Below, piece by piece: positions 1-64,000 of a stretch of DNA of 64,000 nucleotides. Both the position numbers and the translations under genes were made by a program. Position 1 is the stretch's first letter. Every line of letters starts with the position of its first letter. Where the stretch lies: the NCBI RefSeq assembly GCF_023035675.1, contig NZ_CP073142.1:1-64000 (forward strand). Reading direction: 5' to 3'. This DNA comes from Borrelia hermsii DAH (GTDB lineage Bacteria; Spirochaetota; Spirochaetia; Borreliales; Borreliaceae). The notes under the pieces are model-generated. The model searched no databases, had not been told where the DNA came from, and saw nothing but the letters and a program-made list of their open reading frames with translations.

Positions 1-127
1 TAGTTTAGTTGATATTAGTATAAATTCCTTTATAAAATCCCATGCAAATACTCAGATCTCTTTGAAATTATTATGTCAACTACTTACAGACATTATTAAA
101 TAAATATAAAATAAGGGCTCACTCTCA

Positions 128-271
128 TTATTTGTTAAATATCTTCAAATATGATTCTTTCAATTCTATTCCTCTTTGTTTCGCAATATTAGCTACTCTA
201 GTAACATGCTCATCATTTACAATTCTATTCAAAATATAATTGACATCTTCTTTGGTGCTATTTTTATTTAA
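128..271 (-). pseudogene. C-terminal remnant of an unrecognised gene
   Basis: One minus-strand frame stays open for about 47 codons and ends in TAA. It reads with normal coding composition (for example NYILNRIVNDEHVTRVANIA). There is no start codon with a ribosome-binding site, and the frame is cut off at about 271, where a plus-strand remnant begins. I do not recognise the family. It is best read as the tail of a gene truncated by recombination. Confidence 0.35.
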
Positions 272-273
272 AG

Positions 274-444
274 CCTAGAGATAGTGAGGATGTACTGAAG
301 GAATTTGTTAAGCCTGATTCAAGGAAAGAGGTTGATTCTAAAGTGACTATGGAAGAGCTTATTGATATGAATAAACGGCTAGCTAAATATTTAACAATGT
401 TAGAGCTAGTTAGAAATGTGCTTTTGAATGCTATAGAATTATAG
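274..444 (+). pseudogene. C-terminal remnant of a helical lipoprotein-like gene
   Basis: A plus-strand frame of about 56 codons ends in TAG and includes TMEELIDMNKRLAKYLTMLE. The same motif type (TMEELVELNKAIERHIQMVR) is read from the minus-strand remnant at 1736-2060, so the two are decayed paralogues of one helical protein family that I cannot name. No start codon, signal peptide or ribosome-binding site is present. Confidence 0.4.
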
Positions 445-473
445 GGGAGTAATAATCACTATAAAGCTGTCCT

Positions 474-1273
474 TCAAAAAACAGATACAACATCCCTCAT
501 CATATCATTTATCATCTTAAGAAATTTAACAACAACATTACGATATTCATAACTTACTTCAAACTTACAAGACAACGAAGAACATTCGCTCCTCAATTTA
601 TATAAACCAAATAATAGTGAATAAAGCACTTTCGATTATATATAAAACCATATAAATATATTCATCTTTCATCTCATTAGCTCGCATTAATTTCACGTCC
701 AATGCCTCAATAAAGATTACATATGGATGAGTATCATCAATAAACTTGGAGACGATAAGGGGGTACCACTTAAGCTTTTCAAAATACAAAGCATGTGTAA
801 TATGATGGTCTTTTTGCTGTTAAAAATATATTTATATATTTCATCAAATTCATCTATAGCTTCCTCTTTTGCATTTGGAACATTCTTTCCCAAATATTGC
901 TTAGAATCCGATTCTTCTCCATGCTCATCAAGATCTATCAGATCTGATACCCAATCTCTACATACAACAGATTCACACTCTTGTAATACTTGTGTTAATG
1001 CGGGGCGTTTTCTTCACTTTTAACTTCAGGAAGAAGAAAAGATGAAGGCCCCCAGCTACATCTTGCTCTCCTGGTTTTTCTCCTTACTGTATTTCATCAC
1101 CTAAAGGGGAATCAGTATCTATCTACAACAACTAATGGGATGAGATTGGTATATCGTTTCATTTACCTTCTAACTTATTGCTAATTATTATTTCCTTTAA
1201 CTTTACTTTCTTGCGTATTTTGATAACAATTTATTATCAACACACTCAGGAGCACCACACTTACTATTACCAT
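474..1273 (-). pseudogene. Decayed lipoprotein gene, several frameshifts
   Basis: Joining frames on the minus strand rebuilds a lipoprotein of roughly 260 residues. A signal peptide starts at 1273 (MVIVSVVLLSVLIINCYQ, lipobox ending IINC). A spacer with stops follows, then a coding-like stretch around 1015-790 (acidic, LIDLDEHGEESDSKQYLGKN). A frameshift near 785 leads into 789-600 (WYPLIVSKFIDDTHPYVIFI), and another near 612 leads to a tail ending at 474. Each frame switch continues plausible sequence, which argues for recent decay. The family is not recognised. Confidence 0.45.
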
Positions 1274-1329
1274 ATAAATTTACCATATAAATTTCTCACT
1301 TTTATACTCTTGCTTTATTATAACTATTA

Positions 1330-1551
1330 TTAGTTCGGCACATCATCAACTTTAAGTACCAATCTTTTTCTATCTCTTATGCCCAAACCTCTATCCATTA
1401 AATCTGATAAATACTTTCTTATTTTATAATCAGATACATTTGTATCTTTAGCAATTTTGCTCAAAGGCTTTATAGTGCGCTTGTCATCTTCTAAATTAGA
1501 TAGAATAAATTCAAGTGATTCATCAAACTCTTTTAGGTGTTTTCTTAGCAT
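1330..1551 (-). pseudogene. Small HTH-like fragment, probably a truncated gene
   Basis: The frame encodes 73 residues. The middle (about 27-55, KIAKDTNVSDYKIRKYLSDL) has the spacing of a helix-turn-helix or winged-helix segment, followed by a basic wing-like RDRKRLVLKV. The codon directly upstream of the ATG is a stop and no Shine-Dalgarno lies in front, so this is more likely the surviving tail of a larger DNA-binding protein than an independent gene. It is flanked by decayed genes on both sides. The family is not recognised. Confidence 0.3.
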
Positions 1552-1735
1552 CTAGACTAAAAATTCGACGATTATTTTGCTTGAAACTAACTTTTACTGC
1601 TTTTAGGCAATGGAACTGAACATAGTAACTTTTGACCGTAAAACTTAGAATAAGCATTTTTCTTATACAGAATTCTTGGCAAATTATATACGAATTATTA
1701 TTCTTAATCTTAACATCAATACTAGCTATTTCCCC

Positions 1736-2060
1736 CTAAATTATCCGATCTTTATCAAAGAGTAACTTACGAATACCTTCTTCTTTTTCAATCTGACCTT
1801 TTTTAAGGCTCAAAACAGCATCCCTAATAGTATCTTCAAACCTAACCATTTGAATATGTCTCTCTATTGCTTTATTAAGCTCTACAAGCTCTTCCATAGT
1901 CGCGTTAGCCTTTTTTAAAAATAATACTGCTTCCTCACTCTACGCCATAATACATCTGAAGTGGCAACCAACATTCTCCTAACATATGCAATAAATCCTT
2001 AATAGCTCCTTTACATTCAGATCTTTGGGCAATATTATTATCAACGCTATAGACATTGGC
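1736..2060 (-). pseudogene. C-terminal remnant, paralogue of the 274-444 remnant
   Basis: Two minus-strand frames join near 1940. The upstream part (RSECKGAIKDLLHMLGECWL) meets an in-frame TGA, and the next frame continues SEEAVLFLKKANATMEELVE through to a TAG at 1736. The TMEELVELNK motif matches the plus-strand remnant near 400. No N-terminus is left. Confidence 0.4.
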
Positions 2061-2245
2061 AACACAAGGAAGTAACAATTAATAACAATTGTTATATAAT
2101 ATAATTTATAAGCTTAGCAATGGAATATACTCATAGTAAGTTTTAGTAGATAAATGTGAAAAATATTTAGCCATGAAAAAACTATTACCATTATTTTAAA
2201 TTGATTTATAGAAACAGAAATACATTTTAACAGAAGGATTATATT

Positions 2246-3094
2246 ATGAATAAATTTTTAAGATTTTTAGGTATATCAATATCAATACTAATGATTAATT
2301 GTAATCCTCATTTAAGAAAAAATCAAAAATAGTGGCTTAGATAGCGATAAAAGCAAATATACTGGTCAAAACATTAAAAGACAAGTAAGCAACAAGGACC
2401 TTCAAAAAAAGAACTACTAAAGCAGACTTTAAGAAAAATATTATAAAACTCTCCAAGCAAAGAATAAAATTAGATGAAGTATGTCCTATAGAAGCTAAAC
2501 AAATTGACAATACTCTTCCTTTTTCTCTATACCAAGACTCAATAAGTCTTCTTAAAAAAGCTTTAATGCATAGGACTATTTATCGCTACGCAAATTATAA
2601 TGAGGGATCAATTGAGTGGCAGGTTGACAAATTTAAAGTTTATACAGAAGAAGTTGATAATTTTGTGAAATATCTAATAGATACTGATAAAATTCATAAT
2701 TTCAAAAAATATTAAAGTTACAGCAAGGGGAAAAATAACTTTATAGAATTCGAAAAATCCCTTAAAGCCGATAATAAGAGCCCTATAAATCAAGTTGATT
2801 ATAAACTAGATATAAAAATATAGAAGACGAATTTCTCTACGAGATTAGAAGAGCTTACAGGGATATCATTTTGGCATGTATCACAATATTACTAGGGCTA
2901 AAGATAATGCAATTAAACCTCTTATTTATTACAGCAGAATTAAAATGTACATAAACATGGAGAAATACAAACTAAAAAGAAAAGATCAAGGATATTTATA
3001 TAGTTCTCATTATAAAGGATACACCGAAGTAGAAGGAAAGAAAATAAACAAAATGATGAAGGCTCAAGGGTTAACTTTAGAATTTGATGTTTAA
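2246..3094 (+). pseudogene. Frameshifted lipoprotein gene
   Basis: The sequence AGAAGGATTATATT precedes an ATG and a lipoprotein signal peptide (MNKFLRFLGISISILMINCN, Cys19). Reading stops at 2332, but the next frame continues (NSGLDSDKSKYTGQNIKRQV), shifts again near 2405, then runs open for about 90 codons to 2715 (TIYRYANYNEGSIEWQVDKF). The last part, 2876-3094, is open again (GYLYSSHYKGYTEVEGKKIN). At least three frameshifts or stops make it a pseudogene. The RTIYRYANYNEGSIEWQVDK segment resembles the R-x-x-Y-x-x-L-x-Y helix of the lipoproteins further along, so it may be a PFam54-type relative, but this is weak. Confidence 0.5.
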
Positions 3095-3507
3095 TAGCAC
3101 CTAAAGCAAGTTGTATTTAATAACAGATACACACATACTGTGAATAAACACAAGGGGAGATCAAGGATATATAAGTGCCAGACAGCTAACCAATAAAGCA
3201 AAACACAAAAGGCATTGCCTTTAATAGCTCAAGTTAAAACCAAACTAAATCCGCAAAATTTATAATAAAATGGTCTCTAATCACTCAAATTCACGAATTA
3301 CTTTCATGATTAATCTACTGGTACTTTGGCAAAGAATAAATCACAATTTAAACATCTACAAACACTCCACTTATATTTTAAATACTATTTAAAATACTAT
3401 TTAAAATAACTATCAAGGTAAAATTGATAAAATTACTAATGAGAAATGCTCTATCTCTTGTTTTATGCACTTATTGGTATATATTTTTTTCAACTAAGGA
3501 GATAAAA
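3095..3507. other. Intergenic region upstream of fbp
   Basis: No coding frame, strong hairpin or clear sigma-70 promoter could be supported here. It should carry the fbp promoter. A near-repeat of ATTTAAAATACTATTTAAAATA lies at about 3380-3410. A TTG-started upstream extension of the fbp frame from 3424 is possible but has no ribosome-binding site. Confidence 0.4.
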
Positions 3508-4632
3508 ATGCAATTGAAAAAACAATGTTTGTTTACACTTATGATGATCAGTTTTATTAGCTGTGACTTATTATTTGACAAAAAAATGCAAGATCAATCT
3601 GTTGGCCTACTCGATAAGGTCTACTCTATCTGGGATACTAAAGAGCAAGCTAGCAGAAATACCTCTGGCAAGCCAGATAAAGCAATTAAAAAACCTTTGA
3701 AAAAGGGAAGTAAAAAACTTAGAAAAGTTATAACAAGAGACAAATTGCGACAAGCCAATGGCTCTGCTGCTTATGTTGGGGCTCCTATTGTCAATGGTAT
3801 ATTAGTTTCAAGTTCTATGACTCAAGGTACACTTAAAGGAGAAGAAGGAGAAAATTTATCTGTTAGTGTCAACGGTGGGAATGATTTAACTTCTCTTAGC
3901 AATCAGGAAGGAGAAATTACTGCACCAGGTAGCACACCTACAAGCGGCCTAAGTGGCACTACAGGCACTCTTGGTAGTTTAAGCGGCAAAATATCTAGTT
4001 ATTCAACAAAAGGTTCAAATTCAAGTCCTCTTAGCGGTTTAAGTAGTGAATACTCAGGTGACTATGAGTACACTTATTCTTCAGCAATAATCTCAGGTTT
4101 CTCTGGTTCTATGACAGAAGAAGAAGATGACCCGCGCTACGAATATTATGATCAATTAAAGAAAGCTGAAAAAGATATCGATTCTGCATTTAAGATATTA
4201 GAAAAACTAAAAAAAGATAGGGATCAAGTCGAACTTCAAGGTACTATGAGAATGTCTGGTCATTCTACCTCAGAGGATAGAGCAACCGCCCAAGCAAAGT
4301 TGAACCAGTTTAGCAAAGCAAAACTAGTACAAGAACTTAAAGATCTTTTGGAAAAAATTGATAAGAATGCTAAGCTAACAATTGATAATGCAGTAGAAGA
4401 TTTTTCCAAATTCTCATCAGAAACCCCCCAAAGTAATTATGTTACTGAGGCAGATAAAAGCTTATATTTGGCTAAAGATAAATTATACGATCTTATAAAA
4501 GCCGTTGAAAGCTCAGCTAATACTTATGATGCTTACGCAAAAAGAACAGGCATAGGTCATGGCTCTAAATTCTCAGAGGTAGAAAATCATTTAAAAGATG
4601 CAAAAAGTTTAATCAAGAAAGCCTTAAAATAA
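3508..4632 (+). CDS. fbp: Fibronectin- and C1r-binding lipoprotein, BBK32/Fbp family
   Basis: A 374-residue surface lipoprotein with Cys19 in FISCDLLF. The start is the ATG at 3508, directly behind AAGGAG, rather than the in-frame TTG at 3424. The mature N-terminus follows B. burgdorferi BBK32 closely: SCDL, then S-x-GLLDK-x-x-SI-x-x-T-x-E, then KPDKAIKKPLKKGSKK. MTQGTL corresponds to MTQGSL of BBK32. Residues about 90-235 are Gly/Ser-rich and end in an acidic, Tyr-rich stretch (EEEDDPRYEYYDQL), the disordered fibronectin-binding part in BBK32. Residues about 240-374 form the helical C-terminal domain (KAEKDIDSAFKIL, LNQFSKAKLVQELKDLL, YDAYAKR). In the relapsing-fever orthologues FbpA, FbpB and FbpC this domain binds C1r and blocks the classical complement pathway. 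Which paralogue this is, and whether the known C1r-contact residues are kept, I cannot say. Confidence 0.85.
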   Translation: MQLKKQCLFTLMMISFISCDLLFDKKMQDQSVGLLDKVYSIWDTKEQASRNTSGKPDKAIKKPLKKGSKKLRKVITRDKLRQANGSAAYVGAPIVNGILVSSSMTQGTLKGEEGENLSVSVNGGNDLTSLSNQEGEITAPGSTPTSGLSGTTGTLGSLSGKISSYSTKGSNSSPLSGLSSEYSGDYEYTYSSAIISGFSGSMTEEEDDPRYEYYDQLKKAEKDIDSAFKILEKLKKDRDQVELQGTMRMSGHSTSEDRATAQAKLNQFSKAKLVQELKDLLEKIDKNAKLTIDNAVEDFSKFSSETPQSNYVTEADKSLYLAKDKLYDLIKAVESSANTYDAYAKRTGIGHGSKFSEVENHLKDAKSLIKKALK

Positions 4633-4686
4633 GTTAGTTTATCCTTTAAAAATGAGATTATCTAAATATAATTTTTAACTTAAAAC

Positions 4687-4718
4687 AACAGATAGACTCA
4701 ATTTACAGTCTATCTGTT
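4687..4718 (+). terminator. Intrinsic terminator of fbp
   Basis: A perfect 12-bp stem (AACAGATAGACT / AGTCTATCTGTT) with an 8-nt loop lies 55 bases after the fbp stop. The following tract is AT-rich rather than pure T. Confidence 0.65.
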
Positions 4719-4781
4719 AATTAATATGCATTCAATGTTTTTAAATTAAACTGCACTATATTTTGTTTTAAAGGAGGCAAA

Positions 4782-5339
4782 ATGCAATTAACAAAAAAAT
4801 ATTTACCAGCAATTCTTTTATTATTAAGCCTTGCTAGCTGTGATTTATTCTATAAAAACAGAAACTCAAATGCTAATTTACTAAAAACTCTTGATAATAA
4901 TCAAAAACAAGCTCTCATTTACTTTAAAGATACACTTCAAGATAAAAAATATTTAAGTTATTTAACGACAAGCCAGAAAAATTTTTTAGACGATTTAGAG
5001 AAAAATAAAAAAGCTCCTGGTTTGCAATATAAACTTAAAAAAACACTAAGCTCTGAGTATGATGAAAGTCAATTCAATAAATTACTTAATGAACTTGGAA
5101 ATGCTAAGGCTAAACAATTCCTTCAACAATTGCATATAATGCTACAGTCTATCAAAGACGGCACGCTTACAAGCTTTTCATCTGCAAATTTCAATGACTT
5201 GCAAAATTTAGAGCAAAAAAAAGAACGAGCATTGCAATCTATCAATGGTGAATTATATGTTGAATACTATTTCTATATCAATGGAATTAGCAATCCGGAC
5301 AATTTTTTTGAAAAAATAATGCAAAATTTAAAAACTTAA
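4782..5339 (+). CDS. Small lipoprotein with one BTA121-like domain
   Basis: A 185-residue lipoprotein with Cys20 in LASCDLFY. The ATG follows AAAGGAGGCAAA. The mature part has NNQKQALIYFKDTLQDKKY near residues 38-56 and ESQFNKLLNELGNAKAKQFL near 90-110. These align in order and spacing with the two signature blocks of the BTA121 genes just downstream (L-T-x-E-E-K-x-A-I-x-Y-L-K-D-x-L and D-E-F-Y-x-L-L-x-S-F-G). I infer a diverged, single-domain relative. An Mlp-type lipoprotein is the main alternative, since Mlp proteins have a similar Q-K-x-x-x-x-x-L-K-x-A-L block. The signal peptide start (MQL-x-KK) resembles that of the fbp gene upstream. The surface role is unknown. Confidence 0.5.
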   Translation: MQLTKKYLPAILLLLSLASCDLFYKNRNSNANLLKTLDNNQKQALIYFKDTLQDKKYLSYLTTSQKNFLDDLEKNKKAPGLQYKLKKTLSSEYDESQFNKLLNELGNAKAKQFLQQLHIMLQSIKDGTLTSFSSANFNDLQNLEQKKERALQSINGELYVEYYFYINGISNPDNFFEKIMQNLKT

Positions 5340-5365
5340 GTTGATCTTATAAATCAAACTGATGC

Positions 5366-5402
5366 AAAACCAAATCCTTATTAACTGAAATCTTTTGGTT
5401 TT
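5366..5402 (+). terminator. Intrinsic terminator after the small BTA121-like gene
   Basis: A stem AAAACCAAA / TTTGGTTTT with a loop of about 18 nt lies 26 bases after the stop codon. Confidence 0.5.
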
Positions 5403-5549
5403 ACATAAATTTTAATATCGGTATTATTTATATGTTAACCTGAGAGTATAGGCAGTACTCCAATTACTACCTATTTCTCTTTTGGGTTACTACTAATATA
5501 CAAAGCAATACATTTAAATACACTAATTTTTTATATCAGCACTCAAAGA

Positions 5550-6647
5550 CTAATTTATCGCATGTGCCTTTGCCTTAATTTGCTTAAATTTATCTGCATA
5601 ACTTAATGCAATAAGTTTGTTACATAATTCTACATTCTCCTCCGCAGGATTATAGAATGCGGCTTTTAACGCTTGTGTATAATCATTATCAACTTTTAAA
5701 TAATCATCATTTAATTTATCTTTTTCAGCTCGGTCATTTACTATGTTTATAGCTGCTCGCGCTTCGGCTCTTGCCTCAAGAATATTCATAATATTTTGAA
5801 TAACCATCCTGAATTTATCAGTATTAAAAACAAATCTAGACATTACATAATGAAAATTATTAACAGTATATATTTCAAACCTGCTCAGATGTTTATGATC
5901 TTCTTTATGCCGCGGTTTTTTAAAACATTCCCGTACATTACGAAACATAATAAACTCGGAATTCACTACTACATCTCTCAAGTAATAAATGACTCTCGTC
6001 TCTTCATCGGTCAAATTAAATTTATCATCTATTTTAGAAATCAACGCCACATCAATATCAATTGCCTCAAACTTGACCTTCGCATCCACAATCAATTTAG
6101 CAAAGTTGCTATCATTAGTAAGATTATCATATGCCTGATTAGGATCATCGCATGCCAGTTTTAACACTTTCTCATAATAATTATTAGCGCTCACAAACCG
6201 CTTACTTAATGCGTCTTTTTTAGTTACATCTTGTACCTTAGCAACAGCTGCTTCAGCTGAGGCTTTTGCATTAAAAATAACTGCAATATTTTCAGCAACT
6301 GTTTGAGTTCTAACAGCACCAAAAATAATAGATAGCAGCTTATAAAAATCATCATCATCATATGTTTTTACTCTTACCCCATCTGCATCACGTACAACAA
6401 ACCTAGAATCAGTCAATACATTTTTCAAGCACAAAACAGCTCTTGCCTGGTAGTCAGTTAGATTCAATTTAACAAATAATTCATCAAATCTAACATTATT
6501 ATGATTACCAACACTAACAAATGCCCTATTCATTGGAAAACTAGCATTATGATACCCATCTACTGAACTAGAGACAGTACCTTTTTTATCCACATTACAA
6601 CTAACTAATAACAATACTAATAATACTTTACTCTTATTACTCTTCAT
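5550..6647 (-). CDS. BTA121 domain-containing surface lipoprotein, two domains
   Basis: A 365-residue lipoprotein with Cys17 (LLLVSCNVD). I place the start at the second ATG (6647), 6-7 nt from AAAGGAA; the ATG at 6653 is too close to it. Two tandem copies of one domain follow. The first, about residues 60-190, starts LNLTDYQARAVLCLKNVLTD and contains YDDDDFYKLLS, an Ala-rich helix and a K-x-x-L-x-x-R-F...Y-x-x-x-L-K-L segment. The second, about 200-360, starts FNLTDEETRVIYYLRDVVVN. This matches the BTA121 lipoproteins described on relapsing-fever Borrelia megaplasmids, whose function is not established. It is the most diverged of the three neighbours; several loops of the second copy are altered (FKKPRHKEDHKHLSRFEI). 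Confidence 0.65.
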   Translation of the reverse strand: MKSNKSKVLLVLLLVSCNVDKKGTVSSSVDGYHNASFPMNRAFVSVGNHNNVRFDELFVKLNLTDYQARAVLCLKNVLTDSRFVVRDADGVRVKTYDDDDFYKLLSIIFGAVRTQTVAENIAVIFNAKASAEAAVAKVQDVTKKDALSKRFVSANNYYEKVLKLACDDPNQAYDNLTNDSNFAKLIVDAKVKFEAIDIDVALISKIDDKFNLTDEETRVIYYLRDVVVNSEFIMFRNVRECFKKPRHKEDHKHLSRFEIYTVNNFHYVMSRFVFNTDKFRMVIQNIMNILEARAEARAAINIVNDRAEKDKLNDDYLKVDNDYTQALKAAFYNPAEENVELCNKLIALSYADKFKQIKAKAHAIN

Positions 6648-6736
6648 GTCCATTTCCTTTCAATTGACATACAATAAATGCTAATATCCACTCCCCTTCC
6701 CGCTTTTAACTTCACGCTCTTACTGCTAAGTGTTAG

Positions 6737-7678
6737 CTATATTTTTGCTTGAAGGTTCTCCAACCTAGCTTTATAGTCAAAACTCAAATTAGCAAACGCC
6801 CCGCCTACAAGGTTGTTATATGCCTTAGTAGAATCTTTAAAAATACGTTTTAACTCGCTTTTATATACATTATCATTAAGCTCAATATCTGCTAGCAATT
6901 GATTTCTTTTTGTATCTTCTTGCACCTTATCAACAGCTACAATGGTTGCCTCTACTATTCTTAGGGTTTTTACAATTGAATCTAAAGCCCTTTTAATGTT
7001 GGAAGCACTAAAAGGAAGGGATAATAATACGGAATAAACCTCATCATCATGATATACTACTTCTGCTACATTACTTGGAGAAATACCAGAAACGGTTAAT
7101 GCATCTCGCAAGTAATATACAGCCTTTTTCTCATCAAGAGTCAAATTAAATTTGTTAAATACTTCAGCAGATAATTCTGCAATTTTCTTAACATTACCAA
7201 GCTCGCCCTTTGCTATCTCAATTACGTCAGTCAACACAGATGCCTGATCAGGCCTATTAAATACAACTTTTAAAAACTTTTCATTCCAAACTCGGCTTAA
7301 ATGCTCATGCAATCTACTTTTTTCAAATTCATATTGCACCTTATCAATAGCCCCTTTAGCTTTCTCTAATGCCTTTTGAATTTCCATAATGCTCTCAGCA
7401 ACTGCTTTAGTGCCATCCTTACCAAAACTATTTAGTAAACTATAAAACTCATCACTGGTGTACGTTTTGTAATCCTTTTTATATGCATCGGGTATAAAAT
7501 GCTTAAAACTCATTAGTATATCTTTTAAGTAATCTATAGTATTCTTCTCTTCAGTTGTTAGATTAAAATTTTTATACATATCTGTATAACGACTTACATC
7601 ATCTTCTCTTTCATCCAACAAACTACAACTAACTAACAACAATAATAATGATAACAACTTAATCTCATCCATCTTCAT
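6737..7678 (-). CDS. BTA121 domain-containing surface lipoprotein, two domains
   Basis: A 313-residue lipoprotein with Cys18 (LLLLVSCSLL). The ATG at 7678 lies 7 nt from AAGGAG. There is almost no linker after the Cys before the first domain (about 33-170, FNLTTEEKNTIDYLKDILMS, then KDYKTYTSDEFYSLLNSFGK). The second domain (about 180-310) starts FNLTLDEKKAVYYLRDALTV. The KHFIP...TYTSDEFYSLL block is almost the same, in protein and DNA, as that of the next gene at 7944-9005, although the rest is much more diverged. That suggests segmental exchange between the two. Confidence 0.65.
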   Translation of the reverse strand: MKMDEIKLLSLLLLLVSCSLLDEREDDVSRYTDMYKNFNLTTEEKNTIDYLKDILMSFKHFIPDAYKKDYKTYTSDEFYSLLNSFGKDGTKAVAESIMEIQKALEKAKGAIDKVQYEFEKSRLHEHLSRVWNEKFLKVVFNRPDQASVLTDVIEIAKGELGNVKKIAELSAEVFNKFNLTLDEKKAVYYLRDALTVSGISPSNVAEVVYHDDEVYSVLLSLPFSASNIKRALDSIVKTLRIVEATIVAVDKVQEDTKRNQLLADIELNDNVYKSELKRIFKDSTKAYNNLVGGAFANLSFDYKARLENLQAKI

Positions 7679-7943
7679 ACCTAAACTCCTTTTTAGCAGA
7701 CTTCCTACATGTACATTTTAACTTTTTTATATAACACAAATAAGCCTGCTACTTATAACTCCTAGCTTCCTCTAATTCATTAATAAGCTATATAAAATTT
7801 TTTAACCAAATTACAACTAACTAATTAATAACATTAGTAATAATTAGAGATTATTACTAATAAATAATCTCCTTTTAAATGCACAATAAATACTAGCAAT
7901 AACTCACTAGTTATTATTCCAGTTTGAAGACCTGCTGTTTGCA

Positions 7944-9005
7944 CTAACTTTTGCTTCGTGCCTCTTGCTTAATTCTGTCAAATTCACCTGCAACAGTATG
8001 ACTTAAATGCTCAAATATATCACTAGTAAGCTTAGCATATAGCTTATCAGGATCCTTTAATACGGGTTTCAACTCTTGATCATACAAATCCTTCTGACGA
8101 TTAAACTGCTCTTTTAAATTATTTTTTCTAGTCTCATCCTTTATCTTGCCAATAGCTGCTTCAGCTGCGTGTAGGGCCTTAATAGTCTTTTTCATGTTCT
8201 CAACAGCATTTTTAATGTTAGCAGCACCAAGAGGAGGGGACGCTAATAGCTCATAAATCTCATATTTAGTATACGGGGTTACCTTTACTCCAGTATCATC
8301 ATCTTCACCATGAACAATTGATAAAGCTAAAATGTAGCGAATAACTCTTTTCTCATAAAGATCCAGATTAAAGGTGTCATATATTTTAGCAGATAACTCT
8401 GCACTTCTCTTGATTCCTTTTTCAAATACGTCCTTTACTTTCACATTCCGTTCAGCAAGATCATTATATGTCAATGAAGGATCATCAAATGCAACTTTTA
8501 ATACCCTTTTATACCAATTCTGCCTTAACTCCATCTGCTTGAATACTTCTCGTTCGATTAAATCTCCTATCTTACTGACAGCTTCCTCAGCTTCGGCTTG
8601 TGCATTTAGAACTGCCACAATGCTTCCAGCAACTTTTTTAATACCATCCTTACCAAAACTATCTAGCAAACTATAAAACTCATCACTCGTATACGTTTTG
8701 TAATCCTTTCTATATACACCGGGTATAAAATGCTTAAAATTCATTAATGTATCTTTTAAGTAATTTATAGCTTTCTTCTCTTCAGTAGTTAGATCAAAAT
8801 CTTTAAGTAATCCATCTGATTGACTACTTGATCTAGTTGATCTAGGAATCAATGCATGCTGCCCATTAGCTGCATATGGCCTAGGCACTGAATATACACC
8901 TTGCTCACTGGACGAAGCTCCACCTGAATTTTCTTTTTTAAATAGATCGCAACTAATTAATAATGTTAATAACATTAACACTGCTTTAATACTATTTAAT
9001 TTCAC
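7944..9005 (-). CDS. BTA121 domain-containing surface lipoprotein, two domains
   Basis: A 353-residue lipoprotein with Cys19 (LISCDLFKK). The start is a GTG at 9005 behind AAAGGAGAATATTT. A Ser/Gly/Pro spacer of about 45 residues separates the Cys from the first domain (about 69-205, FDLTTEEKKAINYLKDTLMN). The second domain (about 210-345) begins FNLDLYEKRVIRYILALSIV and keeps YTKYEIYELLASPPLGAANI, close to the LLSLPFSASNI of the 6737 gene. It is probably first of a co-oriented set with the two genes downstream. A perfect 20-bp AT palindrome sits just upstream of its ribosome-binding site. Confidence 0.65.
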   Translation of the reverse strand: MKLNSIKAVLMLLTLLISCDLFKKENSGGASSSEQGVYSVPRPYAANGQHALIPRSTRSSSQSDGLLKDFDLTTEEKKAINYLKDTLMNFKHFIPGVYRKDYKTYTSDEFYSLLDSFGKDGIKKVAGSIVAVLNAQAEAEEAVSKIGDLIEREVFKQMELRQNWYKRVLKVAFDDPSLTYNDLAERNVKVKDVFEKGIKRSAELSAKIYDTFNLDLYEKRVIRYILALSIVHGEDDDTGVKVTPYTKYEIYELLASPPLGAANIKNAVENMKKTIKALHAAEAAIGKIKDETRKNNLKEQFNRQKDLYDQELKPVLKDPDKLYAKLTSDIFEHLSHTVAGEFDRIKQEARSKS

Positions 9006-9020
9006 AAATATTCTCCTTTT

Positions 9021-9040
9021 TTATATTATATATAATATAA
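9021..9040. repeat. Perfect 20-bp AT palindrome in a promoter region
   Basis: TTATATTATATATAATATAA is fully self-complementary. It lies 16-35 bases upstream of the GTG start of the BTA121 gene and contains TATAAT on both strands. It could be the -10 region or an operator. Confidence 0.4.
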
Positions 9041-9579
9041 AATATTACAAATTAATATATTTTATTATATGATAATAAATATTAAGTTTCAACATTATTA
9101 AGCTTCTGTACTAATATTCATTTACAAATATCCTTGAAAAGCTTATTAGCATATCTCCTCTGTTCATCTCCTCAAGTGAATACATTACTTATGCTTGTAT
9201 TTCAAATTTAACTGGAAAATTTCTTAGCGGTTTGTGTTTATTGGTAGATGCGAGATTACACTTGAACTTACTATTTCTATGCTTATAAGTAAGGTTCAAC
9301 ATTAAAAGATTATTGGCAAACTTTCTGTTATTCCCGAGCTTTTCAACATTAATAAATCTATAGCTTTTGAGAACTCAATTATTTTAAATCCTATTTTAGA
9401 TACTCCTTTCTATTAGCTAGTCTCTTTAATTAAGGTAACTACTACGTATACTTTAACAAATTTGGACTAACTGAAAAAGTTAAGATTTTAATAATCCGGA
9501 CTATACAAGCACCACCATAAACTTTTATAGCATAACCACAGGAACTTTTAAAGAAAATTTAAAATTTTTTTAAAAAAAC

Positions 9580-9608
9580 TTGAAATAAATAATTTTTTGA
9601 ACTAATAA
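9580..9608 (+). promoter_or_regulatory. Candidate sigma-70 promoter
   Basis: TTGAAA (9580-9585), a 17-nt spacer and TAATAA (9603-9608). No gene follows, but an intrinsic terminator lies about 90 nt downstream. Confidence 0.3.
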
Positions 9609-9614
9609 TTAATT

Positions 9615-9708
9615 ACCAAATACTTTAATTTTTCAAAAGGAAGATTGTTTACTCACAATGTTTTATACATTCTTTTAAATGTCCCCTTTATCAAGGGGGC
9701 TTTTTTTC
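9615..9708 (+). ncRNA. Candidate small RNA (promoter to terminator, no ORF)
   Basis: The candidate promoter at 9580-9608 and the terminator at 9682-9708 enclose about 95 nt with no convincing reading frame. It could equally be the leftover 3' end of a lost gene. Confidence 0.25.
9682..9708 (+). terminator. Strong intrinsic terminator without an upstream gene
   Basis: CCCCTT-TATC-AAGGGG is followed directly by GGCTTTTTTT. It is plus-oriented, while the nearest upstream genes are on the minus strand. Confidence 0.6.
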
Positions 9709-10009
9709 AATCCATTTCTTAAAGGCATAAATATTCTATTCCACATATATCCAACTTTACATTAAGTATTAGCCTAAAATACACACATCAAATTAACAGA
9801 ATCACTAATTGTGCTATTCATTTTAAACTTATTTTATTACATCAAAGCATAACATTCTAATCAGACCAAAAGACTAGCAATGCTCAAACTGAGATCAAGA
9901 ACAAACAAAATCTAAAGGTTAAAGCAATTTTAGGTAAAGCTCACTTTAATACACTTTCTCAAGTACTATCAGATTTATGAAGTATATTTATTGTAAAAGG
10001 AGACATTAT

Positions 10010-10794
10010 ATGGAGCATGTAAAAACAATCATCATTGCAGCACTGCTACTAACGATCAATTGCAAACTAGATAATAAAAGACTAAAGGCAGAGAAGTGAT
10101 ACTAAAACAGCAAAAGAAAATACAAAATCTGTAGAAGAATCTATTGCAGGACAAGTAAGCAAATTTACAGGATTAGCAGTAACTGAAATTAAAGCTTTAA
10201 GTACATAAGAACTCGCTAAGATTACTGCTGAGGCAAAAGCAAATTCTAAAAACTCTAAAAAGGGAATTGATAATTTTAGAAAAACTACAGGTAAAGCAAA
10301 ATTAGAAGTAAATGATATCCCAAATTTTATTAAAGCAATTAAAGATTCTGCTGAAAAGATTGAAATAGCATTCAAAGCATTATTAAATGCAGGATACAAT
10401 GGGCCTGTAGCAAATGCTGTCAAGAGTAACATAGATAGTGGGATAAAAAATGCTGACTTTACTGGATAAGTTATTAGACACAACTACCAGGATAACTCAT
10501 AATGGTAGAAAACTAGGGATTAAAGGGACAATAGAGAAATTTAATACACATAATCCAAGATTACAAATTTATATTAATGAATCTCGGGCTAACGCTAACA
10601 TGAAAGCATACATAAGGGTTATTATGACAAATGTAAGTAGATATTTTTTAATGGTGTCTATGATGAGTTAAAACGACAATTTAGACCAAGCTCCAAGTAA
10701 TCTTAAAGAAGCTTTGACATCTCTAAAAGAGGCTGCCGACTCTATAAGCACTGCAGCAGGAATAATTGAGCTATGTTTTAATAGCAATTATTAA
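10010..10794 (+). pseudogene. Decayed helical lipoprotein gene
   Basis: AAAAGGAGACATTAT precedes an ATG and a lipoprotein signal (MEHVKTIIIAALLLTINCKL, Cys18). After about 28 codons the frame stops. The next frame continues (ENTKSVEESIAGQVSKFTGL) with an in-frame TAA near 10207, then a long Ala/Lys-rich stretch (ELAKITAEAKANSKNSKKGI). Another stop near 10467 follows, then an open segment to 10671 and a last one (NLKEALTSLKEAADSISTAA) ending at 10794. The whole would be about 255 mostly helical residues. I do not recognise the family. Confidence 0.5.
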
Positions 10795-10937
10795 TCAATT
10801 AAATATCATTAACGATATACTAAGAAAATGTCTTTATAACATTATATTGGCATATCTTCTATTTTTAATAAGCGTATAAATCTTTGTTTAGGCAACTTAA
10901 GTATTTCTGGTCATAAATAAACATGTAATTATCATAT

Positions 10938-11111
10938 TTATTTGAAAATAAAGCCCGCTATTATAGTAATTACATTATACGTAAGCTTATTATGATAATA
11001 ACGCCTTGACAAATCAAATGCAATAGCTTTATGCATACCTACCCTAACAAACTCACTATAAATTTGCTTTTCTGCGATATACGGATTATCCTTAGCCTTT
11101 ACATTCTGCAT
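10938..11111 (-). pseudogene. Truncated Bdr-family protein
   Basis: Starting at the ATG at 11111 (GAGGG upstream) the frame gives 57 residues. Residues 13-43 (KQIYSEFVRVGMHKAIAFDL then SRRYYHNKLTY) match the conserved N-terminal block of Borrelia Bdr repeat proteins. There, Y-x-E-F/L-x-x-x-G-M-x-x-x-I-A-x-D-L-S-x-R-Y-Y-H-N-x-L-T-Y is normally followed by an acidic helix, repeats and a C-terminal membrane anchor. Here the sequence diverges right after LTY and stops within 13 residues, so repeats and anchor are missing. It is a fragment left by recombination. Bdr function is unknown. Confidence 0.5.
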
Positions 11112-11183
11112 AAACACACCCTCTACTCTATTAGACTTTAAATCTAGATAAATAATCAATAAAAAATAATCTTTAAAAACCAA

Positions 11184-11533
11184 ATAAGCTGCACTAAATT
11201 AGCATTAACTGCAAAACAATTACGGGTATCAATAGACTATAAAGTCAACATTACACTTAACTAACTATCATTAATGTAATAACTTATTCCTTTTTAAATT
11301 GCGCTTGTATTTCAACAATATGCAATATATGACTAAACATCAATTATTGAATAAGCATTATTATAATGAATATTATATCTTTCCTCTCCACCATCTTGAT
11401 ATTTAAATTTGATATCATATATAATATCAAATAATATACAATATTAAATTACATGAAGTATCAAATAATATACAATGTTATTTGATAAAATATTAATTAA
11501 TATTTGTTAAATTTTACAAGCAAGGAGAATATT
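11184..11533. other. Upstream region of the plus-strand lipoprotein array
   Basis: No gene is visible. The region is very AT-rich, with repeated ATATAATATCAAATAATATACAAT strings near 11416-11475, and holds the promoter of the first array gene. Confidence 0.5.
11396..11425 (+). promoter_or_regulatory. Array promoter, gene at 11534
   Basis: TTGATA, an 18-nt spacer, then TATAAT. This is the first copy of the promoter type reused through the array. It predicts a 5' leader of about 100 nt. Confidence 0.55.
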
Positions 11534-12364
11534 GTGAAAAATTATTTTTTAATCATATATTTTCTAATAATTTTTACCGCTTGCAAATCAGACCTTAACG
11601 AACAAAGAACAAAAGAATTGCATCACAAGGATCAACCAAATTGGACACAGTCAACGCAAAGAGATGGCACATCATCACTACAGACACAGATACAAAAAAA
11701 ATGCAAAGAAGAGGCTGAAAAAAAAGCAAAACAGATGTTAATAAAATCTTTAAGAGAACGGATTCAAAATGTCACGGTTTTAATAGAGAGAGACAAAGCA
11801 AATACTCAAAAGAATGAGCCTGCAGATCAATTTGGAATGAAAAATGGAGCATTTAAAATCATCATAGGCAATCCTAGTCAGAAAGCTTACAATGATCCTG
11901 AAAGTCAAAATAACAGAAGACAATTCTATTCGTCTCTAGGTTACAACGAAGAAAAAATTAGAAGTATTGGGATCATTCTTAATCAAATAACATCTGATGG
12001 TACCAATAGAGGACAATTACACATAGACATCACAAATGCAGGAAGAGCTTACTCGCAATTTTTATTTGAACGAGTAATCGATAAAATAAAAGAAGCTCAA
12101 GACAAGTTTGATTCTCTGGCCCTTCAGGATTTAAGAACAATTAAAATTAAACTTGATTCAATTGAAAAAATAAAGTTACTGTGGCAAAACACTGTAGATA
12201 GTATCACCAAGGATTATGATGATGACAGGGATGGGATTAAAACTGATAGCAAAAAATTAATTGAACATATAAAAGAAAAATATGGCAACCTACTTCAAAA
12301 GGAAATCCCTGCAATCGGCATACTAGCTGGTGATATTAACAAAATTTTAAAAACAATAAATTAG
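11534..12364 (+). CDS. PFam54-type surface lipoprotein
   Basis: A 276-residue lipoprotein with Cys17 (IIFTACKSD). It starts with GTG at 11534 behind CAAGGAGAATATT, the only GTG start in the plus array. A polar Gln/Lys linker runs to about residue 60. The core then shows the array hallmarks: DQFGMKNGAFKII, RRQFYSSLGYNEEKIRSIGI, LRTIKIKLDSIEKIKLLWQN and GIKTDSKKLIEHIKEKYGN. The last motif matches I-K-T-D-V-x-K-L-A-x-H-I-x-x-x-Y of B. burgdorferi PFam54 proteins (CspA/BBA68, BBA64 group), which is why I assign the family. Some PFam54 members bind factor H or other complement proteins; this one's ligand is unknown. Confidence 0.7.
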   Translation: MKNYFLIIYFLIIFTACKSDLNEQRTKELHHKDQPNWTQSTQRDGTSSLQTQIQKKCKEEAEKKAKQMLIKSLRERIQNVTVLIERDKANTQKNEPADQFGMKNGAFKIIIGNPSQKAYNDPESQNNRRQFYSSLGYNEEKIRSIGIILNQITSDGTNRGQLHIDITNAGRAYSQFLFERVIDKIKEAQDKFDSLALQDLRTIKIKLDSIEKIKLLWQNTVDSITKDYDDDRDGIKTDSKKLIEHIKEKYGNLLQKEIPAIGILAGDINKILKTIN

Positions 12365-12403
12365 CAATCTATATTAAACATTATAATAATGAATTTATAA
12401 ACC

Positions 12404-12440
12404 GCAGAAGAGAAGATATCCTCTTTTCTGCTTTTATTTT
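12404..12440 (+). terminator. Intrinsic terminator after the first array gene
   Basis: GCAGAAGAGAAGA and TCCTCTTTTCTGC pair with one bulge, followed by TTTTATTTTT. Confidence 0.6.
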
Positions 12441-12715
12441 TACCTTTATGCTTAAAATTTTTACTTAAATTCAATAAAAAAGATATAAATATGATAAGAC
12501 TTTACTTTAAGACATACAACAATCTATAACTGTCTTAAAGTAAAACTTTAAAATAATCCCTTAGCACAATACATACTATCTTGACAGTAGCATTACTACG
12601 CAGATATACGTGTATAATATTATTTATAGCTATTATTTAATAAATAATATTTAATTGCCATTATTTAATAATAATAAACTATAATTTATTAAATCTTAAA
12701 AGCAAGGGGTATATT

Positions 12716-13504
12716 TTGAAAATCTATTTTTTTGTCATGCCTTTTATAATAATTTTTACTCTAACTACTTGCAACTCAGATCTTGATTTATTTCCAAAAA
12801 CAGGAATAGTAGGCTTGCGCAACTTTCTTGGTAGCTTAGAGCCAAAAGCGATAGAAAAACTTAAAAATGCTTTAATAAATGAGCTAAGAAAAAAAGCTTC
12901 CAATATTAAACCCATATTAGATATACACAATAATGATACCTGGATCGAAGATAGTACTCAATTTGGAATGAAAGGAAATGGCAAGGCATTTGATATGATT
13001 GACAATAAGGCAAATACTCAAAAAGTAAGTAATAATATAAATAAATCAGTTAGAAGGCAATTTTATTTAGCTTTGGAATACGATGAGAAAACAATTAAAG
13101 ACTTAGGAGCAGTTCTTAACCAAATAACAGCAACTATTACTCATAGAAACAATACGCTGCTTACCAAGATCACAAATGCAGCAATAATATACTCTTCCAA
13201 CTATTTTGAACTTGCATTCACAGCGCTCATTAATAAAAAGGATCAACTTGAATCTTTAAATCTTAATACTCTCCTCTTCCTTAAAGAAGCATTTGATATA
13301 CTTGAAAGGATAAGAAATAATTGGAAACAAACTGTAAAAAAGCTTACCAATGATTACATTAATGATAAAAATAATATTAGAACTAACAAAACTAAAATTA
13401 TATCCCACATAACTCATAACTATAGATCGAACTTTACAACCGCAATTAATAGAATTGATACAATAAGTAGTAACATTGCAATAATCTTAAAAGAACTTAG
13501 ATAA
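12716..13504 (+). CDS. PFam54-type surface lipoprotein
   Basis: A 262-residue lipoprotein with Cys19 in TLTTCNSD; the Thr at -1 to -3 is unusual but tolerated in Borrelia. The TTG start at 12716 lies behind AAGGGGTATAT. The linker is short. The core carries WIEDSTQFGMKGNGKAFDMI near residue 70, RRQFYLALEYDEKTIKDLGA near 120, and a terminal RTNKTKIISHITHNY. It has no obvious terminator. A TTGACA box at 12581 and TATAAT at 12613 lie upstream, but their spacing is too wide for one promoter, so the start of transcription is unclear. Confidence 0.65.
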   Translation: MKIYFFVMPFIIIFTLTTCNSDLDLFPKTGIVGLRNFLGSLEPKAIEKLKNALINELRKKASNIKPILDIHNNDTWIEDSTQFGMKGNGKAFDMIDNKANTQKVSNNINKSVRRQFYLALEYDEKTIKDLGAVLNQITATITHRNNTLLTKITNAAIIYSSNYFELAFTALINKKDQLESLNLNTLLFLKEAFDILERIRNNWKQTVKKLTNDYINDKNNIRTNKTKIISHITHNYRSNFTTAINRIDTISSNIAIILKELR

Positions 13505-13693
13505 ACGATGGGGTTAAGCAGAGACATTTAAGAAAGATATATTACATATTTCAAATAATAACCTGATTATTTAACTTTTCCTATTGATATTCAAAATTAA
13601 ATCAATATAATAAATAATAATTATCAATTAATAATAAGCATTGTTATAAAATAAATTAATACCGCATTTAATTTTAAAAACAAGGGGAACACT

Positions 13694-14443
13694 TTGAAAA
13701 ATTATTTTTCTGCAACATTGATTTTCATAACCTTTATTCTAATTGCCTGCAATCCAAATCTTAAACCAGCTCCTAATGAGACAAGAAATAGAAAGGCTAA
13801 AATTCTAATAGATAAACTAATAAGCCAAACTGATAATATTAAACACATACTCAATATACACAACAATGATAAATGGGTCGAAGATAACACTCAATTTGAC
13901 ATGAAGGGAACAAATCAATTATTTGATGTCATTAGCACTGATAATAACAAAAAATATAAGGATAATGAATTTGCCAGGAGAGAAATTTATTTAGCCTTCG
14001 AGTATCACACAAGCTCCATTAGAGAATTTGGGACAATTGCTAACAAATTAGCAGATGGTGCTATTAAAGGCAGTAATCAAGATATTCAACACCTAAACAT
14101 GGTCATAAACCAAGTAAAGCAATATGCTAGAAATTATTTTTTAGCTGCATTCACACCACTAATCAACAAAAAAGATAACCTTACCTCTTTAAGTTTTCGT
14201 GACTTAAGAAAACTTACAAACAAATTCAAAACACTTGAAAATAAAAAACAACAGATTAAAAATACGCTGCTCAGGATAAAAAATGATTTCAATAATAATC
14301 ATAATAATATTAAAACAGGCAGTATCGCTAATTTAATAAAATACCTGACTGTCGATAATAAATATCCTGAACAACTTACATATGCAGCTATTACAATCGA
14401 CTACATATGTAAAGACATTAGCTCAATCTTAGGTAAAATATAA
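13694..14443 (+). CDS. PFam54-type surface lipoprotein, compact
   Basis: At 249 residues this is the shortest full-length member. Cys19 (LIACNPN); TTG start behind CAAGGGGAACAC. Almost no spacer separates the Cys from the helical core. Motifs are WVEDNTQFDMKGTNQLFDVI (Gly of QFGM replaced by Asp), RREIYLAFEYHTSSIREFGT and YARNYFLAAFTPLINKKDNL. The last block links it to the downstream 14861-25792 subgroup, while the first resembles the 12716 gene, so it bridges the two. Confidence 0.65.
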   Translation: MKNYFSATLIFITFILIACNPNLKPAPNETRNRKAKILIDKLISQTDNIKHILNIHNNDKWVEDNTQFDMKGTNQLFDVISTDNNKKYKDNEFARREIYLAFEYHTSSIREFGTIANKLADGAIKGSNQDIQHLNMVINQVKQYARNYFLAAFTPLINKKDNLTSLSFRDLRKLTNKFKTLENKKQQIKNTLLRIKNDFNNNHNNIKTGSIANLIKYLTVDNKYPEQLTYAAITIDYICKDISSILGKI

Positions 14444-14485
14444 ACATTATGTAACATATATTACATCTCAAATAAAGAATAATAA

Positions 14486-14514
14486 TAAGAAGAAAAGGTA
14501 TTCTTTTCTTCTTA
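14486..14514 (+). terminator. Strong hairpin after the 13694 gene
   Basis: A perfect 12-bp stem TAAGAAGAAAAG / CTTTTCTTCTTA lies 42 bases after the stop. No long T-run follows, so efficiency is uncertain. Confidence 0.5.
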
Positions 14515-14749
14515 CTGAGTGTAAGGATTTACGCTTAAGAAATTTACAGATCAGCAAGTGTTATTCAGATATTTAAACACATTTGGGTCTTTGTATGTTT
14601 TATTTATTCAATTTTATTTGTACCATTTGAATGGTACTCTAAACAACATTTAACATCAAAATTCAACCAACATAATCATTATAATTGTTATACATATAAA
14701 TAACATTCTTATAATATGATTACAATAATATTATTCAACTCTTACCATC

Positions 14750-14778
14750 TTGATATTTGAATCAAATAAATATATAAT
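14750..14778 (+). promoter_or_regulatory. Array promoter, gene at 14861
   Basis: TTGATA, 17-nt spacer, TATAAT. The -35 lies in the imperfect palindrome TTGATATTTGAATCAA. Confidence 0.6.
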
Positions 14779-14860
14779 ACCATATAATAACAATTATTAA
14801 CTAATACTTTTGTAAGTAATGTTAATAACTCTGTTTAATCTTGAAAATAAGGAGAATATT

Positions 14861-15673
14861 TTGAAACACAAGGTTTTTATTATATGTATTTTAACAGGCT
14901 TGATTTTACTGGGCTGTAATCAAAATTCAAAGGAGAAGGAAGATCCTACAACACCGGTTGACACAGCCCAACAAGAAAAAGCTGCAAAACAGGCTATTAT
15001 CGATGACTTAACAGCAAAAGCTCAACAAGTAGAAACAGAACTAAGCACACATAAGGATACAGCTTGGGATGAAACTGCACAAGCTTATGACATCTCAGGT
15101 GCCGATCAATTATTTGATGCAATTGAATATGATAATGCTCAGAGTCAAAAAACAAAATACAATGGCAATGATAATGAGAGTAAAAAAGCTAGACGAGAAA
15201 TGTACCTAGCCTTTGCTTATAAGAAAGACGACATTAAAGCTTTTGGGGCACTTGCCAACAAAATGACAGCTCCAGGAGCACCTCCAGAAATGAAGGGTAC
15301 TCTAGAGATGATTGTAGATAATATGAGACAATATGCTAGGGATTTCTACTTAACAGCATTCGATACGCTAACTAGCAAAAAAGATAGGCTTATGGAACTG
15401 ACTCTAAGCGATCTAAAAATACTGAAAACAAAGTTCCATATACTTCTAGCATCAAAAACAAATCTTAAAAGTGCAGCAGATGTAATCATCGGGGACTACA
15501 ATAATGATATAGAAATTGGCGCTGCTAACCCTAAACATAAACTTAAAACTAATGCTACTGCTGAGGAAATAAAAAAGTACTTAGAAGACAAAAAAAATAT
15601 CTTTACGACTGACTTAAATACAGTAAAAAATGACGTTCCCAAGATTATTACAATCTTAAATAAGATTCAATAA
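14861..15673 (+). CDS. PFam54-type surface lipoprotein
   Basis: A 270-residue lipoprotein, Cys19 (LILLGCNQN), TTG start at 14861 behind AATAAGGAGAATATT. It opens the subgroup with DxxAWDE and YDISGADQLFDAIEYDNAQS, then RREMYLAFAYKKDDIKAFGA. The mature N-terminus is a short Lys/Glu linker with no Gly-rich repeat, and its signal peptide is five residues shorter than those of the following seven genes. Only 90 bases separate it from the next gene, which lacks its own promoter, so the two may be co-transcribed. Confidence 0.65.
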   Translation: MKHKVFIICILTGLILLGCNQNSKEKEDPTTPVDTAQQEKAAKQAIIDDLTAKAQQVETELSTHKDTAWDETAQAYDISGADQLFDAIEYDNAQSQKTKYNGNDNESKKARREMYLAFAYKKDDIKAFGALANKMTAPGAPPEMKGTLEMIVDNMRQYARDFYLTAFDTLTSKKDRLMELTLSDLKILKTKFHILLASKTNLKSAADVIIGDYNNDIEIGAANPKHKLKTNATAEEIKKYLEDKKNIFTTDLNTVKNDVPKIITILNKIQ

Positions 15674-15711
15674 GAAGATACATAAATATCGGATATAAAA
15701 TTTATTATAAA

Positions 15712-15747
15712 ACAAGGACAAGAAACACTCTTCTCCTTGTTTTCTTT
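15712..15747 (+). terminator. Terminator/attenuator-like hairpin between two array genes
   Basis: ACAAGGA...TCCTTGT with an extra GAA/TTC pair after a bulge, then TTTTCTTT. It is immediately followed by AAAGGAGAAG, the ribosome-binding site of the gene at 15764. Confidence 0.5.
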
Positions 15748-15763
15748 AAAAAAGGAGAAGATT

Positions 15764-16741
15764 ATGAAATACAAGATTTTTATTATATGTATTTTAACAG
15801 GTTTGTTTCTACCACTCTTAGCTCTGGTTTCTTGCAACTCAGAACCTGAAAAAACAGAGGGAGTAAAATTAGGAGCAAAATCAAATGCAAACACTCTTAC
15901 ACCAAAGCCTGGTCCACGCAAGCACGATCCACCAAAGCCTGGCAAGACTGATCCACTAAAGCCTGATAATCCTGGCGGAGGGGCAGCGGGCAATTCTAGC
16001 GGAGGGGCAGCAGGCAATTCTGGCAGCGGAGCTGCAAACCAACAGGATGAAGCTGCAAAACAGCACATCGTCAATCACTTAACAGCACTTATTGTTCCAT
16101 CAATAAAAGATAACATAAACATATATAATAGTATAACTTGGAATGAGGCTGCAGAAGCTTATGACATCTCAGGCGCCAATCAATTATTTGATGTAATTGA
16201 ATATGATAATGCTCAGAGCCAAAAAACAAAATACAATGGTAATGATGATGAGAGTAAAACAACTAGACGAGAAATGTACCTAGGCTTTGGTTATAATAAA
16301 AACTACATTAAGGCTTTTGGGGCACTTGCAAACAAAATAGCAGCAACTAAAAATGTACAAATGAAAACCGAGCTTGAAAATATGGTGAAGAAGATAAGAG
16401 AATATGGTACAGCTTACCACTTAACAGCATTCAATACGCTAATTAACAAAAAAGATAAGCTTTTGAAGCTGGATCTAAGTGATTTACAAATACTGAAAGC
16501 AAGGTTTGATGCAATTCATCCAACAGAGATAACTATTCTCTTTACATTCAAAGATACAATCTACAGTGATTACGAGCTTAACATAGAAGTTGGTACCGCT
16601 AAACATACACTTCAAGATAATGCTACCGCTGAGGAAATACAAAAGTACCTAAAAGATAAATTCACTTCAGTCGAACCCGACTTCGCTAAAGTCATAGAGG
16701 AAGCTCCCAAGATTGCCGGTATCTTAAATAAGATTCAATAA
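15764..16741 (+). CDS. PFam54-type lipoprotein with Pro/Gly linker
   Basis: A 325-residue lipoprotein with Cys24 (LALVSCNSE). This is one of few array genes before 36 kb with an ATG start (15764, behind AAAGGAGAAG). Residues about 50-95 are a Pro/Gly/Lys linker (PKPGPRKHDPPKPGKTDPLK) ending in two GGAAGNS units. The core runs from about 100: YDISGANQLFDVIEYDNAQS, RREMYLGFGYNKNYIKAFGA, GTAKHTLQDNATAEEIQKYL. No array promoter lies between it and the 14861 gene, so expression should depend on read-through of the intervening hairpin. Confidence 0.65.
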   Translation: MKYKIFIICILTGLFLPLLALVSCNSEPEKTEGVKLGAKSNANTLTPKPGPRKHDPPKPGKTDPLKPDNPGGGAAGNSSGGAAGNSGSGAANQQDEAAKQHIVNHLTALIVPSIKDNINIYNSITWNEAAEAYDISGANQLFDVIEYDNAQSQKTKYNGNDDESKTTRREMYLGFGYNKNYIKAFGALANKIAATKNVQMKTELENMVKKIREYGTAYHLTAFNTLINKKDKLLKLDLSDLQILKARFDAIHPTEITILFTFKDTIYSDYELNIEVGTAKHTLQDNATAEEIQKYLKDKFTSVEPDFAKVIEEAPKIAGILNKIQ

Positions 16742-16796
16742 AATATCAATATCGATTATAAATCTATTACATAATAAATTTGTTATTAAATTTTGT

Positions 16797-16830
16797 AATA
16801 AGGAGAAACATTTTTTTCCTTATTCTTTTT
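16797..16830 (+). terminator. Intrinsic terminator, array type
   Basis: AATAAGGA...TCCTTATT followed by CTTTTT. Same element as after the next six genes; here the inner part of the stem is partly lost (seven T in the loop side). Confidence 0.7.
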
Positions 16831-16847
16831 CGCAGCCTTATACCATC

Positions 16848-16876
16848 TTGATATTTAAATCAAATAAATATATATT
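16848..16876 (+). promoter_or_regulatory. Array promoter, gene at 16953
   Basis: TTGATA, 17-nt spacer, TATATT, with the -35 in TTGATATTTAAATCAA. Confidence 0.55.
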
Positions 16877-16952
16877 ATTTTATTATTAGAATTATTTATT
16901 AATAATATTGCTAATAATATATTTGTTTAATCTTGAAAATAAGGAGAATATT

Positions 16953-17771
16953 TTGAAATACAAGATTTTTATTATATGTATTTTAACAGGTTTGTTTATA
17001 CCTCTCTTAGCTCTGGTTTCTTGCAACTCAGAACATGAAAAAACGGAGGGGGATAAATTTCCTACAAACACACAAAATGAGGCTGAAAAACAGGTTATTG
17101 TCGATAAACTAATAACCTCTATTATTATTCCAGCAATAAAAACCAACATAGACATATATAATAGTACAACTTGGGATGAGACTGCAGAAGCTTATGACAT
17201 CTCAGGTGCCAATCAATTATTTGATGTAATTGAATATGATAATGCTCAGAGCCAAAAAACAAAATACAATGGTAATGATGATGAGAGTAAAACAACTAGA
17301 CGAGAAATGTACCTAAGCCTTCATTATATTTCTAGCATCATTAAAGCTTTTGGAGCACTTGCAAACAAAATGGTAGCAGCTAAAAATGCACAAATGAAAA
17401 CCGAGCTCGAAAATATGGTGGATAAGCTAAGAAAACAGGGGAAAGCTTTCTACTTCACAGCATACAATACGCTAATTACTAAACAAGATAAGCTCTTGAA
17501 GCTGGATCTAAGTGATTTACAAACACTGAAAGTAAAGTTTGATGCAATTAATTCAGCAAATAAAAAGATTTACCCAGCATTCGTAAAGCCAATTACAAAT
17601 GATTACTATAAGAACATAGAAATTGGTACCGCTAAACATACACTTCAAGATAATGCTACCGCTGGGGAAATACAAACTTATCTAAAAGACAAATTCAATT
17701 CAGCTGAACCCCACTTCAATACAATCATAAATGAAGCTACTGATATTGCCAACATCTTAAAGAAGATTTAA
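16953..17771 (+). CDS. PFam54-type surface lipoprotein, no stalk
   Basis: 272 residues, Cys24 (LALVSCNSE), TTG start behind AATAAGGAGAATATT. The signal peptide, 5' leader and core are nearly those of its neighbours, but the Gly/Pro linker is absent: only about 15 polar residues separate the Cys from the core. This makes it the natural stalk-less comparison for the 17995 and 22763 genes. Core motifs are YDISGANQLFDVIEYDNAQS, RREMYLSLHYISSIIKAFGA and GTAKHTLQDNATAGEIQTYL. Confidence 0.65.
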   Translation: MKYKIFIICILTGLFIPLLALVSCNSEHEKTEGDKFPTNTQNEAEKQVIVDKLITSIIIPAIKTNIDIYNSTTWDETAEAYDISGANQLFDVIEYDNAQSQKTKYNGNDDESKTTRREMYLSLHYISSIIKAFGALANKMVAAKNAQMKTELENMVDKLRKQGKAFYFTAYNTLITKQDKLLKLDLSDLQTLKVKFDAINSANKKIYPAFVKPITNDYYKNIEIGTAKHTLQDNATAGEIQTYLKDKFNSAEPHFNTIINEATDIANILKKI

Positions 17772-17829
17772 TAAGATATCAATATCGGCTATAAATCTAT
17801 TGCATAATAAATTTGTTATTAAATTTTGT

Positions 17830-17863
17830 AATAAGGAGAAACATTTTTTTCCTTATTCTTTTT
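17830..17863 (+). terminator. Intrinsic terminator, array type
   Basis: AATAAGGA / TCCTTATT hairpin followed by CTTTTT, 58 bases after the stop of the 16953 gene. Confidence 0.7.
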
Positions 17864-17879
17864 GCATTCTTATACTATC

Positions 17880-17908
17880 TTGATATTTAAATCAAATAAA
17901 TATATATT
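17880..17908 (+). promoter_or_regulatory. Array promoter, gene at 17995
   Basis: TTGATA, 17-nt spacer, TATATT; -35 in TTGATATTTAAATCAA. Confidence 0.55.
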
Positions 17909-17994
17909 ATTTTATAATAAGCATTATTTATTAATAATATTGATAATTATATTATTTAATATATTTGTTTAATCTTGAAAATAAGGAGAATATT

Positions 17995-18927
17995 TTGAAA
18001 TACAAGATTTTTATTATATGTATTTTAACAGGTTTGTTTATACCTCTCTTAGCTCTGGTTTCTTGCAACTCAGAACCTGAAAAAACAGAGGGAGTAAAAT
18101 TAAATGCAAACACTATTACCCCTAAGCCTGGCCTACGCAAGCCCAATCCACCTAAGCCTGGCGGCGGGGCAACTGATCCTAGCGGTGGGGCAGCAGCAGG
18201 CAACTCTGGCAGCGGAGCTGCAAACCAACAGGATGAAGCTGCAAAACAGCACATTGTCAATCACTTAACAGCACTTATTGTTCCATCAATAAAAGATAAC
18301 ATAAACATATATAATAGTATAACTTGGAATGAGGCTGCAGAAGCTTATGACATCTCAGGTGCCAATCAATTATTTGATGTAATTGAATATGATAATGCTC
18401 AGAGCCAAAAAACAAAATACAATGGTAATGATGATGAGAGTAAAACAACTAGACGAGAAATGTATCTAGGCTTTGGTTATATTGCACTCGACATTCAAGC
18501 TTTTGGGGCACTTGCAAACAAAATGATAGCAGCTAAAAATGCACAAATGAAAACCGATCTTGAAAATATGGTGGATAAGATAAGAGAATATGGTACAGCT
18601 TACTACTTAACAGCATTCAATACGCTAATTAAAAAACAAGATAAGCTTATGAAGCTGGATCTAAGTGATTTACAAACACTGAAAGTAAAGTTTGATGAAG
18701 TTAACTCAACAGATAACAAGATTTACTCAGCATTTGCAAATTCAATCGAAGAGGATTACAATAAGAACATAGAAATTGGTACCGCTAAACATACACTTCA
18801 AGATAATGCTACCGCTGAGGAAATACAAAAGTACCTAAAAGACAAATTCACTCCGGTCAAACCCGACTTCGATAAAATCATAAAGGAAGCTACCGATGTT
18901 GCTGGTATCTTAAATAAGATTCAATAA
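17995..18927 (+). CDS. PFam54-type lipoprotein with short Gly/Pro stalk
   Basis: 310 residues, Cys24, TTG start. The linker (about residues 40-78) reads PKPGLRKPNPPKPGGGATDP then SGGAAAGNSGSGAANQQ. The segment EAAKQHIVNHLTALIVPSIK to YDISGANQLFDVIEYDNAQS is practically identical to the 15764 gene, while the downstream LDIQAFGALANKMIAAKNAQ is shared with the 20306 gene. That patchwork is expected from gene conversion. Confidence 0.65.
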   Translation: MKYKIFIICILTGLFIPLLALVSCNSEPEKTEGVKLNANTITPKPGLRKPNPPKPGGGATDPSGGAAAGNSGSGAANQQDEAAKQHIVNHLTALIVPSIKDNINIYNSITWNEAAEAYDISGANQLFDVIEYDNAQSQKTKYNGNDDESKTTRREMYLGFGYIALDIQAFGALANKMIAAKNAQMKTDLENMVDKIREYGTAYYLTAFNTLIKKQDKLMKLDLSDLQTLKVKFDEVNSTDNKIYSAFANSIEEDYNKNIEIGTAKHTLQDNATAEEIQKYLKDKFTPVKPDFDKIIKEATDVAGILNKIQ

Positions 18928-18982
18928 GATATCAATATCGGTTATAAATCTATTACATAATAAATTTGTTATTAAATTTTGT

Positions 18983-19015
18983 AATAAGGAGAAACATTTT
19001 CTCCTTATTCTTTTT
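18983..19015 (+). terminator. Intrinsic terminator, array type
   Basis: AATAAGGAGAAA hairpin with CTCCTTATT, then CTTTTT. Confidence 0.7.
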
Positions 19016-19138
19016 GCATTCTTATATTATCTTGATATTTAAATTGAACAAATATTATTTTATAATAACTATTATTTATTAATATAATTACTAATAATAT
19101 TAATATATTTGTTTAATCTTGAAAACAAGGAGAATATT

Positions 19139-20092
19139 TTGAAATACAAGATCTTTATTATATGCACTCTAACAGGTTTGTTTCTACCTCTCTTAGCTCT
19201 GGTTTCTTGCAACTCAGAACATGAAAAAACAGAAATAGTAAAATTAGGAGCAAAATTAAATGCAAACACTCTTACACCTAATCCTGGCAAGACTGATCCA
19301 CTAAAGCCTGATAATCCTGGCGGAGGGGCAACTGATCCTAACGGTGGGGCAGCAGCAGGCAATTCTGGCAGCAGAGCTGCAAACCAACAGGATGAAGCTA
19401 AAAAACAGAGTATTATCGATTACTTAATAGCACTTATTAATCAAGGGATAAAAGACAACATAAACACACATAATGATACAACTTGGAATGAGGCTGCAGG
19501 AGGATACAACATTCAAGCTTCCAATCAATTATTTGGTGTAATTCAGTATACTGATGCTCAGAAGCAGCAAAAACTCTATAACCTTCAGGATAATGAGAGC
19601 AAAACAGCTAGACGAGAAATGTACCTGGGCTTTGATTATTTTCCACCATACATTGAAGCTTTTGGGAAACTTGCAAATAAAATGGTATCAACTCAAAATG
19701 TACAAATGAAAACCGATCTCGAAAATATGGTGGATAAGATAAGAGAATATGGTACAGCTTACTACTTAACAGCATTCAATACGCTAATTAAAAAACAAGA
19801 TAAGCTTATGGGGCTGGACCTAGGTGATTTACAAACACTGAAAGAAAAATTTAATGAAATTAATTTAGCAAATACCGAGATTTCCCATGAATTCACATAT
19901 CTAATCTACTATAATTACGATAAGAATATAGAAGTTGGTACCGCTGACCCTAAACATCAACTTCAAACTACTGCTACCGCTGAGGAAATACAAGATTATC
20001 TAAAAGACAGATTCAATTCAGCTGAATCCGACTTCGATGCAATCATAAAGGAAGCTACCGATATTGCCAACATCTTAAATAAGATTCAATAA
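19139..20092 (+). CDS. PFam54-type lipoprotein with short Gly/Pro stalk
   Basis: 317 residues, Cys24 (LALVSCNSE), TTG start behind AACAAGGAGAATATT. Its linker carries PNPGKTDPLKPDNPGGGATD and GGAAAGNSGSRAANQQ. The core switches type: instead of YDISGANQLFDVIEYDNAQS it has YNIQASNQLFGVIQYTDAQK, shared with the 20306, 21397, 22763 and 24806 genes. The C-terminal block is GTADPKHQLQTTATAEEIQD rather than GTAKHTLQDNATAEEIQ. It is thus the first member with the second allele type at both variable blocks. Confidence 0.65.
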   Translation: MKYKIFIICTLTGLFLPLLALVSCNSEHEKTEIVKLGAKLNANTLTPNPGKTDPLKPDNPGGGATDPNGGAAAGNSGSRAANQQDEAKKQSIIDYLIALINQGIKDNINTHNDTTWNEAAGGYNIQASNQLFGVIQYTDAQKQQKLYNLQDNESKTARREMYLGFDYFPPYIEAFGKLANKMVSTQNVQMKTDLENMVDKIREYGTAYYLTAFNTLIKKQDKLMGLDLGDLQTLKEKFNEINLANTEISHEFTYLIYYNYDKNIEVGTADPKHQLQTTATAEEIQDYLKDRFNSAESDFDAIIKEATDIANILNKIQ

Positions 20093-20147
20093 GATATAAA
20101 CATCGGTTATAAATCTATTACATAATAAATTTGTTATTAAATTTTGT

Positions 20148-20182
20148 AATAAGGAGAAACATTTTTCTCCTTATTCTTTTTT
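20148..20182 (+). terminator. Intrinsic terminator, array type
   Basis: Perfect 12-bp stem AATAAGGAGAAA / TTTCTCCTTATT with CATT loop, then CTTTTTT. Confidence 0.75.
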
Positions 20183-20305
20183 GCATTCTTATATTATCTT
20201 GATATTTAAATTAAACAAATATTATTTTATAATAACTATAATATAGTAATACTATTGCTAATAATATTAATATATTTGTTTAATCTTGAAAATAAGGAGA
20301 ATATT

Positions 20306-21166
20306 TTGAAATACAAGATTTTTATTATATGCATTTTAACAGGTTTGTTTTTACCACTTTTAGCTCTGATTTCTTGCAACTCAGAACCTGAAAAAACGGA
20401 GGGAGTAAAATTAGGAGCAAAATTAAATGCAAACACTCTTATGCCAAAGCCTGGCAGAATTGCAGACCAACAGGATGAAGCTAAAAAACAGCTTATTATC
20501 AATGACTTAATAGCATTTATTATTCCAATAATAAAAGACAACATAGACACACATAATGATACAACTTGGGATGAGGATGCGCAAGGATACAACATTAAAG
20601 CTTCCAATCAATTATTTGGCGTAATTCAGCATACTGATGCTCAGGGCAATAAAAAACTCTATAACGCTCAGGATGATGGAAGTAAAACAGCTAGACGAGA
20701 AATGTACCTAGGCTTTGATTATAAGAAAAACTACATTAAAGCTTTTGGGGCACTTGCAAACAAAATGATAGCAGCTAAAAATGCACAAATGAAAACCGAT
20801 CTCGAAAATATGGTGGATAAGATAAGAGAATATGCTAGAGCTTACTATTTAACAGCATTCAATACGCTAATTAAAAAAAAAGATAAGCTCTTGAAGTTGG
20901 ATCTAAGTGATCTACAAACACTGAAAGCAAAGTTTTGGGGAATGTCATCCACATATCGCGATATTTCATTTCACTTATCTTCAATCTACAATGATTACGA
21001 TAAGGACATAAAAGTTGGTACCGCTAAACATCAACTTCAAACTACTGCTACCGCTGAGGAAATACAAAAGTACCTAAAAGACAAATTCAAGCCAATTGAA
21101 GCCTACTTCAATACAATTATAAATACAGCTCCCAGGGCTACCGGTATCTTAAATAAGATTCAATAA
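20306..21166 (+). CDS. PFam54-type surface lipoprotein, short linker
   Basis: 286 residues, Cys24 (LALISCNSE), TTG start. The linker is cut to PKPGRIADQQDEAKKQ. Core: YNIKASNQLFGVIQHTDAQG, RREMYLGFDYKKNYIKAFGA and GTAKHQLQTTATAEEIQKYL. The last block is a hybrid of the two C-terminal types seen in neighbours. The middle FWGMSSTYRDISFHLSSIYN is private to this gene and is where members differ most. Confidence 0.65.
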   Translation: MKYKIFIICILTGLFLPLLALISCNSEPEKTEGVKLGAKLNANTLMPKPGRIADQQDEAKKQLIINDLIAFIIPIIKDNIDTHNDTTWDEDAQGYNIKASNQLFGVIQHTDAQGNKKLYNAQDDGSKTARREMYLGFDYKKNYIKAFGALANKMIAAKNAQMKTDLENMVDKIREYARAYYLTAFNTLIKKKDKLLKLDLSDLQTLKAKFWGMSSTYRDISFHLSSIYNDYDKDIKVGTAKHQLQTTATAEEIQKYLKDKFKPIEAYFNTIINTAPRATGILNKIQ

Positions 21167-21221
21167 GATATAAACATCGGTTATAAATCTATTACATAAT
21201 AAATTTGTTATTAAATTTTGT

Positions 21222-21256
21222 AATAAGGAGAAACATTTTTCTCCTTATGCTTTTTT
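21222..21256 (+). terminator. Intrinsic terminator, array type
   Basis: AATAAGGAGAAA / TTTCTCCTTAT hairpin, then GCTTTTTT. Confidence 0.7.
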
Positions 21257-21396
21257 GCGGCCTTATATTATCTTGCTAATTAAATTAAATAAATATATAT
21301 TAGCTTATAATAACTATTATATATTAATACTATTGCTAACAATATTAATAAATATATTCAATAAATTTGTTTAATCTTGAAAATAAGGAGAATATT

Positions 21397-22533
21397 TTGA
21401 AATACAAGATTTTTATTATATTCATTTTAACAGGTTTGCTTCTACCGCTCTTAGCTCTGGTTTCTTGCAACTCAGAACCTGAAAAAACAGAGGGAGTAAA
21501 ATTAGGAGCAAAATTAAATGCAAACACTCCTACACCTAAGCCTGGTGGACTAACTGGTGGTGGGCTACGCAAGCTCGATCCACCACCAAAGCCTGGCGGC
21601 GGAGCAACTGATCCTGGCAACAGTGCAGGTAATCATCCTGGCGGCGGAGCAACTGATCCTGGCAGCGGTGCGGGCAATCATCCTGGCGGCGGAGCAACTG
21701 ATCCTGGCGGAGGGGCAACTACTGGTCCTAGCGGAGGGGCAACTAGTCCTGGCGGCGGAGCAACTGATCCTAACGGTGGGGCAACTGATCCTGGCAGCGG
21801 TGCGGGCAATCATCCTGGCGGAGGTGCAGACCAACAGGATGAAGCTGAAAAACAGGATATTATTGATTACTTCACAAAACTTATGCATCAAGGAATAAAA
21901 AAAAGCATAAGCATACATAATGATACAACTTGGAGTGAAGTTGGAGAAAGTTACAACCTTCAAACTTCCGCTCAATTCTTCGGTGTAATTCAGTATACTG
22001 ATGCTAAAAAACAGAAAAAACTTTATAATACTCAGGATGATGAGAGTAAAACAGCTAGACGCGAAATGTACCTGGCCTTTGAATATTTGCTACCATACAT
22101 TGAAGCTTTTGGAGCACTTGCAAACAAAATGGCAGCAGCTCAAAATGTACAAATGAAAACCGAGCTTACAAATATGGTGAAGAAGATAAGACAATATGCT
22201 AGGGCTTTCTACTTAACAGCATGCAATCCGCTAATTAAAAAACAAGACAAGCTTATGGAGCTGGACCTAAGTGATTTACAAACACTTAAAGCAAAGGTTG
22301 GAGCAATTAATACAGAATATAAAAATATTAATTTCTTATTTATAAATTCAATCTATAATGATTATTATAATAACATAGAAATTGGTACCGCTAAACATAC
22401 ACTTCAAGATAATGCTACCGCTGAGGAAATACAAGCTTATCTAAACGGCAAATTCACTTCAGTTGAATCCGAATTCAATACAGTCATAAAGGAAGCTCCC
22501 GATGTTGCCGGTATCTTAAATAAAATTCAATAA
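21397..22533 (+). CDS. PFam54-type lipoprotein with Gly-rich repeat stalk
   Basis: 378 residues, Cys24, TTG start. Residues about 48-145 form a repeat stalk made of GGGATDPG, GGGATTGPS, and GSGAGNHP units. Its DNA is far richer in G and C than anything around it. The core follows at about 150 (YNLQTSAQFFGVIQYTDAKK, RREMYLAFEYLLPYIEAFGA, GTAKHTLQDNATAEEIQAYL). The stalk should be flexible and uncharged, lifting the helical core from the membrane. It is a shorter version of the stalk in the next gene. Confidence 0.65.
   Translation: MKYKIFIIFILTGLLLPLLALVSCNSEPEKTEGVKLGAKLNANTPTPKPGGLTGGGLRKLDPPPKPGGGATDPGNSAGNHPGGGATDPGSGAGNHPGGGATDPGGGATTGPSGGATSPGGGATDPNGGATDPGSGAGNHPGGGADQQDEAEKQDIIDYFTKLMHQGIKKSISIHNDTTWSEVGESYNLQTSAQFFGVIQYTDAKKQKKLYNTQDDESKTARREMYLAFEYLLPYIEAFGALANKMAAAQNVQMKTELTNMVKKIRQYARAFYLTACNPLIKKQDKLMELDLSDLQTLKAKVGAINTEYKNINFLFINSIYNDYYNNIEIGTAKHTLQDNATAEEIQAYLNGKFTSVESEFNTVIKEAPDVAGILNKIQ
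21540..21832 (+). repeat. GC-rich tandem repeat encoding the Gly-rich stalk
   Basis: Imperfect 24- and 27-bp units built on GGCGGCGGAGCAACTGATCCT and GGCGGAGGGGCAACTACTGGT, coding residues about 48-145 of the 21397 gene. Confidence 0.8.
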
Positions 22534-22588
22534 GATATAAATATCGGTTATAAATCTATTACATAATAAATTTGTTATTAAATTTTGT

Positions 22589-22622
22589 AATAAGGAGAAA
22601 CATTTTTCTCCTTATGCTTTTT
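22589..22622 (+). terminator. Intrinsic terminator, array type
   Basis: AATAAGGAGAAA / TTTCTCCTTAT hairpin followed by GCTTTTT. Confidence 0.7.
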
Positions 22623-22762
22623 GCAGCCTTATATTATCTTGCTAATTAAATTAAATAAATATATATTAGTTTATAATAACTATTATATATTAATACTATT
22701 GCTAACAATATTAATAAATATATTCAATATATTTGTTTAATCTTGAAAATAAGGAGAATATT

Positions 22763-24574
22763 TTGAAATACAAGATTTTTATTATATTCATTTTAGCAGG
22801 TTTGCTTCTACCGCTCTTAGCTCTGGTTTCTTGCAACTCAGAACCTGAAAAAACAGAAATAGTAAAATTAGGAGCAAAATTAAAGGCAAACACTCCTACA
22901 CCTAAGCCTGGTGGACTAACTGGTGGTGGGCTACGCAAGCACGATCCACCACCAAAGCCTGGCGGCGGAGCAACTGATCCTGGCGGAGGGGCAACTACTG
23001 GTCCTAGCGGAGGCGCAACTGATCCTGGCGGAGGAGCAACTGATCCTGGCAGCGGCGCGGGCAATCATCCTGGCGGAGGCGCAACTGATCCTGGCGGAGG
23101 GGCAACTGATCCTGGCAGCGGCGCGGGCAATCATCCTGGCGGAGGCGCAACTGATCCTGACGGAGGGGCAACTACTGGTCCTAGCGGAGGGGCAACTACT
23201 AGTCCTGGCGGAGGGGCAACTAGTCCTGGCGGCGGAGCAACTACTGGTCCTAGCGGAGGGGCAACTAGTCCTGGCGGCGGAGCAACTACTGGTCCTAGCG
23301 GAGGGGCAACTAGTCCTGGCGGCGGAGCAACTACTGGTCCTAGCGGAGGGGCAACTAGTCCTGGCGGCGGAGCAACTACTAGTCCTGGCGGAGGGGCAAC
23401 TAGTCCTGGCGGCGGAGCAACTACTAGTCCTAGCGGAGGGGCAACTACTAGTCCTGGCGGAGGGGCAACTAGTCCTGGCGGCGGTGCGGGCAATCATCCT
23501 GGCGGCGGAGCAACTACTGGTCCTAGCGGAGGGGCAACTAGTCCTGGCGGCGGAGCAACTGATCCTAACGGTGGGGCAACTGATCCTGGCAACAGTGCAG
23601 GTAATCATCCTGGCGGAGGGGCAACTAGTCCTGGCGGCGGAGCAACTACTGGTCCTAGCGGTGGGGCAACTAGTCCTGGCGGCGGAGCAACTACTGGTCC
23701 TAGCGGAGGGGCAACTAGTCCTGGCGGCGGAGCAACTGATCCTGGCAGCAGTGCGGGTAATCATCCTGGCGGCTGGGTAACTAGTCCTGGCGGCGGAGCA
23801 ACTGATCCTGGCAGCAGTGCGGGTAATCATCCTGGCGGCTGGGTAACTGGTCCTGTCGGCGGAGCTGCAGACCAACAGGATGAAGCTGCAAAACAGAATA
23901 CTATCGATTACTTAATAAGCTTTATTATTCCAGCAATAAAAACCAAAATAAACATACATAATGATGCAACTTGGAATGAGGGCGGAGAAGATTATAACAT
24001 CTCAGGAGCCAATCAATTCTTCGGCGCAATTCAGTATACTGATGCTCAGAAGCAGCCAAAACTTTATAATACTCAGGATGATGAGAGTAAAACAGCTAGA
24101 CGCGAAATGTACCTAGGTTTTGGTTATTCTCCACCACACATTGAAGCTTTTGGGAAACTTGCCAACAAAATGGTAGCAGCTCAAAATGTACAAATGAAAA
24201 CTGATCTCGAAAATATGGTGGATAAGATAAGAAAATATAGTAAAGCTTACTATTTAACAACATACAATACGCTAAATGACAAACAAGATAAGCTTATGAA
24301 GCTGGCTCTAAGTGATTTACAAATACTGAAAGAAAGGTTTAGTGAAATTGATTCATCAAATAGCGATATTAACTCAAAATTCGTATATTCAATCGCAAAG
24401 GATTGCCATGAGGACATAAAAATTGGTACCGCTAAACATCAACTTAAAACTACTGCTACCGCTGAGGAAATACAAGATTATCTAAAAGACAAATTCGATT
24501 CAGCTGAATCCGACTTCGATAACGCCATAAATACAGCTAATGAGATTGCCGGTATCTTAAATAAGATTCAATAA
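22763..24574 (+). CDS. PFam54-type lipoprotein with a very long Gly-rich repeat stalk
   Basis: 603 residues, more than twice the usual array length; Cys24 (LALVSCNSE); TTG start behind AATAAGGAGAATATT. Residues about 65-370 are an almost uninterrupted low-complexity stalk of GGGATTGPS, GGGATSP, GGGATDP and GSGAGNHP units, with two variant PGGWVTSP/GGWVTGP units near its end. The usual core starts at about 375 (YNISGANQFFGAIQYTDAQK, RREMYLGFGYSPPHIEAFGK, GTAKHQLKTTATAEEIQDYL). Compared with the stalk-less 16953 gene, the entire size difference is the repeat. The reading frame is intact throughout. A flexible uncharged spacer of this length could carry the core beyond other surface proteins; that is inference. 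Confidence 0.7.
   Translation: MKYKIFIIFILAGLLLPLLALVSCNSEPEKTEIVKLGAKLKANTPTPKPGGLTGGGLRKHDPPPKPGGGATDPGGGATTGPSGGATDPGGGATDPGSGAGNHPGGGATDPGGGATDPGSGAGNHPGGGATDPDGGATTGPSGGATTSPGGGATSPGGGATTGPSGGATSPGGGATTGPSGGATSPGGGATTGPSGGATSPGGGATTSPGGGATSPGGGATTSPSGGATTSPGGGATSPGGGAGNHPGGGATTGPSGGATSPGGGATDPNGGATDPGNSAGNHPGGGATSPGGGATTGPSGGATSPGGGATTGPSGGATSPGGGATDPGSSAGNHPGGWVTSPGGGATDPGSSAGNHPGGWVTGPVGGAADQQDEAAKQNTIDYLISFIIPAIKTKINIHNDATWNEGGEDYNISGANQFFGAIQYTDAQKQPKLYNTQDDESKTARREMYLGFGYSPPHIEAFGKLANKMVAAQNVQMKTDLENMVDKIRKYSKAYYLTTYNTLNDKQDKLMKLALSDLQILKERFSEIDSSNSDINSKFVYSIAKDCHEDIKIGTAKHQLKTTATAEEIQDYLKDKFDSAESDFDNAINTANEIAGILNKIQ
22960..23870 (+). repeat. About 0.9-kb GC-rich tandem repeat (24/27-bp units)
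   Basis: Higher-order array of GGCGGCGGAGCAACTACTGG TCCTAGC and GGAGGGGCAACTAGTCCT units, with local blocks repeated exactly several times (23220-23460). Every forward and reverse frame stays open through most of it, so long antisense frames here are artefacts. Confidence 0.85.
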
Positions 24575-24630
24575 GATATCAATATCGGCTATAAATATAT
24601 TACATAATAAATTCTGTAATTAAATTTTGT

Positions 24631-24665
24631 AATAAGGAGAAACATTTTTCTCCTTATTCTTTTTT
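24631..24665 (+). terminator. Intrinsic terminator, array type
   Basis: Perfect 12-bp stem AATAAGGAGAAA / TTTCTCCTTATT, CATT loop, then CTTTTTT. Confidence 0.75.
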
Positions 24666-24805
24666 GCAGCCTTATATTATCTTGCTAATTAAATTAAATA
24701 AATATATATTAGTTTATAATAACTATTATATATTAATACTATTGCTAACAATATTAATAAATATATTCAATAAATTTGTTTAATCTTGAAAATAAGGAGA
24801 ATATT

Positions 24806-25792
24806 TTGAAATACAAGATTTTTATTATATGCACTCTAACAGGTTTGTTTATACCTCTCTTAGCTCTGGTTTCTTGCAACTCAGAACCTGAAAAAACAGA
24901 GGAAGTAAAATTAAATGCAAACACTATTACACCTAAGCCTGGCAAGACTGATCCACTAAAGCCTGGTGGACTAACTGATGGGCTACGCAAGCCTGATAAT
25001 CCTAACGGTGGGGCAACTGATCCTGGCGGTGGGGCAACTGATCCTAACGGTGGGGCAGCAGCAGGCAATTCTGGCAGCGGAGCTGCAAACCAACAGGATG
25101 AAGCTGAAAAACAGCGTATCATCAATACCTTAATAAACTTTATGCATCAAGTAATAAAAGACAAAATAAACTCACATAATAATGCAACTTGGGATGAGGT
25201 CGGAGAAGATTATAACATCTCAGGTGCCAATCAATTATTTGATGTAATTCAGTATACTGATGCTCAGAAGCAGCAAAAACTCTATAATACTCAGGATGAT
25301 GAGAGCAAAGTAGCTAGACGCGAAATGTACCTAGGCCTTGATTATAAGAAAGACTACATTAAAGCTTTTGGGGCACTTGCAAACAAAATGGTAGCAGCTC
25401 AAAATGTACAAATGAAAACCGAGCTTGCAAATATGGTGGACAAGATAAGACAATATGCTAGAGCTTTCTACTTCACAGCATTCAATCCGCTAATTAACAA
25501 AAAGGATAAGCTTATGGAGCTGGATCTAAGTGATATAGAAACACTGGGAATAAAGTTCCAAGCAATTCGTTCAGCATATAGCAATATTTTCTCAAAATTC
25601 GTATATTCAATCTACAGTGATTACGATGAGAACATAGAAATTGGTACCGCTAAACATACACTTCAAGATAATGCTACCGCTGAGGAAATACAAGCTTATC
25701 TAAACGGCAAATTCACTTCAAATGAATCCTACTTCGATAAAATCATAATGGAAGCTACCGATATTGCTGATATCTTAAATAAGATTCAATAA
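24806..25792 (+). CDS. PFam54-type lipoprotein with short Gly/Pro stalk
   Basis: 328 residues, Cys24, TTG start. The linker (about 40-98) mixes the PKPGKTDPLKPGG type of the 19139 gene with NGGATDP/GGGATDP units. The core combines YNISGANQLFDVIQYTDAQK (first half of one allele type joined to the second half of the other), RREMYLGLDYKKDYIKAFGA and GTAKHTLQDNATAEEIQAYL. It closes the closely related subgroup that starts at 14861; the 5' leader changes after it. Confidence 0.65.
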   Translation: MKYKIFIICTLTGLFIPLLALVSCNSEPEKTEEVKLNANTITPKPGKTDPLKPGGLTDGLRKPDNPNGGATDPGGGATDPNGGAAAGNSGSGAANQQDEAEKQRIINTLINFMHQVIKDKINSHNNATWDEVGEDYNISGANQLFDVIQYTDAQKQQKLYNTQDDESKVARREMYLGLDYKKDYIKAFGALANKMVAAQNVQMKTELANMVDKIRQYARAFYFTAFNPLINKKDKLMELDLSDIETLGIKFQAIRSAYSNIFSKFVYSIYSDYDENIEIGTAKHTLQDNATAEEIQAYLNGKFTSNESYFDKIIMEATDIADILNKIQ

Positions 25793-25835
25793 GATATAAA
25801 CACCGGTCATAAATCTATTACATAATAAATTTTGT

Positions 25836-25869
25836 AATAAGGAGAAACATTTTTCTCCTTATTCTTTTT
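25836..25869 (+). terminator. Intrinsic terminator, array type
   Basis: AATAAGGAGAAA / TTTCTCCTTATT hairpin followed by CTTTTT. The AT spacer before it is shorter than in the preceding copies. Confidence 0.7.
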
Positions 25870-25974
25870 GCATTCTTATATTATTTAAATAAAAATTACT
25901 AAATGCCATAAATGCAACCATTTATGCAATATTGCATCCTAACTGAAGGTTACTATTTCTGATATCTTATATGC

Positions 25975-26003
25975 TTGACATATACATTCAACAAACATAT
26001 AAT
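25975..26003 (+). promoter_or_regulatory. Consensus promoter of the truncated gene at 26070
   Basis: TTGACA, 17-nt spacer, TATAAT: a perfect sigma-70 match and the best in the array, yet in front of a truncated gene. Confidence 0.6.
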
Positions 26004-26069
26004 GTCATTTAACTATAATTACTAACTTATTTACCAACTAATGATTATAGCTAAAGCAAGGGGAATATT

Positions 26070-26339
26070 TTGAAACACAATTTTTTTGTTGTATTCATTG
26101 TCATACTCATTTTAATAAGCTTAATTACTTGCAACTCAAACTTAAACAGGGCAGAAATAGACAGAAGAGCACGTCAAGTTCAAGAAGAGATAAGAAAAAA
26201 AGAGGAAAAAGCAAAAAGGAAAACACAAGAAGCAATAAAACAAACATTCATAGAAATACCAGAAGACGAAGTAACAAAACAAGCAAAAGAAAAAAGAAAA
26301 AAACAACTATTAAATGAAATACTAAGAATAAATCCATAG
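26070..26339 (+). CDS. Truncated array lipoprotein: signal peptide plus charged helix
   Basis: 89 residues: signal peptide with Cys21 (SLITCNSN), then a very Lys/Glu/Arg-rich helix (QVQEEIRKKEEKAKRKTQEA) and a stop at 26339. TTG start behind CAAGGGGAATATT. It corresponds to the N-terminal third of the coiled-coil members at 26507 and 27852, without the PFam54 core. The remaining bases to the next promoter (26340-26400) contain no core remnant. It could be a degenerate gene or a genuinely small helical lipoprotein; its perfect promoter argues it is transcribed. Confidence 0.5.
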   Translation: MKHNFFVVFIVILILISLITCNSNLNRAEIDRRARQVQEEIRKKEEKAKRKTQEAIKQTFIEIPEDEVTKQAKEKRKKQLLNEILRINP

Positions 26340-26400
26340 TAATAAGTAAAGAGGATAATTAATGTACCGAAAGACAAACCTGCAAGATTACCTAGCAACC

Positions 26401-26428
26401 TTGATATTAAATCCAATAAATGTATAAT
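26401..26428 (+). promoter_or_regulatory. Array promoter, gene at 26507
   Basis: TTGATA, 16-nt spacer, TATAAT. Confidence 0.55.
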
Positions 26429-26506
26429 GTTATTGTAAGCATTATTAAATAATAACTGTTAATTATAACTATTAATTGATCTGTTTCTACGAGTTGGGGG
26501 AATATT

Positions 26507-27601
26507 TTGAAAACTAACATTTCTATCATTACTTTAATTACCATAATTATAATCACCACTTTAACTTGCAAAGCGAATCTTGACAAGGCTGTAGAAATAG
26601 AAAAAATACTAAAAGAAGCAGAAATAGAAACAGTAGTAGCAACGAGAAAAGCAACAAAGGCAGCAACAAAGGCAGCAGAAAAAGCAAAAACAGCACGAAC
26701 AGCAACAGACAAAGCACTAGAAGCAATAGTGGTATCATCAGCAGAAGCAATAAAAGAAGCAGAAAAAGCAATAAAAGAAGCAGAAAAGCAAAAAGAAGTC
26801 GCACAAAATGAAAAAGAACGAACAGAAAAAGAAAAACTAATAATAGAAAACAAGACAAAACAATTCGAAGCACAAATAGAAAAAACACGGAAGCAGGATT
26901 TAACACAGATTAAACTTATGCAAGCAAAGCTTGAACTAGGACACAAAATTCAAGATACCGCAAGACTGCTAATGAAATACGACAATGATTATTGGATTGA
27001 ACCGCCTGATCAATTTGGACTGCACGATAGCACTTCTAACAACAAGGCATTTGATGTGCTCAAGCAAGGCCCAAATCCATATTATCATAGCGATAATAAG
27101 GAGACTAGAAAGAAAATTTACTTGGTATTTGAGTACCAGGATACTTACATAAAGTCTCTTGGAGAAATTCTTAACAAAATTGCAAAGGATTCTTATCTGC
27201 CACCTGACCAGGAAAAGCAAAAAACTTCTGCACATGATCAGGCTAATAACTTATTACAAGAGATCATAAATAACATTCATGAGCATTTCGATCGCTACTT
27301 TAGCGATGCATTTAGAATACCAAGTAATCAACAAAATAAAATTGACTCTTTAGAGCTTAGCGGCCTACAAGAACTTCTAAAAAAATTTGAGGCACTTCAA
27401 AAGATAAGACATACTTGCAAAATGTACGCAACAAAGATTTACAATGATTTCCAGAATGATAAAAACAAAATTAGAACTGGTGGTATCAAAAAAATAGAAG
27501 AATATATAACCAACAATGCATACAGAAACAAATTTAAAGAGGCAATTGAACAAATTAAAACACTAATCACCCAGATTAATAACATTATATATAAAACATA
27601 A
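26507..27601 (+). CDS. PFam54-type lipoprotein with coiled-coil stalk
   Basis: 364 residues, Cys21 (TTLTCKAN), TTG start behind GTTGGGGGAATATT (GGGGG instead of GGAG). Residues about 26-135 are an Ala/Glu/Lys/Thr helix with heptad-like spacing (KATKAATKAAEKAKTARTAT, EAEKAIKEAEKQKEVAQNEK), predicted to form a rigid coiled-coil stalk. The core follows: YWIEPPDQFGLHDSTSNNKA, RKKIYLVFEYQDTYIKSLGE, then LQELLKKFEALQKIRHTCKM and IRTGGIKKIEEYITNNAYR. The extension replaces the Gly-rich stalk of the preceding subgroup. Confidence 0.65.
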   Translation: MKTNISIITLITIIIITTLTCKANLDKAVEIEKILKEAEIETVVATRKATKAATKAAEKAKTARTATDKALEAIVVSSAEAIKEAEKAIKEAEKQKEVAQNEKERTEKEKLIIENKTKQFEAQIEKTRKQDLTQIKLMQAKLELGHKIQDTARLLMKYDNDYWIEPPDQFGLHDSTSNNKAFDVLKQGPNPYYHSDNKETRKKIYLVFEYQDTYIKSLGEILNKIAKDSYLPPDQEKQKTSAHDQANNLLQEIINNIHEHFDRYFSDAFRIPSNQQNKIDSLELSGLQELLKKFEALQKIRHTCKMYATKIYNDFQNDKNKIRTGGIKKIEEYITNNAYRNKFKEAIEQIKTLITQINNIIYKT

Positions 27602-27743
27602 ATCTCTTATTCAATATCGATTCAATACTGATTGATATGGAGCAAATGAATTAACATTGATTTTAGAATCTATATCTAAACTTAATATCAAGATTAACTA
27701 TGAAGATAGCTATGAAAATAACTATCTTACTACCTAGCCAATA

Positions 27744-27772
27744 TTGATATTAAAATCTAATAAATGTATACT
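27744..27772 (+). promoter_or_regulatory. Array promoter, gene at 27852
   Basis: TTGATA, 17-nt spacer, TATACT. Confidence 0.5.
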
Positions 27773-27851
27773 ATTGCTAGTAAGCATTATCAAATAATAA
27801 CCGTTAATCATAACTGTTAGTTGGTCTGTGCCTACAAGTTGGGGGAATATT

Positions 27852-28919
27852 TTGAAACACAAAGCTCTTATCATCACTTTAATTACCTTAGTTGCCATCA
27901 CCACCTTAACTTGCAAAACAGATCTAAGTTCAGAATTAGAAAAAGCACTAAAAGAAGCAAAAGACGCGGAACAAATAGTCTTAGAAGCACAAGCAGTAAG
28001 AGCAAATGCAGAACTAAACGCAATAATAAAAGAAATAGAAGCGGAAGCAGAAATGGAAGCACAAAAAATCACAGAAATTGAAGCAGTACTAGCAACAACA
28101 ATAACGCAAGCAAAACAAAAAACCGCAGAAGCGGCAATAATAAAACAAGAAACCGCAAAACAAGAAATACAGCAGACACAAGACGAAATACTAAAAGCAA
28201 AAATACAAGCAATAAAAATAGCAATAGAACTGAATCAAAATTTAAGACAGATCATAATCAATAAATTAAAGTCTAAAGTTGAAGATAACGCAACAATATT
28301 AAATATGCACACAGATACCAATTGGCACGAGCCTAGTGATCACTTTGGAATGACATCTCTACCAGGCCAGCAAAGAAACATTAGTGCATTTAATAGAGCA
28401 AGCAAAAAATACGATCAAAAAGGCTACGAAACCTACCCTTACCTCTTAGAAAGCAATCAAGCCGCCAAAGACAGGAGAAAAATTTACTTAAGTTTTAAGT
28501 ACGATAGAATCAGTATTCAAAAATATGGAGAGATTTTTAACAGACTAATAGATGCTGGCACACATTTAGCCGTCGAAGATATTCTTAATGTAACGATTGA
28601 TTATGCTAATGCTTATTTTGAAGTTGCATTAATGACGCTGCGTAACAAACAAGACAAGCTTAACTCTTTAAGTCTTGCAAGGCTAAAAGAACTTCAAAGC
28701 GCATTTGAACGACTTGAAACAAAAAAGCAGAATTTTGAAAATTACATGAAAACACTCTATAATGATTACCACAATAATAACTATAATATTAAAGATGGTA
28801 ATTACAAAAACATAATAGCCTACATGTCTGCTAACAAATATAAAGAAAGACTCACAACAACAGCTAACATAATAACAAGCCTAGCTAACCAGTTCAAAAA
28901 CTTACTTGAGCAAATATAA
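27852..28919 (+). CDS. PFam54-type lipoprotein with coiled-coil stalk
   Basis: 355 residues, Cys21 (TTLTCKTD). The TTG start at 27852 follows GTTGGGGGAATAT. A long Ala/Glu/Gln/Lys helix occupies about 26-150 (SSELEKALKEAKDAEQIVLE, AEAEMEAQKITEIEAVLATT, KQEIQQTQDEILKAKIQAIK). The core has NWHEPSDHFGMTSLPGQQRN and RRKIYLSFKYDRISIQKYGE. It shares its signal peptide and first 20 mature residues with the 29107 gene, which has lost most of the helix. Confidence 0.65.
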   Translation: MKHKALIITLITLVAITTLTCKTDLSSELEKALKEAKDAEQIVLEAQAVRANAELNAIIKEIEAEAEMEAQKITEIEAVLATTITQAKQKTAEAAIIKQETAKQEIQQTQDEILKAKIQAIKIAIELNQNLRQIIINKLKSKVEDNATILNMHTDTNWHEPSDHFGMTSLPGQQRNISAFNRASKKYDQKGYETYPYLLESNQAAKDRRKIYLSFKYDRISIQKYGEIFNRLIDAGTHLAVEDILNVTIDYANAYFEVALMTLRNKQDKLNSLSLARLKELQSAFERLETKKQNFENYMKTLYNDYHNNNYNIKDGNYKNIIAYMSANKYKERLTTTANIITSLANQFKNLLEQI

Positions 28920-28990
28920 AAACTTCTATTTGACATCTTAAACTCAATATCAAGATTAATTATTAAAATAACTATTCTTACCTAGAAATC

Positions 28991-29019
28991 TTGATATTAA
29001 AACCCAATAAATGTATAAT
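28991..29019 (+). promoter_or_regulatory. Array promoter, gene at 29107
   Basis: TTGATA, 17-nt spacer, TATAAT. Confidence 0.55.
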
Positions 29020-29106
29020 TCATAATTATTGCTTAATAAGCATTATTAAATAATAATATTGATTATAACTGTTAATTGATCTGTTTCTACAAGTTGGGAG
29101 AATATT

Positions 29107-29973
29107 TTGCAAACTAACATTTCTATCATCACTTTAATTACCTTAATTGCCATTACCACCTTAACTTGCAAAGCAGATCTAAGCTCAGAATTAGAAAAAG
29201 CACTAAAAGAAGCAAAAGACGCGAAACAAATGGCCTTAAAAGCGCAAATAATAAGAACAGACGCAGAACAAAGAAGACAAAAAAAACTTATAATCGCTAT
29301 ATTAAAAAGCAAAATTACAAAGGCCAAATATACATTAAAGATACACAAGAATGATGCTTGGATAGAAGACAATGATATATATGAAATAAATGCACAAGGC
29401 CAAGCATTTCATATAGCTAAGAATAGCGATACTGGTGAGGTCTATGCAAGTGACCGCAATAAGACTGCCAGAAAGCAAATTTATTTAGCCCTTGAGCATC
29501 GCCGATCAGTCATCACAAATTTTGGAGAAATCCTAAGTAAACTAGCAGAGGGTGCAAATACCAATGTTAATTACGCACCAAATGAACATGATCTTCAAAC
29601 AGAATATAATATTTTAATAGAAAATATCCTAACTGAAGCAAAAAAATATGCGCATAATTACTTTGAAATTGCATTAATACCACTGCACGATAAACAAGAT
29701 AAGCTTAACTCTTTAAGTTTAGATGATTTGCAAAACCTTAAAGACAAATTTGATGAACTTCAAAAGATAAGGGATACTTGCAAAATGTACGCAGAAACAA
29801 TTTACAATGATTTTCAAAATGATCAAGATCATATCAAAGATGGTGCTGCTGCTAACTTAAGAAACTACATAAATCAAAATAATTATAAGAATAAATTCAA
29901 AGAATTGGTTAAAAAAACAGAAGAAACGGCTTATCAAATTAACCAAATCTTAAATAAGATAAAAATATATTGA
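29107..29973 (+). CDS. PFam54-type lipoprotein with short coiled coil
   Basis: 288 residues, Cys21 (TTLTCKAD), TTG start. The helix is reduced to about 40 residues (SSELEKALKEAKDAKQMALK). Core: AWIEDNDIYEINAQGQAFHI (QFGM replaced by IYEI), RKQIYLALEHRRSVITNFGE, YAHNYFEIALIPLHDKQDKL. LQKIRDTCKMYAETIYNDFQ is nearly the same as in the 26507 gene. With the 26070, 26507 and 27852 genes it forms a length series of one stalk type. Confidence 0.65.
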   Translation: MQTNISIITLITLIAITTLTCKADLSSELEKALKEAKDAKQMALKAQIIRTDAEQRRQKKLIIAILKSKITKAKYTLKIHKNDAWIEDNDIYEINAQGQAFHIAKNSDTGEVYASDRNKTARKQIYLALEHRRSVITNFGEILSKLAEGANTNVNYAPNEHDLQTEYNILIENILTEAKKYAHNYFEIALIPLHDKQDKLNSLSLDDLQNLKDKFDELQKIRDTCKMYAETIYNDFQNDQDHIKDGAAANLRNYINQNNYKNKFKELVKKTEETAYQINQILNKIKIY

Positions 29974-30295
29974 TTTGCATATTTATTTACAAGCAACTTC
30001 ATAAAAGAAAATATTCTTCCTTGATTTAAAATCATACTTAAAATTAAAAGCACATTCAAAACAAACGGTTTTTCAATACACATACATAAATCACATTTCA
30101 ATAATCAAATTCCAACTTAAAAATTTATGATAAGATACAATCTTTATCTTACATCTTGATGTTTTAATTAAAATAAATGTATAATATTATTTAATAATAA
30201 TTACTAACTAATAATTTTTCAACTTGTATTTTCAAATCATACTTACACAATTTAATTATTAATTAGTTTTTAATTCTAAAAACAAGGAGAATATT
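29974..30295. other. Intergenic region, promoter of the 30296 gene
   Basis: No gene and no clear terminator for the preceding gene. The promoter lies at 30156-30185, followed by a leader of about 105 nt rich in TAATTA. Confidence 0.5.
30156..30185 (+). promoter_or_regulatory. Array promoter, gene at 30296
   Basis: TTGATG, 18-nt spacer, TATAAT. Confidence 0.5.
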
Positions 30296-31084
30296 TTGCA
30301 AAACTTTTTTATTATCACATTTTTACTATCACTCTTAGTTCTAGTTGCTTGCAATTCAGGAACTGACCAAACAAATAATAAAGGCGGAACTCCCTTAACA
30401 GAAGAAATGTATAAAGCAGAACTGGAAAAACAAAAAATAGAGTATGCACTAATGGAATTAAATCTAAGGGCTACCATTGCTCAAAAGACATTAGATATCC
30501 ACTCAGATAAGAATTGGAGCGAAGACCCGGCTCAATTTAAAATGCATGACGCTACCAACAATAATGCGGCATTCGACATACTTAAAAAAGATACCAAAGC
30601 ATACAACCATAATGACAACAAAAATCTCAGGAGAAAATTTTACCTAGCCTTAGAATATCACACTGATTCCATTACATCCTTTGGATTGATTTTAAATAAA
30701 CTAGCAGAGGGTGCAGTTGATCAACCGCCAAACCCACAGTACAAATTGCTTGAAGCAATCGTAGACAAAGTAACTGCTCTTAGCACAAATTACTTTGAAA
30801 CTGCATTCATACCGCTGACTAACAAAAAAGATAAACTTAACTCTTTAAGTATAGATGACCTAGAATCACTTCAAACGCACTTTAGAGATCTTGACGAGAA
30901 AAGACAAATTATTAGACAAAGTGCAGATGCAATACAAAACAAATTCAAGGATCCTCAGGGCAATATAGGACAACAAGATCAGTTAATAAAACACATAGAT
31001 GATAACAAAAAAGAATTTATAGAATCATTTGCAGCAATAGAACAAATAGCTAAGGAAATTAAAAGCATTTTAGATACAATATAA
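30296..31084 (+). CDS. PFam54-type surface lipoprotein, compact
   Basis: 262 residues, Cys19 (LVLVACNSG), TTG start behind AACAAGGAGAATATT. The linker is about 15 residues. Core: NWSEDPAQFKMHDATNNNAA, RRKFYLALEYHTDSITSFGL, YFETAFIPLTNKKDKLNSLS. ATNNNAAFDILKKD resembles the STSNNKAFDVLKQG of the 26507 gene, so this member sits between the coiled-coil set and the MKHKHIF set downstream. Confidence 0.65.
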   Translation: MQNFFIITFLLSLLVLVACNSGTDQTNNKGGTPLTEEMYKAELEKQKIEYALMELNLRATIAQKTLDIHSDKNWSEDPAQFKMHDATNNNAAFDILKKDTKAYNHNDNKNLRRKFYLALEYHTDSITSFGLILNKLAEGAVDQPPNPQYKLLEAIVDKVTALSTNYFETAFIPLTNKKDKLNSLSIDDLESLQTHFRDLDEKRQIIRQSADAIQNKFKDPQGNIGQQDQLIKHIDDNKKEFIESFAAIEQIAKEIKSILDTI

Positions 31085-31111
31085 AAACGCTATATATTTT
31101 AAAATAACTTT

Positions 31112-31140
31112 AAGGAGCAAAGTATACTTTGCTCTTTCTT
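31112..31140 (+). terminator. Intrinsic terminator after the 30296 gene
   Basis: GAGCAAAG-TATA-CTTTGCTC, fully self-complementary, then TTTCTT. Confidence 0.7.
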
Positions 31141-31262
31141 ATATTGTTTAAAAACATCTTATATCATATTTCTAATAAAAATACGCATATTCCCTACCCT
31201 ACACAAAGCACGCATGTAAACACATAAATTTATTTCTTAGGAATCATATCTGCTTATTTATA

Positions 31263-31292
31263 TTGATATTTTAATTAAAATAAATATATAAT
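31263..31292 (+). promoter_or_regulatory. Array promoter, gene at 31410
   Basis: TTGATA, 18-nt spacer, TATAAT; predicted leader of about 110 nt. Confidence 0.6.
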
Positions 31293-31409
31293 GTTATTTA
31301 ATAATAATTACTAACTAATAATTTTTAAACTTGCATTATCAAATCATACTTACACAATTAATGATTAAATTATTGATTAGTTCTTAACTCTACAAACAAG
31401 GAGAATATT

Positions 31410-32300
31410 TTGAAACATAAACATATTTTTTTAATCTTGTCTATCGCGTTTATTTTACCACTACTTACTCTGGTTGCTTGTAATGCAAAACCTGAAAAAT
31501 TGGGGAGGGATAAAAAATTTCCTGAATCGCCAGCCATTCAAGCAATACAAGCACAAATAAAACAGCATAAACGGGAATTTATAATCGCTAAATTAAAACT
31601 TAGAGTCCCAAAATACGAAAAGATGTTAAATGATCATATCAACTACGCCTGGATTGAAGATGGTGATGTGCAGCATAGATGGAAGAACTATGGGCCAGGA
31701 GGAAGGCAATATGGAATGCATCGCGCCAACCTAGCTCGGAATATATTTTTTATAATTCTCTCTCCTTATAATCGCAATTTGACATATGGCGCGCCTGAGT
31801 CAAAAGATGCCAGATCAAAAATTTATTTGGCATTTGAGTATAACGAAAACCTCATTGAAGATTTTGGAGAGGTACTTTGGTCGCTAGGAGGTCGAGCTGC
31901 TACATTTCATCATGGGGGATTAGGTATACGTAATCCCAATGAATACAATAAGTTAGTTCAAGAAATTGCGGATAAAACAGGAGAGTATGCTTGTAATTAC
32001 TTTGAAGTTGCATTTGGAGAACTAATTAAAAAGCAAAATAACCTTAACTCTTTAAGTTACGACATGCTGCAAGCACTTGATCAAAAGTTTGATAAGCTTA
32101 TAGCAGAAAGGGAAATGCATATCAAAGACGCAAAAACAATTTACAATGATCTTAAGGCCAATAAAGGGGAAATTAAAAAGGATAAGAATGCTGCTAAATT
32201 AAAGGATTACCTAATAAAACATAAGCCAAAATTCGAAAATTCATTTGAAGTAGTAAAAACACTAGCTAGGGAAATTAAAAATATTTTAGATACAATATAA
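31410..32300 (+). CDS. PFam54-type surface lipoprotein, MKHKHIF subgroup
   Basis: 296 residues, Cys24 (LTLVACNAK), TTG start. Together with the next two genes it forms a tight trio: IKQHKREFIIAKLKLRVPKY, YAWIEDGDVQHRWKNYGPGG, SKIYLAFEYNENLIEDFGEV, and a nearly invariant C-terminal third (YACNYFEVAFGELIKKQNNL, LIAEREMHIKDAKTIYNDLK). The trio has an insertion in the W-I-E-D loop compared with other members. The loop after YGPGG and the segment between residues about 150 and 175 (WSLGGRAATFHHGG here) vary sharply among the three. Confidence 0.65.
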   Translation: MKHKHIFLILSIAFILPLLTLVACNAKPEKLGRDKKFPESPAIQAIQAQIKQHKREFIIAKLKLRVPKYEKMLNDHINYAWIEDGDVQHRWKNYGPGGRQYGMHRANLARNIFFIILSPYNRNLTYGAPESKDARSKIYLAFEYNENLIEDFGEVLWSLGGRAATFHHGGLGIRNPNEYNKLVQEIADKTGEYACNYFEVAFGELIKKQNNLNSLSYDMLQALDQKFDKLIAEREMHIKDAKTIYNDLKANKGEIKKDKNAAKLKDYLIKHKPKFENSFEVVKTLAREIKNILDTI

Positions 32301-32335
32301 TGCCTATACATTTTAAAATAACTTCATAACGCTAC

Positions 32336-32371
32336 TAGGAGCAAAGTACACTTACATTTGGCTCCTTTTTT
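32336..32371 (+). terminator. Intrinsic terminator after the 31410 gene
   Basis: AGGAGCaAA...TTgGCTCCT hairpin, then TTTTTT. Confidence 0.65.
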
Positions 32372-32403
32372 ATTGTTTAAAAACATCTTATATCATATTT
32401 ATA

Positions 32404-32433
32404 TTGATATTTTAATTAAAATAAATATATAAT
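32404..32433 (+). promoter_or_regulatory. Array promoter, gene at 32552
   Basis: TTGATA, 18-nt spacer, TATAAT. Confidence 0.6.
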
Positions 32434-32551
32434 GTTATTTAACAATTATTATTAAATAACATTATTAAACTTGCATTATCAAATTATATTTACACAATTA
32501 ATATGATTAAACTAATCATTAGTTCTTAACTCTACAAACAAGGGGTATATT

Positions 32552-33445
32552 TTGAAACATAAACATATTTTTTGGGTACCTTCTATCACATTTATTATCA
32601 TATTTATTTTACCACTACTCACTCTGATTTCTTGTAATGCAGAACCTGGAAAAAAGGAAGGCTCCCCTCAATCACCAACAGAAAATGCAGCTATTCAAGC
32701 ATTAAAAGCAAAACTAAAGCAGCATAAACGGGAATTTATAACCGCTAAATTAAAACTTAGAGTTCCAAAATACGAAAAAATGTTAAATGATCATATTAAC
32801 TACGCCTGGATTGAAGATGGTGATGTGCAGCATAGATGGAAGAACTATGGACCAGGGGGAGACCAATATGGAATGGCACAACGGAATCAGGCGGCATTTC
32901 ATGTAACCACCTCTCCTTATAATCGCAATTTGTCATATAGCAATCCAACGGCAAAAGACGCCAGATCCAAAATTTATTTGGCATTTGAATATAACGAAAC
33001 CCTTATTAGAGCTTTTGGCAGGGTACTTAACGCACTAGCATTGTTTACTATTCCATTTGATCTAGCCTCAAAAAGCATACCTAATCCCAATAAATACAAT
33101 AAGTTAGTTCAAGAAATTGCAGATAAAACAGGAGAGTATGCTTGTAATTACTTTGAAATTGCATTTGGAGAACTACTTAAAAAGCAAAATAATATTAACT
33201 CTTTAAGTTACGACATGCTGCAAGAACTTGATCAAAAGTTTGATAAGCTTATAGCAGAAAGGGAAATGCACATCAAAGACGCAGAAACTATCCTTAATGA
33301 TTTTAAGGCCGATAAAGACCAAATTCAAAATGATACTGCTAAATTAAAGGATTACCTAATAAAACATAAGACAAAATTTAATAATTCATTTGAAGTAGTA
33401 AAAACACTAGCTAGGGAAATTAAAAACATTTTAGATACAATATAA
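32552..33445 (+). CDS. PFam54-type surface lipoprotein, MKHKHIF subgroup
   Basis: 297 residues, Cys28 (LTLISCNAE), TTG start behind CAAGGGGTATATT. The signal peptide is four residues longer than that of the 31410 gene (IIIF insertion) and shared with the 33698 gene. The variable loop reads DQYGMAQRNQAAFHVTTSPY, and the second variable segment is NALALFTIPFDLASKSIPNP. The last 110 residues are almost identical in all three trio members. The pattern is conserved ends with variable surface loops. Confidence 0.65.
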   Translation: MKHKHIFWVPSITFIIIFILPLLTLISCNAEPGKKEGSPQSPTENAAIQALKAKLKQHKREFITAKLKLRVPKYEKMLNDHINYAWIEDGDVQHRWKNYGPGGDQYGMAQRNQAAFHVTTSPYNRNLSYSNPTAKDARSKIYLAFEYNETLIRAFGRVLNALALFTIPFDLASKSIPNPNKYNKLVQEIADKTGEYACNYFEIAFGELLKKQNNINSLSYDMLQELDQKFDKLIAEREMHIKDAETILNDFKADKDQIQNDTAKLKDYLIKHKTKFNNSFEVVKTLAREIKNILDTI

Positions 33446-33481
33446 CGCTTATACATTTTAAAATAACTTCATAACTACTCT

Positions 33482-33514
33482 AAAAGGAGCAAAGCTACTT
33501 ATGCTCCTTTTTAT
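33482..33514 (+). terminator. Intrinsic terminator after the 32552 gene
   Basis: AAAGGAGCA...TGCTCCTTT hairpin followed by TTATTG. Confidence 0.65.
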
Positions 33515-33548
33515 TGTTTAAAAACATCTTATTATCTGCTTATTTATA

Positions 33549-33578
33549 TTGATATTTTAATTAAAAAAAATATATAAT
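33549..33578 (+). promoter_or_regulatory. Array promoter, gene at 33698
   Basis: TTGATA, 18-nt spacer, TATAAT. Confidence 0.6.
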
Positions 33579-33697
33579 ATTATTTAATAACAATTACTAA
33601 CTAATAATTTTTAAACTTACGTTATCAAATTACACTTATACAATTAATATGATTAAATTATTAATTAGTTCTTAACTCTACAAACAAGGAGAATATT

Positions 33698-34600
33698 TTG
33701 AAACATAAACATATTTTTTGGGTACCTTCTATCACATTTATTATCATATTTATTTTACCACTACTCACTCTGATTGCTTGCAATGCAGAACCTGGAAAAA
33801 CGGAAAGCTCCCCTCAATCACTAACGGGAGATGCGGCTATTCAAGTATTAAAAGCAAAATTAAAGCAGCATAAACGGGAATTTATAACCATCAAATTAAA
33901 ACTTAGAGTTCAAAAATACGAAAAGATGTTAAATGATCATATCCTTTATGCCTGGATTGAAGATGGTGATGTGGACCATAAAGGGAAACCGTATAGCGGA
34001 TATATAATAATAACCCAATATGGAATGGGGGGACATAATCAGGCATTTGGCATAATTAAATCTCCTTACAATACCGATGCGCATTATAATGATAATAATG
34101 ATTCCGCTGCAAAAAAGGCCAGATCAAAAGTTTATTTGGCCTTTGAATATAACGAAAACCTCATTAGAGATTTTGGAAATGTACTTAACAAACTTGCAGC
34201 CTCTGCTGTTCCATTTAATAGAATCTTAGGCATACCTAATCCCAATGAATACAATAAGTTAGTTCAAGAAATTGCAGATAAAACAGGAGAGTATGCTTGT
34301 AATTACTTTGAAGTTGCATTTGGGGAGCTACTTAAAAAGCAAAATAACCTTAACTCTTTAAGTTACGACATGCTGCAAGAACTTGATCAAAAGTTTGATA
34401 AGCTTATAGCAGAAAGGGAAATGCACATCAAAGACGCAAAAACTATCCTTAATGACTTTAAGGCCGATAAAGATCGAATTCAAAGTGATGTCGCTAAATT
34501 AAAGGATTACCTAATAAAACATAAGACAAAATTTAATAATTCATTTGAAGTAGTCAAAACGCTAGCTAGGGAAATTAAAAACATTTTAGATACAATATAA
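33698..34600 (+). CDS. PFam54-type surface lipoprotein, MKHKHIF subgroup
   Basis: 300 residues, Cys28 (LTLIACNAE), TTG start. Its first variable loop is YSGYIIITQYGMGGHNQAFG and it keeps a fuller QYGM-x-x-x-x-x-A-F motif than its two sisters. The second variable segment is NKLAASAVPFNRILGIPNPN. The first 60 and last 110 residues match the 32552 gene nearly base for base. Confidence 0.65.
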   Translation: MKHKHIFWVPSITFIIIFILPLLTLIACNAEPGKTESSPQSLTGDAAIQVLKAKLKQHKREFITIKLKLRVQKYEKMLNDHILYAWIEDGDVDHKGKPYSGYIIITQYGMGGHNQAFGIIKSPYNTDAHYNDNNDSAAKKARSKVYLAFEYNENLIRDFGNVLNKLAASAVPFNRILGIPNPNEYNKLVQEIADKTGEYACNYFEVAFGELLKKQNNLNSLSYDMLQELDQKFDKLIAEREMHIKDAKTILNDFKADKDRIQSDVAKLKDYLIKHKTKFNNSFEVVKTLAREIKNILDTI

Positions 34601-34634
34601 TACTTATATATTTTAAAATAACTTCATAACTCTA

Positions 34635-34663
34635 CTAGGAGCAAAGTTACTTATGCTCCTTTT
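34635..34663 (+). terminator. Intrinsic terminator after the 33698 gene
   Basis: AGGAGCA...TGCTCCT then TTTATA; the loop is shorter than in the two preceding copies. Confidence 0.6.
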
Positions 34664-34781
34664 ATATCACATTTTCTAATAAAAATGCGCATACTCCCTG
34701 CCCCACACAAAATACCCATATAAACACAGATATCATTTATTGGTGTTAATCATTATATCCATTATTATCTGCATATTTATA

Positions 34782-34811
34782 TTGATATTTAAATCAAAAT
34801 GAACATATAAT
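34782..34811 (+). promoter_or_regulatory. Array promoter, gene at 34927
   Basis: TTGATA, 18-nt spacer, TATAAT; -35 in TTGATATTTAAATCAA. Confidence 0.55.
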
Positions 34812-34926
34812 GTTAATTAACAATAATTACTAATTAATAATTTATGAACTTGCATTATAATGCTCATGCAATTAATCGTAATTAAATTATTAATTGGTTC
34901 TTAACTTTACAAACGAGGAGAATATT

Positions 34927-35748
34927 TTGAAACATAAACATATTTTTTGGGTCCCTTCTATCGCCCTTATTTTCCCGCTCTTAGTTCTAATTGGTTGTAA
35001 TCCAAATCACAAATCAAATGACACATTAAACACTGCTCCAAAAGACATATTCGCAAAAAGATCGTTAAGAGTAAAAAATATTTTAAATGCAAGAAGAAAC
35101 TTAATAAACCAAATAAAGAACAAAGTCAAAACCGACCTAACTTTAATAAAGACACATGAAAAAGATATTATCAAGGAGTCTGGAACACAGCTTGGAATAC
35201 AATGTGCAATCTTTGATGAAATTCACTACCAGAATGTGGTGCATGCGTCAAATAAAACATATCCCATAGACAAATACAAAATAAAGCTATTCCACGCATC
35301 TTTAAATTACAATATAATAAGATTGAAATGGCTGGGAGAAATTCTGATTCAAATGCAAGCCCCTAATACTAAGAAAGGCAATAAACTTTATAAAGCAATC
35401 ATAAACACAGGAATAGAATACTATCAAAAGCCATTTGAAGCACTCGTAAATCAAATCAATATGGAACAAGACAATTTAACTCTTCTGAATGCTAAACAAC
35501 TAACAAACATTATAAACAATCTTAATACAATTGAAAACTTAAGAAAAATTTGGATATCATTTGTAGATAATACAATTAATGACTATAGGACTGATACAGA
35601 TATTAAAAATAACAGCATAAAATTACTAGAACACATAATCACTAAATACACAAAAATAGAAGATAAAATTAATAGTATCAAAGACATAGCTCACAAAACT
35701 AATAAAATTTTAAAGACAATAAAACACAACTATTACATTAATCAATAG
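34927..35748 (+). CDS. PFam54-type surface lipoprotein, diverged
   Basis: 273 residues, Cys24 (LVLIGCNPN), TTG start behind AACGAGGAGAATATT. It uses the MKHKHIFWVPSI signal peptide and leader of the preceding trio, but its mature protein is unrelated to theirs beyond the general fold: LIKTHEKDIIKESGTQLGIQ, LFHASLNYNIIRLKWLGEIL, and NNSIKLLEHIITKYTKIEDK. A new core has apparently been fused behind a conserved promoter and signal peptide. The motif LRKIWISFVDNTINDYRTDT resembles the 11534 gene (LWQNTVDSITKDYDDD). Confidence 0.6.
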   Translation: MKHKHIFWVPSIALIFPLLVLIGCNPNHKSNDTLNTAPKDIFAKRSLRVKNILNARRNLINQIKNKVKTDLTLIKTHEKDIIKESGTQLGIQCAIFDEIHYQNVVHASNKTYPIDKYKIKLFHASLNYNIIRLKWLGEILIQMQAPNTKKGNKLYKAIINTGIEYYQKPFEALVNQINMEQDNLTLLNAKQLTNIINNLNTIENLRKIWISFVDNTINDYRTDTDIKNNSIKLLEHIITKYTKIEDKINSIKDIAHKTNKILKTIKHNYYINQ

Positions 35749-35949
35749 GTTGATCAAAATGCGAAATACAATACCTTGCAAAAAAATTCTTAAGATTTAA
35801 TAAATTTCAAAACTAACATATAAGCTTAAATCACTTCAAATAAACTAAAATGCACCTAAAAGACCTACCATCAGGCCTGGCATATACAAGGCAATTGCCG
35901 CACTAACAAATATTATGATCAAAATTTTTATTATTTTTGATCAATTCAC

Positions 35950-35977
35950 TTGACATTCAAATTCAATAGTGTATAAT
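35950..35977 (+). promoter_or_regulatory. Promoter of the 36033 gene
   Basis: TTGACA, 16-nt spacer beginning TTCAAATT, TATAAT. The predicted leader is only about 50 nt, half that of the upstream array. Confidence 0.6.
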
Positions 35978-36032
35978 ATCATTTAAGAATGATTATTAGA
36001 TGATAATCAAAATTAAAGAAGGAGAATATTTT

Positions 36033-36839
36033 ATGAGAAATATTTTAAATAACATTTTTATTGGATTTGCTTTAATAGCATTTATACTAGTTAGTTGTAA
36101 CACAAAAGGCAGCGAACCTGCTACCCTACAAGACGCTCAAGGCAATAACCCAACAGCACAAACTCCATTAAAACCAATACCAGCCAAACCAGCAAATGAT
36201 GTTGCCCAAACAAATGAAGCTCAAAAACAAATTGTAATAAATGCTCTTAAGCAAAAAGTCGCAAGTGAACAAGCCATGCAAAAAGGCAAGGTTGAAAAGA
36301 CTAATCAATACGGAATGAAAGATGGAGTGTTTAAAAAATTAACTAACACCACTAATAACAAAACCTACGAAACTGCTGATAACAAGTCTTTAAGAGAAAA
36401 ATTTTATGCATCTTTAGATTGGATCGAAAAAACCATTGAGGACTTTGGAAAAATCATTGCTCAAATCGAAGCAGACGCCACCCATAAAGGTACTTGGACT
36501 GCAGATCTAATAAAAGCAGGACAAAATATTCAAGAAGAACTTGATAAAGTAAACACTCAAATAGACGCAAAAAAAGACAAGCTTAATTCTTTAAGTCTTG
36601 AAAAACTAAACGAACTTAAAGTCAACTTTGAGAAAATTGAAAAATCAAAAAAGACTTGGAAAACATTTGTAGATGAGGTTATCGCAGATCATACGGCTGA
36701 TAAAGGTAGCATCAAAAATGATGTTCAAAAATTAGCAGCACATATAAAGACATCATATGACAAGGACATCAAAGCTGCCCCTAAAAGCACTAAAGACACA
36801 GGTGCTGAAATTAAAAAAATACTAGATGAAATAAAATAA
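36033..36839 (+). CDS. PFam54-type surface lipoprotein, MRNILNN subgroup
   Basis: 268 residues, Cys22 (FILVSCNTKG). This is the first of five consecutive ATG-started genes (GAAGGAGAATATTTT). Core motifs: NQYGMKDGVFKKLTNTTNNK, REKFYASLDWIEKTIEDFGK, LNSLSLEKLNELKVNFEKIE and SIKNDVQKLAAHIKTSYDKD. The final block is the clearest match in the window to the PFam54 C-terminus (I-K-x-D-V-x-K-L-A-x-H-I). It differs from the next four in having a Thr/Pro-rich rather than Lys/Glu-rich linker. Confidence 0.75.
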   Translation: MRNILNNIFIGFALIAFILVSCNTKGSEPATLQDAQGNNPTAQTPLKPIPAKPANDVAQTNEAQKQIVINALKQKVASEQAMQKGKVEKTNQYGMKDGVFKKLTNTTNNKTYETADNKSLREKFYASLDWIEKTIEDFGKIIAQIEADATHKGTWTADLIKAGQNIQEELDKVNTQIDAKKDKLNSLSLEKLNELKVNFEKIEKSKKTWKTFVDEVIADHTADKGSIKNDVQKLAAHIKTSYDKDIKAAPKSTKDTGAEIKKILDEIK

Positions 36840-36877
36840 CATCACAAAATACATTTAAATATAATCATTACAACCAT

Positions 36878-36907
36878 AGAAGAGAAGATATTCTTCTCTT
36901 CTTTTTT
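36878..36907 (+). terminator. Intrinsic terminator after the 36033 gene
   Basis: AGAAGAGAAG / CTTCTCTTCT, 10 bp, then TTTTTT. Confidence 0.7.
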
Positions 36908-36994
36908 AATTAAAAAACTTATAACTAATACCTCAGGATAAAATTAATTGCAAATCAACGCAACAAGAAAAATAATATTTTTCTCTTAGGTTTA

Positions 36995-37022
36995 TTGGTT
37001 TTCAAATTATTTGATATACAAT
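36995..37022 (+). promoter_or_regulatory. Candidate promoter, gene at 37085
   Basis: TTGGTT, 16-nt spacer TTCAAATTATTTGATA, TACAAT; aligns with the TTGACA-TTCAAATT...TATAAT promoter at 35950. Confidence 0.45.
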
Positions 37023-37084
37023 ATCATATAAGAATCATTATCAATTTGATTGTGGTATAATAATATTAAGGAAGGAGAATATTT

Positions 37085-37942
37085 ATGAGAAATATTTTAA
37101 ATAACATTTTTGTTGCATTTGCTTTAACAGCATTTACACTAGTTGGTTGTAATCCAAAGGGCGGTGATTTTACTGCACTACAAGATACCCAAAGTGATAA
37201 TGCAACAACACAAATTCCAGCAAACCTAAATCTAAATGACAAACAAAAACTCGCACAAAACGCCTTGGAAAAGGCTCAAGGCATAAAGTCAGACAAAGAA
37301 AAAGACAAAGAAAAAGATAAAGAAAAAGATAAAGCACCATTAATAGCATGGGTAACAAACAAAGCTCAAACTAGTATAGCTTCAATCAAGCAATATAAAA
37401 ATAAGACTGAAGATGACGACCAATATGGAATGAAACAGGGGGTATTTAAATTATTAAAAAACTTGGGAAATCAAAAAACAGTAAATTCTGATGAGAATAC
37501 AGCCCTCAGAAAGTTATTTTATTTATCCTTAGAGTGGAATGAAGACAAAATTAGAAAGTTCGGAATAATCTTTAACAAAATAGATCTAAATAACATCAAT
37601 AATTTGACACAAAACATCTTCTTAGCAGGAGCAGGTCATGCTCAAAGATATTTTGAACAGATAATTAATATAATAGAGAACAAAAAAGATAATCTTAAGA
37701 CCCCGTCTCTTCAAGAATTAAAAAATATTAAAAGCAAACTTGAGGAAATTTACGAATTAAAACAGAAATGGACAGATACTATTAATAATATCATTACGGA
37801 TTATGAGGCTAATACCGATGACAGCCAAAATAACAACCAAGCATTATTAAAGCACATAAACTCTAAGTATGGTCGGGTATTTAAGGATGAAATTCCTAAA
37901 ATTCAAGCACTAGCTCAAGATATTGAAAAAATTTTAAAATAA
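37085..37942 (+). CDS. PFam54-type lipoprotein with KEKD repeat linker
   Basis: 285 residues, Cys22 (FTLVGCNPKG), ATG behind GGAAGGAGAATATTT. The mature linker carries five KEKD-like tetrapeptides (KEKDKEKDKEKDK at about residues 74-88), a highly charged short helix. Core: DQYGMKQGVFKLLKNLGNQK, RKLFYLSLEWNEDKIRKFGI, LKNIKSKLEEIYELKQKWTD, and a terminal FKDEIPKIQALAQDIEKILK shared with the 39316 and 40375 genes. Confidence 0.7.
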   Translation: MRNILNNIFVAFALTAFTLVGCNPKGGDFTALQDTQSDNATTQIPANLNLNDKQKLAQNALEKAQGIKSDKEKDKEKDKEKDKAPLIAWVTNKAQTSIASIKQYKNKTEDDDQYGMKQGVFKLLKNLGNQKTVNSDENTALRKLFYLSLEWNEDKIRKFGIIFNKIDLNNINNLTQNIFLAGAGHAQRYFEQIINIIENKKDNLKTPSLQELKNIKSKLEEIYELKQKWTDTINNIITDYEANTDDSQNNNQALLKHINSKYGRVFKDEIPKIQALAQDIEKILK

Positions 37943-37966
37943 CACTTTACAAAGCATTAGAACCTT

Positions 37967-37997
37967 AGGAAGGAAATTATTTTTTCCTTCCTTTCTT
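37967..37997 (+). terminator. Intrinsic terminator after the 37085 gene
   Basis: AGGAAGGAAA / TTTCCTTCCT, 10 bp, then TTCTT. Confidence 0.7.
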
Positions 37998-38070
37998 ATT
38001 TTAGAGAAAATGCCAAAAGCAATAAAAATAAATCCCAACTAATAAATTACAAAAAAAATAATATTTTTTA

Positions 38071-38099
38071 TTGGTTTTTCAAATTATTTGATATACAAT
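38071..38099 (+). promoter_or_regulatory. Candidate promoter, gene at 38164
   Basis: TTGGTT, 17-nt spacer ending ATTATTTGATA, TACAAT. Confidence 0.4.
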
Positions 38100-38163
38100 G
38101 TCATATTGTAATTATTACTAATTTGATTACGATATATAATAATATTAAGGAAGGAGAATATTT

Positions 38164-39084
38164 ATGAGAAATATTTTAAATAACATTTTTGTTACATTTG
38201 CTTTAACGGCATTTACACTAGTTGGTTGTAACCCAAAGGGCAGTGATCTTACTGCACTACAAGATACCCAAAGTAATGATACAACAACACAACAACACAT
38301 AACGCTCAGCCCACAACTAGCTGCTAGCAATGTTAAATTAGAAGGAAAAAAAGGAAATTTAATACCTAAACCAGAATTAAAGCCAGAAAACCCAAATGAC
38401 AAACAAAACCTTGCACAAAACGCTTTAGAAAAAGCTCAAGGCGTAAAGTCAGAAAAAGACAAAGAAAAAGATAAAGCACCATTAATAGCATGGATAACAA
38501 ACAAAGCTCAAACTGATATGGCTTTAATAAACAAATATAATAATAATATTGAAGACACTGAGCAATACGGAATGAAACAGGGGGCATTTAAATTCTTAAA
38601 GAACACAGAAAATAATAAAATAATGAATTCTGTCGAAAATACACAATTAAGAAAGCAATTATATTCATCCTTAGACTGGAGCGAAGGCAAAATCAGAAAG
38701 TTTGGCACAATCTTGAACACAATAGAACGAAATGATCCCAATAATTTGGCAAAAACGATCTTATCAGCAGGAGTAAATTATGCTCAAGGATATTTTGAGT
38801 GGATAATTAGTATCACACACAACAAAATAGAGCATTTAAATAAATTAACACTTCGGAAATTAAAAAATATTAAAGTCAACTTTGAAAAAATTGATAAACT
38901 AAGACAGAAATGGAGAGATACTATTGACAACATCATTGCTAAGTATGAGGCTAATACTGATGGCATGCAAAATGACAACCAAGTATTAATAAACCATGTA
39001 AACTCTCAGCATGGCACAATATTTAAATATTTCATTCTTAACATGCAAGTAATAGCTCAAAATATTGAAAAAATTTTAAAATAA
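38164..39084 (+). CDS. PFam54-type surface lipoprotein, MRNILNN subgroup
   Basis: 306 residues, Cys22, ATG start. It has an extra 25-residue linker segment (NVKLEGKKGNLIPKPELKPE) that is absent from the 37085 and 39316 genes but shared with 40375, so the subgroup alternates between two linker types. Core: EQYGMKQGAFKFLKNTENNK, RKQLYSSLDWSEGKIRKFGT. Its C-terminus (IFKYFILNMQVIAQNIEKIL) departs from the FKDEIPKIQALAQDIEKIL of its three sisters. Confidence 0.7.
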   Translation: MRNILNNIFVTFALTAFTLVGCNPKGSDLTALQDTQSNDTTTQQHITLSPQLAASNVKLEGKKGNLIPKPELKPENPNDKQNLAQNALEKAQGVKSEKDKEKDKAPLIAWITNKAQTDMALINKYNNNIEDTEQYGMKQGAFKFLKNTENNKIMNSVENTQLRKQLYSSLDWSEGKIRKFGTILNTIERNDPNNLAKTILSAGVNYAQGYFEWIISITHNKIEHLNKLTLRKLKNIKVNFEKIDKLRQKWRDTIDNIIAKYEANTDGMQNDNQVLINHVNSQHGTIFKYFILNMQVIAQNIEKILK

Positions 39085-39108
39085 CACCTTACAAAGCATT
39101 AAAACCTT

Positions 39109-39138
39109 AGGAAGGAAATTATTTTTTCCTTCCTTTGT
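39109..39138 (+). terminator. Intrinsic terminator after the 38164 gene
   Basis: AGGAAGGAAA / TTTCCTTCCT, then TTGTCTTTTT. Confidence 0.7.
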
Positions 39139-39223
39139 CTTTTTACAGACAAAATACCAAAAAGCAATAAAAATAAAGCCCAACTAATAAATTACAAAAA
39201 ATAATATTTTTTTCTTGAGTTTA

Positions 39224-39251
39224 TTGGTTTTTAAATTATTTGATATACAAT
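39224..39251 (+). promoter_or_regulatory. Candidate promoter, gene at 39316
   Basis: TTGGTT, 16-nt spacer, TACAAT. Confidence 0.4.
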
Positions 39252-39315
39252 CTTATATAAGAATCATTATCAATTTGATTATGATATATAATAATATTAA
39301 GGAAGGAGAATATTT

Positions 39316-40143
39316 ATGAGAAATATTTTAAATAACATTTTTGTTGCATTTGCTTTAACAGCATTTACACTAGTTGGCTGTAATCCAAAGGACGGTGATC
39401 TTACTGCACTACAAGATACCCAAAGTGATAATGCAACAACACAAATTCCAGCAAACCTAAATCTAAATGACAAACAAAAACTCGCACAAAACGCTTTAGA
39501 AAAAACTCAAAGCTTAAAATTAGAAGAAGATAAAGCACCATTAATAACCTGGATAACAAACAAAACTCAAACTGATACGGATTTAATAAACAAATATAAC
39601 AATAATATTGAAGACCCTGAGCAATACGGAATGAAACAGGGAGCATTTAAATACTTAAGAAATTCAGCAAATCAAAAAACAATAAATTCTGTCGAAAATA
39701 TACAATTAAGAAAGCGATTATATTCATCCCTAGAGTGGAACGAAAACACAATTAAAAAATTTGGAACAATTATAAATGAAATAGAAAACAATCAAAACAA
39801 GGATTTGGCAAAAAATATCTTAAACTCAGGAACAGATTATGCTCAAGGGAATTTTGAACAAATAATTGACAAAATAGAAAACAAAAAAGATAATCTTAAG
39901 ACTTTGACAATTCAAGAATTAAAAAATATTAAAAGCAAACTTGAAGATATTGACACATTAAGACAGAAATGGAAAGATACTATCAATAACATCATTGCTA
40001 AGTATGAGACTAATACTGATGGTATACAAAAGGATAGCCAAGAATTACTAAAATACGTAAACTATCAGTATGGCCGGGTATTCAAGGATGAAATTCCTAA
40101 AATTCAAGCACTAGCTCAAGATATTGAAAAAATTTTAAAATAA
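39316..40143 (+). CDS. PFam54-type surface lipoprotein, MRNILNN subgroup
   Basis: 275 residues, Cys22, ATG start. It has the short linker type without the PKPELKPE segment and with the KEKD run reduced to KLEEDKAPLI. Core: EQYGMKQGAFKYLRNSANQK (shared with 40375), RKRLYSSLEWNENTIKKFGT, TIQELKNIKSKLEDIDTLRQ, GIQKDSQELLKYVNYQYGRV. It is a mosaic of its two flanking genes: N-terminal part like 37085, middle like 40375. Confidence 0.7.
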   Translation: MRNILNNIFVAFALTAFTLVGCNPKDGDLTALQDTQSDNATTQIPANLNLNDKQKLAQNALEKTQSLKLEEDKAPLITWITNKTQTDTDLINKYNNNIEDPEQYGMKQGAFKYLRNSANQKTINSVENIQLRKRLYSSLEWNENTIKKFGTIINEIENNQNKDLAKNILNSGTDYAQGNFEQIIDKIENKKDNLKTLTIQELKNIKSKLEDIDTLRQKWKDTINNIIAKYETNTDGIQKDSQELLKYVNYQYGRVFKDEIPKIQALAQDIEKILK

Positions 40144-40167
40144 CACTTTACAAAGCATTAGAACCTT

Positions 40168-40197
40168 AGGAAGGAAATTATTTTTTCCTTCCTTTGT
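40168..40197 (+). terminator. Intrinsic terminator after the 39316 gene
   Basis: AGGAAGGAAA / TTTCCTTCCT, then TTGTCTTTTT. Confidence 0.7.
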
Positions 40198-40282
40198 CTT
40201 TTTACAGATAAAATACCAAAAAGCAATAAAAATAAAGCCCAACTAATAAATTACAAAAAATAATATTTTTTTCTTGAGTTTA

Positions 40283-40310
40283 TTGGTTTTTAAATTATTT
40301 GATATACAAT
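40283..40310 (+). promoter_or_regulatory. Candidate promoter, gene at 40375
   Basis: TTGGTT, 16-nt spacer, TACAAT. Confidence 0.4.
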
Positions 40311-40374
40311 ATTATATAAGAATCATTATCAATTTGATTATGATATATAATAATATTAAGGAAGGAGAATATTT

Positions 40375-41295
40375 ATGAGAAACAATATTTTAAATAACAT
40401 TTTTGTTACATTTGCTTTAACGGTATTTACACTAGTTGGTTGTAATCCAAAGGGCAGTGATCTTACTGCACTACAAGATACCCAAAGTGATAATGCAACA
40501 ACACAACACATAACGCTCAGCCCACAACTAGCTGTTAGCAATGTTAAATTAGAAGGAAAAAAAGGAAATTTAATACCTAAACCAGAATTAAAGCCAGAAA
40601 ACCCAAATGACAAACAAAACCTAGCACAAAACGCTTTAGAAAAAGCTCAAGGCGTAAAATCAGAAAAAGACAAAGAAGAAGATAAAGCACCATTAATAGC
40701 ATGGATAACAAACAAAGCTAAAACTGATACGGATTTAGTAAACAAATATAACAATAATATTGAAGACGCTGATCAATATGGAATGAAACAGGGAGTATTT
40801 CAATACTTAAGAAATTCAGCAAATCAAAAAACAGCAAATTCTGTCGAAAATACACAATTAAGAAAGCAATTATATTCATCCTTAGACTGGAGCGGAGACA
40901 AAATCAGAAAGTTTGGAACAATCTTGAACACAATAAAACGAAATGATACCAATAATTTGGCAAAAACGATCTTATTAACAGGAATAAATTATGCTCAAGG
41001 ACATTTTGAATGGATAATTAGTATAACATACGACAAAACAAAGCATTTAAATAAATTAACACTTCAAGAATTAAAAAATATTAAAAGCAAACTTCAAGAA
41101 ATTGACAAATTAAGACAAAAATGGATAGATACTACCAATAACATCATTACCGATCATGAGGCTAATGCTAATGGCATACAAAAGGATAACCAAAAATTAC
41201 TAAAGCACGTAAACTCTCAGTATGGCTGGATATTTAAGGATGAAATTCCTAAAATTCAAGTACTAGCTCAAGATATTGAAAAAATTTTAAAATAA
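40375..41295 (+). CDS. PFam54-type surface lipoprotein, last of the plus array
   Basis: 306 residues; Cys23, because an extra Asn codon lengthens the start (MRNNILNN). ATG behind GGAAGGAGAATATTT. It has the long linker with PKPELKPENPNDK. Core: DQYGMKQGVFQYLRNSANQK, RKQLYSSLDWSGDKIRKFGT, LQELKNIKSKLQEIDKLRQK, WIFKDEIPKIQVLAQDIEKI. It converges on the minus-strand array 205 bases further on. Confidence 0.7.
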   Translation: MRNNILNNIFVTFALTVFTLVGCNPKGSDLTALQDTQSDNATTQHITLSPQLAVSNVKLEGKKGNLIPKPELKPENPNDKQNLAQNALEKAQGVKSEKDKEEDKAPLIAWITNKAKTDTDLVNKYNNNIEDADQYGMKQGVFQYLRNSANQKTANSVENTQLRKQLYSSLDWSGDKIRKFGTILNTIKRNDTNNLAKTILLTGINYAQGHFEWIISITYDKTKHLNKLTLQELKNIKSKLQEIDKLRQKWIDTTNNIITDHEANANGIQKDNQKLLKHVNSQYGWIFKDEIPKIQVLAQDIEKILK

Positions 41296-41318
41296 CGCTT
41301 TACAAAGCATTAGAACTT

Positions 41319-41355
41319 TAGGGGGGAAAAAATAATTTCCTTCCTTTATCTTTTT
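41319..41355 (+). terminator. Intrinsic terminator of the last plus-array gene, G-U variant
   Basis: AGGGGGGAAA...TTTCCTTCCT, then TTATCTTTTT. Two A-to-G changes relative to the sister terminators still pair as G-U. Confidence 0.6.
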
Positions 41356-41500
41356 ACAGATAAAATACCAAAAAGCAATAAAATCAACTAAATTCACAAA
41401 ACCTATTCAGCAAATCTATTCTCGTACATCTTTTTTTTAATATCAATATTAATAATTGATCATATCTTAATAATTCCCGGTGTAATGGATCTAACTTATA

Positions 41501-42346
41501 TTAATTGGTTATTATTCTCTTAACCAGTCTTTTAAGCACATATAAAGACCGTACAATCTGATTAAACAATGGATTAATCCCTTTCTCCTCATGATAGATA
41601 TTTTCCAAATGGGCCAATATTATTTGTCTATCATTAGTCCTTGACGCTTCTCCTATATGCATTTTAATTTGAAATATTATGTTCTCCCTTAAATTAATCA
41701 ATTCACGTAGTTGAAATGTAGCATTATTAATTTCATCTTCAGTTGCTAATTCCTTAAGTTTACCCAAAGCGTAATCATTTAAATGCATCTGCCGCCCATC
41801 CCCTCCTCTGGAAACAACTGCAACCCTACGTAAACTATTTAACACATTTTGAACAACTTCCCTATCCTTACGTCTTTGATAAACCCTTTGTCCCTCAACA
41901 TTTTTACCGTCTCCTAAAGTCATCAATATACTCTCCAACTTCTCAATAAAAGTAACATCATACCCTAAACTCTCATAAACGTCATAGTGTGTATCTGGGG
42001 AGCTAAAATATTGTGGAAATTCTTTAAAAGGAATCTTAAATGAACGACCACCTTGTTTAAAGTTAGTTCTTAACTTTTTAAGCGATGTGCTAAACTGCCG
42101 TACCTCTCTTACTAATGTCTCATAAGGTGTATCGCTATCATTTGTATGCATTAGATCGCCAATTGGTATTTTTTCCTGTTTTAGTACGCTACTAGTCGTT
42201 ATTCCGCTGCTGCTGGCCCCTTCCGATACCCTAGGGCTACGAGTTACTATTCTTTTTTTATCTTTTGACATACTTAATTTATCTTTTTCCCCACAAGATA
42301 CAATGACTACAAATAATACCCAAAATAATATACTAAATTTTTTCAT
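41501..42346 (-). CDS. Surface lipoprotein, promoter-distal member of the minus array
   Basis: 281 residues, Cys18 (VIVSCGEKD). The ATG at 42346 is preceded by AGAGGAGAGATTTTA; the upstream in-frame extension has no separate site. A Ser/Lys-rich linker is followed by a helical core: YDVYESLGYDVTFIEKLESI corresponds to the Y-x-x-L-x-Y-x-x-x-x-I helix of the other lipoproteins, and INLRENIIFQIKMHIGEASR to their R-E-x-V-I-x-x-I-K-E helix. I read it as a diverged PFam54-like protein, family only tentative. It is convergent with the plus array. Confidence 0.5.
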   Translation of the reverse strand: MKKFSILFWVLFVVIVSCGEKDKLSMSKDKKRIVTRSPRVSEGASSSGITTSSVLKQEKIPIGDLMHTNDSDTPYETLVREVRQFSTSLKKLRTNFKQGGRSFKIPFKEFPQYFSSPDTHYDVYESLGYDVTFIEKLESILMTLGDGKNVEGQRVYQRRKDREVVQNVLNSLRRVAVVSRGGDGRQMHLNDYALGKLKELATEDEINNATFQLRELINLRENIIFQIKMHIGEASRTNDRQIILAHLENIYHEEKGINPLFNQIVRSLYVLKRLVKRIITN

Positions 42347-42502
42347 TAAAATCTCTCCTCTTTTTTGTTTTTCCACTATACAAACAATAATTAATCTTAT
42401 ATAATAAGTATTACATTATGATACTTATTATACGTTACAATCCATATGATTTAAGGTTTTTAAATTATTACTTCGTCCATTCACAACAAACAATATTTAA
42501 AA

Positions 42503-42541
42503 TATCAGCTTGGATACCCCAAGCTGATAGGTGGCTTAACC
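42503..42541 (-). repeat. Hairpin next to the GGTTAAGCCACC motif (degenerate small-RNA element)
   Basis: A perfect 11-bp stem TATCAGCTTGG / CCAAGCTGATA with a 5-nt loop. On the minus strand it is preceded directly by GGTTAAGCCACC, as in the elements near 47.4 and 50.1 kb. Confidence 0.5.
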
Positions 42542-42576
42542 TTTTTTAAATCTTTATTACTTCTTTTCAATATTTA

Positions 42577-42712
42577 CTATGGATAAACTACTGTTTCTAT
42601 GATCTTTTTATAGAAGTTACTTCTTGTATGCTTTTTAAACTCTAAGAACGCTAAATTCACTAGAGCTGATCCACAAACTTAACTTCAGGCTGTTTTAAGC
42701 TTAGTCTTTATT
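42577..42712 (-). pseudogene. C-terminal remnant shared with 60010-60215
   Basis: Minus-strand frames give LKQPEVKFVDQ, then after a one-base shift ALVNLAFLEFKKHTRSNFYK and a terminal IIETVVYP before TAG. The plus-strand remnant at 60.1 kb gives KRPEVKPVDHVLVDLAFLEL and IEVVAHLP before TAG. They are two decayed, inverted copies of one unrecognised gene. Confidence 0.45.
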
Positions 42713-43045
42713 TCTCTTGTTCTTTAACACTTGAATATAGCCTAAATTCATAGTTTGATTAACACTCATTGTATTTAAGCATTGTAACATAATATTGGGA
42801 CAAATTCATCCCGCACCTAAATTTAAAATCTCTGAAATTTTTTCAAAAAAAAGGTCTGAAACAGACCTAAATAAACTAATTTCTTTATTTTCATGTTTAA
42901 TCTTATATTTAATCTTTACACTAAATAAAAGACATGACAAAAGACATATTGGTTTAAGTAACATACACATAACATAATAATTAATGCTATTGTGTATTAT
43001 ACTATGGGAAGTTTAACCGCTCCATTTAAATTTAAACTTACCCTC

Positions 43046-44416
43046 TTATAAAGAACGAATTAAATGTCCAATGTCATTTGATATTTTCAATAAAGAGTGG
43101 ATTTCCAACGCTATAGGCCCATCTGAAGCAGCAATTACTCTCAATGACGACAACATCCTATCTCTATTATTTTTATATTCTATTGCCCCATTCAACTTAT
43201 TAACTATTTTAAGCATCACATTTGCTCTTACGTCAATAAACTCTTGTAACTTAAGGTCAATTTCAGCTATTTTTTCTGAAGACATGCTTTTATTAATTAA
43301 AGCTAATTTTTCTTCACTGAAATTCAAACTTAAATTTAGATAGGCATAAGCTGAAGCATAATATAATTGGTATAACACACCTGCCATAAGCTTCGTTTCA
43401 CTATCGCTGTATCTATAATCATTAATATCGATTGATAAATCTAACTCTTTACATAGACTTTTTAAAACCTGAATATCTTCAATACTATTTCCTAATGTTG
43501 CATAAATTTTTCTCTTTATCCTTTGATGCTCATAATATTGTAATTTTTTAGCAATAACCTGGTCATCAAATAAAGAGTCTTTTGGATCAAATCCTGCTTC
43601 TTTGGCTGCAACTGTATCTACTACAGCATTAAGCTCTTTAATATGAAAGTCTAGCCTCATGGTGAATATTTTATAAGCCAGATCTCTGGCTGCTTTACCA
43701 TCTTGCTTCCCATCACCATCTACAGTTCCATCACCATCTACAGTTCCATCACCATCTACAGTTCCATCACCATCTACAGTTCCATCACCATCTACAATTC
43801 CATCACCATCTACAGTTCCATCACCATCTACAGTTCCATCACCATCTACAGTTCCATCACCATCTACAGTTCCATCACCATCTACAGTTTTATCACCATC
43901 TACAGTTTTATCACCATCTACAGTTTTATCACCATCTACAGTTTTATCACCATCTACAGTTTTATCACCATCTACAGTTTTATCACCATCTACAGTTTTA
44001 TCACCATCTACAGTTTTATCACCATCTACAGTTTTATCACCATCTACAGTTTTATCACCATCTACAGTTTTATCACCATCTACAGTTTTATCACCATCTA
44101 CAGTTTTATCACCATCTACAGTTTTATCACCATCTACAGTTTTATCACCATCTACAGTTTTATCACCATCTACAGTTTTATCACCTCCAACCAACAAACT
44201 AACATTATCTACTTTTATTGGTGTTAAAATGCCCCTTCTTAACTCTTCCCTAACTAATGGGGCGCGTCGTGGTATAACCACCTTATTTAAAGCAGAACCT
44301 CTTATTACTCCACCTCCTTTGGAAATTACACCATCTAAATGTTTCTTCCCTTGATGCCCACATCCTATCATCATTATGCTTATAGCACAACAAATTAATA
44401 CAATAAATTTTTTCAC
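43046..44416 (-). CDS. Lipoprotein with a 26-copy hexapeptide stalk
   Basis: 456 residues, Cys19 (IMMIGCGHQ). GTG start at 44416 behind AAGGAGAA. Residues about 78-233 are 26 hexapeptides: 17 consecutive DKTVDG, then nine DG(T/I)VDG, leaving a strictly acidic and Gly-rich stalk. The core (about 240-456) shows RIKRKIYATLGNSIEDIQVL, AYAYLNLSLNFSEEKLALIN and VRANVMLKIVNKLNGAIEYK, matching the helix order of the other minus-strand lipoproteins. The D-x-D-G-x-x-D register of the stalk resembles calcium-binding loops of dockerin or thrombospondin type-3 repeats, so metal binding is possible but unproven. An alternative is a simple electrostatic spacer. Confidence 0.6.
   Translation of the reverse strand: MKKFIVLICCAISIMMIGCGHQGKKHLDGVISKGGGVIRGSALNKVVIPRRAPLVREELRRGILTPIKVDNVSLLVGGDKTVDGDKTVDGDKTVDGDKTVDGDKTVDGDKTVDGDKTVDGDKTVDGDKTVDGDKTVDGDKTVDGDKTVDGDKTVDGDKTVDGDKTVDGDKTVDGDKTVDGDGTVDGDGTVDGDGTVDGDGTVDGDGIVDGDGTVDGDGTVDGDGTVDGDGTVDGDGKQDGKAARDLAYKIFTMRLDFHIKELNAVVDTVAAKEAGFDPKDSLFDDQVIAKKLQYYEHQRIKRKIYATLGNSIEDIQVLKSLCKELDLSIDINDYRYSDSETKLMAGVLYQLYYASAYAYLNLSLNFSEEKLALINKSMSSEKIAEIDLKLQEFIDVRANVMLKIVNKLNGAIEYKNNRDRMLSSLRVIAASDGPIALEIHSLLKISNDIGHLIRSL
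43719..44186 (-). repeat. 26 tandem copies of an 18-bp unit
   Basis: Unit on the minus strand: GTGATAAAACTGTAGATG (17 copies, 43881-44186) changing sharply to GTGATGGAACTGTAGATG (nine copies, 43719-43880; one has ATT for ACT). Counted from the fixed 18-base spacing. The block also leaves an open plus-strand frame, which is an artefact. Confidence 0.9.
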
Positions 44417-44492
44417 TCACTTCTCCTTGAACATTAAAATAAATTTATAAATCAACTTGTAATTAATATAATTAATAAATCAACTTACAATT

Positions 44493-44514
44493 AAATCAAT
44501 TTATAAATTGATTT
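44493..44514. repeat. Perfect 22-bp AT palindrome upstream of the hexapeptide lipoprotein
   Basis: AAATCAATTTATAAATTGATTT is self-complementary and lies 77 bases upstream of the GTG start, among related AAATCAACTT-A repeats. Confidence 0.4.
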
Positions 44515-44959
44515 ATTATTAAAACAATTTACTTAATATTTATAATTTAATCTGTAACGATAATATAAGCTCATTTAAAAGTTTATTTTTCAAGTTATCT
44601 TTACAAAGATTTTTTAAAAACATTATCTTTTACTCAAATCTCTGCTATCTTGGAAAGAAATACAAATTAATATACAAATTGGTAGAACATTTAAAATTAA
44701 TGGACTCTAAGTCTGGTGATGAATAATTAACATTTATAACTTTATCAGTACTTTTCATTAATGTTTATTTAAATAAACTTATTCAATAATAAGATATAAC
44801 TTAAAAAACAATGCAATAGAAATACGCCTCTTCTACCAAGGATTAAATATCTTCGTCATCCACATTTCTTGTATTTCAAAACGCTATACTCCATTAGTTA
44901 GGAATTACAAACATCCTGCCAGTCTGGGCAGATTTTGTTTAATTAGTATAAAAAGAAAT

Positions 44960-45035
44960 GTTTATACTAATTTGGAATATGACGAGAAAGTTATGGGCAA
45001 TTTCAAACAATTTCAAACAAAAACAATTTTAAACA
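44960..45035 (+). pseudogene. Fragment of a lipoprotein core on the opposite strand
   Basis: A plus-strand frame reads RNVYTNLEYDEKVMGNFKQF, the R-x-x-Y-x-x-L-x-Y-x-E-x-x-I signature helix of both arrays. Flanks have stops in all frames. It is the only such fragment in plus orientation within the minus array. Confidence 0.35.
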
Positions 45036-45288
45036 ATGTCAGATAATTGAAATACAATTGGAAGATCTAAAACAGAGTTTGCCAAGGTTTCTAATTATAT
45101 GGGTTTAATTATATGGAACTTTAGCATTTAAGAGATAGTAAGTACGTTCTAGAGATCTTGCGGGAATAGTTAGATTTTTGGTATCAAGATATATTACTTC
45201 ATAAGTAAAATTACAATTTTAGCTCTACTAAATTAATACAACCATAACTCAAATCAATTAATAATAATTGATAATAAATCATAAAAAT

Positions 45289-45325
45289 GCCAGTCTACGC
45301 ACACTTAGAAACATAAACTGGCTAA
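45289..45325 (-). terminator. Intrinsic terminator of the 45408 gene
   Basis: On the minus strand GCCAGTTTATG pairs with CGTAGACTGGC (11 bp, two G-U pairs), followed by CATTTTTA. The stem resembles those at 47.3 and 50.1 kb (CCAGTTTACGT, CCAGCTTACGT). Confidence 0.6.
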
Positions 45326-45407
45326 AACAATTTACCCTGTATTTTACATTTTTTCTACATTTAAATCAAAAACTCTTGCCCTACAACTAAGGCAATTGTG
45401 GCCACAA

Positions 45408-46397
45408 TTAAATGTGGTCAAACATTCTTATCTCCCCAAACTGCACCATCTGCTTTAATCTACCAACATAAAAGCAAATGTCCCCTTTTAAGCTTAGTAA
45501 GTTACGTGAAAAATAATAGTTAGGAGCACCATACACTGGTAACGCTAAAACTTCCGAACTACAAAGCTCTCCGCTTGTACCAATTATTGACATCAATCTC
45601 TCGCTCATTTTATCTGGATCATTCAAACTTGCCACTTCCCTTAGCCTATCTTTCAATATTTTTGCAATCAAAGCATGATAATTAATCAACATTTCTACCA
45701 TAGACTTAACAACATCAAGCTTTTCTAAATCATCACTTTTTTGAAGCAGATCTAAATTAACTTGTCTAAAACCAAGTTGCATAACTTTGCGGACATTCGA
45801 CGCACCATATAATAAATCTCTAACTAAATCCCGAGCAGCATCAATACGACTCCACCACATATTTTTAGCTGTTAATCTCTCTACTATACTTTTTAAGTCA
45901 AGAATAGCTTCCCTATCATAGTCTAGCGACATATAAAGATCATCTTTAACATACTGATTTTTTATATCTTTTGACCTAAGGGAAGTCCTATTATTGGGAC
46001 CCACCATCTTATAAACCTCAAAGTGGGAATACCATTGGGAGCCATCAAAAAATGACCCAAATTTTTCATTATGCAATATGCCATCAGCAAAATCAGATCC
46101 GTCAAACTCTTTCATAAGCTTATCACGCTTAGAGTCCCATGTTGCATTAAAATCATCTATCATCGCCTTCAAGTCGGCATAAACTTCCCCTGCTGACCTT
46201 ACTATTCTTAGATTTTCTAAATTTTCTTCTAGCAGCTGATACTCGTTATTGCCTTGGGTATAAACTTCATATGTTACTAAACCTGATGATTGATCCCCTG
46301 ATGAATCTGACTGACTATTTGCTGGTAATGTACCTGTGGAACATCCAACAAATACACTTAAAACACTTGTAATAAGAAATACTATAAATATTTGCAT
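45408..46397 (-). CDS. Surface lipoprotein of the minus array, no repeat stalk
   Basis: 329 residues, Cys19 (VFVGCSTGT), ATG at 46397 behind AAAGGAGAATG with rather wide spacing. A Ser/Asn-rich linker of about 50 residues precedes the core. A family-type helix DDLYMSLDYDREAILDLKSI follows near residue 148, then a long helical tail (QKSDDLEKLDVVKSMVEMLI, HALIAKILKDRLREVASLND). It has an insertion before the Y-x-x-L helix (SFFDGSQWYSHFEVYKMVGP) not seen in its neighbours. Function unknown; distant PFam54-like fold suspected. Confidence 0.5.
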   Translation of the reverse strand: MQIFIVFLITSVLSVFVGCSTGTLPANSQSDSSGDQSSGLVTYEVYTQGNNEYQLLEENLENLRIVRSAGEVYADLKAMIDDFNATWDSKRDKLMKEFDGSDFADGILHNEKFGSFFDGSQWYSHFEVYKMVGPNNRTSLRSKDIKNQYVKDDLYMSLDYDREAILDLKSIVERLTAKNMWWSRIDAARDLVRDLLYGASNVRKVMQLGFRQVNLDLLQKSDDLEKLDVVKSMVEMLINYHALIAKILKDRLREVASLNDPDKMSERLMSIIGTSGELCSSEVLALPVYGAPNYYFSRNLLSLKGDICFYVGRLKQMVQFGEIRMFDHI

Positions 46398-46810
46398 TAC
46401 TAAACATTCTCCTTTCTCACTTTATACCTTACAACAAAGCATGTACACCATAACACTGTACAATAAGCAATGTATAATTTTTATATAAAGCAATATTTTA
46501 CTACTAATTGTGTATGTATATTATTAAACTAATTAGTAAGATAATACTATCTTAATCAACTTCAAATATCAATGCCTAACCTTTCTTCAATTTTTTTGTC
46601 ACTCTTATCCTTGTATCAAACAAAAAACTTAAATCAAAATAAATGGCAAAATACTCTTAAATGATGCTCCTAATAGATACCTTAGATTAATAATCTTAAA
46701 AAAGATAAAGATATATGTAATACATACTCTCATCATAAACTTGTTCTCTACATTCCTTATTTTTCATGAGATTTCAAAAGAAATTACAAATTTGAATTTA
46801 TAAAATTGAG

Positions 46811-46860
46811 TCACCACCTGATCCAGACTACTTATCTAAGAAATGTAGACCGGTATTTTT
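46811..46860 (+). repeat. Degenerate hairpin element in plus orientation
   Basis: CACCACCTGATC followed by an imperfect hairpin (CCAGACTAC / GTAGACCGG) and TATTTTTATT. The CCACCTGATC string and order match the minus-strand elements at 47.4 and 50.1 kb. Confidence 0.4.
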
Positions 46861-47317
46861 ATTATCAACCTTTTTTAATTAACTACTTAAAGACAGTAAA
46901 ATAAATCATAACACCTACTATTCTACATTTATTATTATAAATAATACATATTATATCTTTATATCTATTATTATATACGAATTATTATTAATTACCACAA
47001 TTAATATCATTTTTTTCAAGATTTTTACTTACTATTTTATTTATTTCTATACTTAATTTTCATATTTTATCTGTAATTTATAAGTCCAATTAAACTATAC
47101 AATAGTGAACTTTGATAAACTTCTCTTTAAAAACCTCAATAGCCACGCTGCCGCTTTTGGAATTTGCTGATTAGTCCACTACTTACACTCTACATACACA
47201 TAAACTTAACAATAATTAAAATACTTATTTATTATTAAATAATTTATCTTTAAATTTATTCCCATATTACTAATAAAATATAGAAATAATTAAAGCAATA
47301 TCATAATAAGTCAACAC

Positions 47318-47393
47318 AATAAAAAACCAGTTTACGTCTTTAAATTAAATTTTAAAATACGTAAACTGAACCAGGTGGTGGCTTAACCTGTAA
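47318..47393 (-). ncRNA. Candidate small RNA, copy 2
   Basis: Minus strand: promoter TTGCAA (47428-47423), 18-nt spacer, TATAAT (47404-47399). ATTACAGGTTAAGCCACCACCTGG follows, then CAGTTTACGT / ACGTAAACTG (10-bp stem) and GGTTTTTTATT. No reading frame. The same arrangement is repeated at 50.06-50.17 kb. Confidence 0.45.
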
Positions 47394-47398
47394 TATTT

Positions 47399-47428
47399 AT
47401 TATACATTAAATAATGTAAAATTTGCAA
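47399..47428 (-). promoter_or_regulatory. Promoter of small-RNA candidate copy 2
   Basis: TTGCAA, 18 nt, TATAAT on the minus strand. Confidence 0.45.
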
Positions 47429-47473
47429 CCTATCGTAATTAATATTAAATTAAAACTTACAACTAAATTTAAA

Positions 47474-47569
47474 CAGCAGACTGCCTAACAAATACAAAAG
47501 CTTGATTGATTGTATCTTTAATAGTACTTCCCCCTCCCTTTGTGCAAGCATATTATCTAGCATAATATT
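47474..47569 (-). pseudogene. Fragment of a minus-array lipoprotein
   Basis: The minus strand reads NIMLDNMLAQREGEVLLKIQ, corresponding to EAMLDDVLVQREKMVGLLQN of the 47738 gene just upstream. It has neither start nor signal peptide. Confidence 0.4.
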
Positions 47570-47613
47570 AAAATACCATTTACAATATTATTTACAGTCA
47601 ACCAAACACAAAA

Positions 47614-47735
47614 AATATAGCCTACACACTTATGTAGGCTTAATACTTAATTAATACTTAATATAATAAATTACTATTAACGTCTTGCTCACAAGCAACC
47701 GCAGGCTACTACAAATGCATAGATTATGACGCTGA
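47614..47735 (-). repeat. About 120-bp intergenic repeat, copy 1, with terminator hairpin
   Basis: Nearly identical to 48862-48985. On the minus strand AGCCTACA-TAAGTG-TGTAGGCT (47619-47640) is followed by ATATTTTTTG, an intrinsic terminator for the 47738 gene. Confidence 0.65.
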
Positions 47736-47737
47736 GC

Positions 47738-48643
47738 TTACTTATTTATCAATGCTTTAACTTTATCTTGAATTTTGTAGCGCAAGCTTGTCAAATTCCT
47801 ACCTACAACACAAATTGGATTATCAGCACATTTTTTCATTCGCATAGTAAGATCTTTACGGGAATCAATGATCGATTTTAATGCCTCTTTAATCTGTTCT
47901 TTGTCACTTAAAGCCGCTGCTTCCCTGATTGTATTTTGGAGTAGTCCTACCATCTTCTCCCTTTGTACAAGCACATCATCTAGCATAGCCTCAAGCTCAC
48001 CTAAACCCTCTACATCTTGTACGTCTTTAGGCTTGATTAAATTGACATTACTTTCAATAAAACCCAAATCTATTCCAATTATCCCTAAAACCGCCAATAA
48101 CTCAGCAGGAGTCCGCAAATTCACCTCGCTATTATCAGTCTTAGTTGTTAAACTCATTACTATTGCTTTCAAATTATCTAAAGTTTCAACATCTCGCTTT
48201 AAGCTAGTATGAACTTGCCTATATTGAGCTCTGGGAACATCAGCCCAAACTGTAGAAAAAATATTCTCAAATTTAGACTCATCAAATCCTTCAGGCTTAT
48301 AACTTAATGAATCTTTAAACTTATTAAAGCTCTCAAGTAATGCCATATAAGCTTTCTCTGGTATTTTTACTTTATATTCTCCTGCTGGTGTTCTTGATTT
48401 ATATTCCCCTGCTGGTGTTATTGATTCATCTTCTCCTGCTGGTGTTATTGATTCATCTTCTCCTGCTGGTGTTCTTGATTTATATTCTCCTGCTGGTGTT
48501 CTTGATTTATATTCTCCTGCTGGTGTTCTTGATTCATCTTCTCCTGCTAGCGTTATTGGGCCATCTTCCCTGCTCTTAGGTCCACATCCCAACACTAACC
48601 CCAACACATTGAGTATAAATATTGCCATACATATCTTTTTCAT
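47738..48643 (-). CDS. Lipoprotein with nonapeptide repeat stalk
   Basis: 301 residues, Cys20 (GLVLGCGPK). I choose the ATG at 48643 (8 nt from AAAGGA) over the one two codons upstream. Residues about 31-93 are seven nonapeptides of the form TPAGE(YK/DE)S(R/I), alternating between a Tyr-Lys and an Asp-Glu version. The core begins with AYMALLESFNKFKDSLSYKPEG..., a motif shared with the 49006 and 50241 genes, then VHTSLKRDVETLDNLKAIVM and LGELEAMLDDVLVQREKMVG. Followed by a terminator hairpin at 47619. Confidence 0.55.
   Translation of the reverse strand: MKKICMAIFILNVLGLVLGCGPKSREDGPITLAGEDESRTPAGEYKSRTPAGEYKSRTPAGEDESITPAGEDESITPAGEYKSRTPAGEYKVKIPEKAYMALLESFNKFKDSLSYKPEGFDESKFENIFSTVWADVPRAQYRQVHTSLKRDVETLDNLKAIVMSLTTKTDNSEVNLRTPAELLAVLGIIGIDLGFIESNVNLIKPKDVQDVEGLGELEAMLDDVLVQREKMVGLLQNTIREAAALSDKEQIKEALKSIIDSRKDLTMRMKKCADNPICVVGRNLTSLRYKIQDKVKALINK
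48365..48553 (-). repeat. Seven tandem 27-bp units
   Basis: Units such as ACACCAGCAGGAGAATATAA (ATCAAGA), coding TPAGEYKSR variants in the 47738 gene. First and last units are the most diverged. Confidence 0.8.
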
Positions 48644-49005
48644 TAACATTTTCCTTTCTACTTTATTTTCGCATTACACACTACCCTTATATTATGCAGC
48701 ATATAATACATCTTTATACTTATTATAATACAATAATAATACTATTAATTTAATATGTCTAATTATATTTCATTAATTAATCTCTTTGCCTAAATTTAAT
48801 TGGCGCTCTACATCTTGACTTTGCTTCTCTTAAATTTTTCTTCCCTAAGCAACAAAAACAAAAATATAGCCTACACACTTATGTAGGCTTAATACTTAAT
48901 TAATACTTAACATAATAAATTACTATTTAACGTATTACTCACAAGCAACCGCAGGCTACTTAACAAATATACAGGTTATGACAATGACTAGATCTATTTC
49001 TCTAA
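48644..49005. other. Intergenic region with repeat copy 2
   Basis: Holds the 48862-48985 repeat with a terminator hairpin. No other gene is visible. Confidence 0.5.
48862..48985 (-). repeat. About 120-bp intergenic repeat, copy 2, with terminator hairpin
   Basis: AGCCTACACACTTATGTAGGCT hairpin at 48868-48889 with AAAAATAT before it on the plus strand, so it is U-rich on the minus strand: a terminator for the 49006 gene. CACAAGCAACCGCAGGCTACT is shared exactly with copy 1. Confidence 0.65.
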
Positions 49006-49902
49006 CTATTCCTTCTTAGACCCTTTCTTCTTGGGACTTTTCTTCTTTAACTCTTCCTCTTTAATTCTTGCGCTAAGACGATCCTGTCTCTCCTGCTGTT
49101 CTACTAAATCATCAATCTTATTTTTAATTATATCTCTTAAGCCTAGCAAACTATCATGACCATTCTCAATTTTCTCCAAAATCTCTCCGTTCTTACCAAA
49201 AGTTAAATTTACGGCATCCCTAATTGATGCGACCTTTTTTAAACCTGATATATCCCTTATTTTCTCCTTTAATAGTTCTATCACATGTTCCCTTTTTAAA
49301 TGTAAGTTACCCAAAGCAAGCCTAACAACATTAATTACCTCTATATTATTACTCTTCTGCAATATACTTAAGTTGGCATTACTTAAAATCTGACCATCCT
49401 CTTCCACAACATCACTAACGTAAATCCCACTATCTCTTAACCCTATCAATAACTTTTCAGCTGCTTCCTTATCAGCAGCAATACCAGTAGCTTTTAATGC
49501 CCTTACAACTTGTCTTACTCTCTCAATATGTATAATGCCATGCTTTAGGCCAATGTAAAAATAATCCTTTGAGTAATAATCATCACTTCTAAAGGACCGA
49601 TTAAAGTCATTAAAAATGTCATCGAATGTGGACTTGTCAAATCCTTCAGGCTTAGAATTTATTGAATCTTTAAGCTTACCCAAGCTTTCAAGTAATGCAG
49701 CATAAGGTGTCTGTGGTAGTGGAACCTTGTATGGGCTTGGTTTTATTGGATCGGGCGTATTTAATTGATTCATCGTATGGATAATTTTTACTGCATGTAA
49801 ATTGATTGGACTATTTGATGAAACTTTTGCACCTGCTGCACAGCTTAGCATCAATAACCCCAAAATACTAACTGCACATATTATCATACCTGTTCTTATC
49901 AT
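49006..49902 (-). CDS. Surface lipoprotein of the minus array, basic C-terminal tail
   Basis: 298 residues, Cys21 (LLMLSCAAG), ATG behind AAGGAGAATAT. A Pro-rich linker (DPIKPSPYKVPLPQTPYAAL) leads into LLESLGKLKDSINSKPEGFD, the block shared with 47738 and 50241. Then IGLKHGIIHIERVRQVVRAL and IVSDVVEEDGQI-type segments, and LKREHVIELLKEKIRDISGL. The last 25 residues are strongly basic (RIKEEELKKKSPKKKGSKKE), which its sisters lack. The tail could bind nucleic acid, heparin-like glycans or the membrane surface; this is inference. Confidence 0.5.
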   Translation of the reverse strand: MIRTGMIICAVSILGLLMLSCAAGAKVSSNSPINLHAVKIIHTMNQLNTPDPIKPSPYKVPLPQTPYAALLESLGKLKDSINSKPEGFDKSTFDDIFNDFNRSFRSDDYYSKDYFYIGLKHGIIHIERVRQVVRALKATGIAADKEAAEKLLIGLRDSGIYVSDVVEEDGQILSNANLSILQKSNNIEVINVVRLALGNLHLKREHVIELLKEKIRDISGLKKVASIRDAVNLTFGKNGEILEKIENGHDSLLGLRDIIKNKIDDLVEQQERQDRLSARIKEEELKKKSPKKKGSKKE

Positions 49903-50059
49903 ATATTCTCCTTATCTTAAGTTATGTGTATCTTTCATGATTAACAATACATAGGAACTATGAATCTATGCAAAATCTATGTAAGACACAATACTTACCC
50001 GTAAGATTAATTAATAATATTGCCAATTAATAGTTTTGTTATTATTTTTATTAATAATA

Positions 50060-50134
50060 ACAAAAAGACCAGCTTACGTCTTTAATTTACGTTTTAAAGT
50101 ACGTAAGCTGGATCAGGTGGTGGCTTAACCTGTA
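50060..50134 (-). ncRNA. Candidate small RNA, copy 1
   Basis: Minus strand: TTGCAG (50169-50164), 17-nt spacer, TATAAT (50146-50141). ATTACAGGTTAAGCCACCACCTGATC follows, then a hairpin of 11 bp (CCAGCTTACGT / ACGTAAGCTGG) extended by CTTTAA / TTAAAG, and TCTTTTTGTT. The stem differs from copy 2 at one pair in a compensatory way (T-A against C-G), which supports a folded RNA. It could alternatively act only as the terminator of the 50241 gene. Confidence 0.5.
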
Positions 50135-50140
50135 ATATTT

Positions 50141-50169
50141 ATTATACTTAAATAATATTAAATCTGCAA
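50141..50169 (-). promoter_or_regulatory. Promoter of small-RNA candidate copy 1
   Basis: TTGCAG, 17 nt, TATAAT on the minus strand. Confidence 0.5.
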
Positions 50170-50240
50170 TCAAATTTAAATTTTAAATTAAATTGCATGC
50201 CACATTGCAGTTAAGCAGCTGCAGCTTGCATATGCATGCA

Positions 50241-51230
50241 TTACCATGGTGCTGGCTTATGTAATAATTTATTGACTTGCTTCCTAATTGCATTTCTCAG
50301 GCCTTGTAAACCTAAAATTGGCTCACTAGTAGAATAAATTCTATCATAAATAAATCCAGGTTTATTAATAAACTTATTAATATGCAAACTCACTCCTAGA
50401 GCTGCTCCTTGCATAGTAGCTAATCCTGCTGCTCCTTGTAGCACTATCTTAACTTTCTCTATTATCTCATTACGTACCAATAACATACGATCTAGCATGT
50501 CTTTAAGCTCTGTAATGCCTGCTTCATTATCGACACTTTTAAGTAAAGTTAAATTGTCTTTACTTAAAATTTCATTCTCATCATTAAAAACTTGAATTAC
50601 ATATTGTATACTATTATTTAAATTACTTAACAAATCAGAAGCAGCACCCCAATTCACACCCTGTTTAAACACATCAGAAGCAAGATTCCAATTCTCACCC
50701 TTTTTAAACAAATCATAAGCAGCTATCAAATTTACACCCTCAGAAGCAGTATTCAAATCCACAGGTCTACCAGAACCTGCCAACATCTCTATTACCGCCC
50801 TTAAATGACCTAAAGTTTTAATATCTCGCTTTACGCTAGCATAAACATGCTCTGTTCTAGGACTAACTTGAGGGGGAGAATGCCAAAATTTGTTAAACAT
50901 ACTATAAAACTGAAATTCATCAAAACATTCAGGCTTATAACTTAATGACTCTTTAAGTCTCTCCAAACTTTCAAGTAATGCAGCATAAGCTTCCTCTGAT
51001 AATATCATTGATTCTACTGGTAATATTCTTGGCTCTCCTGATAATATTGTTGATCTTTTTTGCAACATTTCTGAGCCGCCTTTCTTAATCTTAACTCCTA
51101 AGCCACGTAACTTTGATAATAAACCATTACCACTTGAAGAATTTTCTTTAAAAAATTCAGCACCAGATGGACACCCTAACAATAGTACGAAAGAACACAA
51201 AACACAGGCTATAATACATGTTTTTTTCAT
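50241..51230 (-). CDS. Surface lipoprotein with internal helical repeats
   Basis: 329 residues, Cys20 (VLLLGCPSG), ATG behind AAAGGAGTTTTTTA. The linker carries two RS/ILSGEPRILPVESMILSE-like units, followed by AYAALLESLERLKESLSYKP shared with 47738 and 49006. Unusually, residues about 164-201 are a 13-14-residue repeat in three copies (GVNLIAAYDLFKK, GENWNLASDVFKQ, GVNWGAASDLL) placed inside the core, where sisters have a plain loop. It ends with LDRMLLVRNEIIEKVKIVLQ and a basic tail. Confidence 0.5.
   Translation of the reverse strand: MKKTCIIACVLCSFVLLLGCPSGAEFFKENSSSGNGLLSKLRGLGVKIKKGGSEMLQKRSTILSGEPRILPVESMILSEEAYAALLESLERLKESLSYKPECFDEFQFYSMFNKFWHSPPQVSPRTEHVYASVKRDIKTLGHLRAVIEMLAGSGRPVDLNTASEGVNLIAAYDLFKKGENWNLASDVFKQGVNWGAASDLLSNLNNSIQYVIQVFNDENEILSKDNLTLLKSVDNEAGITELKDMLDRMLLVRNEIIEKVKIVLQGAAGLATMQGAALGVSLHINKFINKPGFIYDRIYSTSEPILGLQGLRNAIRKQVNKLLHKPAPW
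50628..50741 (-). repeat. Three diverged 39-42-bp repeats inside a lipoprotein core
   Basis: Code for GVNLIAAYDLFKK, GENWNLASDVFKQ and GVNWGAASDLL in the 50241 gene. The DNA copies share AAACA(C/A)ATCA-AAGCA strings. Confidence 0.6.
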
Positions 51231-51594
51231 TAAAAAACTCCTTTTTTACATATACATACCACACGGCAATGTTATACCTAAACAGCATATAATATATTTC
51301 AATCATTATATTGCATTATTATTAATTAACATTATTAATATGTTATTTATTAACAGAATTTATTATTTTGTACTGTACTCTTTAGTTTACTTCTACCTTT
51401 CTTAATTTATCTTTATTAATTAATAATGCAATGGATTTAGTCCGGCATGCTAGCAGCTCATGCAACTTGCTACCTAGGCTATTGTAGGAAACTTAACATA
51501 TAACTTAACACATATATTACAAATCAATATAATCTGCATTTAATATGATCTGCATTAAGCAGGGTGCATCACCTTAAGCAAAATAAATACACTA
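51231..51594. other. Intergenic region
   Basis: No gene, clear terminator or remnant recognised; presumably the promoter region of the 50241 gene and the 3' end of the 51595 transcript. Confidence 0.4.
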
Positions 51595-52413
51595 TCATTC
51601 TGACCTTAAAACCTGCAATCTTAAATTATTAAATGTACTTTCAATCTTAGTTCGTAAATCTCTCAAGCTTCGTTTTGTGGCAGAATTAATGTTCTCTTTA
51701 AGATCGCCTTGAGCACTGGTAATCAAATTAAGCACAAGCAAAACCTTTGCATTATCACCTACCACTCTTACCGCCTCTTTTAACATACCTTTAGCCATAT
51801 CTACTACAATATTTCTCAAACTAAGCATCTCATCTAAATCAGCCTTAAGCAAATTCATGCCCCTTAAATCATTGCTATGCCGCAGAACATCTAAATTGGC
51901 TTGACTTAAAATCCCTTCATTCTCATCCACAATTTCTCTGATGTACATCGCACTAGCCCTTAAACGATACAATAAACACAAAGCAAAAACTTTATCGGAC
52001 TGACTGGCATTTGATGATGTTAAAGCATCTACCACGGTTTTTAAGTTTGTAATATCCGCAACTTCATGCTTTAGGCTAACATAAACATCACCCCTTGCCC
52101 TATCATCATTAAAATCCATCTTAAACTCATTAAATATACTACTCTTAAACTGATCCTTGATTGGCAAAAAAACATCACGGTTATAACTATAAGAAGCCTT
52201 AAGAGCTGATAAGCTTGTGTTTAATGCATCGTAAGATGCCACTACCTGTGGGTACCTTGCTCTAGGTGGGGGCGGTGTAGATGGTGCTCCGATATCTCCT
52301 GTAAATCTATGAGAACCAGATGCATTACCACCTGGAACTTTTCCACCCGCAAAACACCCCAACATTAATCCCAAGGTACCAAATAAGCAGATTAGCATAG
52401 ATATTTTTTTCAT
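51595..52413 (-). CDS. Surface lipoprotein of the minus array, Pro-rich linker
   Basis: 272 residues, Cys20 (GLMLGCFAG). The ATG at 52413 lies 7 nt from AAAGGAG; a TTG one codon upstream is less well placed. A Gly/Pro linker (GAPSTPPPPRARYPQ) precedes the core: VYVSLKHEVADITNLKTVVD, LLYRLRASAMYIREIVDENE, LSQANLDVLRHSNDLRGMNL, MLSLRNIVVDMAKGMLKEAV. It is the cleanest example of the minus-array core. A CCTACACACTTATGTAAG hairpin lies in its leader. Confidence 0.55.
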   Translation of the reverse strand: MKKISMLICLFGTLGLMLGCFAGGKVPGGNASGSHRFTGDIGAPSTPPPPRARYPQVVASYDALNTSLSALKASYSYNRDVFLPIKDQFKSSIFNEFKMDFNDDRARGDVYVSLKHEVADITNLKTVVDALTSSNASQSDKVFALCLLYRLRASAMYIREIVDENEGILSQANLDVLRHSNDLRGMNLLKADLDEMLSLRNIVVDMAKGMLKEAVRVVGDNAKVLLVLNLITSAQGDLKENINSATKRSLRDLRTKIESTFNNLRLQVLRSE

Positions 52414-52718
52414 CAATATTCTCCTTTCTCAGTCTCCCTACACACTTATGTAAGAAAGATTAAAATAATCTTTAACATAATTATTTTATACTAAATACAT
52501 CTAAAATTCAGCAACTAAACATACCACTATGACATGGAATTAATAAGCTTAAGCTTATCTTTATTTTTACTATATCTCTCTTATCAAAACCTGCTGCTTC
52601 ATCTAGTACTACTTAATATGACTTATTAATATAAGTCCCTCAAAACAACATCTTCTCTACTAGAAAATTAAATTTATTAAAATCATTATGTGAAAACAAA
52701 TTTAACTCATAAACGCTT
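52414..52718. other. Intergenic region with a collagen-like gene remnant
   Basis: Leader of the 51595 gene (hairpin 52436-52453) and a degenerate 3' fragment of the next gene (52545-52680). Confidence 0.45.
52545..52680 (-). pseudogene. 3' fragment duplicated from the 52719 gene
   Basis: The minus strand reads VLDEAAGFDKRDIVKIK, against ILDEAAGFDKKDIVKIKDKL in the adjacent intact gene. DNA identity is obvious over about 75 bases (AAGCTTAAGCTTAT...CCTGCTGCTTCATCTA), with frameshifts on both sides. Confidence 0.5.
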
Positions 52719-53606
52719 CTAGAATTTTCCGTTATAGCCAAATTGTAACTGTAGTCGAGGCTTGAACATCATATTCTCTATCTTATCAAGTATAACTTTT
52801 ATGCTTTCGTCTCTCTTTCTCATAAAAACTTTTCTATTAATCAATCCATCTTTATCAATAATAGGCTTAAGCTTATCCTTAATTTTTACTATATCTTTCT
52901 TATCAAAACCTGCTGCTTCATCTAATATCTCTTGAATACTAATTATTAAATTACCCCTCAAAAACAACACCTTCTCTACCAGCAAACTAAGCTTATTAAG
53001 CTGCTCTTCAGATAACAAAAGCATTAAACATTTATTATTATCTATAGAACTTATAAATGACTGAACCGACTCCCCGCTAATCTTTAAAACTTTAAGCAAA
53101 TTAAAAGCAGCTCTTTTATTATCCTCACCATCTGATTCTAATAAGTTCTTTACTATATCTCTCAATTTAGTAACATATGTTTCATTATAATCTAAACCAA
53201 CATAAATGGGGGTCTTCTCCCACTCTTTTCCAAATTCCCTCTTCAATTGCTCATTATGTTCAAATGGAATCTCTTCATTAAACCGAGCTTCTTTTAATGC
53301 AAATGCCTGATTTTTAACACAATATTCACCCTTAAAATCCAAATAGCTCCCACGTAATATTAATTTTTCAACCTTATCAATTCGTTCATCTCGCCAATAT
53401 CCCCCACATGGTCCTTTATTGCCTTTGACTATTTTAGAGCCCCAATATTTCTCGCGCAATCCTGCTGGCCCTTGTAACCCTCGCGAACCAGGTGCTCCTG
53501 CAGATCCTGCTGGTCCAGGTGCTCCTGCTGGCCCATTACAATTTAAAAAGACCAAAAAGCTTAAAATACACATTACCACACATGTTCTTATCATGAAATG
53601 AATCAT
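52719..53606 (-). CDS. Lipoprotein with collagen-like Gly-X-Y segment
   Basis: 295 residues, Cys23 (FLVFLNCNGP), ATG at 53606 behind AAAAGGAGAAGAGCC. Immediately after the Cys come eight Gly-X-Y triplets (GPAGAPGPAGSAGAPGSRG, then LQ and GPAG), the shortest form of a bacterial collagen-like stalk. The helical core runs from about 85: FGKEWEKTPIYVGLDYNETY, then RDIVKNLLESDGEDNKRAAF, LLVEKVLFLRGNLIISIQEI and LDEAAGFDKKDIVKIKDKLK. Collagen-like stalks usually trimerise; whether eight triplets suffice is open. Confidence 0.6.
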   Translation of the reverse strand: MIHFMIRTCVVMCILSFLVFLNCNGPAGAPGPAGSAGAPGSRGLQGPAGLREKYWGSKIVKGNKGPCGGYWRDERIDKVEKLILRGSYLDFKGEYCVKNQAFALKEARFNEEIPFEHNEQLKREFGKEWEKTPIYVGLDYNETYVTKLRDIVKNLLESDGEDNKRAAFNLLKVLKISGESVQSFISSIDNNKCLMLLLSEEQLNKLSLLVEKVLFLRGNLIISIQEILDEAAGFDKKDIVKIKDKLKPIIDKDGLINRKVFMRKRDESIKVILDKIENMMFKPRLQLQFGYNGKF

Positions 53607-53624
53607 GGCTCTTCTCCTTTTCCC

Positions 53625-53640
53625 CTACACACTTATGTAG
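53625..53640 (-). promoter_or_regulatory. Leader hairpin of the 52719 gene
   Basis: CTACATAAGTGTGTAG (minus strand) lies about 19 nt upstream of the start, next to GGGGAAAAGGAG. Related sequences occur in the leaders of 51595 and 54380 and in the terminators at 47619 and 48868. Confidence 0.4.
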
Positions 53641-53729
53641 AAAACCCAACATAATATTCTCCATAAATATATCTAAACTTCACCCAGCACATACACTAGG
53701 CAGCGAATCTACTCCTCTGTGTTACGTTT

Positions 53730-54071
53730 TCAAGATTTTATATTTGAACAAACTTCAGTCTTAATGGCATCTCTTAAGCCTTTCAAGCTTCTCTCAGACT
53801 GACTAGCATTTATTTCCTCATAAATAATTTTGCATTCAATAAAAACCAACATCAAATGATCTTGCATCTCCCCCATGTATTTTAACTGTAGTATTACAGG
53901 ATAAACTCTTCCATCTCCTCTCTCACCCCTATCTCCGTTATTCCCGTATTTTCTTCTGGCCAGCCCTTTCAGTCCTTGTGGACCTACTGGTACGCACCCA
54001 TGGACCACTACATCCCACCTATCATAAGCTCCAAAGCAATTATAATGCACATTACCATGTAGTCTTTCCAT
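53730..54071 (-). pseudogene. Frameshifted and internally deleted collagen-like lipoprotein
   Basis: The frame from ATG 54071 (MERLHGNV) does not encode a signal peptide, but the frame one base over does (YMVMCIIIALELMIGG), and CSGP is readable in the third frame. GPQGLKGL and GNNGDRGERGDG retain collagen-like triplets, after which most of the core is missing and only QSERSLKGLRDAIKTEV remains. It is clearly a decayed paralogue of its neighbours. Confidence 0.6.
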
Positions 54072-54285
54072 TAAATATCCCCTTTTGACATAACACAAAA
54101 ATATTCTCAGACTATAAAAAACATAATATTTATTCATATTAATCATAATAATTAATACTATATTAATCAGAATTTTTACTTAACTACTTTATTGTTCTTG
54201 TTTCTTTAACCCTAATTAGCAATATTTACTTTAAAAACCTACACAAACTTAATAATGCACATTAAGTAATATTTTTGATATTTAT

Positions 54286-54378
54286 TATGTTTAAATATAT
54301 AGATCTTAAACCGTGCATCACTAAGACAATAATGCTTGCTTTAATTCATCAATTTTTCTTGCGGCTGCATTATACTAG
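54286..54378 (-). repeat. About 90-bp segment duplicated from 56108-56200
   Basis: TGTTTAAATATATAGATCTTAAACC... and AATAATGCTTGCTTTAATTC match the 3' end and downstream flank of the 56147 gene. Includes the remnant tail ARKIDELKQALLS followed by TAG at 54321. Confidence 0.55.
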
Positions 54379-54379
54379 G

Positions 54380-55210
54380 CTACAGAAATCTAGACCATAT
54401 TAAAGTTTTTTCAATTATCCTATTTATTGAATCGCATAAACTTTGTAAGCTTTTGTTACCACTTTTTTTAGCAATTTTATTATGGATCCGCCCGCCTTTA
54501 GCAGTAATAAGCTTAAGCTTACCTTTAATTTTTACTATATCTTTCTTATCAAAACCTGCTGCTTCATCTAGCACTGCTTGAATATGCCCTATCAAATCTC
54601 CCCTTACAAATAACATATTGCTTATAAGCAAACTAAGTTTATTAACATCCCCTTCAGTCAACAAAAGCAGCCCACATGCATTATTATCTACAGCTATTAT
54701 AACTGACCGAACTAACCCCCCACTAAGCTTTAAAACTTTAAGTAAATTAAAAGCAGATTCTATATTATCATCACCACCTACTTCTAATAAAGTATCTATT
54801 ATGTATTTTAATTTCATAACATACATCTCATTATGATCTAAACTAGCATAAATATCGGTCTTTTTTAAATCACCCTCAAATTCTTTTTTAAATTTTTCAT
54901 TATATTCAAATGGAATATCTTTATTAAACTTAGCTTCTTGCAACTCAAATTCCCGCTTGTTTGCCCAATATGCACTTATAAGATTGAAGTGACTCCCATT
55001 TAGTAGCAATTCAATCTTATAAAATTGTTTATCTGACAACTGTCCCCCGCATAGCCCTCGCTCACCTCTAGGCCCTCTAGACCCAGGTGGTCCAGATGCT
55101 CCTGATGGCCCTGCTGGTCCTCGTGCTCCTGCTGGCCCAGTACAATTTAAAAAACCCAAAAAACTTGAAATACACATTACCATACACATTATTGTCATGA
55201 AATAAATCAT
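54380..55210 (-). CDS. Lipoprotein with collagen-like Gly-X-Y segment
   Basis: 276 residues, Cys23 (LGFLNCTGP), ATG behind AAAGGAGAAGGCTA. It has the longest uninterrupted collagen-like run of the cluster: ten triplets (GPAGARGPAGPSGASGPPG, then SRGPRGERG). The core is clearly paralogous to 52719: DIYASLDHNEMYVMKLKYII, SAFNLLKVLKLSGGLVRSVI, SNMLFVRGDLIGHIQAVLDE, AAGFDKKDIVKIKGKLKLIT. The Arg/Glu-rich last triplets (GPRGERG) are typical of stable bacterial collagens. Confidence 0.6.
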   Translation of the reverse strand: MIYFMTIMCMVMCISSFLGFLNCTGPAGARGPAGPSGASGPPGSRGPRGERGLCGGQLSDKQFYKIELLLNGSHFNLISAYWANKREFELQEAKFNKDIPFEYNEKFKKEFEGDLKKTDIYASLDHNEMYVMKLKYIIDTLLEVGGDDNIESAFNLLKVLKLSGGLVRSVIIAVDNNACGLLLLTEGDVNKLSLLISNMLFVRGDLIGHIQAVLDEAAGFDKKDIVKIKGKLKLITAKGGRIHNKIAKKSGNKSLQSLCDSINRIIEKTLIWSRFL

Positions 55211-55227
55211 TAGCCTTCTCCTTTCCC

Positions 55228-55243
55228 CTACACATCTATGTAT
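55228..55243 (-). promoter_or_regulatory. Leader hairpin of the 54380 gene
   Basis: CTACACATCTATGTAT, a degenerate copy of the CTACACACTTATGTAG hairpin, directly upstream of GGGGAAAGGAGAAGG. Confidence 0.35.
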
Positions 55244-55342
55244 AAACTATCTAGAAACCCAACGTGATATCTAATAAATCATCTAGCTTCACCCAACATA
55301 CATACTATGAGCACCATAGGTAACACCCATATTATGTATTTT

Positions 55343-56120
55343 TCATTGTTGCAACAATCGATTAACTTCAATCCTAATATCATCTTTTAATTTTTCTAAG
55401 CTTACTGCAATTTGCATACTCTCAATATCCCCATTAATATCTCCTCGTAAATTAGTAATCGACTGCAAATGAGATCGAATCTTTGCTGGCTCACTCTTAC
55501 GATTTGCCGAATCTATTACTTGTAGAGGCCTGCTAACAAAATCCTGTCTCTAAAAAAACATGGTAGACAAAAGAGCGCTAAGATTCTCAAGTTTAGAGTC
55601 CTCACATTTACTCAAAATTGCACCACTTAAATCTTATCTGAGGTTACATTATTTACAACATCATCAACATACTTCCCAAGATTCTTTAAGTTACCAACAA
55701 GTTCTTAGCAACACGAATATTATCATCAGAAAGGGAAGCAGTTAATAATTTATCTATTATAGCTTCTAATTTAGTATCAGAAATCTGCTCATAATTTATA
55801 CCAGAGCATAAAGATAATCCTTTTTCTCATCACTATCAAATTCTTGTCCAAATATAACACTACCATTAGCATCTAACTCGTCAAATGCAATACCCACTCG
55901 TTGTAAGTCAAATACATTTCGGCAAGCAGAATATGCAAGGCGAATACGATTGTATCTTGTATTTAGCCGTGCAGAATAAACTAGTCCTGGGACCCCATCT
56001 AATTCCGACATTCCTGGGAACCCGTGCTTACCCCCGTCTAATCCCCTTGGGCTCCCTTCTGGTCCTCGTGCTCCTGCTGGTCCTTGCGGTCCCATTTTGG
56101 ACCACTACATCTGTTTAAAT
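55343..56120 (-). pseudogene. Decayed collagen-like lipoprotein
   Basis: The open part 56095-55796 starts MGPQGPAGARGPEGSPRGLD and runs into a core (FDLQRVGIAFDELDANGSVI, SDEKKDYLYALV). The signal peptide is lost; only TGTAGTGGTCCA (CSGP) remains upstream. Downstream the frame breaks repeatedly, but a tail SLEKLKDDIRIEVNRLLQQ ending at TGA 55343 fixes the end. It is the second dead collagen-like copy in the cluster. Confidence 0.6.
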
Positions 56121-56146
56121 ATATCTAGATCTCAAGCCATGTACCA

Positions 56147-56932
56147 CTAAGGCAATAATGCTTGCTTTAATTCATCAATTTTTCTTATGGTTGCATCTCT
56201 TAAACCTTGCAAGCTATTATCCCCTGTATAAATCTTTTTATAAATTTTGCTTCGAGTTTGAACAATTACATCTAATTTAACTCGAATATCTGCAATAGCA
56301 AGGGGCATTAAAGACAATTCTGCGTTTATTAATGCCTCTTTAATACCCTTTATCACACTTTCTCTTTTTCTTAACATCATCATTAACATAGCATTAATTT
56401 CACTAACATCTATTACATTATCGCCTCTCTTCAGTTTATCCAAATTGACATCATTGCAAATCGTATCTTTTTCATTTATAACTTCACGAACGTACTGCGC
56501 ACTACTTCTTAAAGCCAATAACAAATTCTTAGCAACTTCTTTACTAACATCATCAACATCACCCATTAATGCAGTGACGAGTTTTTTTACTACCTCAATA
56601 TCCACAATGCTATACCCTAGGCCAGCATAAACGTTGTTTCTCTGCTCCCCTGTCTTAAATTCATCCCCAAATTCAATACTGTTAAATGGAATTTCTTTAT
56701 CAAAATCAGCTTCTCTTAACTTGAATGCATTATAATTAGCATCATATACTTTTACAAGATTTAAATAATTTGCCTTTAGCAAATCAACATCACTTCGTCC
56801 ATCATGTCCTGGAAGCCCATTGCGGCCATTATGTCCTTTATCTCCGTCTGCTCCAGGTCGCCCAACTCGAAAAACACACCCTACAAGTCCTAAGGCAATT
56901 AAGATACATATTGCCATACATATTCTTTTCAT
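56147..56932 (-). CDS. Lipoprotein with short collagen-like segment
   Basis: 261 residues, Cys19 (LGLVGCVFR), ATG behind TGAGGAGTTTTT. Triplets GRPGADGDKGHNGRNGLPG and HDGRSDV give about eight Gly-X-Y units rich in Asp, Asn and His rather than Pro. Core: NNVYAGLGYSIVDIEVVKKL, LLALRSSAQYVREVINEKDT, INAMLMMMLRKRESVIKGIK, TGDNSLQGLRDATIRKIDEL. It opens a quartet with a common MKRICM/VICILIALG signal. Only 40 bases separate it from the 56972 gene, with no terminator between them. Confidence 0.6.
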   Translation of the reverse strand: MKRICMAICILIALGLVGCVFRVGRPGADGDKGHNGRNGLPGHDGRSDVDLLKANYLNLVKVYDANYNAFKLREADFDKEIPFNSIEFGDEFKTGEQRNNVYAGLGYSIVDIEVVKKLVTALMGDVDDVSKEVAKNLLLALRSSAQYVREVINEKDTICNDVNLDKLKRGDNVIDVSEINAMLMMMLRKRESVIKGIKEALINAELSLMPLAIADIRVKLDVIVQTRSKIYKKIYTGDNSLQGLRDATIRKIDELKQALLP

Positions 56933-56971
56933 AAAAACTCCTCAGATTCTTTATCTTCCCCTCATGCACTA

Positions 56972-57742
56972 CTAAGGCACTAATACTTGCTTTAATTTAT
57001 TAATTTTTCCTGTGATTGCATCTCTTAAACCTTGCAAACTATCATCCCCTGTATAAATCTTTTTATAAATTCTTCCCTGGTTTTGAATAATTACATTTAA
57101 TTTATCTCGAATATCTGCAACATTAAGAGGCATTAAAGACGATTCTGTGTTTCTTAATGCCTTTTTAAGATCGTCTAGAACACTTTCCCTTTGTCTAAAG
57201 ATATTCATAACCATAATATTAAGTTCAGTAATAATGGATCCATTATGTTCATGAAACTTAGCTAAACCAGTACCGGATAAAAATAAATTTATAACCTCAT
57301 TGACATATTGTGCACTATTCTTTAAAGCCACTAGCAACTTCTTAGCAACATCCCTATCAAGATTATTAGCAGAAGAAGCATTTATTAATTTCTCTAAGAT
57401 TCGTTCTACTATACCAATACTTAACTCGTCATGCTTTAAACCAGCATAAACGTAATCCTTTTCCTCTCTTGCATTAAATTCATTCTGAAAGGCAGCATGT
57501 CTAAACGGAATACTTTTATCAAAACCTGCTCTTTTTGTCTTGAACACCTCATTGTTACAAGCATAAGAAGCTTTAAGAAGCAATACATTTGCCTCTAATA
57601 ATTCAATATCACCTCGTATACCTTGGCCATCTTTCCCATCTTTTCCATCAGACCCTCTAGCTCCATGCGGTCCTATTGGACCAATACACCCTACAAGCCC
57701 TAAGGCAATTAAGATGCATATTACCATACATATTTTTTTCAT
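56972..57742 (-). CDS. Lipoprotein with short collagen-like segment
   Basis: 256 residues, Cys19 (LGLVGCIGP), ATG behind AAAAGGGGAAGATTA. Collagen-like part: GPIGPHGARGSDGKDGKDGQ then GIRG, including a GKDGKDG pair common in bacterial collagens. The core is close to 56147 (DYVYAGLKHDELSIGIVERI, LLVALKNSAQYVNEVINLFL, NIFRQRESVLDDLKKALRNT, and nearly the same last 60 residues). Tight spacing to both neighbours (about 38-40 bases) suggests an operon 58623-57781-56972-56147. Confidence 0.6.
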   Translation of the reverse strand: MKKICMVICILIALGLVGCIGPIGPHGARGSDGKDGKDGQGIRGDIELLEANVLLLKASYACNNEVFKTKRAGFDKSIPFRHAAFQNEFNAREEKDYVYAGLKHDELSIGIVERILEKLINASSANNLDRDVAKKLLVALKNSAQYVNEVINLFLSGTGLAKFHEHNGSIITELNIMVMNIFRQRESVLDDLKKALRNTESSLMPLNVADIRDKLNVIIQNQGRIYKKIYTGDDSLQGLRDAITGKINKLKQVLVP

Positions 57743-57780
57743 TAATCTTCCCCTTTTTCTTTATTTTCCCTCATACATTC

Positions 57781-58584
57781 TCATGGCACTAATGCTCGCT
57801 TTAATTCATTAATTTTTTCTTCAATTGCATTCTTCAAGCTTCTCAAAGTCATATTAGTCCCATAAATTTTTGCACGAACTTTTCCTCCTGCCAAAATCAT
57901 TGGATTTAATATAGCTCGAACTCCTAAAAAATCTATAATATTTGGACTTAGGAATGGTTCTGCACTTTTTAGCTTCTCTTTAACATCATCTATCACACTT
58001 TCTCTTAGTCTTAACATCATCATTAACATAACATTAATCTCACTAATACCTGCTACATCATTACTCTGCTGCAATGTAGCTAACTCAGCCTCTAACAAAG
58101 AGATAACCTGCCTTACAAACCAAGAGCTGTCACTTAAAATTGGCAACAAAGACAGAGCATCAGATTGCAACGTACCATCAACTTGACCACGAAGAGAACC
58201 AACTGCAAAGTCCTTTATAATTTGTTCTACTATTTTAATATCTGCAATATCATATTTTAAGCTAGCATAAAAGTCATTTCTTTTATTATCTGGATTGTCT
58301 AGCTTAAATCTATTCCCAAACATATTATGCTCAAATAAAACTTTAGTATTGATATTACCTTTTTGTAAATCAAATCCCTCAACGTTAGCATTATATGAAC
58401 GTTTAAGCTCCAATAAGCTCATCCTTAGTATTGCAATATCACCTCGTACGACTTTCTTTCCCAGCTCTCCTGTGTGCCCGTCAATTCCTGCTGGCCCAGA
58501 CACCCCGACTGGCCCTCGGGGGCCTAAACACCCTACAAACCATAAGGCATTTAATATGCACATTACCATATATATTCTTTCCAT
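57781..58584 (-). CDS. Lipoprotein with short collagen-like segment
   Basis: 267 residues, Cys19 (LWFVGCLGP). The ATG at 58584 has only a weak ribosome-binding site (AGGGGCGATTA). Collagen-like part: GPRGPVGVSGPAGIDGHTGE, then LGKK. Core: NDFYASLKYDIADIKIVEQI, LLPILSDSSWFVRQVISLLE, INVMLMMMLRLRESVIDDVK. Residues from about 48 (VRGDIAILRMSLLELKRSYN) parallel the 58623 gene closely; the two are recent duplicates. Confidence 0.6.
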   Translation of the reverse strand: MERIYMVMCILNALWFVGCLGPRGPVGVSGPAGIDGHTGELGKKVVRGDIAILRMSLLELKRSYNANVEGFDLQKGNINTKVLFEHNMFGNRFKLDNPDNKRNDFYASLKYDIADIKIVEQIIKDFAVGSLRGQVDGTLQSDALSLLPILSDSSWFVRQVISLLEAELATLQQSNDVAGISEINVMLMMMLRLRESVIDDVKEKLKSAEPFLSPNIIDFLGVRAILNPMILAGGKVRAKIYGTNMTLRSLKNAIEEKINELKRALVP

Positions 58585-58622
58585 TAATCGCCCCTATTAT
58601 CTCTATTTTTCTTCATAAACCA

Positions 58623-59425
58623 CTATGGCACTAATGCTTGTCTTAATTTATTAATTTTATCTTCAATTATCCCTCTCAGACTTTGCAAGTCCCTATTGGT
58701 CCCCAAAATTTTTCCAGAAATTTTTTCACGAACTTTTCCCCCTAACCTAGTAATTGGACTTAATGCAACTCGAATGCCTGTAATATTAATAGGATTTGAA
58801 CTTAAATGCAGTTTTGCCTTTGTCAGTATCTCTTTAACATCATCTATTACACTTTCTCTTTGTCTTAACATCATCATTAATATAACATTAATTTCACTAA
58901 TACCTGCTACATCATTACTCTGATACAATGTAATTAATTCAGTCTCTAACAAAGAGATAACCTCACTAACACATCGCCCACTCATACTTAAAGTTGCCAA
59001 TAATAACAAAGCATCAGATTGAACCATATTATCAGAACTATTTGCTAATTCTTTTATAAGCCGTTCTACTACTTTAATATCTACAATGTCATGCTTTAGG
59101 CTAGCATAAAAGTCATTTCTTTCATTGTCTTGATTGTCTAACTTAAATTTATCCCCAAATACACTATGCTCAAATAAAACCTTAGTATCAATATTACCTT
59201 TTTGTAAATCAAATCCCTCAACGTTAGCATTATATGAATGCTTAAGCTTCGATAAATTCATCCTTAATATTGCAATATCACCTCGTCCAGCTTTCTTGCC
59301 TGGCTCTTCTACATTCCCTTCAGTTCCTGCTGACCCGGATGTCTCCCCGCTGGCCCCGTTTGAACAGAACACATTACAAACCACAAGGTACTTAAGATAC
59401 ACATTACCATACATATTCTTTTCAT
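58623..59425 (-). pseudogene. Collagen-like lipoprotein with a frameshift after the signal peptide
   Basis: ATG at 59425 behind AGGGAGATTA encodes a normal signal peptide (MKRICMVMCILSTLWFVMCS, with Cys19 or so), but this frame ends at a TAG near 59310. The rest of the gene (GETSGSAGTEGNVEEPGKKA, then RNDFYASLKHDIVDIKVVER, INVILMMMLRQRESVIDDVK to 58623) is fully open one frame over. A single one-base indel around 59350-59375, near CAAACGGGG, separates them. Everything else is intact, so the lesion is recent, a phase switch, or a sequencing error. Confidence 0.6.
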
Positions 59426-59817
59426 TAATCTCCCTTCTGTCTTTATTTCCTCTTACATAACATAAAATACACACTATAGAAAGCATTTACATACTACTAT
59501 CTACATTAGATAGAACATCTATGCTATATAAGAAACAATATATATTTATACTAAATATAATAACATAATATTATTAATAATAATAATCAATATCGTATTA
59601 ATATATTTATGTATTATGCTATCTTGCTCTAACTTGATCTAATGCCTGTGCATGCCTTTTTATCAATCTAACAATATAATAAATACGATCAATAAATACA
59701 AAATATCCAAATTAAACTACAGGGTAAAAAACAATATGATATATTTCTTTGCTAACTAATCAAATATTAAATCTAAATATTAAATTTAATATTTAATCTC
59801 AAAAGGCACAAAATACT

Positions 59818-59858
59818 CCACCTATAATTTAGCAGCTTTGAAACTAAATTATAGGTGG
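59818..59858. repeat. Perfect 15-bp inverted repeat
   Basis: CCACCTATAATTTAG / CTAAATTATAGGTGG with an 11-nt loop. No T-run follows on the plus strand and only a weak one on the minus. Confidence 0.6.
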
Positions 59859-60009
59859 GGACGGATTTGCTCCAATGCCATGCTACAACACATAGATAAA
59901 TACAATAATGAAAAGACATTATCTCTCCAGCAACTTGCACAATGTTTGTGGCAATAAAATATAAATCTAAAATAAGTAATGTGAAATGAACTTGTGGCAA
60001 CTGCTCATT

Positions 60010-60215
60010 ATGCATGATAAAAATATAAATGCAACGCTTAATTTAAGGATTATTAACCATAGAATAAGAAAAAAAACTAAGATAAAACGACCTGAAGTTA
60101 AGCCTGTGGATCACGTTCTAGTGGATTTGGCGTTCTTAGAACTTAAAATCTATATGGGATTACAAGAAACTAATTCTATCAAAAGACCATAGAAGTAGTA
60201 GCTCACTTGCCATAG
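60010..60215 (+). pseudogene. C-terminal remnant shared with 42577-42712
   Basis: Plus-strand frames read HDKNINATLNLRIINHRIRK, KRPEVKPVDHVLVDLAFLEL and, after a shift, TIEVVAHLP before TAG. DNA resembles the minus-strand copy at 42.6 kb over about 115 bases (CCTGAAGTTAAG-TGTGGATCA, GCGTTCTTAGA). No start or ribosome-binding site. Confidence 0.45.
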
Positions 60216-60299
60216 CTAATATAGTATAAACTTCAAACTTTACATATCAGATACCAGATGAATAAAACATTTACCCGCAAGTAATATTTATGCGGCTTG

Positions 60300-60327
60300 C
60301 AAAAAATAGGGCCCACAACTGGCCCTA
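60300..60327 (-). terminator. Intrinsic terminator of the 60342 gene
   Basis: On the minus strand AGGGCC-agttgtg-GGCCCT followed by ATTTTTTG. Confidence 0.7.
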
Positions 60328-60341
60328 ACTAAACTCTATCT

Positions 60342-61235
60342 TTAATGGGCATTAACGGCTTTCCGTATTGCTATCTTTAATGACATCATAGCTAAAATTC
60401 CAATCTGGATCTCTGTTTTATGCTCAACAATCCCATTAAGCTTGTCTGTCACAAATTTAGCATCGGTACTTGCTGCTGCTAATATTATTTGCTCTTTAAG
60501 TTTACTTATCACGCTTTCTCTTGTTGAAATGAATTGCTCCAAATTAGCATAAACGTTAAGCATAGCATTCATACCCTTACTTTTAATTTTGGCTAAACCG
60601 TCCTCATCCAAGATCTCACTTAAGACTTGTTCGGTAAATTCCGTAATTTCACGGCAATCCCTAAACAACTTATAAAGAACAAAATTATATGTATTCTTAT
60701 CAGGATCAACTAACAAATCTAATATATTATCTAATGCCTCAAGAGCCTTAACGTCGTGTCCTAAGGCAGCAAAAACCTCATCCTTTTTATAAGGATCCTC
60801 AAATACTGGTGAGACTATATCATAAAGAATACCATATAAATACTTCTCTTCGGCAAATGCATCATGTTCCCCACTAAGCTTAGCCTCGTACTTAACTACT
60901 CTATCTGACAATAGCTTGTAAGCTTGCTCTGCTGTCTCTATCTTAACAATTTTTACGTCATCTTCCGGGGAAGGGGGCTCCCTATTAACTATCCCTTGAA
61001 CATCATCTCCTTTCTCCCCCTTTGTAAGAGATGGTACTGGTGGTGGCAGATGAACATTCCTTCGGGGTGGTGTAACCACTCTGCTCCTTGAACGTGGCTG
61101 GACCACTTCTAATTGAGCCGCATCTCTTTTTTTACCCGGCTGATTATCCACTTCTTGTTTACAAGACAAAATACTTAATACACATAACATATACAATACG
61201 CATAATGTAAATAACAAAACACCGATTCTTTTCAT
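60342..61235 (-). CDS. Surface lipoprotein, Pro/Arg linker
   Basis: 297 residues, Cys25 (LSILSCKQE). The ATG at 61235 lies behind AAAAAGGAGAATTA; the upstream ATG in the same frame has no site. The linker has a Pro/Arg stretch (RSRSRVVTPPRRNVHLPPPV) and an acidic part. Core: AYKLLSDRVVKYEAKLSGEH, DEVFAALGHDVKALEALDNI, DCREITEFTEQVLSEILDED, FISTRESVISKLKEQIILAA. It forms a trio with the next two genes, recognisable by D-x-x-A-A-L-G-x-D-V. Confidence 0.55.
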   Translation of the reverse strand: MKRIGVLLFTLCVLYMLCVLSILSCKQEVDNQPGKKRDAAQLEVVQPRSRSRVVTPPRRNVHLPPPVPSLTKGEKGDDVQGIVNREPPSPEDDVKIVKIETAEQAYKLLSDRVVKYEAKLSGEHDAFAEEKYLYGILYDIVSPVFEDPYKKDEVFAALGHDVKALEALDNILDLLVDPDKNTYNFVLYKLFRDCREITEFTEQVLSEILDEDGLAKIKSKGMNAMLNVYANLEQFISTRESVISKLKEQIILAAASTDAKFVTDKLNGIVEHKTEIQIGILAMMSLKIAIRKAVNAH

Positions 61236-61602
61236 GTAATTCTCCTTTTTTACCATACAGCAATGCCATATAGTTAATACGTTTTATATTAATCAATATA
61301 GAGCATAATCACAGTTGTACAATAAATTTAACGTTTAACAATTTAAATATTTATAGATTCTAAAAATTAATATAGACAACAATATAAGCCTAAAAAATAA
61401 ACAATAAATCCTTTTTAATATATATTTAACATAATTAATTGTTATTTAAAAAAATTGCATATCTTTGCATTTAAAACAAAGTATCAATATTATTAATTAA
61501 ATTTAATTACCCAGATCCCAATGCACCTCTTCTGCTTAATTAGATTAAAGGGACATTAAAAAAGAGAACAAGAGGAAAGGAACTAAGCCCCATTCAAATA
61601 AA
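61236..61602. other. Intergenic region
   Basis: AT-rich, with no gene, strong hairpin or remnant recognised. Confidence 0.4.
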
Positions 61603-62526
61603 CTACTTAACTAAATATGCTATGCGAGCTACCATTCCTATAATAGAGTAAGATGCACGCTGAATCTCTCTATCAGAACCGCTCTTTAACCCAATAGTTT
61701 TCTTAAGCCCATCTAACATATCTCCCTTATCTTTTAATGATAATGATGTTATTTGGTCTTGAATTATCTTTACTACCCTGTCTCTCTCTTGCATAAATTT
61801 TTCTAAAAAAGCATTAATTGCAATAATATCCTCTACACTCTTGCTAGTCTTAATTCGCTCAAGGTTAGTACTACTTAAATGAGTATTGACAAGTTTTCTG
61901 GTGTAATCTGAAATATTTAATAAGAGATTAAATAGATGGGCGGCAACTTTTGTATCGCCATAGGTATACAAAACAGGCTCTTTTAAATCTAAGTTATTAA
62001 GTATCCTTTCCAAACTTACAATAACTGCCACATCACTTCCCAAGGCAGCATAAATGTCTGCCTGTTGCTCTGGAGCAGTAAAGATCGGGGATATCTTTTT
62101 GAAGGGAATACTTAATGAATAATACCTTGGATCAAATTGATTACGCTCATTTACAAGTTTCGACTTATACTTTGTTACTCTAGCCTCAAATTCAGCACAA
62201 ACCTCTCGTGCTGTTTTTCTTGGCACTTGTAATCTCTCGTCTACATCAACCTCTAAGCGCGACTCATCCTTCTTGCCTTGAACTCTCTCATCTTTAACCT
62301 TTTTGTCCATACCCGAAGGTTTCACCGCATCCCCACTCCTTAAATGAACTTTTGACTTATCTACAACTGAAGGTTTTTTATTCTCTATATCTGCTTGGCT
62401 TAAGCTTAAGTTACCTTCTGATTGATGCGCAATTGGAAGCTCCGTAACAATTCCGTCTGTCAACTCACCCTGCTTACAGAACATCATACCAAAGGCACAT
62501 AAAAATGTTATACCCAACTTTCGCAT
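61603..62526 (-). CDS. Surface lipoprotein, charged linker
   Basis: 307 residues, Cys17 (FGMMFCKQG; Phe at -1 is unusual for a lipobox). ATG behind AAAAGGAGAGATATTT. The linker of about 90 residues is Lys/Asp/Glu/Arg-rich (KVKDERVQGKKDESRLEVDV). Core: YYSLSIPFKKISPIFTAPEQ, ADIYAALGSDVAVIVSLERI, LSSTNLERIKTSKSVEDIIA, FLEKFMQERDRVVKIIQDQI. The core is plainly paralogous to the 62810 gene, while the linkers are unrelated. Confidence 0.55.
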   Translation of the reverse strand: MRKLGITFLCAFGMMFCKQGELTDGIVTELPIAHQSEGNLSLSQADIENKKPSVVDKSKVHLRSGDAVKPSGMDKKVKDERVQGKKDESRLEVDVDERLQVPRKTAREVCAEFEARVTKYKSKLVNERNQFDPRYYSLSIPFKKISPIFTAPEQQADIYAALGSDVAVIVSLERILNNLDLKEPVLYTYGDTKVAAHLFNLLLNISDYTRKLVNTHLSSTNLERIKTSKSVEDIIAINAFLEKFMQERDRVVKIIQDQITSLSLKDKGDMLDGLKKTIGLKSGSDREIQRASYSIIGMVARIAYLVK

Positions 62527-62756
62527 AAATATCTCTCCTTTTTTAAAACATTTACATAATTTAATATTTAGTATCCAATGTAACGCAATATAATGATATT
62601 TACATGATATTTACCGAATGATTTATGTAAAAATATAAAAAAATTTAATTTTTCACTTAGGACAAAAAATGTGAGAAAAAATAGTACACAATAAAATCAA
62701 AATATAATATAGACAAAATAATACAGACAAATAAAATATCAATTACTATGAATAAA

Positions 62757-62790
62757 AAAATGAGAGTTAAAAATTAACTCTCACACATTT
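62757..62790 (-). terminator. Intrinsic terminator of the 62810 gene
   Basis: TGAGAGTTAA-AAA-TTAACTCTCA, a perfect 10-bp stem. On the minus strand it is followed by TTTTTTTATT. Confidence 0.75.
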
Positions 62791-62809
62791 AACTAATAAA
62801 CTAATTAAT

Positions 62810-63709
62810 TTACTGAACTAATTTCTTCATTTGATCCCCCAGGTCCACAATCAAATAAGATACGCTCTGAATTTCTTTGCTAGCATTATCCCCTAAGCCA
62901 ACAGTTCTCCTCAGTCCCTCTAACATATCTTCCTTATCTTTTGATGCTAATAATGTTATTTGGTCTTGAATTGTCTTTACCGCTCTATCTTTCTCGATAA
63001 CAAATCTTTCTAAAAGAGCATTAATTGCAATAACATCCCCTACACTCTTGCCAGCCTTAATTCGCTCGAGGTTTGAAGTGCTTAAATAAGTATCCATAAA
63101 TCTTCTGGTGTAATGGCCAACCTGCCATACTAGCATTAATAAGTTATTAGCAAGTTTTACATCAACATTACGTGAAGAATCGGAATCTTTTTGTAAGTCT
63201 AACTTCTTTAGTAATACTTCCAAACTTCTAATAACTTCAACGTCATGACCTAAGGCATCATAAATATCTGACTGTTGATCTAGAGAAGTAAATCTCAAGT
63301 CTACATCCTTGAAAGGCACATGTAATGAATGATGGTTTGGATCAAATTGAATACGTTCACTTACAAAGTCTGATCTATGTCTAGCCACGCTCCCTGAAAG
63401 TTTAATATAATTCTCTTCTACTACTGACTCTTCTACTGGTTTTTCTGGGTCTTTTTTTGGAAGGTTTTTTGGGTCATCGCTTTTTGGACCTTTTTCTAAA
63501 ACCCTTGGGATATCTTTTACAATACGCTTTAGCTCACTATTCTGGACTTCAGCTTCCCCTTTTACTTCACTTGGCACCAAATAAGTTCTTATAATACTCC
63601 TCAACTGTCCTGCAGCTTCACTCTGATTGAAAGCTACTAAATCATCTTGTCTACAAGACATAGCACTTAAGAAACACAGCACATAAAATCCCATACTAAA
63701 TCTTTTCAT
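62810..63709 (-). CDS. Surface lipoprotein, PKKDPEKP linker
   Basis: 299 residues, Cys19 (LSAMSCRQD). The ATG at 63709 follows AGGAGAGATAT; about 30 in-frame codons upstream lack a site. The linker has a Pro/Lys/Asp segment (SDDPKNLPKKDPEKPVEESV). Core: HHSLHVPFKDVDLRFTSLDQ, SDIYDALGHDVEVIRSLEVL, LSTSNLERIKAGKSVGDVIA, LLERFVIEKDRAVKTIQDQI, LASKDKEDMLEGLRRTVGLG. It ends in a strong terminator. Confidence 0.55.
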   Translation of the reverse strand: MKRFSMGFYVLCFLSAMSCRQDDLVAFNQSEAAGQLRSIIRTYLVPSEVKGEAEVQNSELKRIVKDIPRVLEKGPKSDDPKNLPKKDPEKPVEESVVEENYIKLSGSVARHRSDFVSERIQFDPNHHSLHVPFKDVDLRFTSLDQQSDIYDALGHDVEVIRSLEVLLKKLDLQKDSDSSRNVDVKLANNLLMLVWQVGHYTRRFMDTYLSTSNLERIKAGKSVGDVIAINALLERFVIEKDRAVKTIQDQITLLASKDKEDMLEGLRRTVGLGDNASKEIQSVSYLIVDLGDQMKKLVQ

Positions 63710-63875
63710 ATATCTCTCCTCTTTAAAATTACACGTCATATAATAATGACTATTATATGACATATAATAACATAACAACCTTAATATTACGCAAAACAAA
63801 CATCCACAATGCTTATCTCATGCCAAATTACAATAAAATCTTGAATTATTTGTCTAAAATCAACAATATAAATTG

Positions 63876-64000
63876 TTATATCTCTTTGCAGGAGTTGCTC
63901 TTCATATCAATAGTTTTAGTAAGTTCCTCAAAAGCATTCTCTTCCTTACTTCAAGCTAATATATGCCTTAGTTTTAAATTGCACTCTCTACTTATACCTC
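63876..64000 (-). pseudogene. C-terminal remnant of a paralogue of the 62810 gene
   Basis: The minus strand reads SKEENAFEELTKTIDMKSNS then CKEI before TAA at 63876, aligning with SKDKEDMLEGLRRTVGLGDN-ASKEI of the 62810 gene. An in-frame stop lies just upstream, and the fragment runs off the window edge. Confidence 0.45.

What the first reader, a model, noticed from the sequence alone, without database searches (positions are those of the whole stretch)
47318..50169. Multicopy small-RNA-like element with a compensatory stem change
Seen: at 50.06-50.17 kb and 47.32-47.43 kb the minus strand carries the same order of parts. These are a -35/-10 pair (TTGCAG-17-TATAAT; TTGCAA-18-TATAAT), a conserved ATTACAGGTTAAGCCACCACCTG, a hairpin, and a U-run, with no ORF. 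The stems differ by a paired change (CAGCTTACGT/ACGTAAGCTG against CAGTTTACGT/ACGTAAACTG), so selection appears to act on the fold. Inference: short RNAs of about 75 nt expressed from between lipoprotein genes, possibly pairing through the conserved GGTTAAGCCACC to array mRNAs. I know of no described Borrelia RNA family with this signature. The simpler reading is a mobile terminator that happens to have a -10-like sequence upstream.
Basis: partly seen in the sequence, partly recalled or inferred. Interest (0 to 1): 0.8.

Follow-up and report, generated by a model that had tools for sequence, protein, structure and literature searches.

The report
Small RNA with a complementary partner
Relapsing-fever spirochetes carry, among fast-changing surface-protein genes on a large plasmid, a strongly conserved element that looks like the gene of a small RNA of about 70 letters, together with a nearby sequence that could pair with it; this may be an undescribed RNA switch.

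Summary
Two copies (R1a, R1b) lie where stated: promoter, fixed 23-nt motif, hairpin, U-run, no start codon. The element is in 40 Borrelia plasmid records of 11 named species and 9 of 18 genus genomes; no strong match in 18 genomes of the sister genus. Over 23 copies the terminator stem changes with compensation and TATAAT is kept in 22.

New here: 0.4-4.6 kb downstream on the same strand lies a conserved complement, R2 (46826-46802), in 16 of 16 loci, each behind a TATATAAT-type box. R1:R2 duplexes score -30 to -50 kcal/mol in 19 of 19 cognate pairs tried. Of 13 distinct transition differences 11 keep pairing as G-U; five distinct transversions break it. A third element, R3 (42541-42503), shares GGTTRAGCCACC plus a hairpin.

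Best reading: R1 is a base-pairing small RNA whose main partner is the R2 leader. Expression and effect are inferred; no RNA data were available, and the functional strand of R2 is not settled. Seven full-text searches listed no description.

The parts
50164..50169 (-). R1a -35 TTGCAG (3 of 6 letters of TTGACA)
   Evidence: TTGCA[A/G/T] in 23 of 23 copies; not listed by the scan
50141..50146 (-). R1a -10 TATAAT
   Evidence: TATAAT in 22 of 23 copies
50062..50134 (-). R1a predicted small RNA, about 73 nt (5' end inferred from the -10 spacing)
50114..50132 (-). R1a 5' hairpin and pairing region CAGGTTAAGCCACCACCTG
   Evidence: hardly varies, so no covariation information
50069..50111 (-). R1a terminator hairpin
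47423..47428 (-). R1b -35 TTGCAA
47399..47404 (-). R1b -10 TATAAT
47321..47392 (-). R1b predicted small RNA, about 72 nt (5' end inferred)
46970..46977 (-). R2 conserved -10-like box TATATAAT (CATATAAT or CATATAGT in three loci)
   Evidence: found in 16 of 16 loci; best-scoring forward promoter in 13 of 16 loci, not in B. hermsii, B. nietonii or G012
46823..46853 (-). R2 hairpin CCGGTCTAC...GTAGTCTGG
   Evidence: strand preference inconclusive
46802..46826 (-). R2 site complementary to the R1 5' region
42503..42541 (-). R3: GGTTAAGCCACC followed by a hairpin; same motif, no promoter recognised
50241..51230 (-). lipoprotein-like gene upstream of R1a (relatives also precede R1a in B. coriaceae and B. 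anserina)
47738..48649 (-). lipoprotein-like gene upstream of R1b, with its own terminator at 47640-47619
45408..46397 (-). PFam54-type (CRASP family) lipoprotein gene, start 427 nt downstream of the R2 core
43046..44344 (-). gene X; relatives precede R3 in 8 of the species compared

Best explanation
R1 is a family of promoter-driven, intrinsically terminated, trans-acting small RNAs of about 70 nt. The conserved 5' region (AGGUURAGCCACCACCUGAUYCAG) opens and pairs with the R2 site, over up to about 26 bp in the best species and about 15-17 uninterrupted bp in B. hermsii. R2 lies 86-157 nt behind a conserved -10-like box, i.e. in the leader of whichever transcript runs into the next lipoprotein gene. 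The likely outcome is duplex formation and RNase III-type cleavage, or altered stability, of that leader; because R2 can pair with both R1 copies it would also titrate them. Shown by sequence comparison: conserved R1 promoter and terminator, RNA strand of R1, conserved complementarity. Inferred: transcription of R1 and R2, duplex formation in the cell, cleavage, direction of the effect. Not known: why R3 shares the motif.
For: Conservation is bounded to the element: 0.93-0.95 mean pairwise identity in the motif against 0.33-0.41 beyond +70 (12 of 23 copies, ungapped), while proteins of neighbouring genes are about 21-54% identical between species outside the turicatae group (BLASTP hits). Terminator: 97.6% of cells paired, 3 pairs (12 cells) changed on both sides; 0 of 500 shuffles reach the cell percentage, changed cells or covariation score, but 19 reach the pair count and 95 the number of pair types. 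In the stem there are 49 G-U against one A-C cell, which fixes the RNA strand. R2 complement in 16 of 16 loci. Duplex -29.7 to -50.1 kcal/mol, z -6.1 to -12.9, in 19 of 19 cognate pairs tried, out of 23 R1 copies. R2 is the best site for R1a in the 64-kb window after the antisense strands of R1a and R1b. Exact CAGGTGGTGGCT occurs only at R1 (antisense) or R2 in the 9 of 18 genus genomes that have it. 11 of 13 distinct transition differences keep G-U pairing; over 12 shared positions R1:R2 has 25 keeping and 5 breaking cells, R3:R2 14 and 9. In B. coriaceae R1b has CCTA where the other 22 copies have CCTG, and its R2 alone carries the matching change.
Against: No transcript data. In B. hermsii and B. 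nietonii the duplex has two internal mismatches and is among the weakest. In B. hermsii the R2 box is not the best-scoring promoter in its stretch and is not listed. Read backwards, R2 still looks like an R1 copy (hairpin, then U-run; E 3.2e-6 to 0.079 on that strand in 8 of 9 genomes), so the complementarity could simply descend from an inverted duplication; the strand test on its hairpin is inconclusive (12 G-U against 6 A-C cells). The pairing test was devised after seeing the data on nine hand-aligned representatives, its events are not independent in descent, five distinct transversions break pairs (one, at the first position, in all nine), and it is modest (p 0.011 at an even null; 0.033 without two B. 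anserina events). The gene behind R2 differs between species and is degenerate in several. R2 does not overlap an evident ribosome-binding site of a conserved ORF. The 5' hairpin of R1 hardly varies and one pair is broken in two copies.
Confidence: 0.55

Rival explanations
1. R1, R3 and the reverse strand of R2 are homologous copies of one RNA element (motif plus hairpin). The shared RAGCCACC is read by a protein or by an unrelated trans target; R2 is an inverted copy and R1:R2 pairing is incidental.
For: The R1 model matches the reverse of R2 over its full length in 8 of 9 genomes, with a U-run after the hairpin; R3 carries the same motif on the R1 strand; the motif can sit in a small hairpin in R1 and, with one pair broken in 4 of 13 distinct rows, in R3. 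Some reverse promoter-like sites exist, e.g. TTTACA-18-TATAAA in G012 and TATAAT in B. miyamotoi.
Against: R2 has a -10-like box in the forward direction in 16 of 16 loci, the best-scoring one in 13 of 16, while reverse sites sit at inconsistent distances (17-60 nt). Differences lean towards keeping R1:R2 pairing. B. coriaceae shows a matched change, though copying between R1b and R2 could also give it.
Confidence: 0.24
2. A duplicated or mobile intrinsic terminator with a chance -10-like sequence upstream; no regulatory RNA.
For: R1a starts about 107 nt after a gene with no other terminator listed between them; R3 follows gene X or another gene in most species; promoter-like sites in this AT-rich region are no commoner than chance.
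Against: TTGCA[A/G/T] in 23 of 23 and TATAAT in 22 of 23 copies; the conserved block begins near the -10, well before the terminator hairpin; R1b follows a complete terminator; no annotated gene between R1a and R1b in B. miyamotoi; two full copies in this genome, and in the other genomes at like places on one plasmid.
Confidence: 0.1
3. A type I toxin-antitoxin module: R1 is the antitoxin RNA and the R2 transcript encodes a short hydrophobic peptide.
For: In B. hermsii the R2 core is followed after 88 nt by a 35-codon hydrophobic frame, and short frames follow in some relatives.
Against: The short frames are not conserved in length or sequence, are missing in several species, and look like broken lipoprotein signal peptides (the last by eye).
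Confidence: 0.04

Closest known systems
Small RNAs of Lyme Borreliella (DsrA, ittA/SR0736, BasA/SR0735, SR0726; PMC13081726 and PMC9108270, passages seen)
   Same: Short RNAs of Borreliaceae that affect other genes' expression; BasA is given as 85 base pairs, SR0726 as a 98-nt mature form.
   Different: Those are Lyme-group RNAs with transcript evidence in the passages. R1 has no strong model match in 18 genomes of the sister genus (best E 0.138) and no Borreliella record among the matches; it has a conserved linked partner; its expression is unproven. No direct sequence comparison with those RNAs was made.
RNA pairs with a linked target (type I toxin-antitoxin systems; small-RNA sponges), recalled
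   Same: Two RNAs with long complementarity encoded close together and kept together.
   Different: R1 and R2 are on the same strand at separate places, not overlapping antisense; no conserved peptide behind R2.
vmp-associated downstream homology sequences (DHS) of B. hermsii, recalled
   Same: Extragenic repeats near surface-lipoprotein genes of relapsing-fever Borrelia.
   Different: By recall DHS elements accompany many vmp cassettes; R1 has two full copies in this assembly. The DHS sequence itself was not compared.

Membership tests
Bacterial trans-acting small RNA (general kind) | Own promoter | tested here: met
   TATAAT in 22 of 23 and TTGCA[A/G/T] in 23 of 23 copies; sequence evidence only, and R1a's -35 is weak against the consensus
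Bacterial trans-acting small RNA (general kind) | Intrinsic terminator on the same strand | tested here: met
   Stem with compensatory changes and U-run of at least 4 in 23 of 23 copies; the simple scan lists neither R1 hairpin
Bacterial trans-acting small RNA (general kind) | No conserved ORF | tested here: met
   No start codon shared by all copies; the window copies have none. The longest frames (TTG, 22 codons, open at the end of the 75-nt stretch read) are in five turicatae-group copies
Bacterial trans-acting small RNA (general kind) | Detected transcript | not testable with these tools
   No RNA data held; the main text of the ORF microarray study PMC4741519 has no occurrence of intergenic, non-coding, small RNA or antisense
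Bacterial trans-acting small RNA (general kind) | Conserved complementary partner | tested here: met
   R2 in 16 of 16 loci; duplex energies in 19 pairs; pairing in the cell untested, strand of R2 unsettled
Any Rfam family | Match at gathering score | tested here: not met
   0 matches in the window; one sub-threshold match, E 0.54, on the opposite strand at R1b
Type I toxin-antitoxin | Conserved small hydrophobic peptide encoded by the partner RNA | tested here: not met
   Short frames after R2 are not conserved
Mobile repeat or mobile terminator | Many copies at non-syntenic places | tested here: not met
   1-2 full copies per genome; in G012 the two are the same region in mirror orientation on one contig
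vmp DHS/UHS elements | Sequence match to DHS/UHS | not tested
   Sequence not at hand; only the copy number argues against

The most novel reading that the evidence does not exclude
R1, R2 and R3 form a self-contained RNA circuit that outlives the genes around it. R2 would be a dedicated anti-small-RNA (sponge) kept in species where the lipoprotein gene behind it has decayed, and R3 a third RNA competing for R2. It would set the output of the surface-lipoprotein region across the relapsing-fever clade, including soft-tick, hard-tick, louse- and bird-associated species.
Probability: 0.22. Interest if true: 0.78.

Novelty: new member of a known kind. Interest (0 to 1): 0.62.

Why it matters
In the seven searches made (titles and abstract starts of the listed papers seen) I saw no small RNA described for relapsing-fever Borrelia. 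This candidate is conserved through much of the clade in a plasmid region whose proteins change fast, and it comes with a predicted partner. That makes a concrete and cheap test of post-transcriptional control near surface-lipoprotein genes possible. PMC4741519 (abstract and first part of the results read) reports that 83 of 112 ORFs with probes on the B. turicatae megaplasmid rise more than 2-fold at 22 C relative to 35 C, so a regulator encoded there would be of interest.

Tried and rejected
Exact 17-mer search in genome contigs gave 14 stretches, all in other bacteria by title; taken as chance and not examined. The tool notes that near relatives of the window may be left out there.

R3 as a full member of R1: not claimed. 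It has the motif, and its hairpin has two pairs changed on both sides, but 39 of 500 shuffles reach that pair count and all 500 reach its number of pair types, and several cells are broken. No promoter was seen (by eye; none listed nearby) and its U-run is weak.

A +-strand near-copy at C7:128363: 4 mismatches, no R1-like -10 or hairpin; treated as chance.

Other weak model matches: two that I looked at (window 45279-45345 and coriaceae 34783) are gene terminators without the motif; the rest at E above about 0.015 (in G001, G006, G013, G014, G018, G045 and others) were not looked at.

A conserved ORF starting at the GTG GTG in R2: rejected, the frame is not kept. Type I toxin peptide: disfavoured. 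Strand of R2 by hairpin wobbles: inconclusive (five of sixteen loci - anserina, recurrentis, G010, G012, G017 - were left out because their arms do not align simply).

Chromosomal near-site CAGGTGGTGGTT occurs also in genomes that lack R1, so it was not taken as a target.

Full report
Setting. The window is part of contig C7 (184,687 bases) of a 1.5-Mb assembly. The R1a query is identical in B. hermsii and B. nietonii megaplasmids; the R3 stretch is 100% identical in two B. hermsii records and 94.5% in B. nietonii, so the window is B. hermsii-like. The finding lies among lipoprotein-like genes on the minus strand. Seven genes were scanned: 45408-46397 matches PFam54_60 above its cut-off, and its counterpart is named a CRASP-family lipoprotein in the record; 51595-52413 matches PFam54_60 below the cut-off; the other matches are low-complexity-like or absent.

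Observation. Both copies are as described. They are 61 of 70 identical over the transcript and are the only two full copies among the matches in the assembly. The fold is two hairpins: a 5' one, CAGGT-9-ACCTG, formed by the conserved motif itself, and a strong terminator-like one. Rfam has no family for it. Against it stands: promoter-like sites in this AT-rich stretch are no commoner than chance, R1a's -35 is too weak to be listed, and the simple terminator rule lists neither R1 hairpin. The case therefore rests on conservation, not on consensus matches.

Distribution. In plasmid records, 44 records match; 40, all Borrelia and of 11 named species, hold at least 80% of the query, and the other 4 are short matches in other bacteria; no Borreliella record is among them. 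In held genomes, strong model matches (E below 1e-19) occur in 9 of 18 of the genus: G000, G004, G007-G010, G012, G015, G017. Of the nine without, three (G005, G006, G011) are single contigs of about 0.9 Mb, so plasmids may be missing; the other six are in 6 or more contigs.

R1 anatomy. Alignment of 23 copies (21 distinct): the structure has 97.6% of cells paired and three pairs (12 cells) changed on both sides. None of 500 shuffles reach the percentage, the changed cells or the covariation score; 19 reach the pair count and 95 the number of pair types; sliding the partners destroys it. In the stem there are 49 G-U cells against one A-C cell, as expected if the named strand is the RNA. The 5' helix hardly varies; its outer pair is broken in two copies. 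TATAAT in 22 of 23 and TTGCA[A/G/T] in 23 of 23. Mean pairwise identity (12 of 23 copies, ungapped) is 0.26-0.55 upstream of -31, 0.81-0.89 from -20, 0.93-0.95 in the motif and 0.33-0.41 right after the terminator. Proteins of neighbouring genes are about 21-54% identical between species outside the turicatae group and up to 95% inside it (BLASTP hits).

Not just a gene terminator. R1b's -35 lies about 190 nt behind a complete intrinsic terminator (47640-47619). In three B. miyamotoi plasmids no annotated gene lies between R1a and R1b. R1a, by contrast, could also end the transcript of the gene before it.

R2. DNA searches showed short matches on the opposite strand near R1. Read on the R1 strand this is a complementary site, GGATCAGGTGGTGGCTYAA-like, 0.4-4.6 kb downstream of R1 and present in the 16 of 16 loci examined, with a TATATAAT-type box 86-157 nt before it. 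Cognate R1:R2 duplexes score -29.7 to -50.1 kcal/mol, z -6.1 to -12.9, for the 19 pairs tried; the four copies of two further B. miyamotoi strains were not run. In the 64-kb window R2 is the best site for R1a after the antisense strands of R1a and R1b. Exact CAGGTGGTGGCT is found only at R1 or R2 in the 9 R1-bearing genomes and in none of the other 9; in B. hermsii and B. coriaceae R2 itself has one mismatch to it.

Pairing test. Nine representatives were aligned by hand over 25 nt. Distinct transition differences between R1 and R2 keep pairing as G-U in 11 cases and break it in 2; five distinct transversions break it too, one of them (first position) in all nine. Binomial p for 11 of 13 is 0.011 at an even null, 0.0013 at 0.4, and 0.033 for 9 of 11 with two B. 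anserina events left out. Over the 12 positions shared with R3, cells are 25 to 5 for R1:R2 and 14 to 9 for R3:R2. In B. coriaceae the CCTA of R1b (22 of 23 copies have CCTG) is matched by TTAGG in its R2 alone. These points favour R1:R2 pairing, but the test was made after the fact, species share descent, and copying between R1b and R2 could produce the B. coriaceae match.

Against it. The reverse strand of R2 resembles R1 including a U-run, and the R1 model finds it in 8 of 9 genomes at E 3.2e-6 to 0.079, so R2 arose as, or may still be, an inverted R1 copy. The wobble test on the R2 hairpin does not settle its strand (12 G-U against 6 A-C cells in 11 of 16 loci). The forward box is the best-scoring forward promoter in 13 of 16 loci but not in B. 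hermsii, B. nietonii or G012; reverse sites lie at inconsistent distances, though G012 and B. miyamotoi have fair ones. In B. hermsii and B. nietonii two mismatches interrupt the duplex.

What follows R2. In B. hermsii a degenerate 35-codon frame and then the PFam54-type gene at 427 nt; in B. nietonii and G012 a relative of that gene at 305 and 338 nt; frameshifted relatives in B. recurrentis and G017; other lipoprotein frames in B. coriaceae and G010; remnants in the turicatae group; in B. miyamotoi R3. R2 is thus better conserved than what follows it.

R3. A third element with YYAAGCCACC and a hairpin lies 240-505 nt behind gene X or its relatives in B. hermsii, coriaceae, anserina, turicatae, parkeri, puertoricensis, venezuelensis and fainii; in B. 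recurrentis it lies 77 nt behind a different gene, and in B. miyamotoi about 190 nt behind R2. Its hairpin has two pairs (6 cells) changed on both sides; 0 of 500 shuffles reach the cell count and covariation score, but 39 reach the pair count and 500 the number of pair types, and some cells are broken. The 12-mer GGTTRAGCCACC occurs in 10 of 18 genus genomes, in nine of them only at R1 or R3 and in G011 once on a single-contig genome; the reversed-pattern control gives none in 18. Its role is unknown.

Literature. Seven full-text searches listed no paper on such an RNA in relapsing-fever Borrelia; I saw titles and abstract starts. PMC4741519 (abstract, first part of the results, term search) profiled ORFs. 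Passages of PMC13081726 and PMC9108270 describe Lyme-group small RNAs. The library lacks most subscription papers, so absence there is weak evidence.

Verdict. A clade-wide small-RNA candidate with a conserved linked partner; a new family of a known kind. Expression, the strand of R2 and the effect remain to be shown.

Noticed in passing
window 48889-48868 and 47640-47619 (-): The same 22-nt intrinsic terminator AGCCTACATAAGTGTGTAGGCT with a T-rich tail follows two different lipoprotein genes; a close relative lies in B. coriaceae.
   Followed up: partly
window 42500-42346 (-), downstream of R3: The stretch between R3 and the next start codon is also well conserved, including a TTGTTTGTTATGAATGGACGAAACAA-like piece that might form a hairpin, also in loci where no gene is annotated on that strand right behind it.
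   Followed up: no
L077 and L078 (G012 contig C187, about 100-158 kb): The R1-R2-R3 region occurs twice in mirror orientation on one contig (R1 at 106753-106833 + and 153368-153448 -); this may be a large inverted repeat or an assembly that runs round a hairpin telomere.
   Followed up: no
L080:8371 (+) = C7:128363-128387: A 4-mismatch copy of the R1 motif (AAGCCACCACCT exact) elsewhere on the same contig, without R1-like promoter or terminator.
   Followed up: partly
G000:C1:310556-310567 (-) and similar places on contig C1 in G004, G007, G008 and G016 (also C1 in G003 and G013): A one-mismatch relative of the R2 core, CAGGTGGTGGTT, also in genomes without R1; gene context not examined.
   Followed up: no
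window 20000-24600 (+): G+C rises to about 40% against about 30% around it, with a 613-aa ORF and long ORFs on both strands.
   Followed up: no
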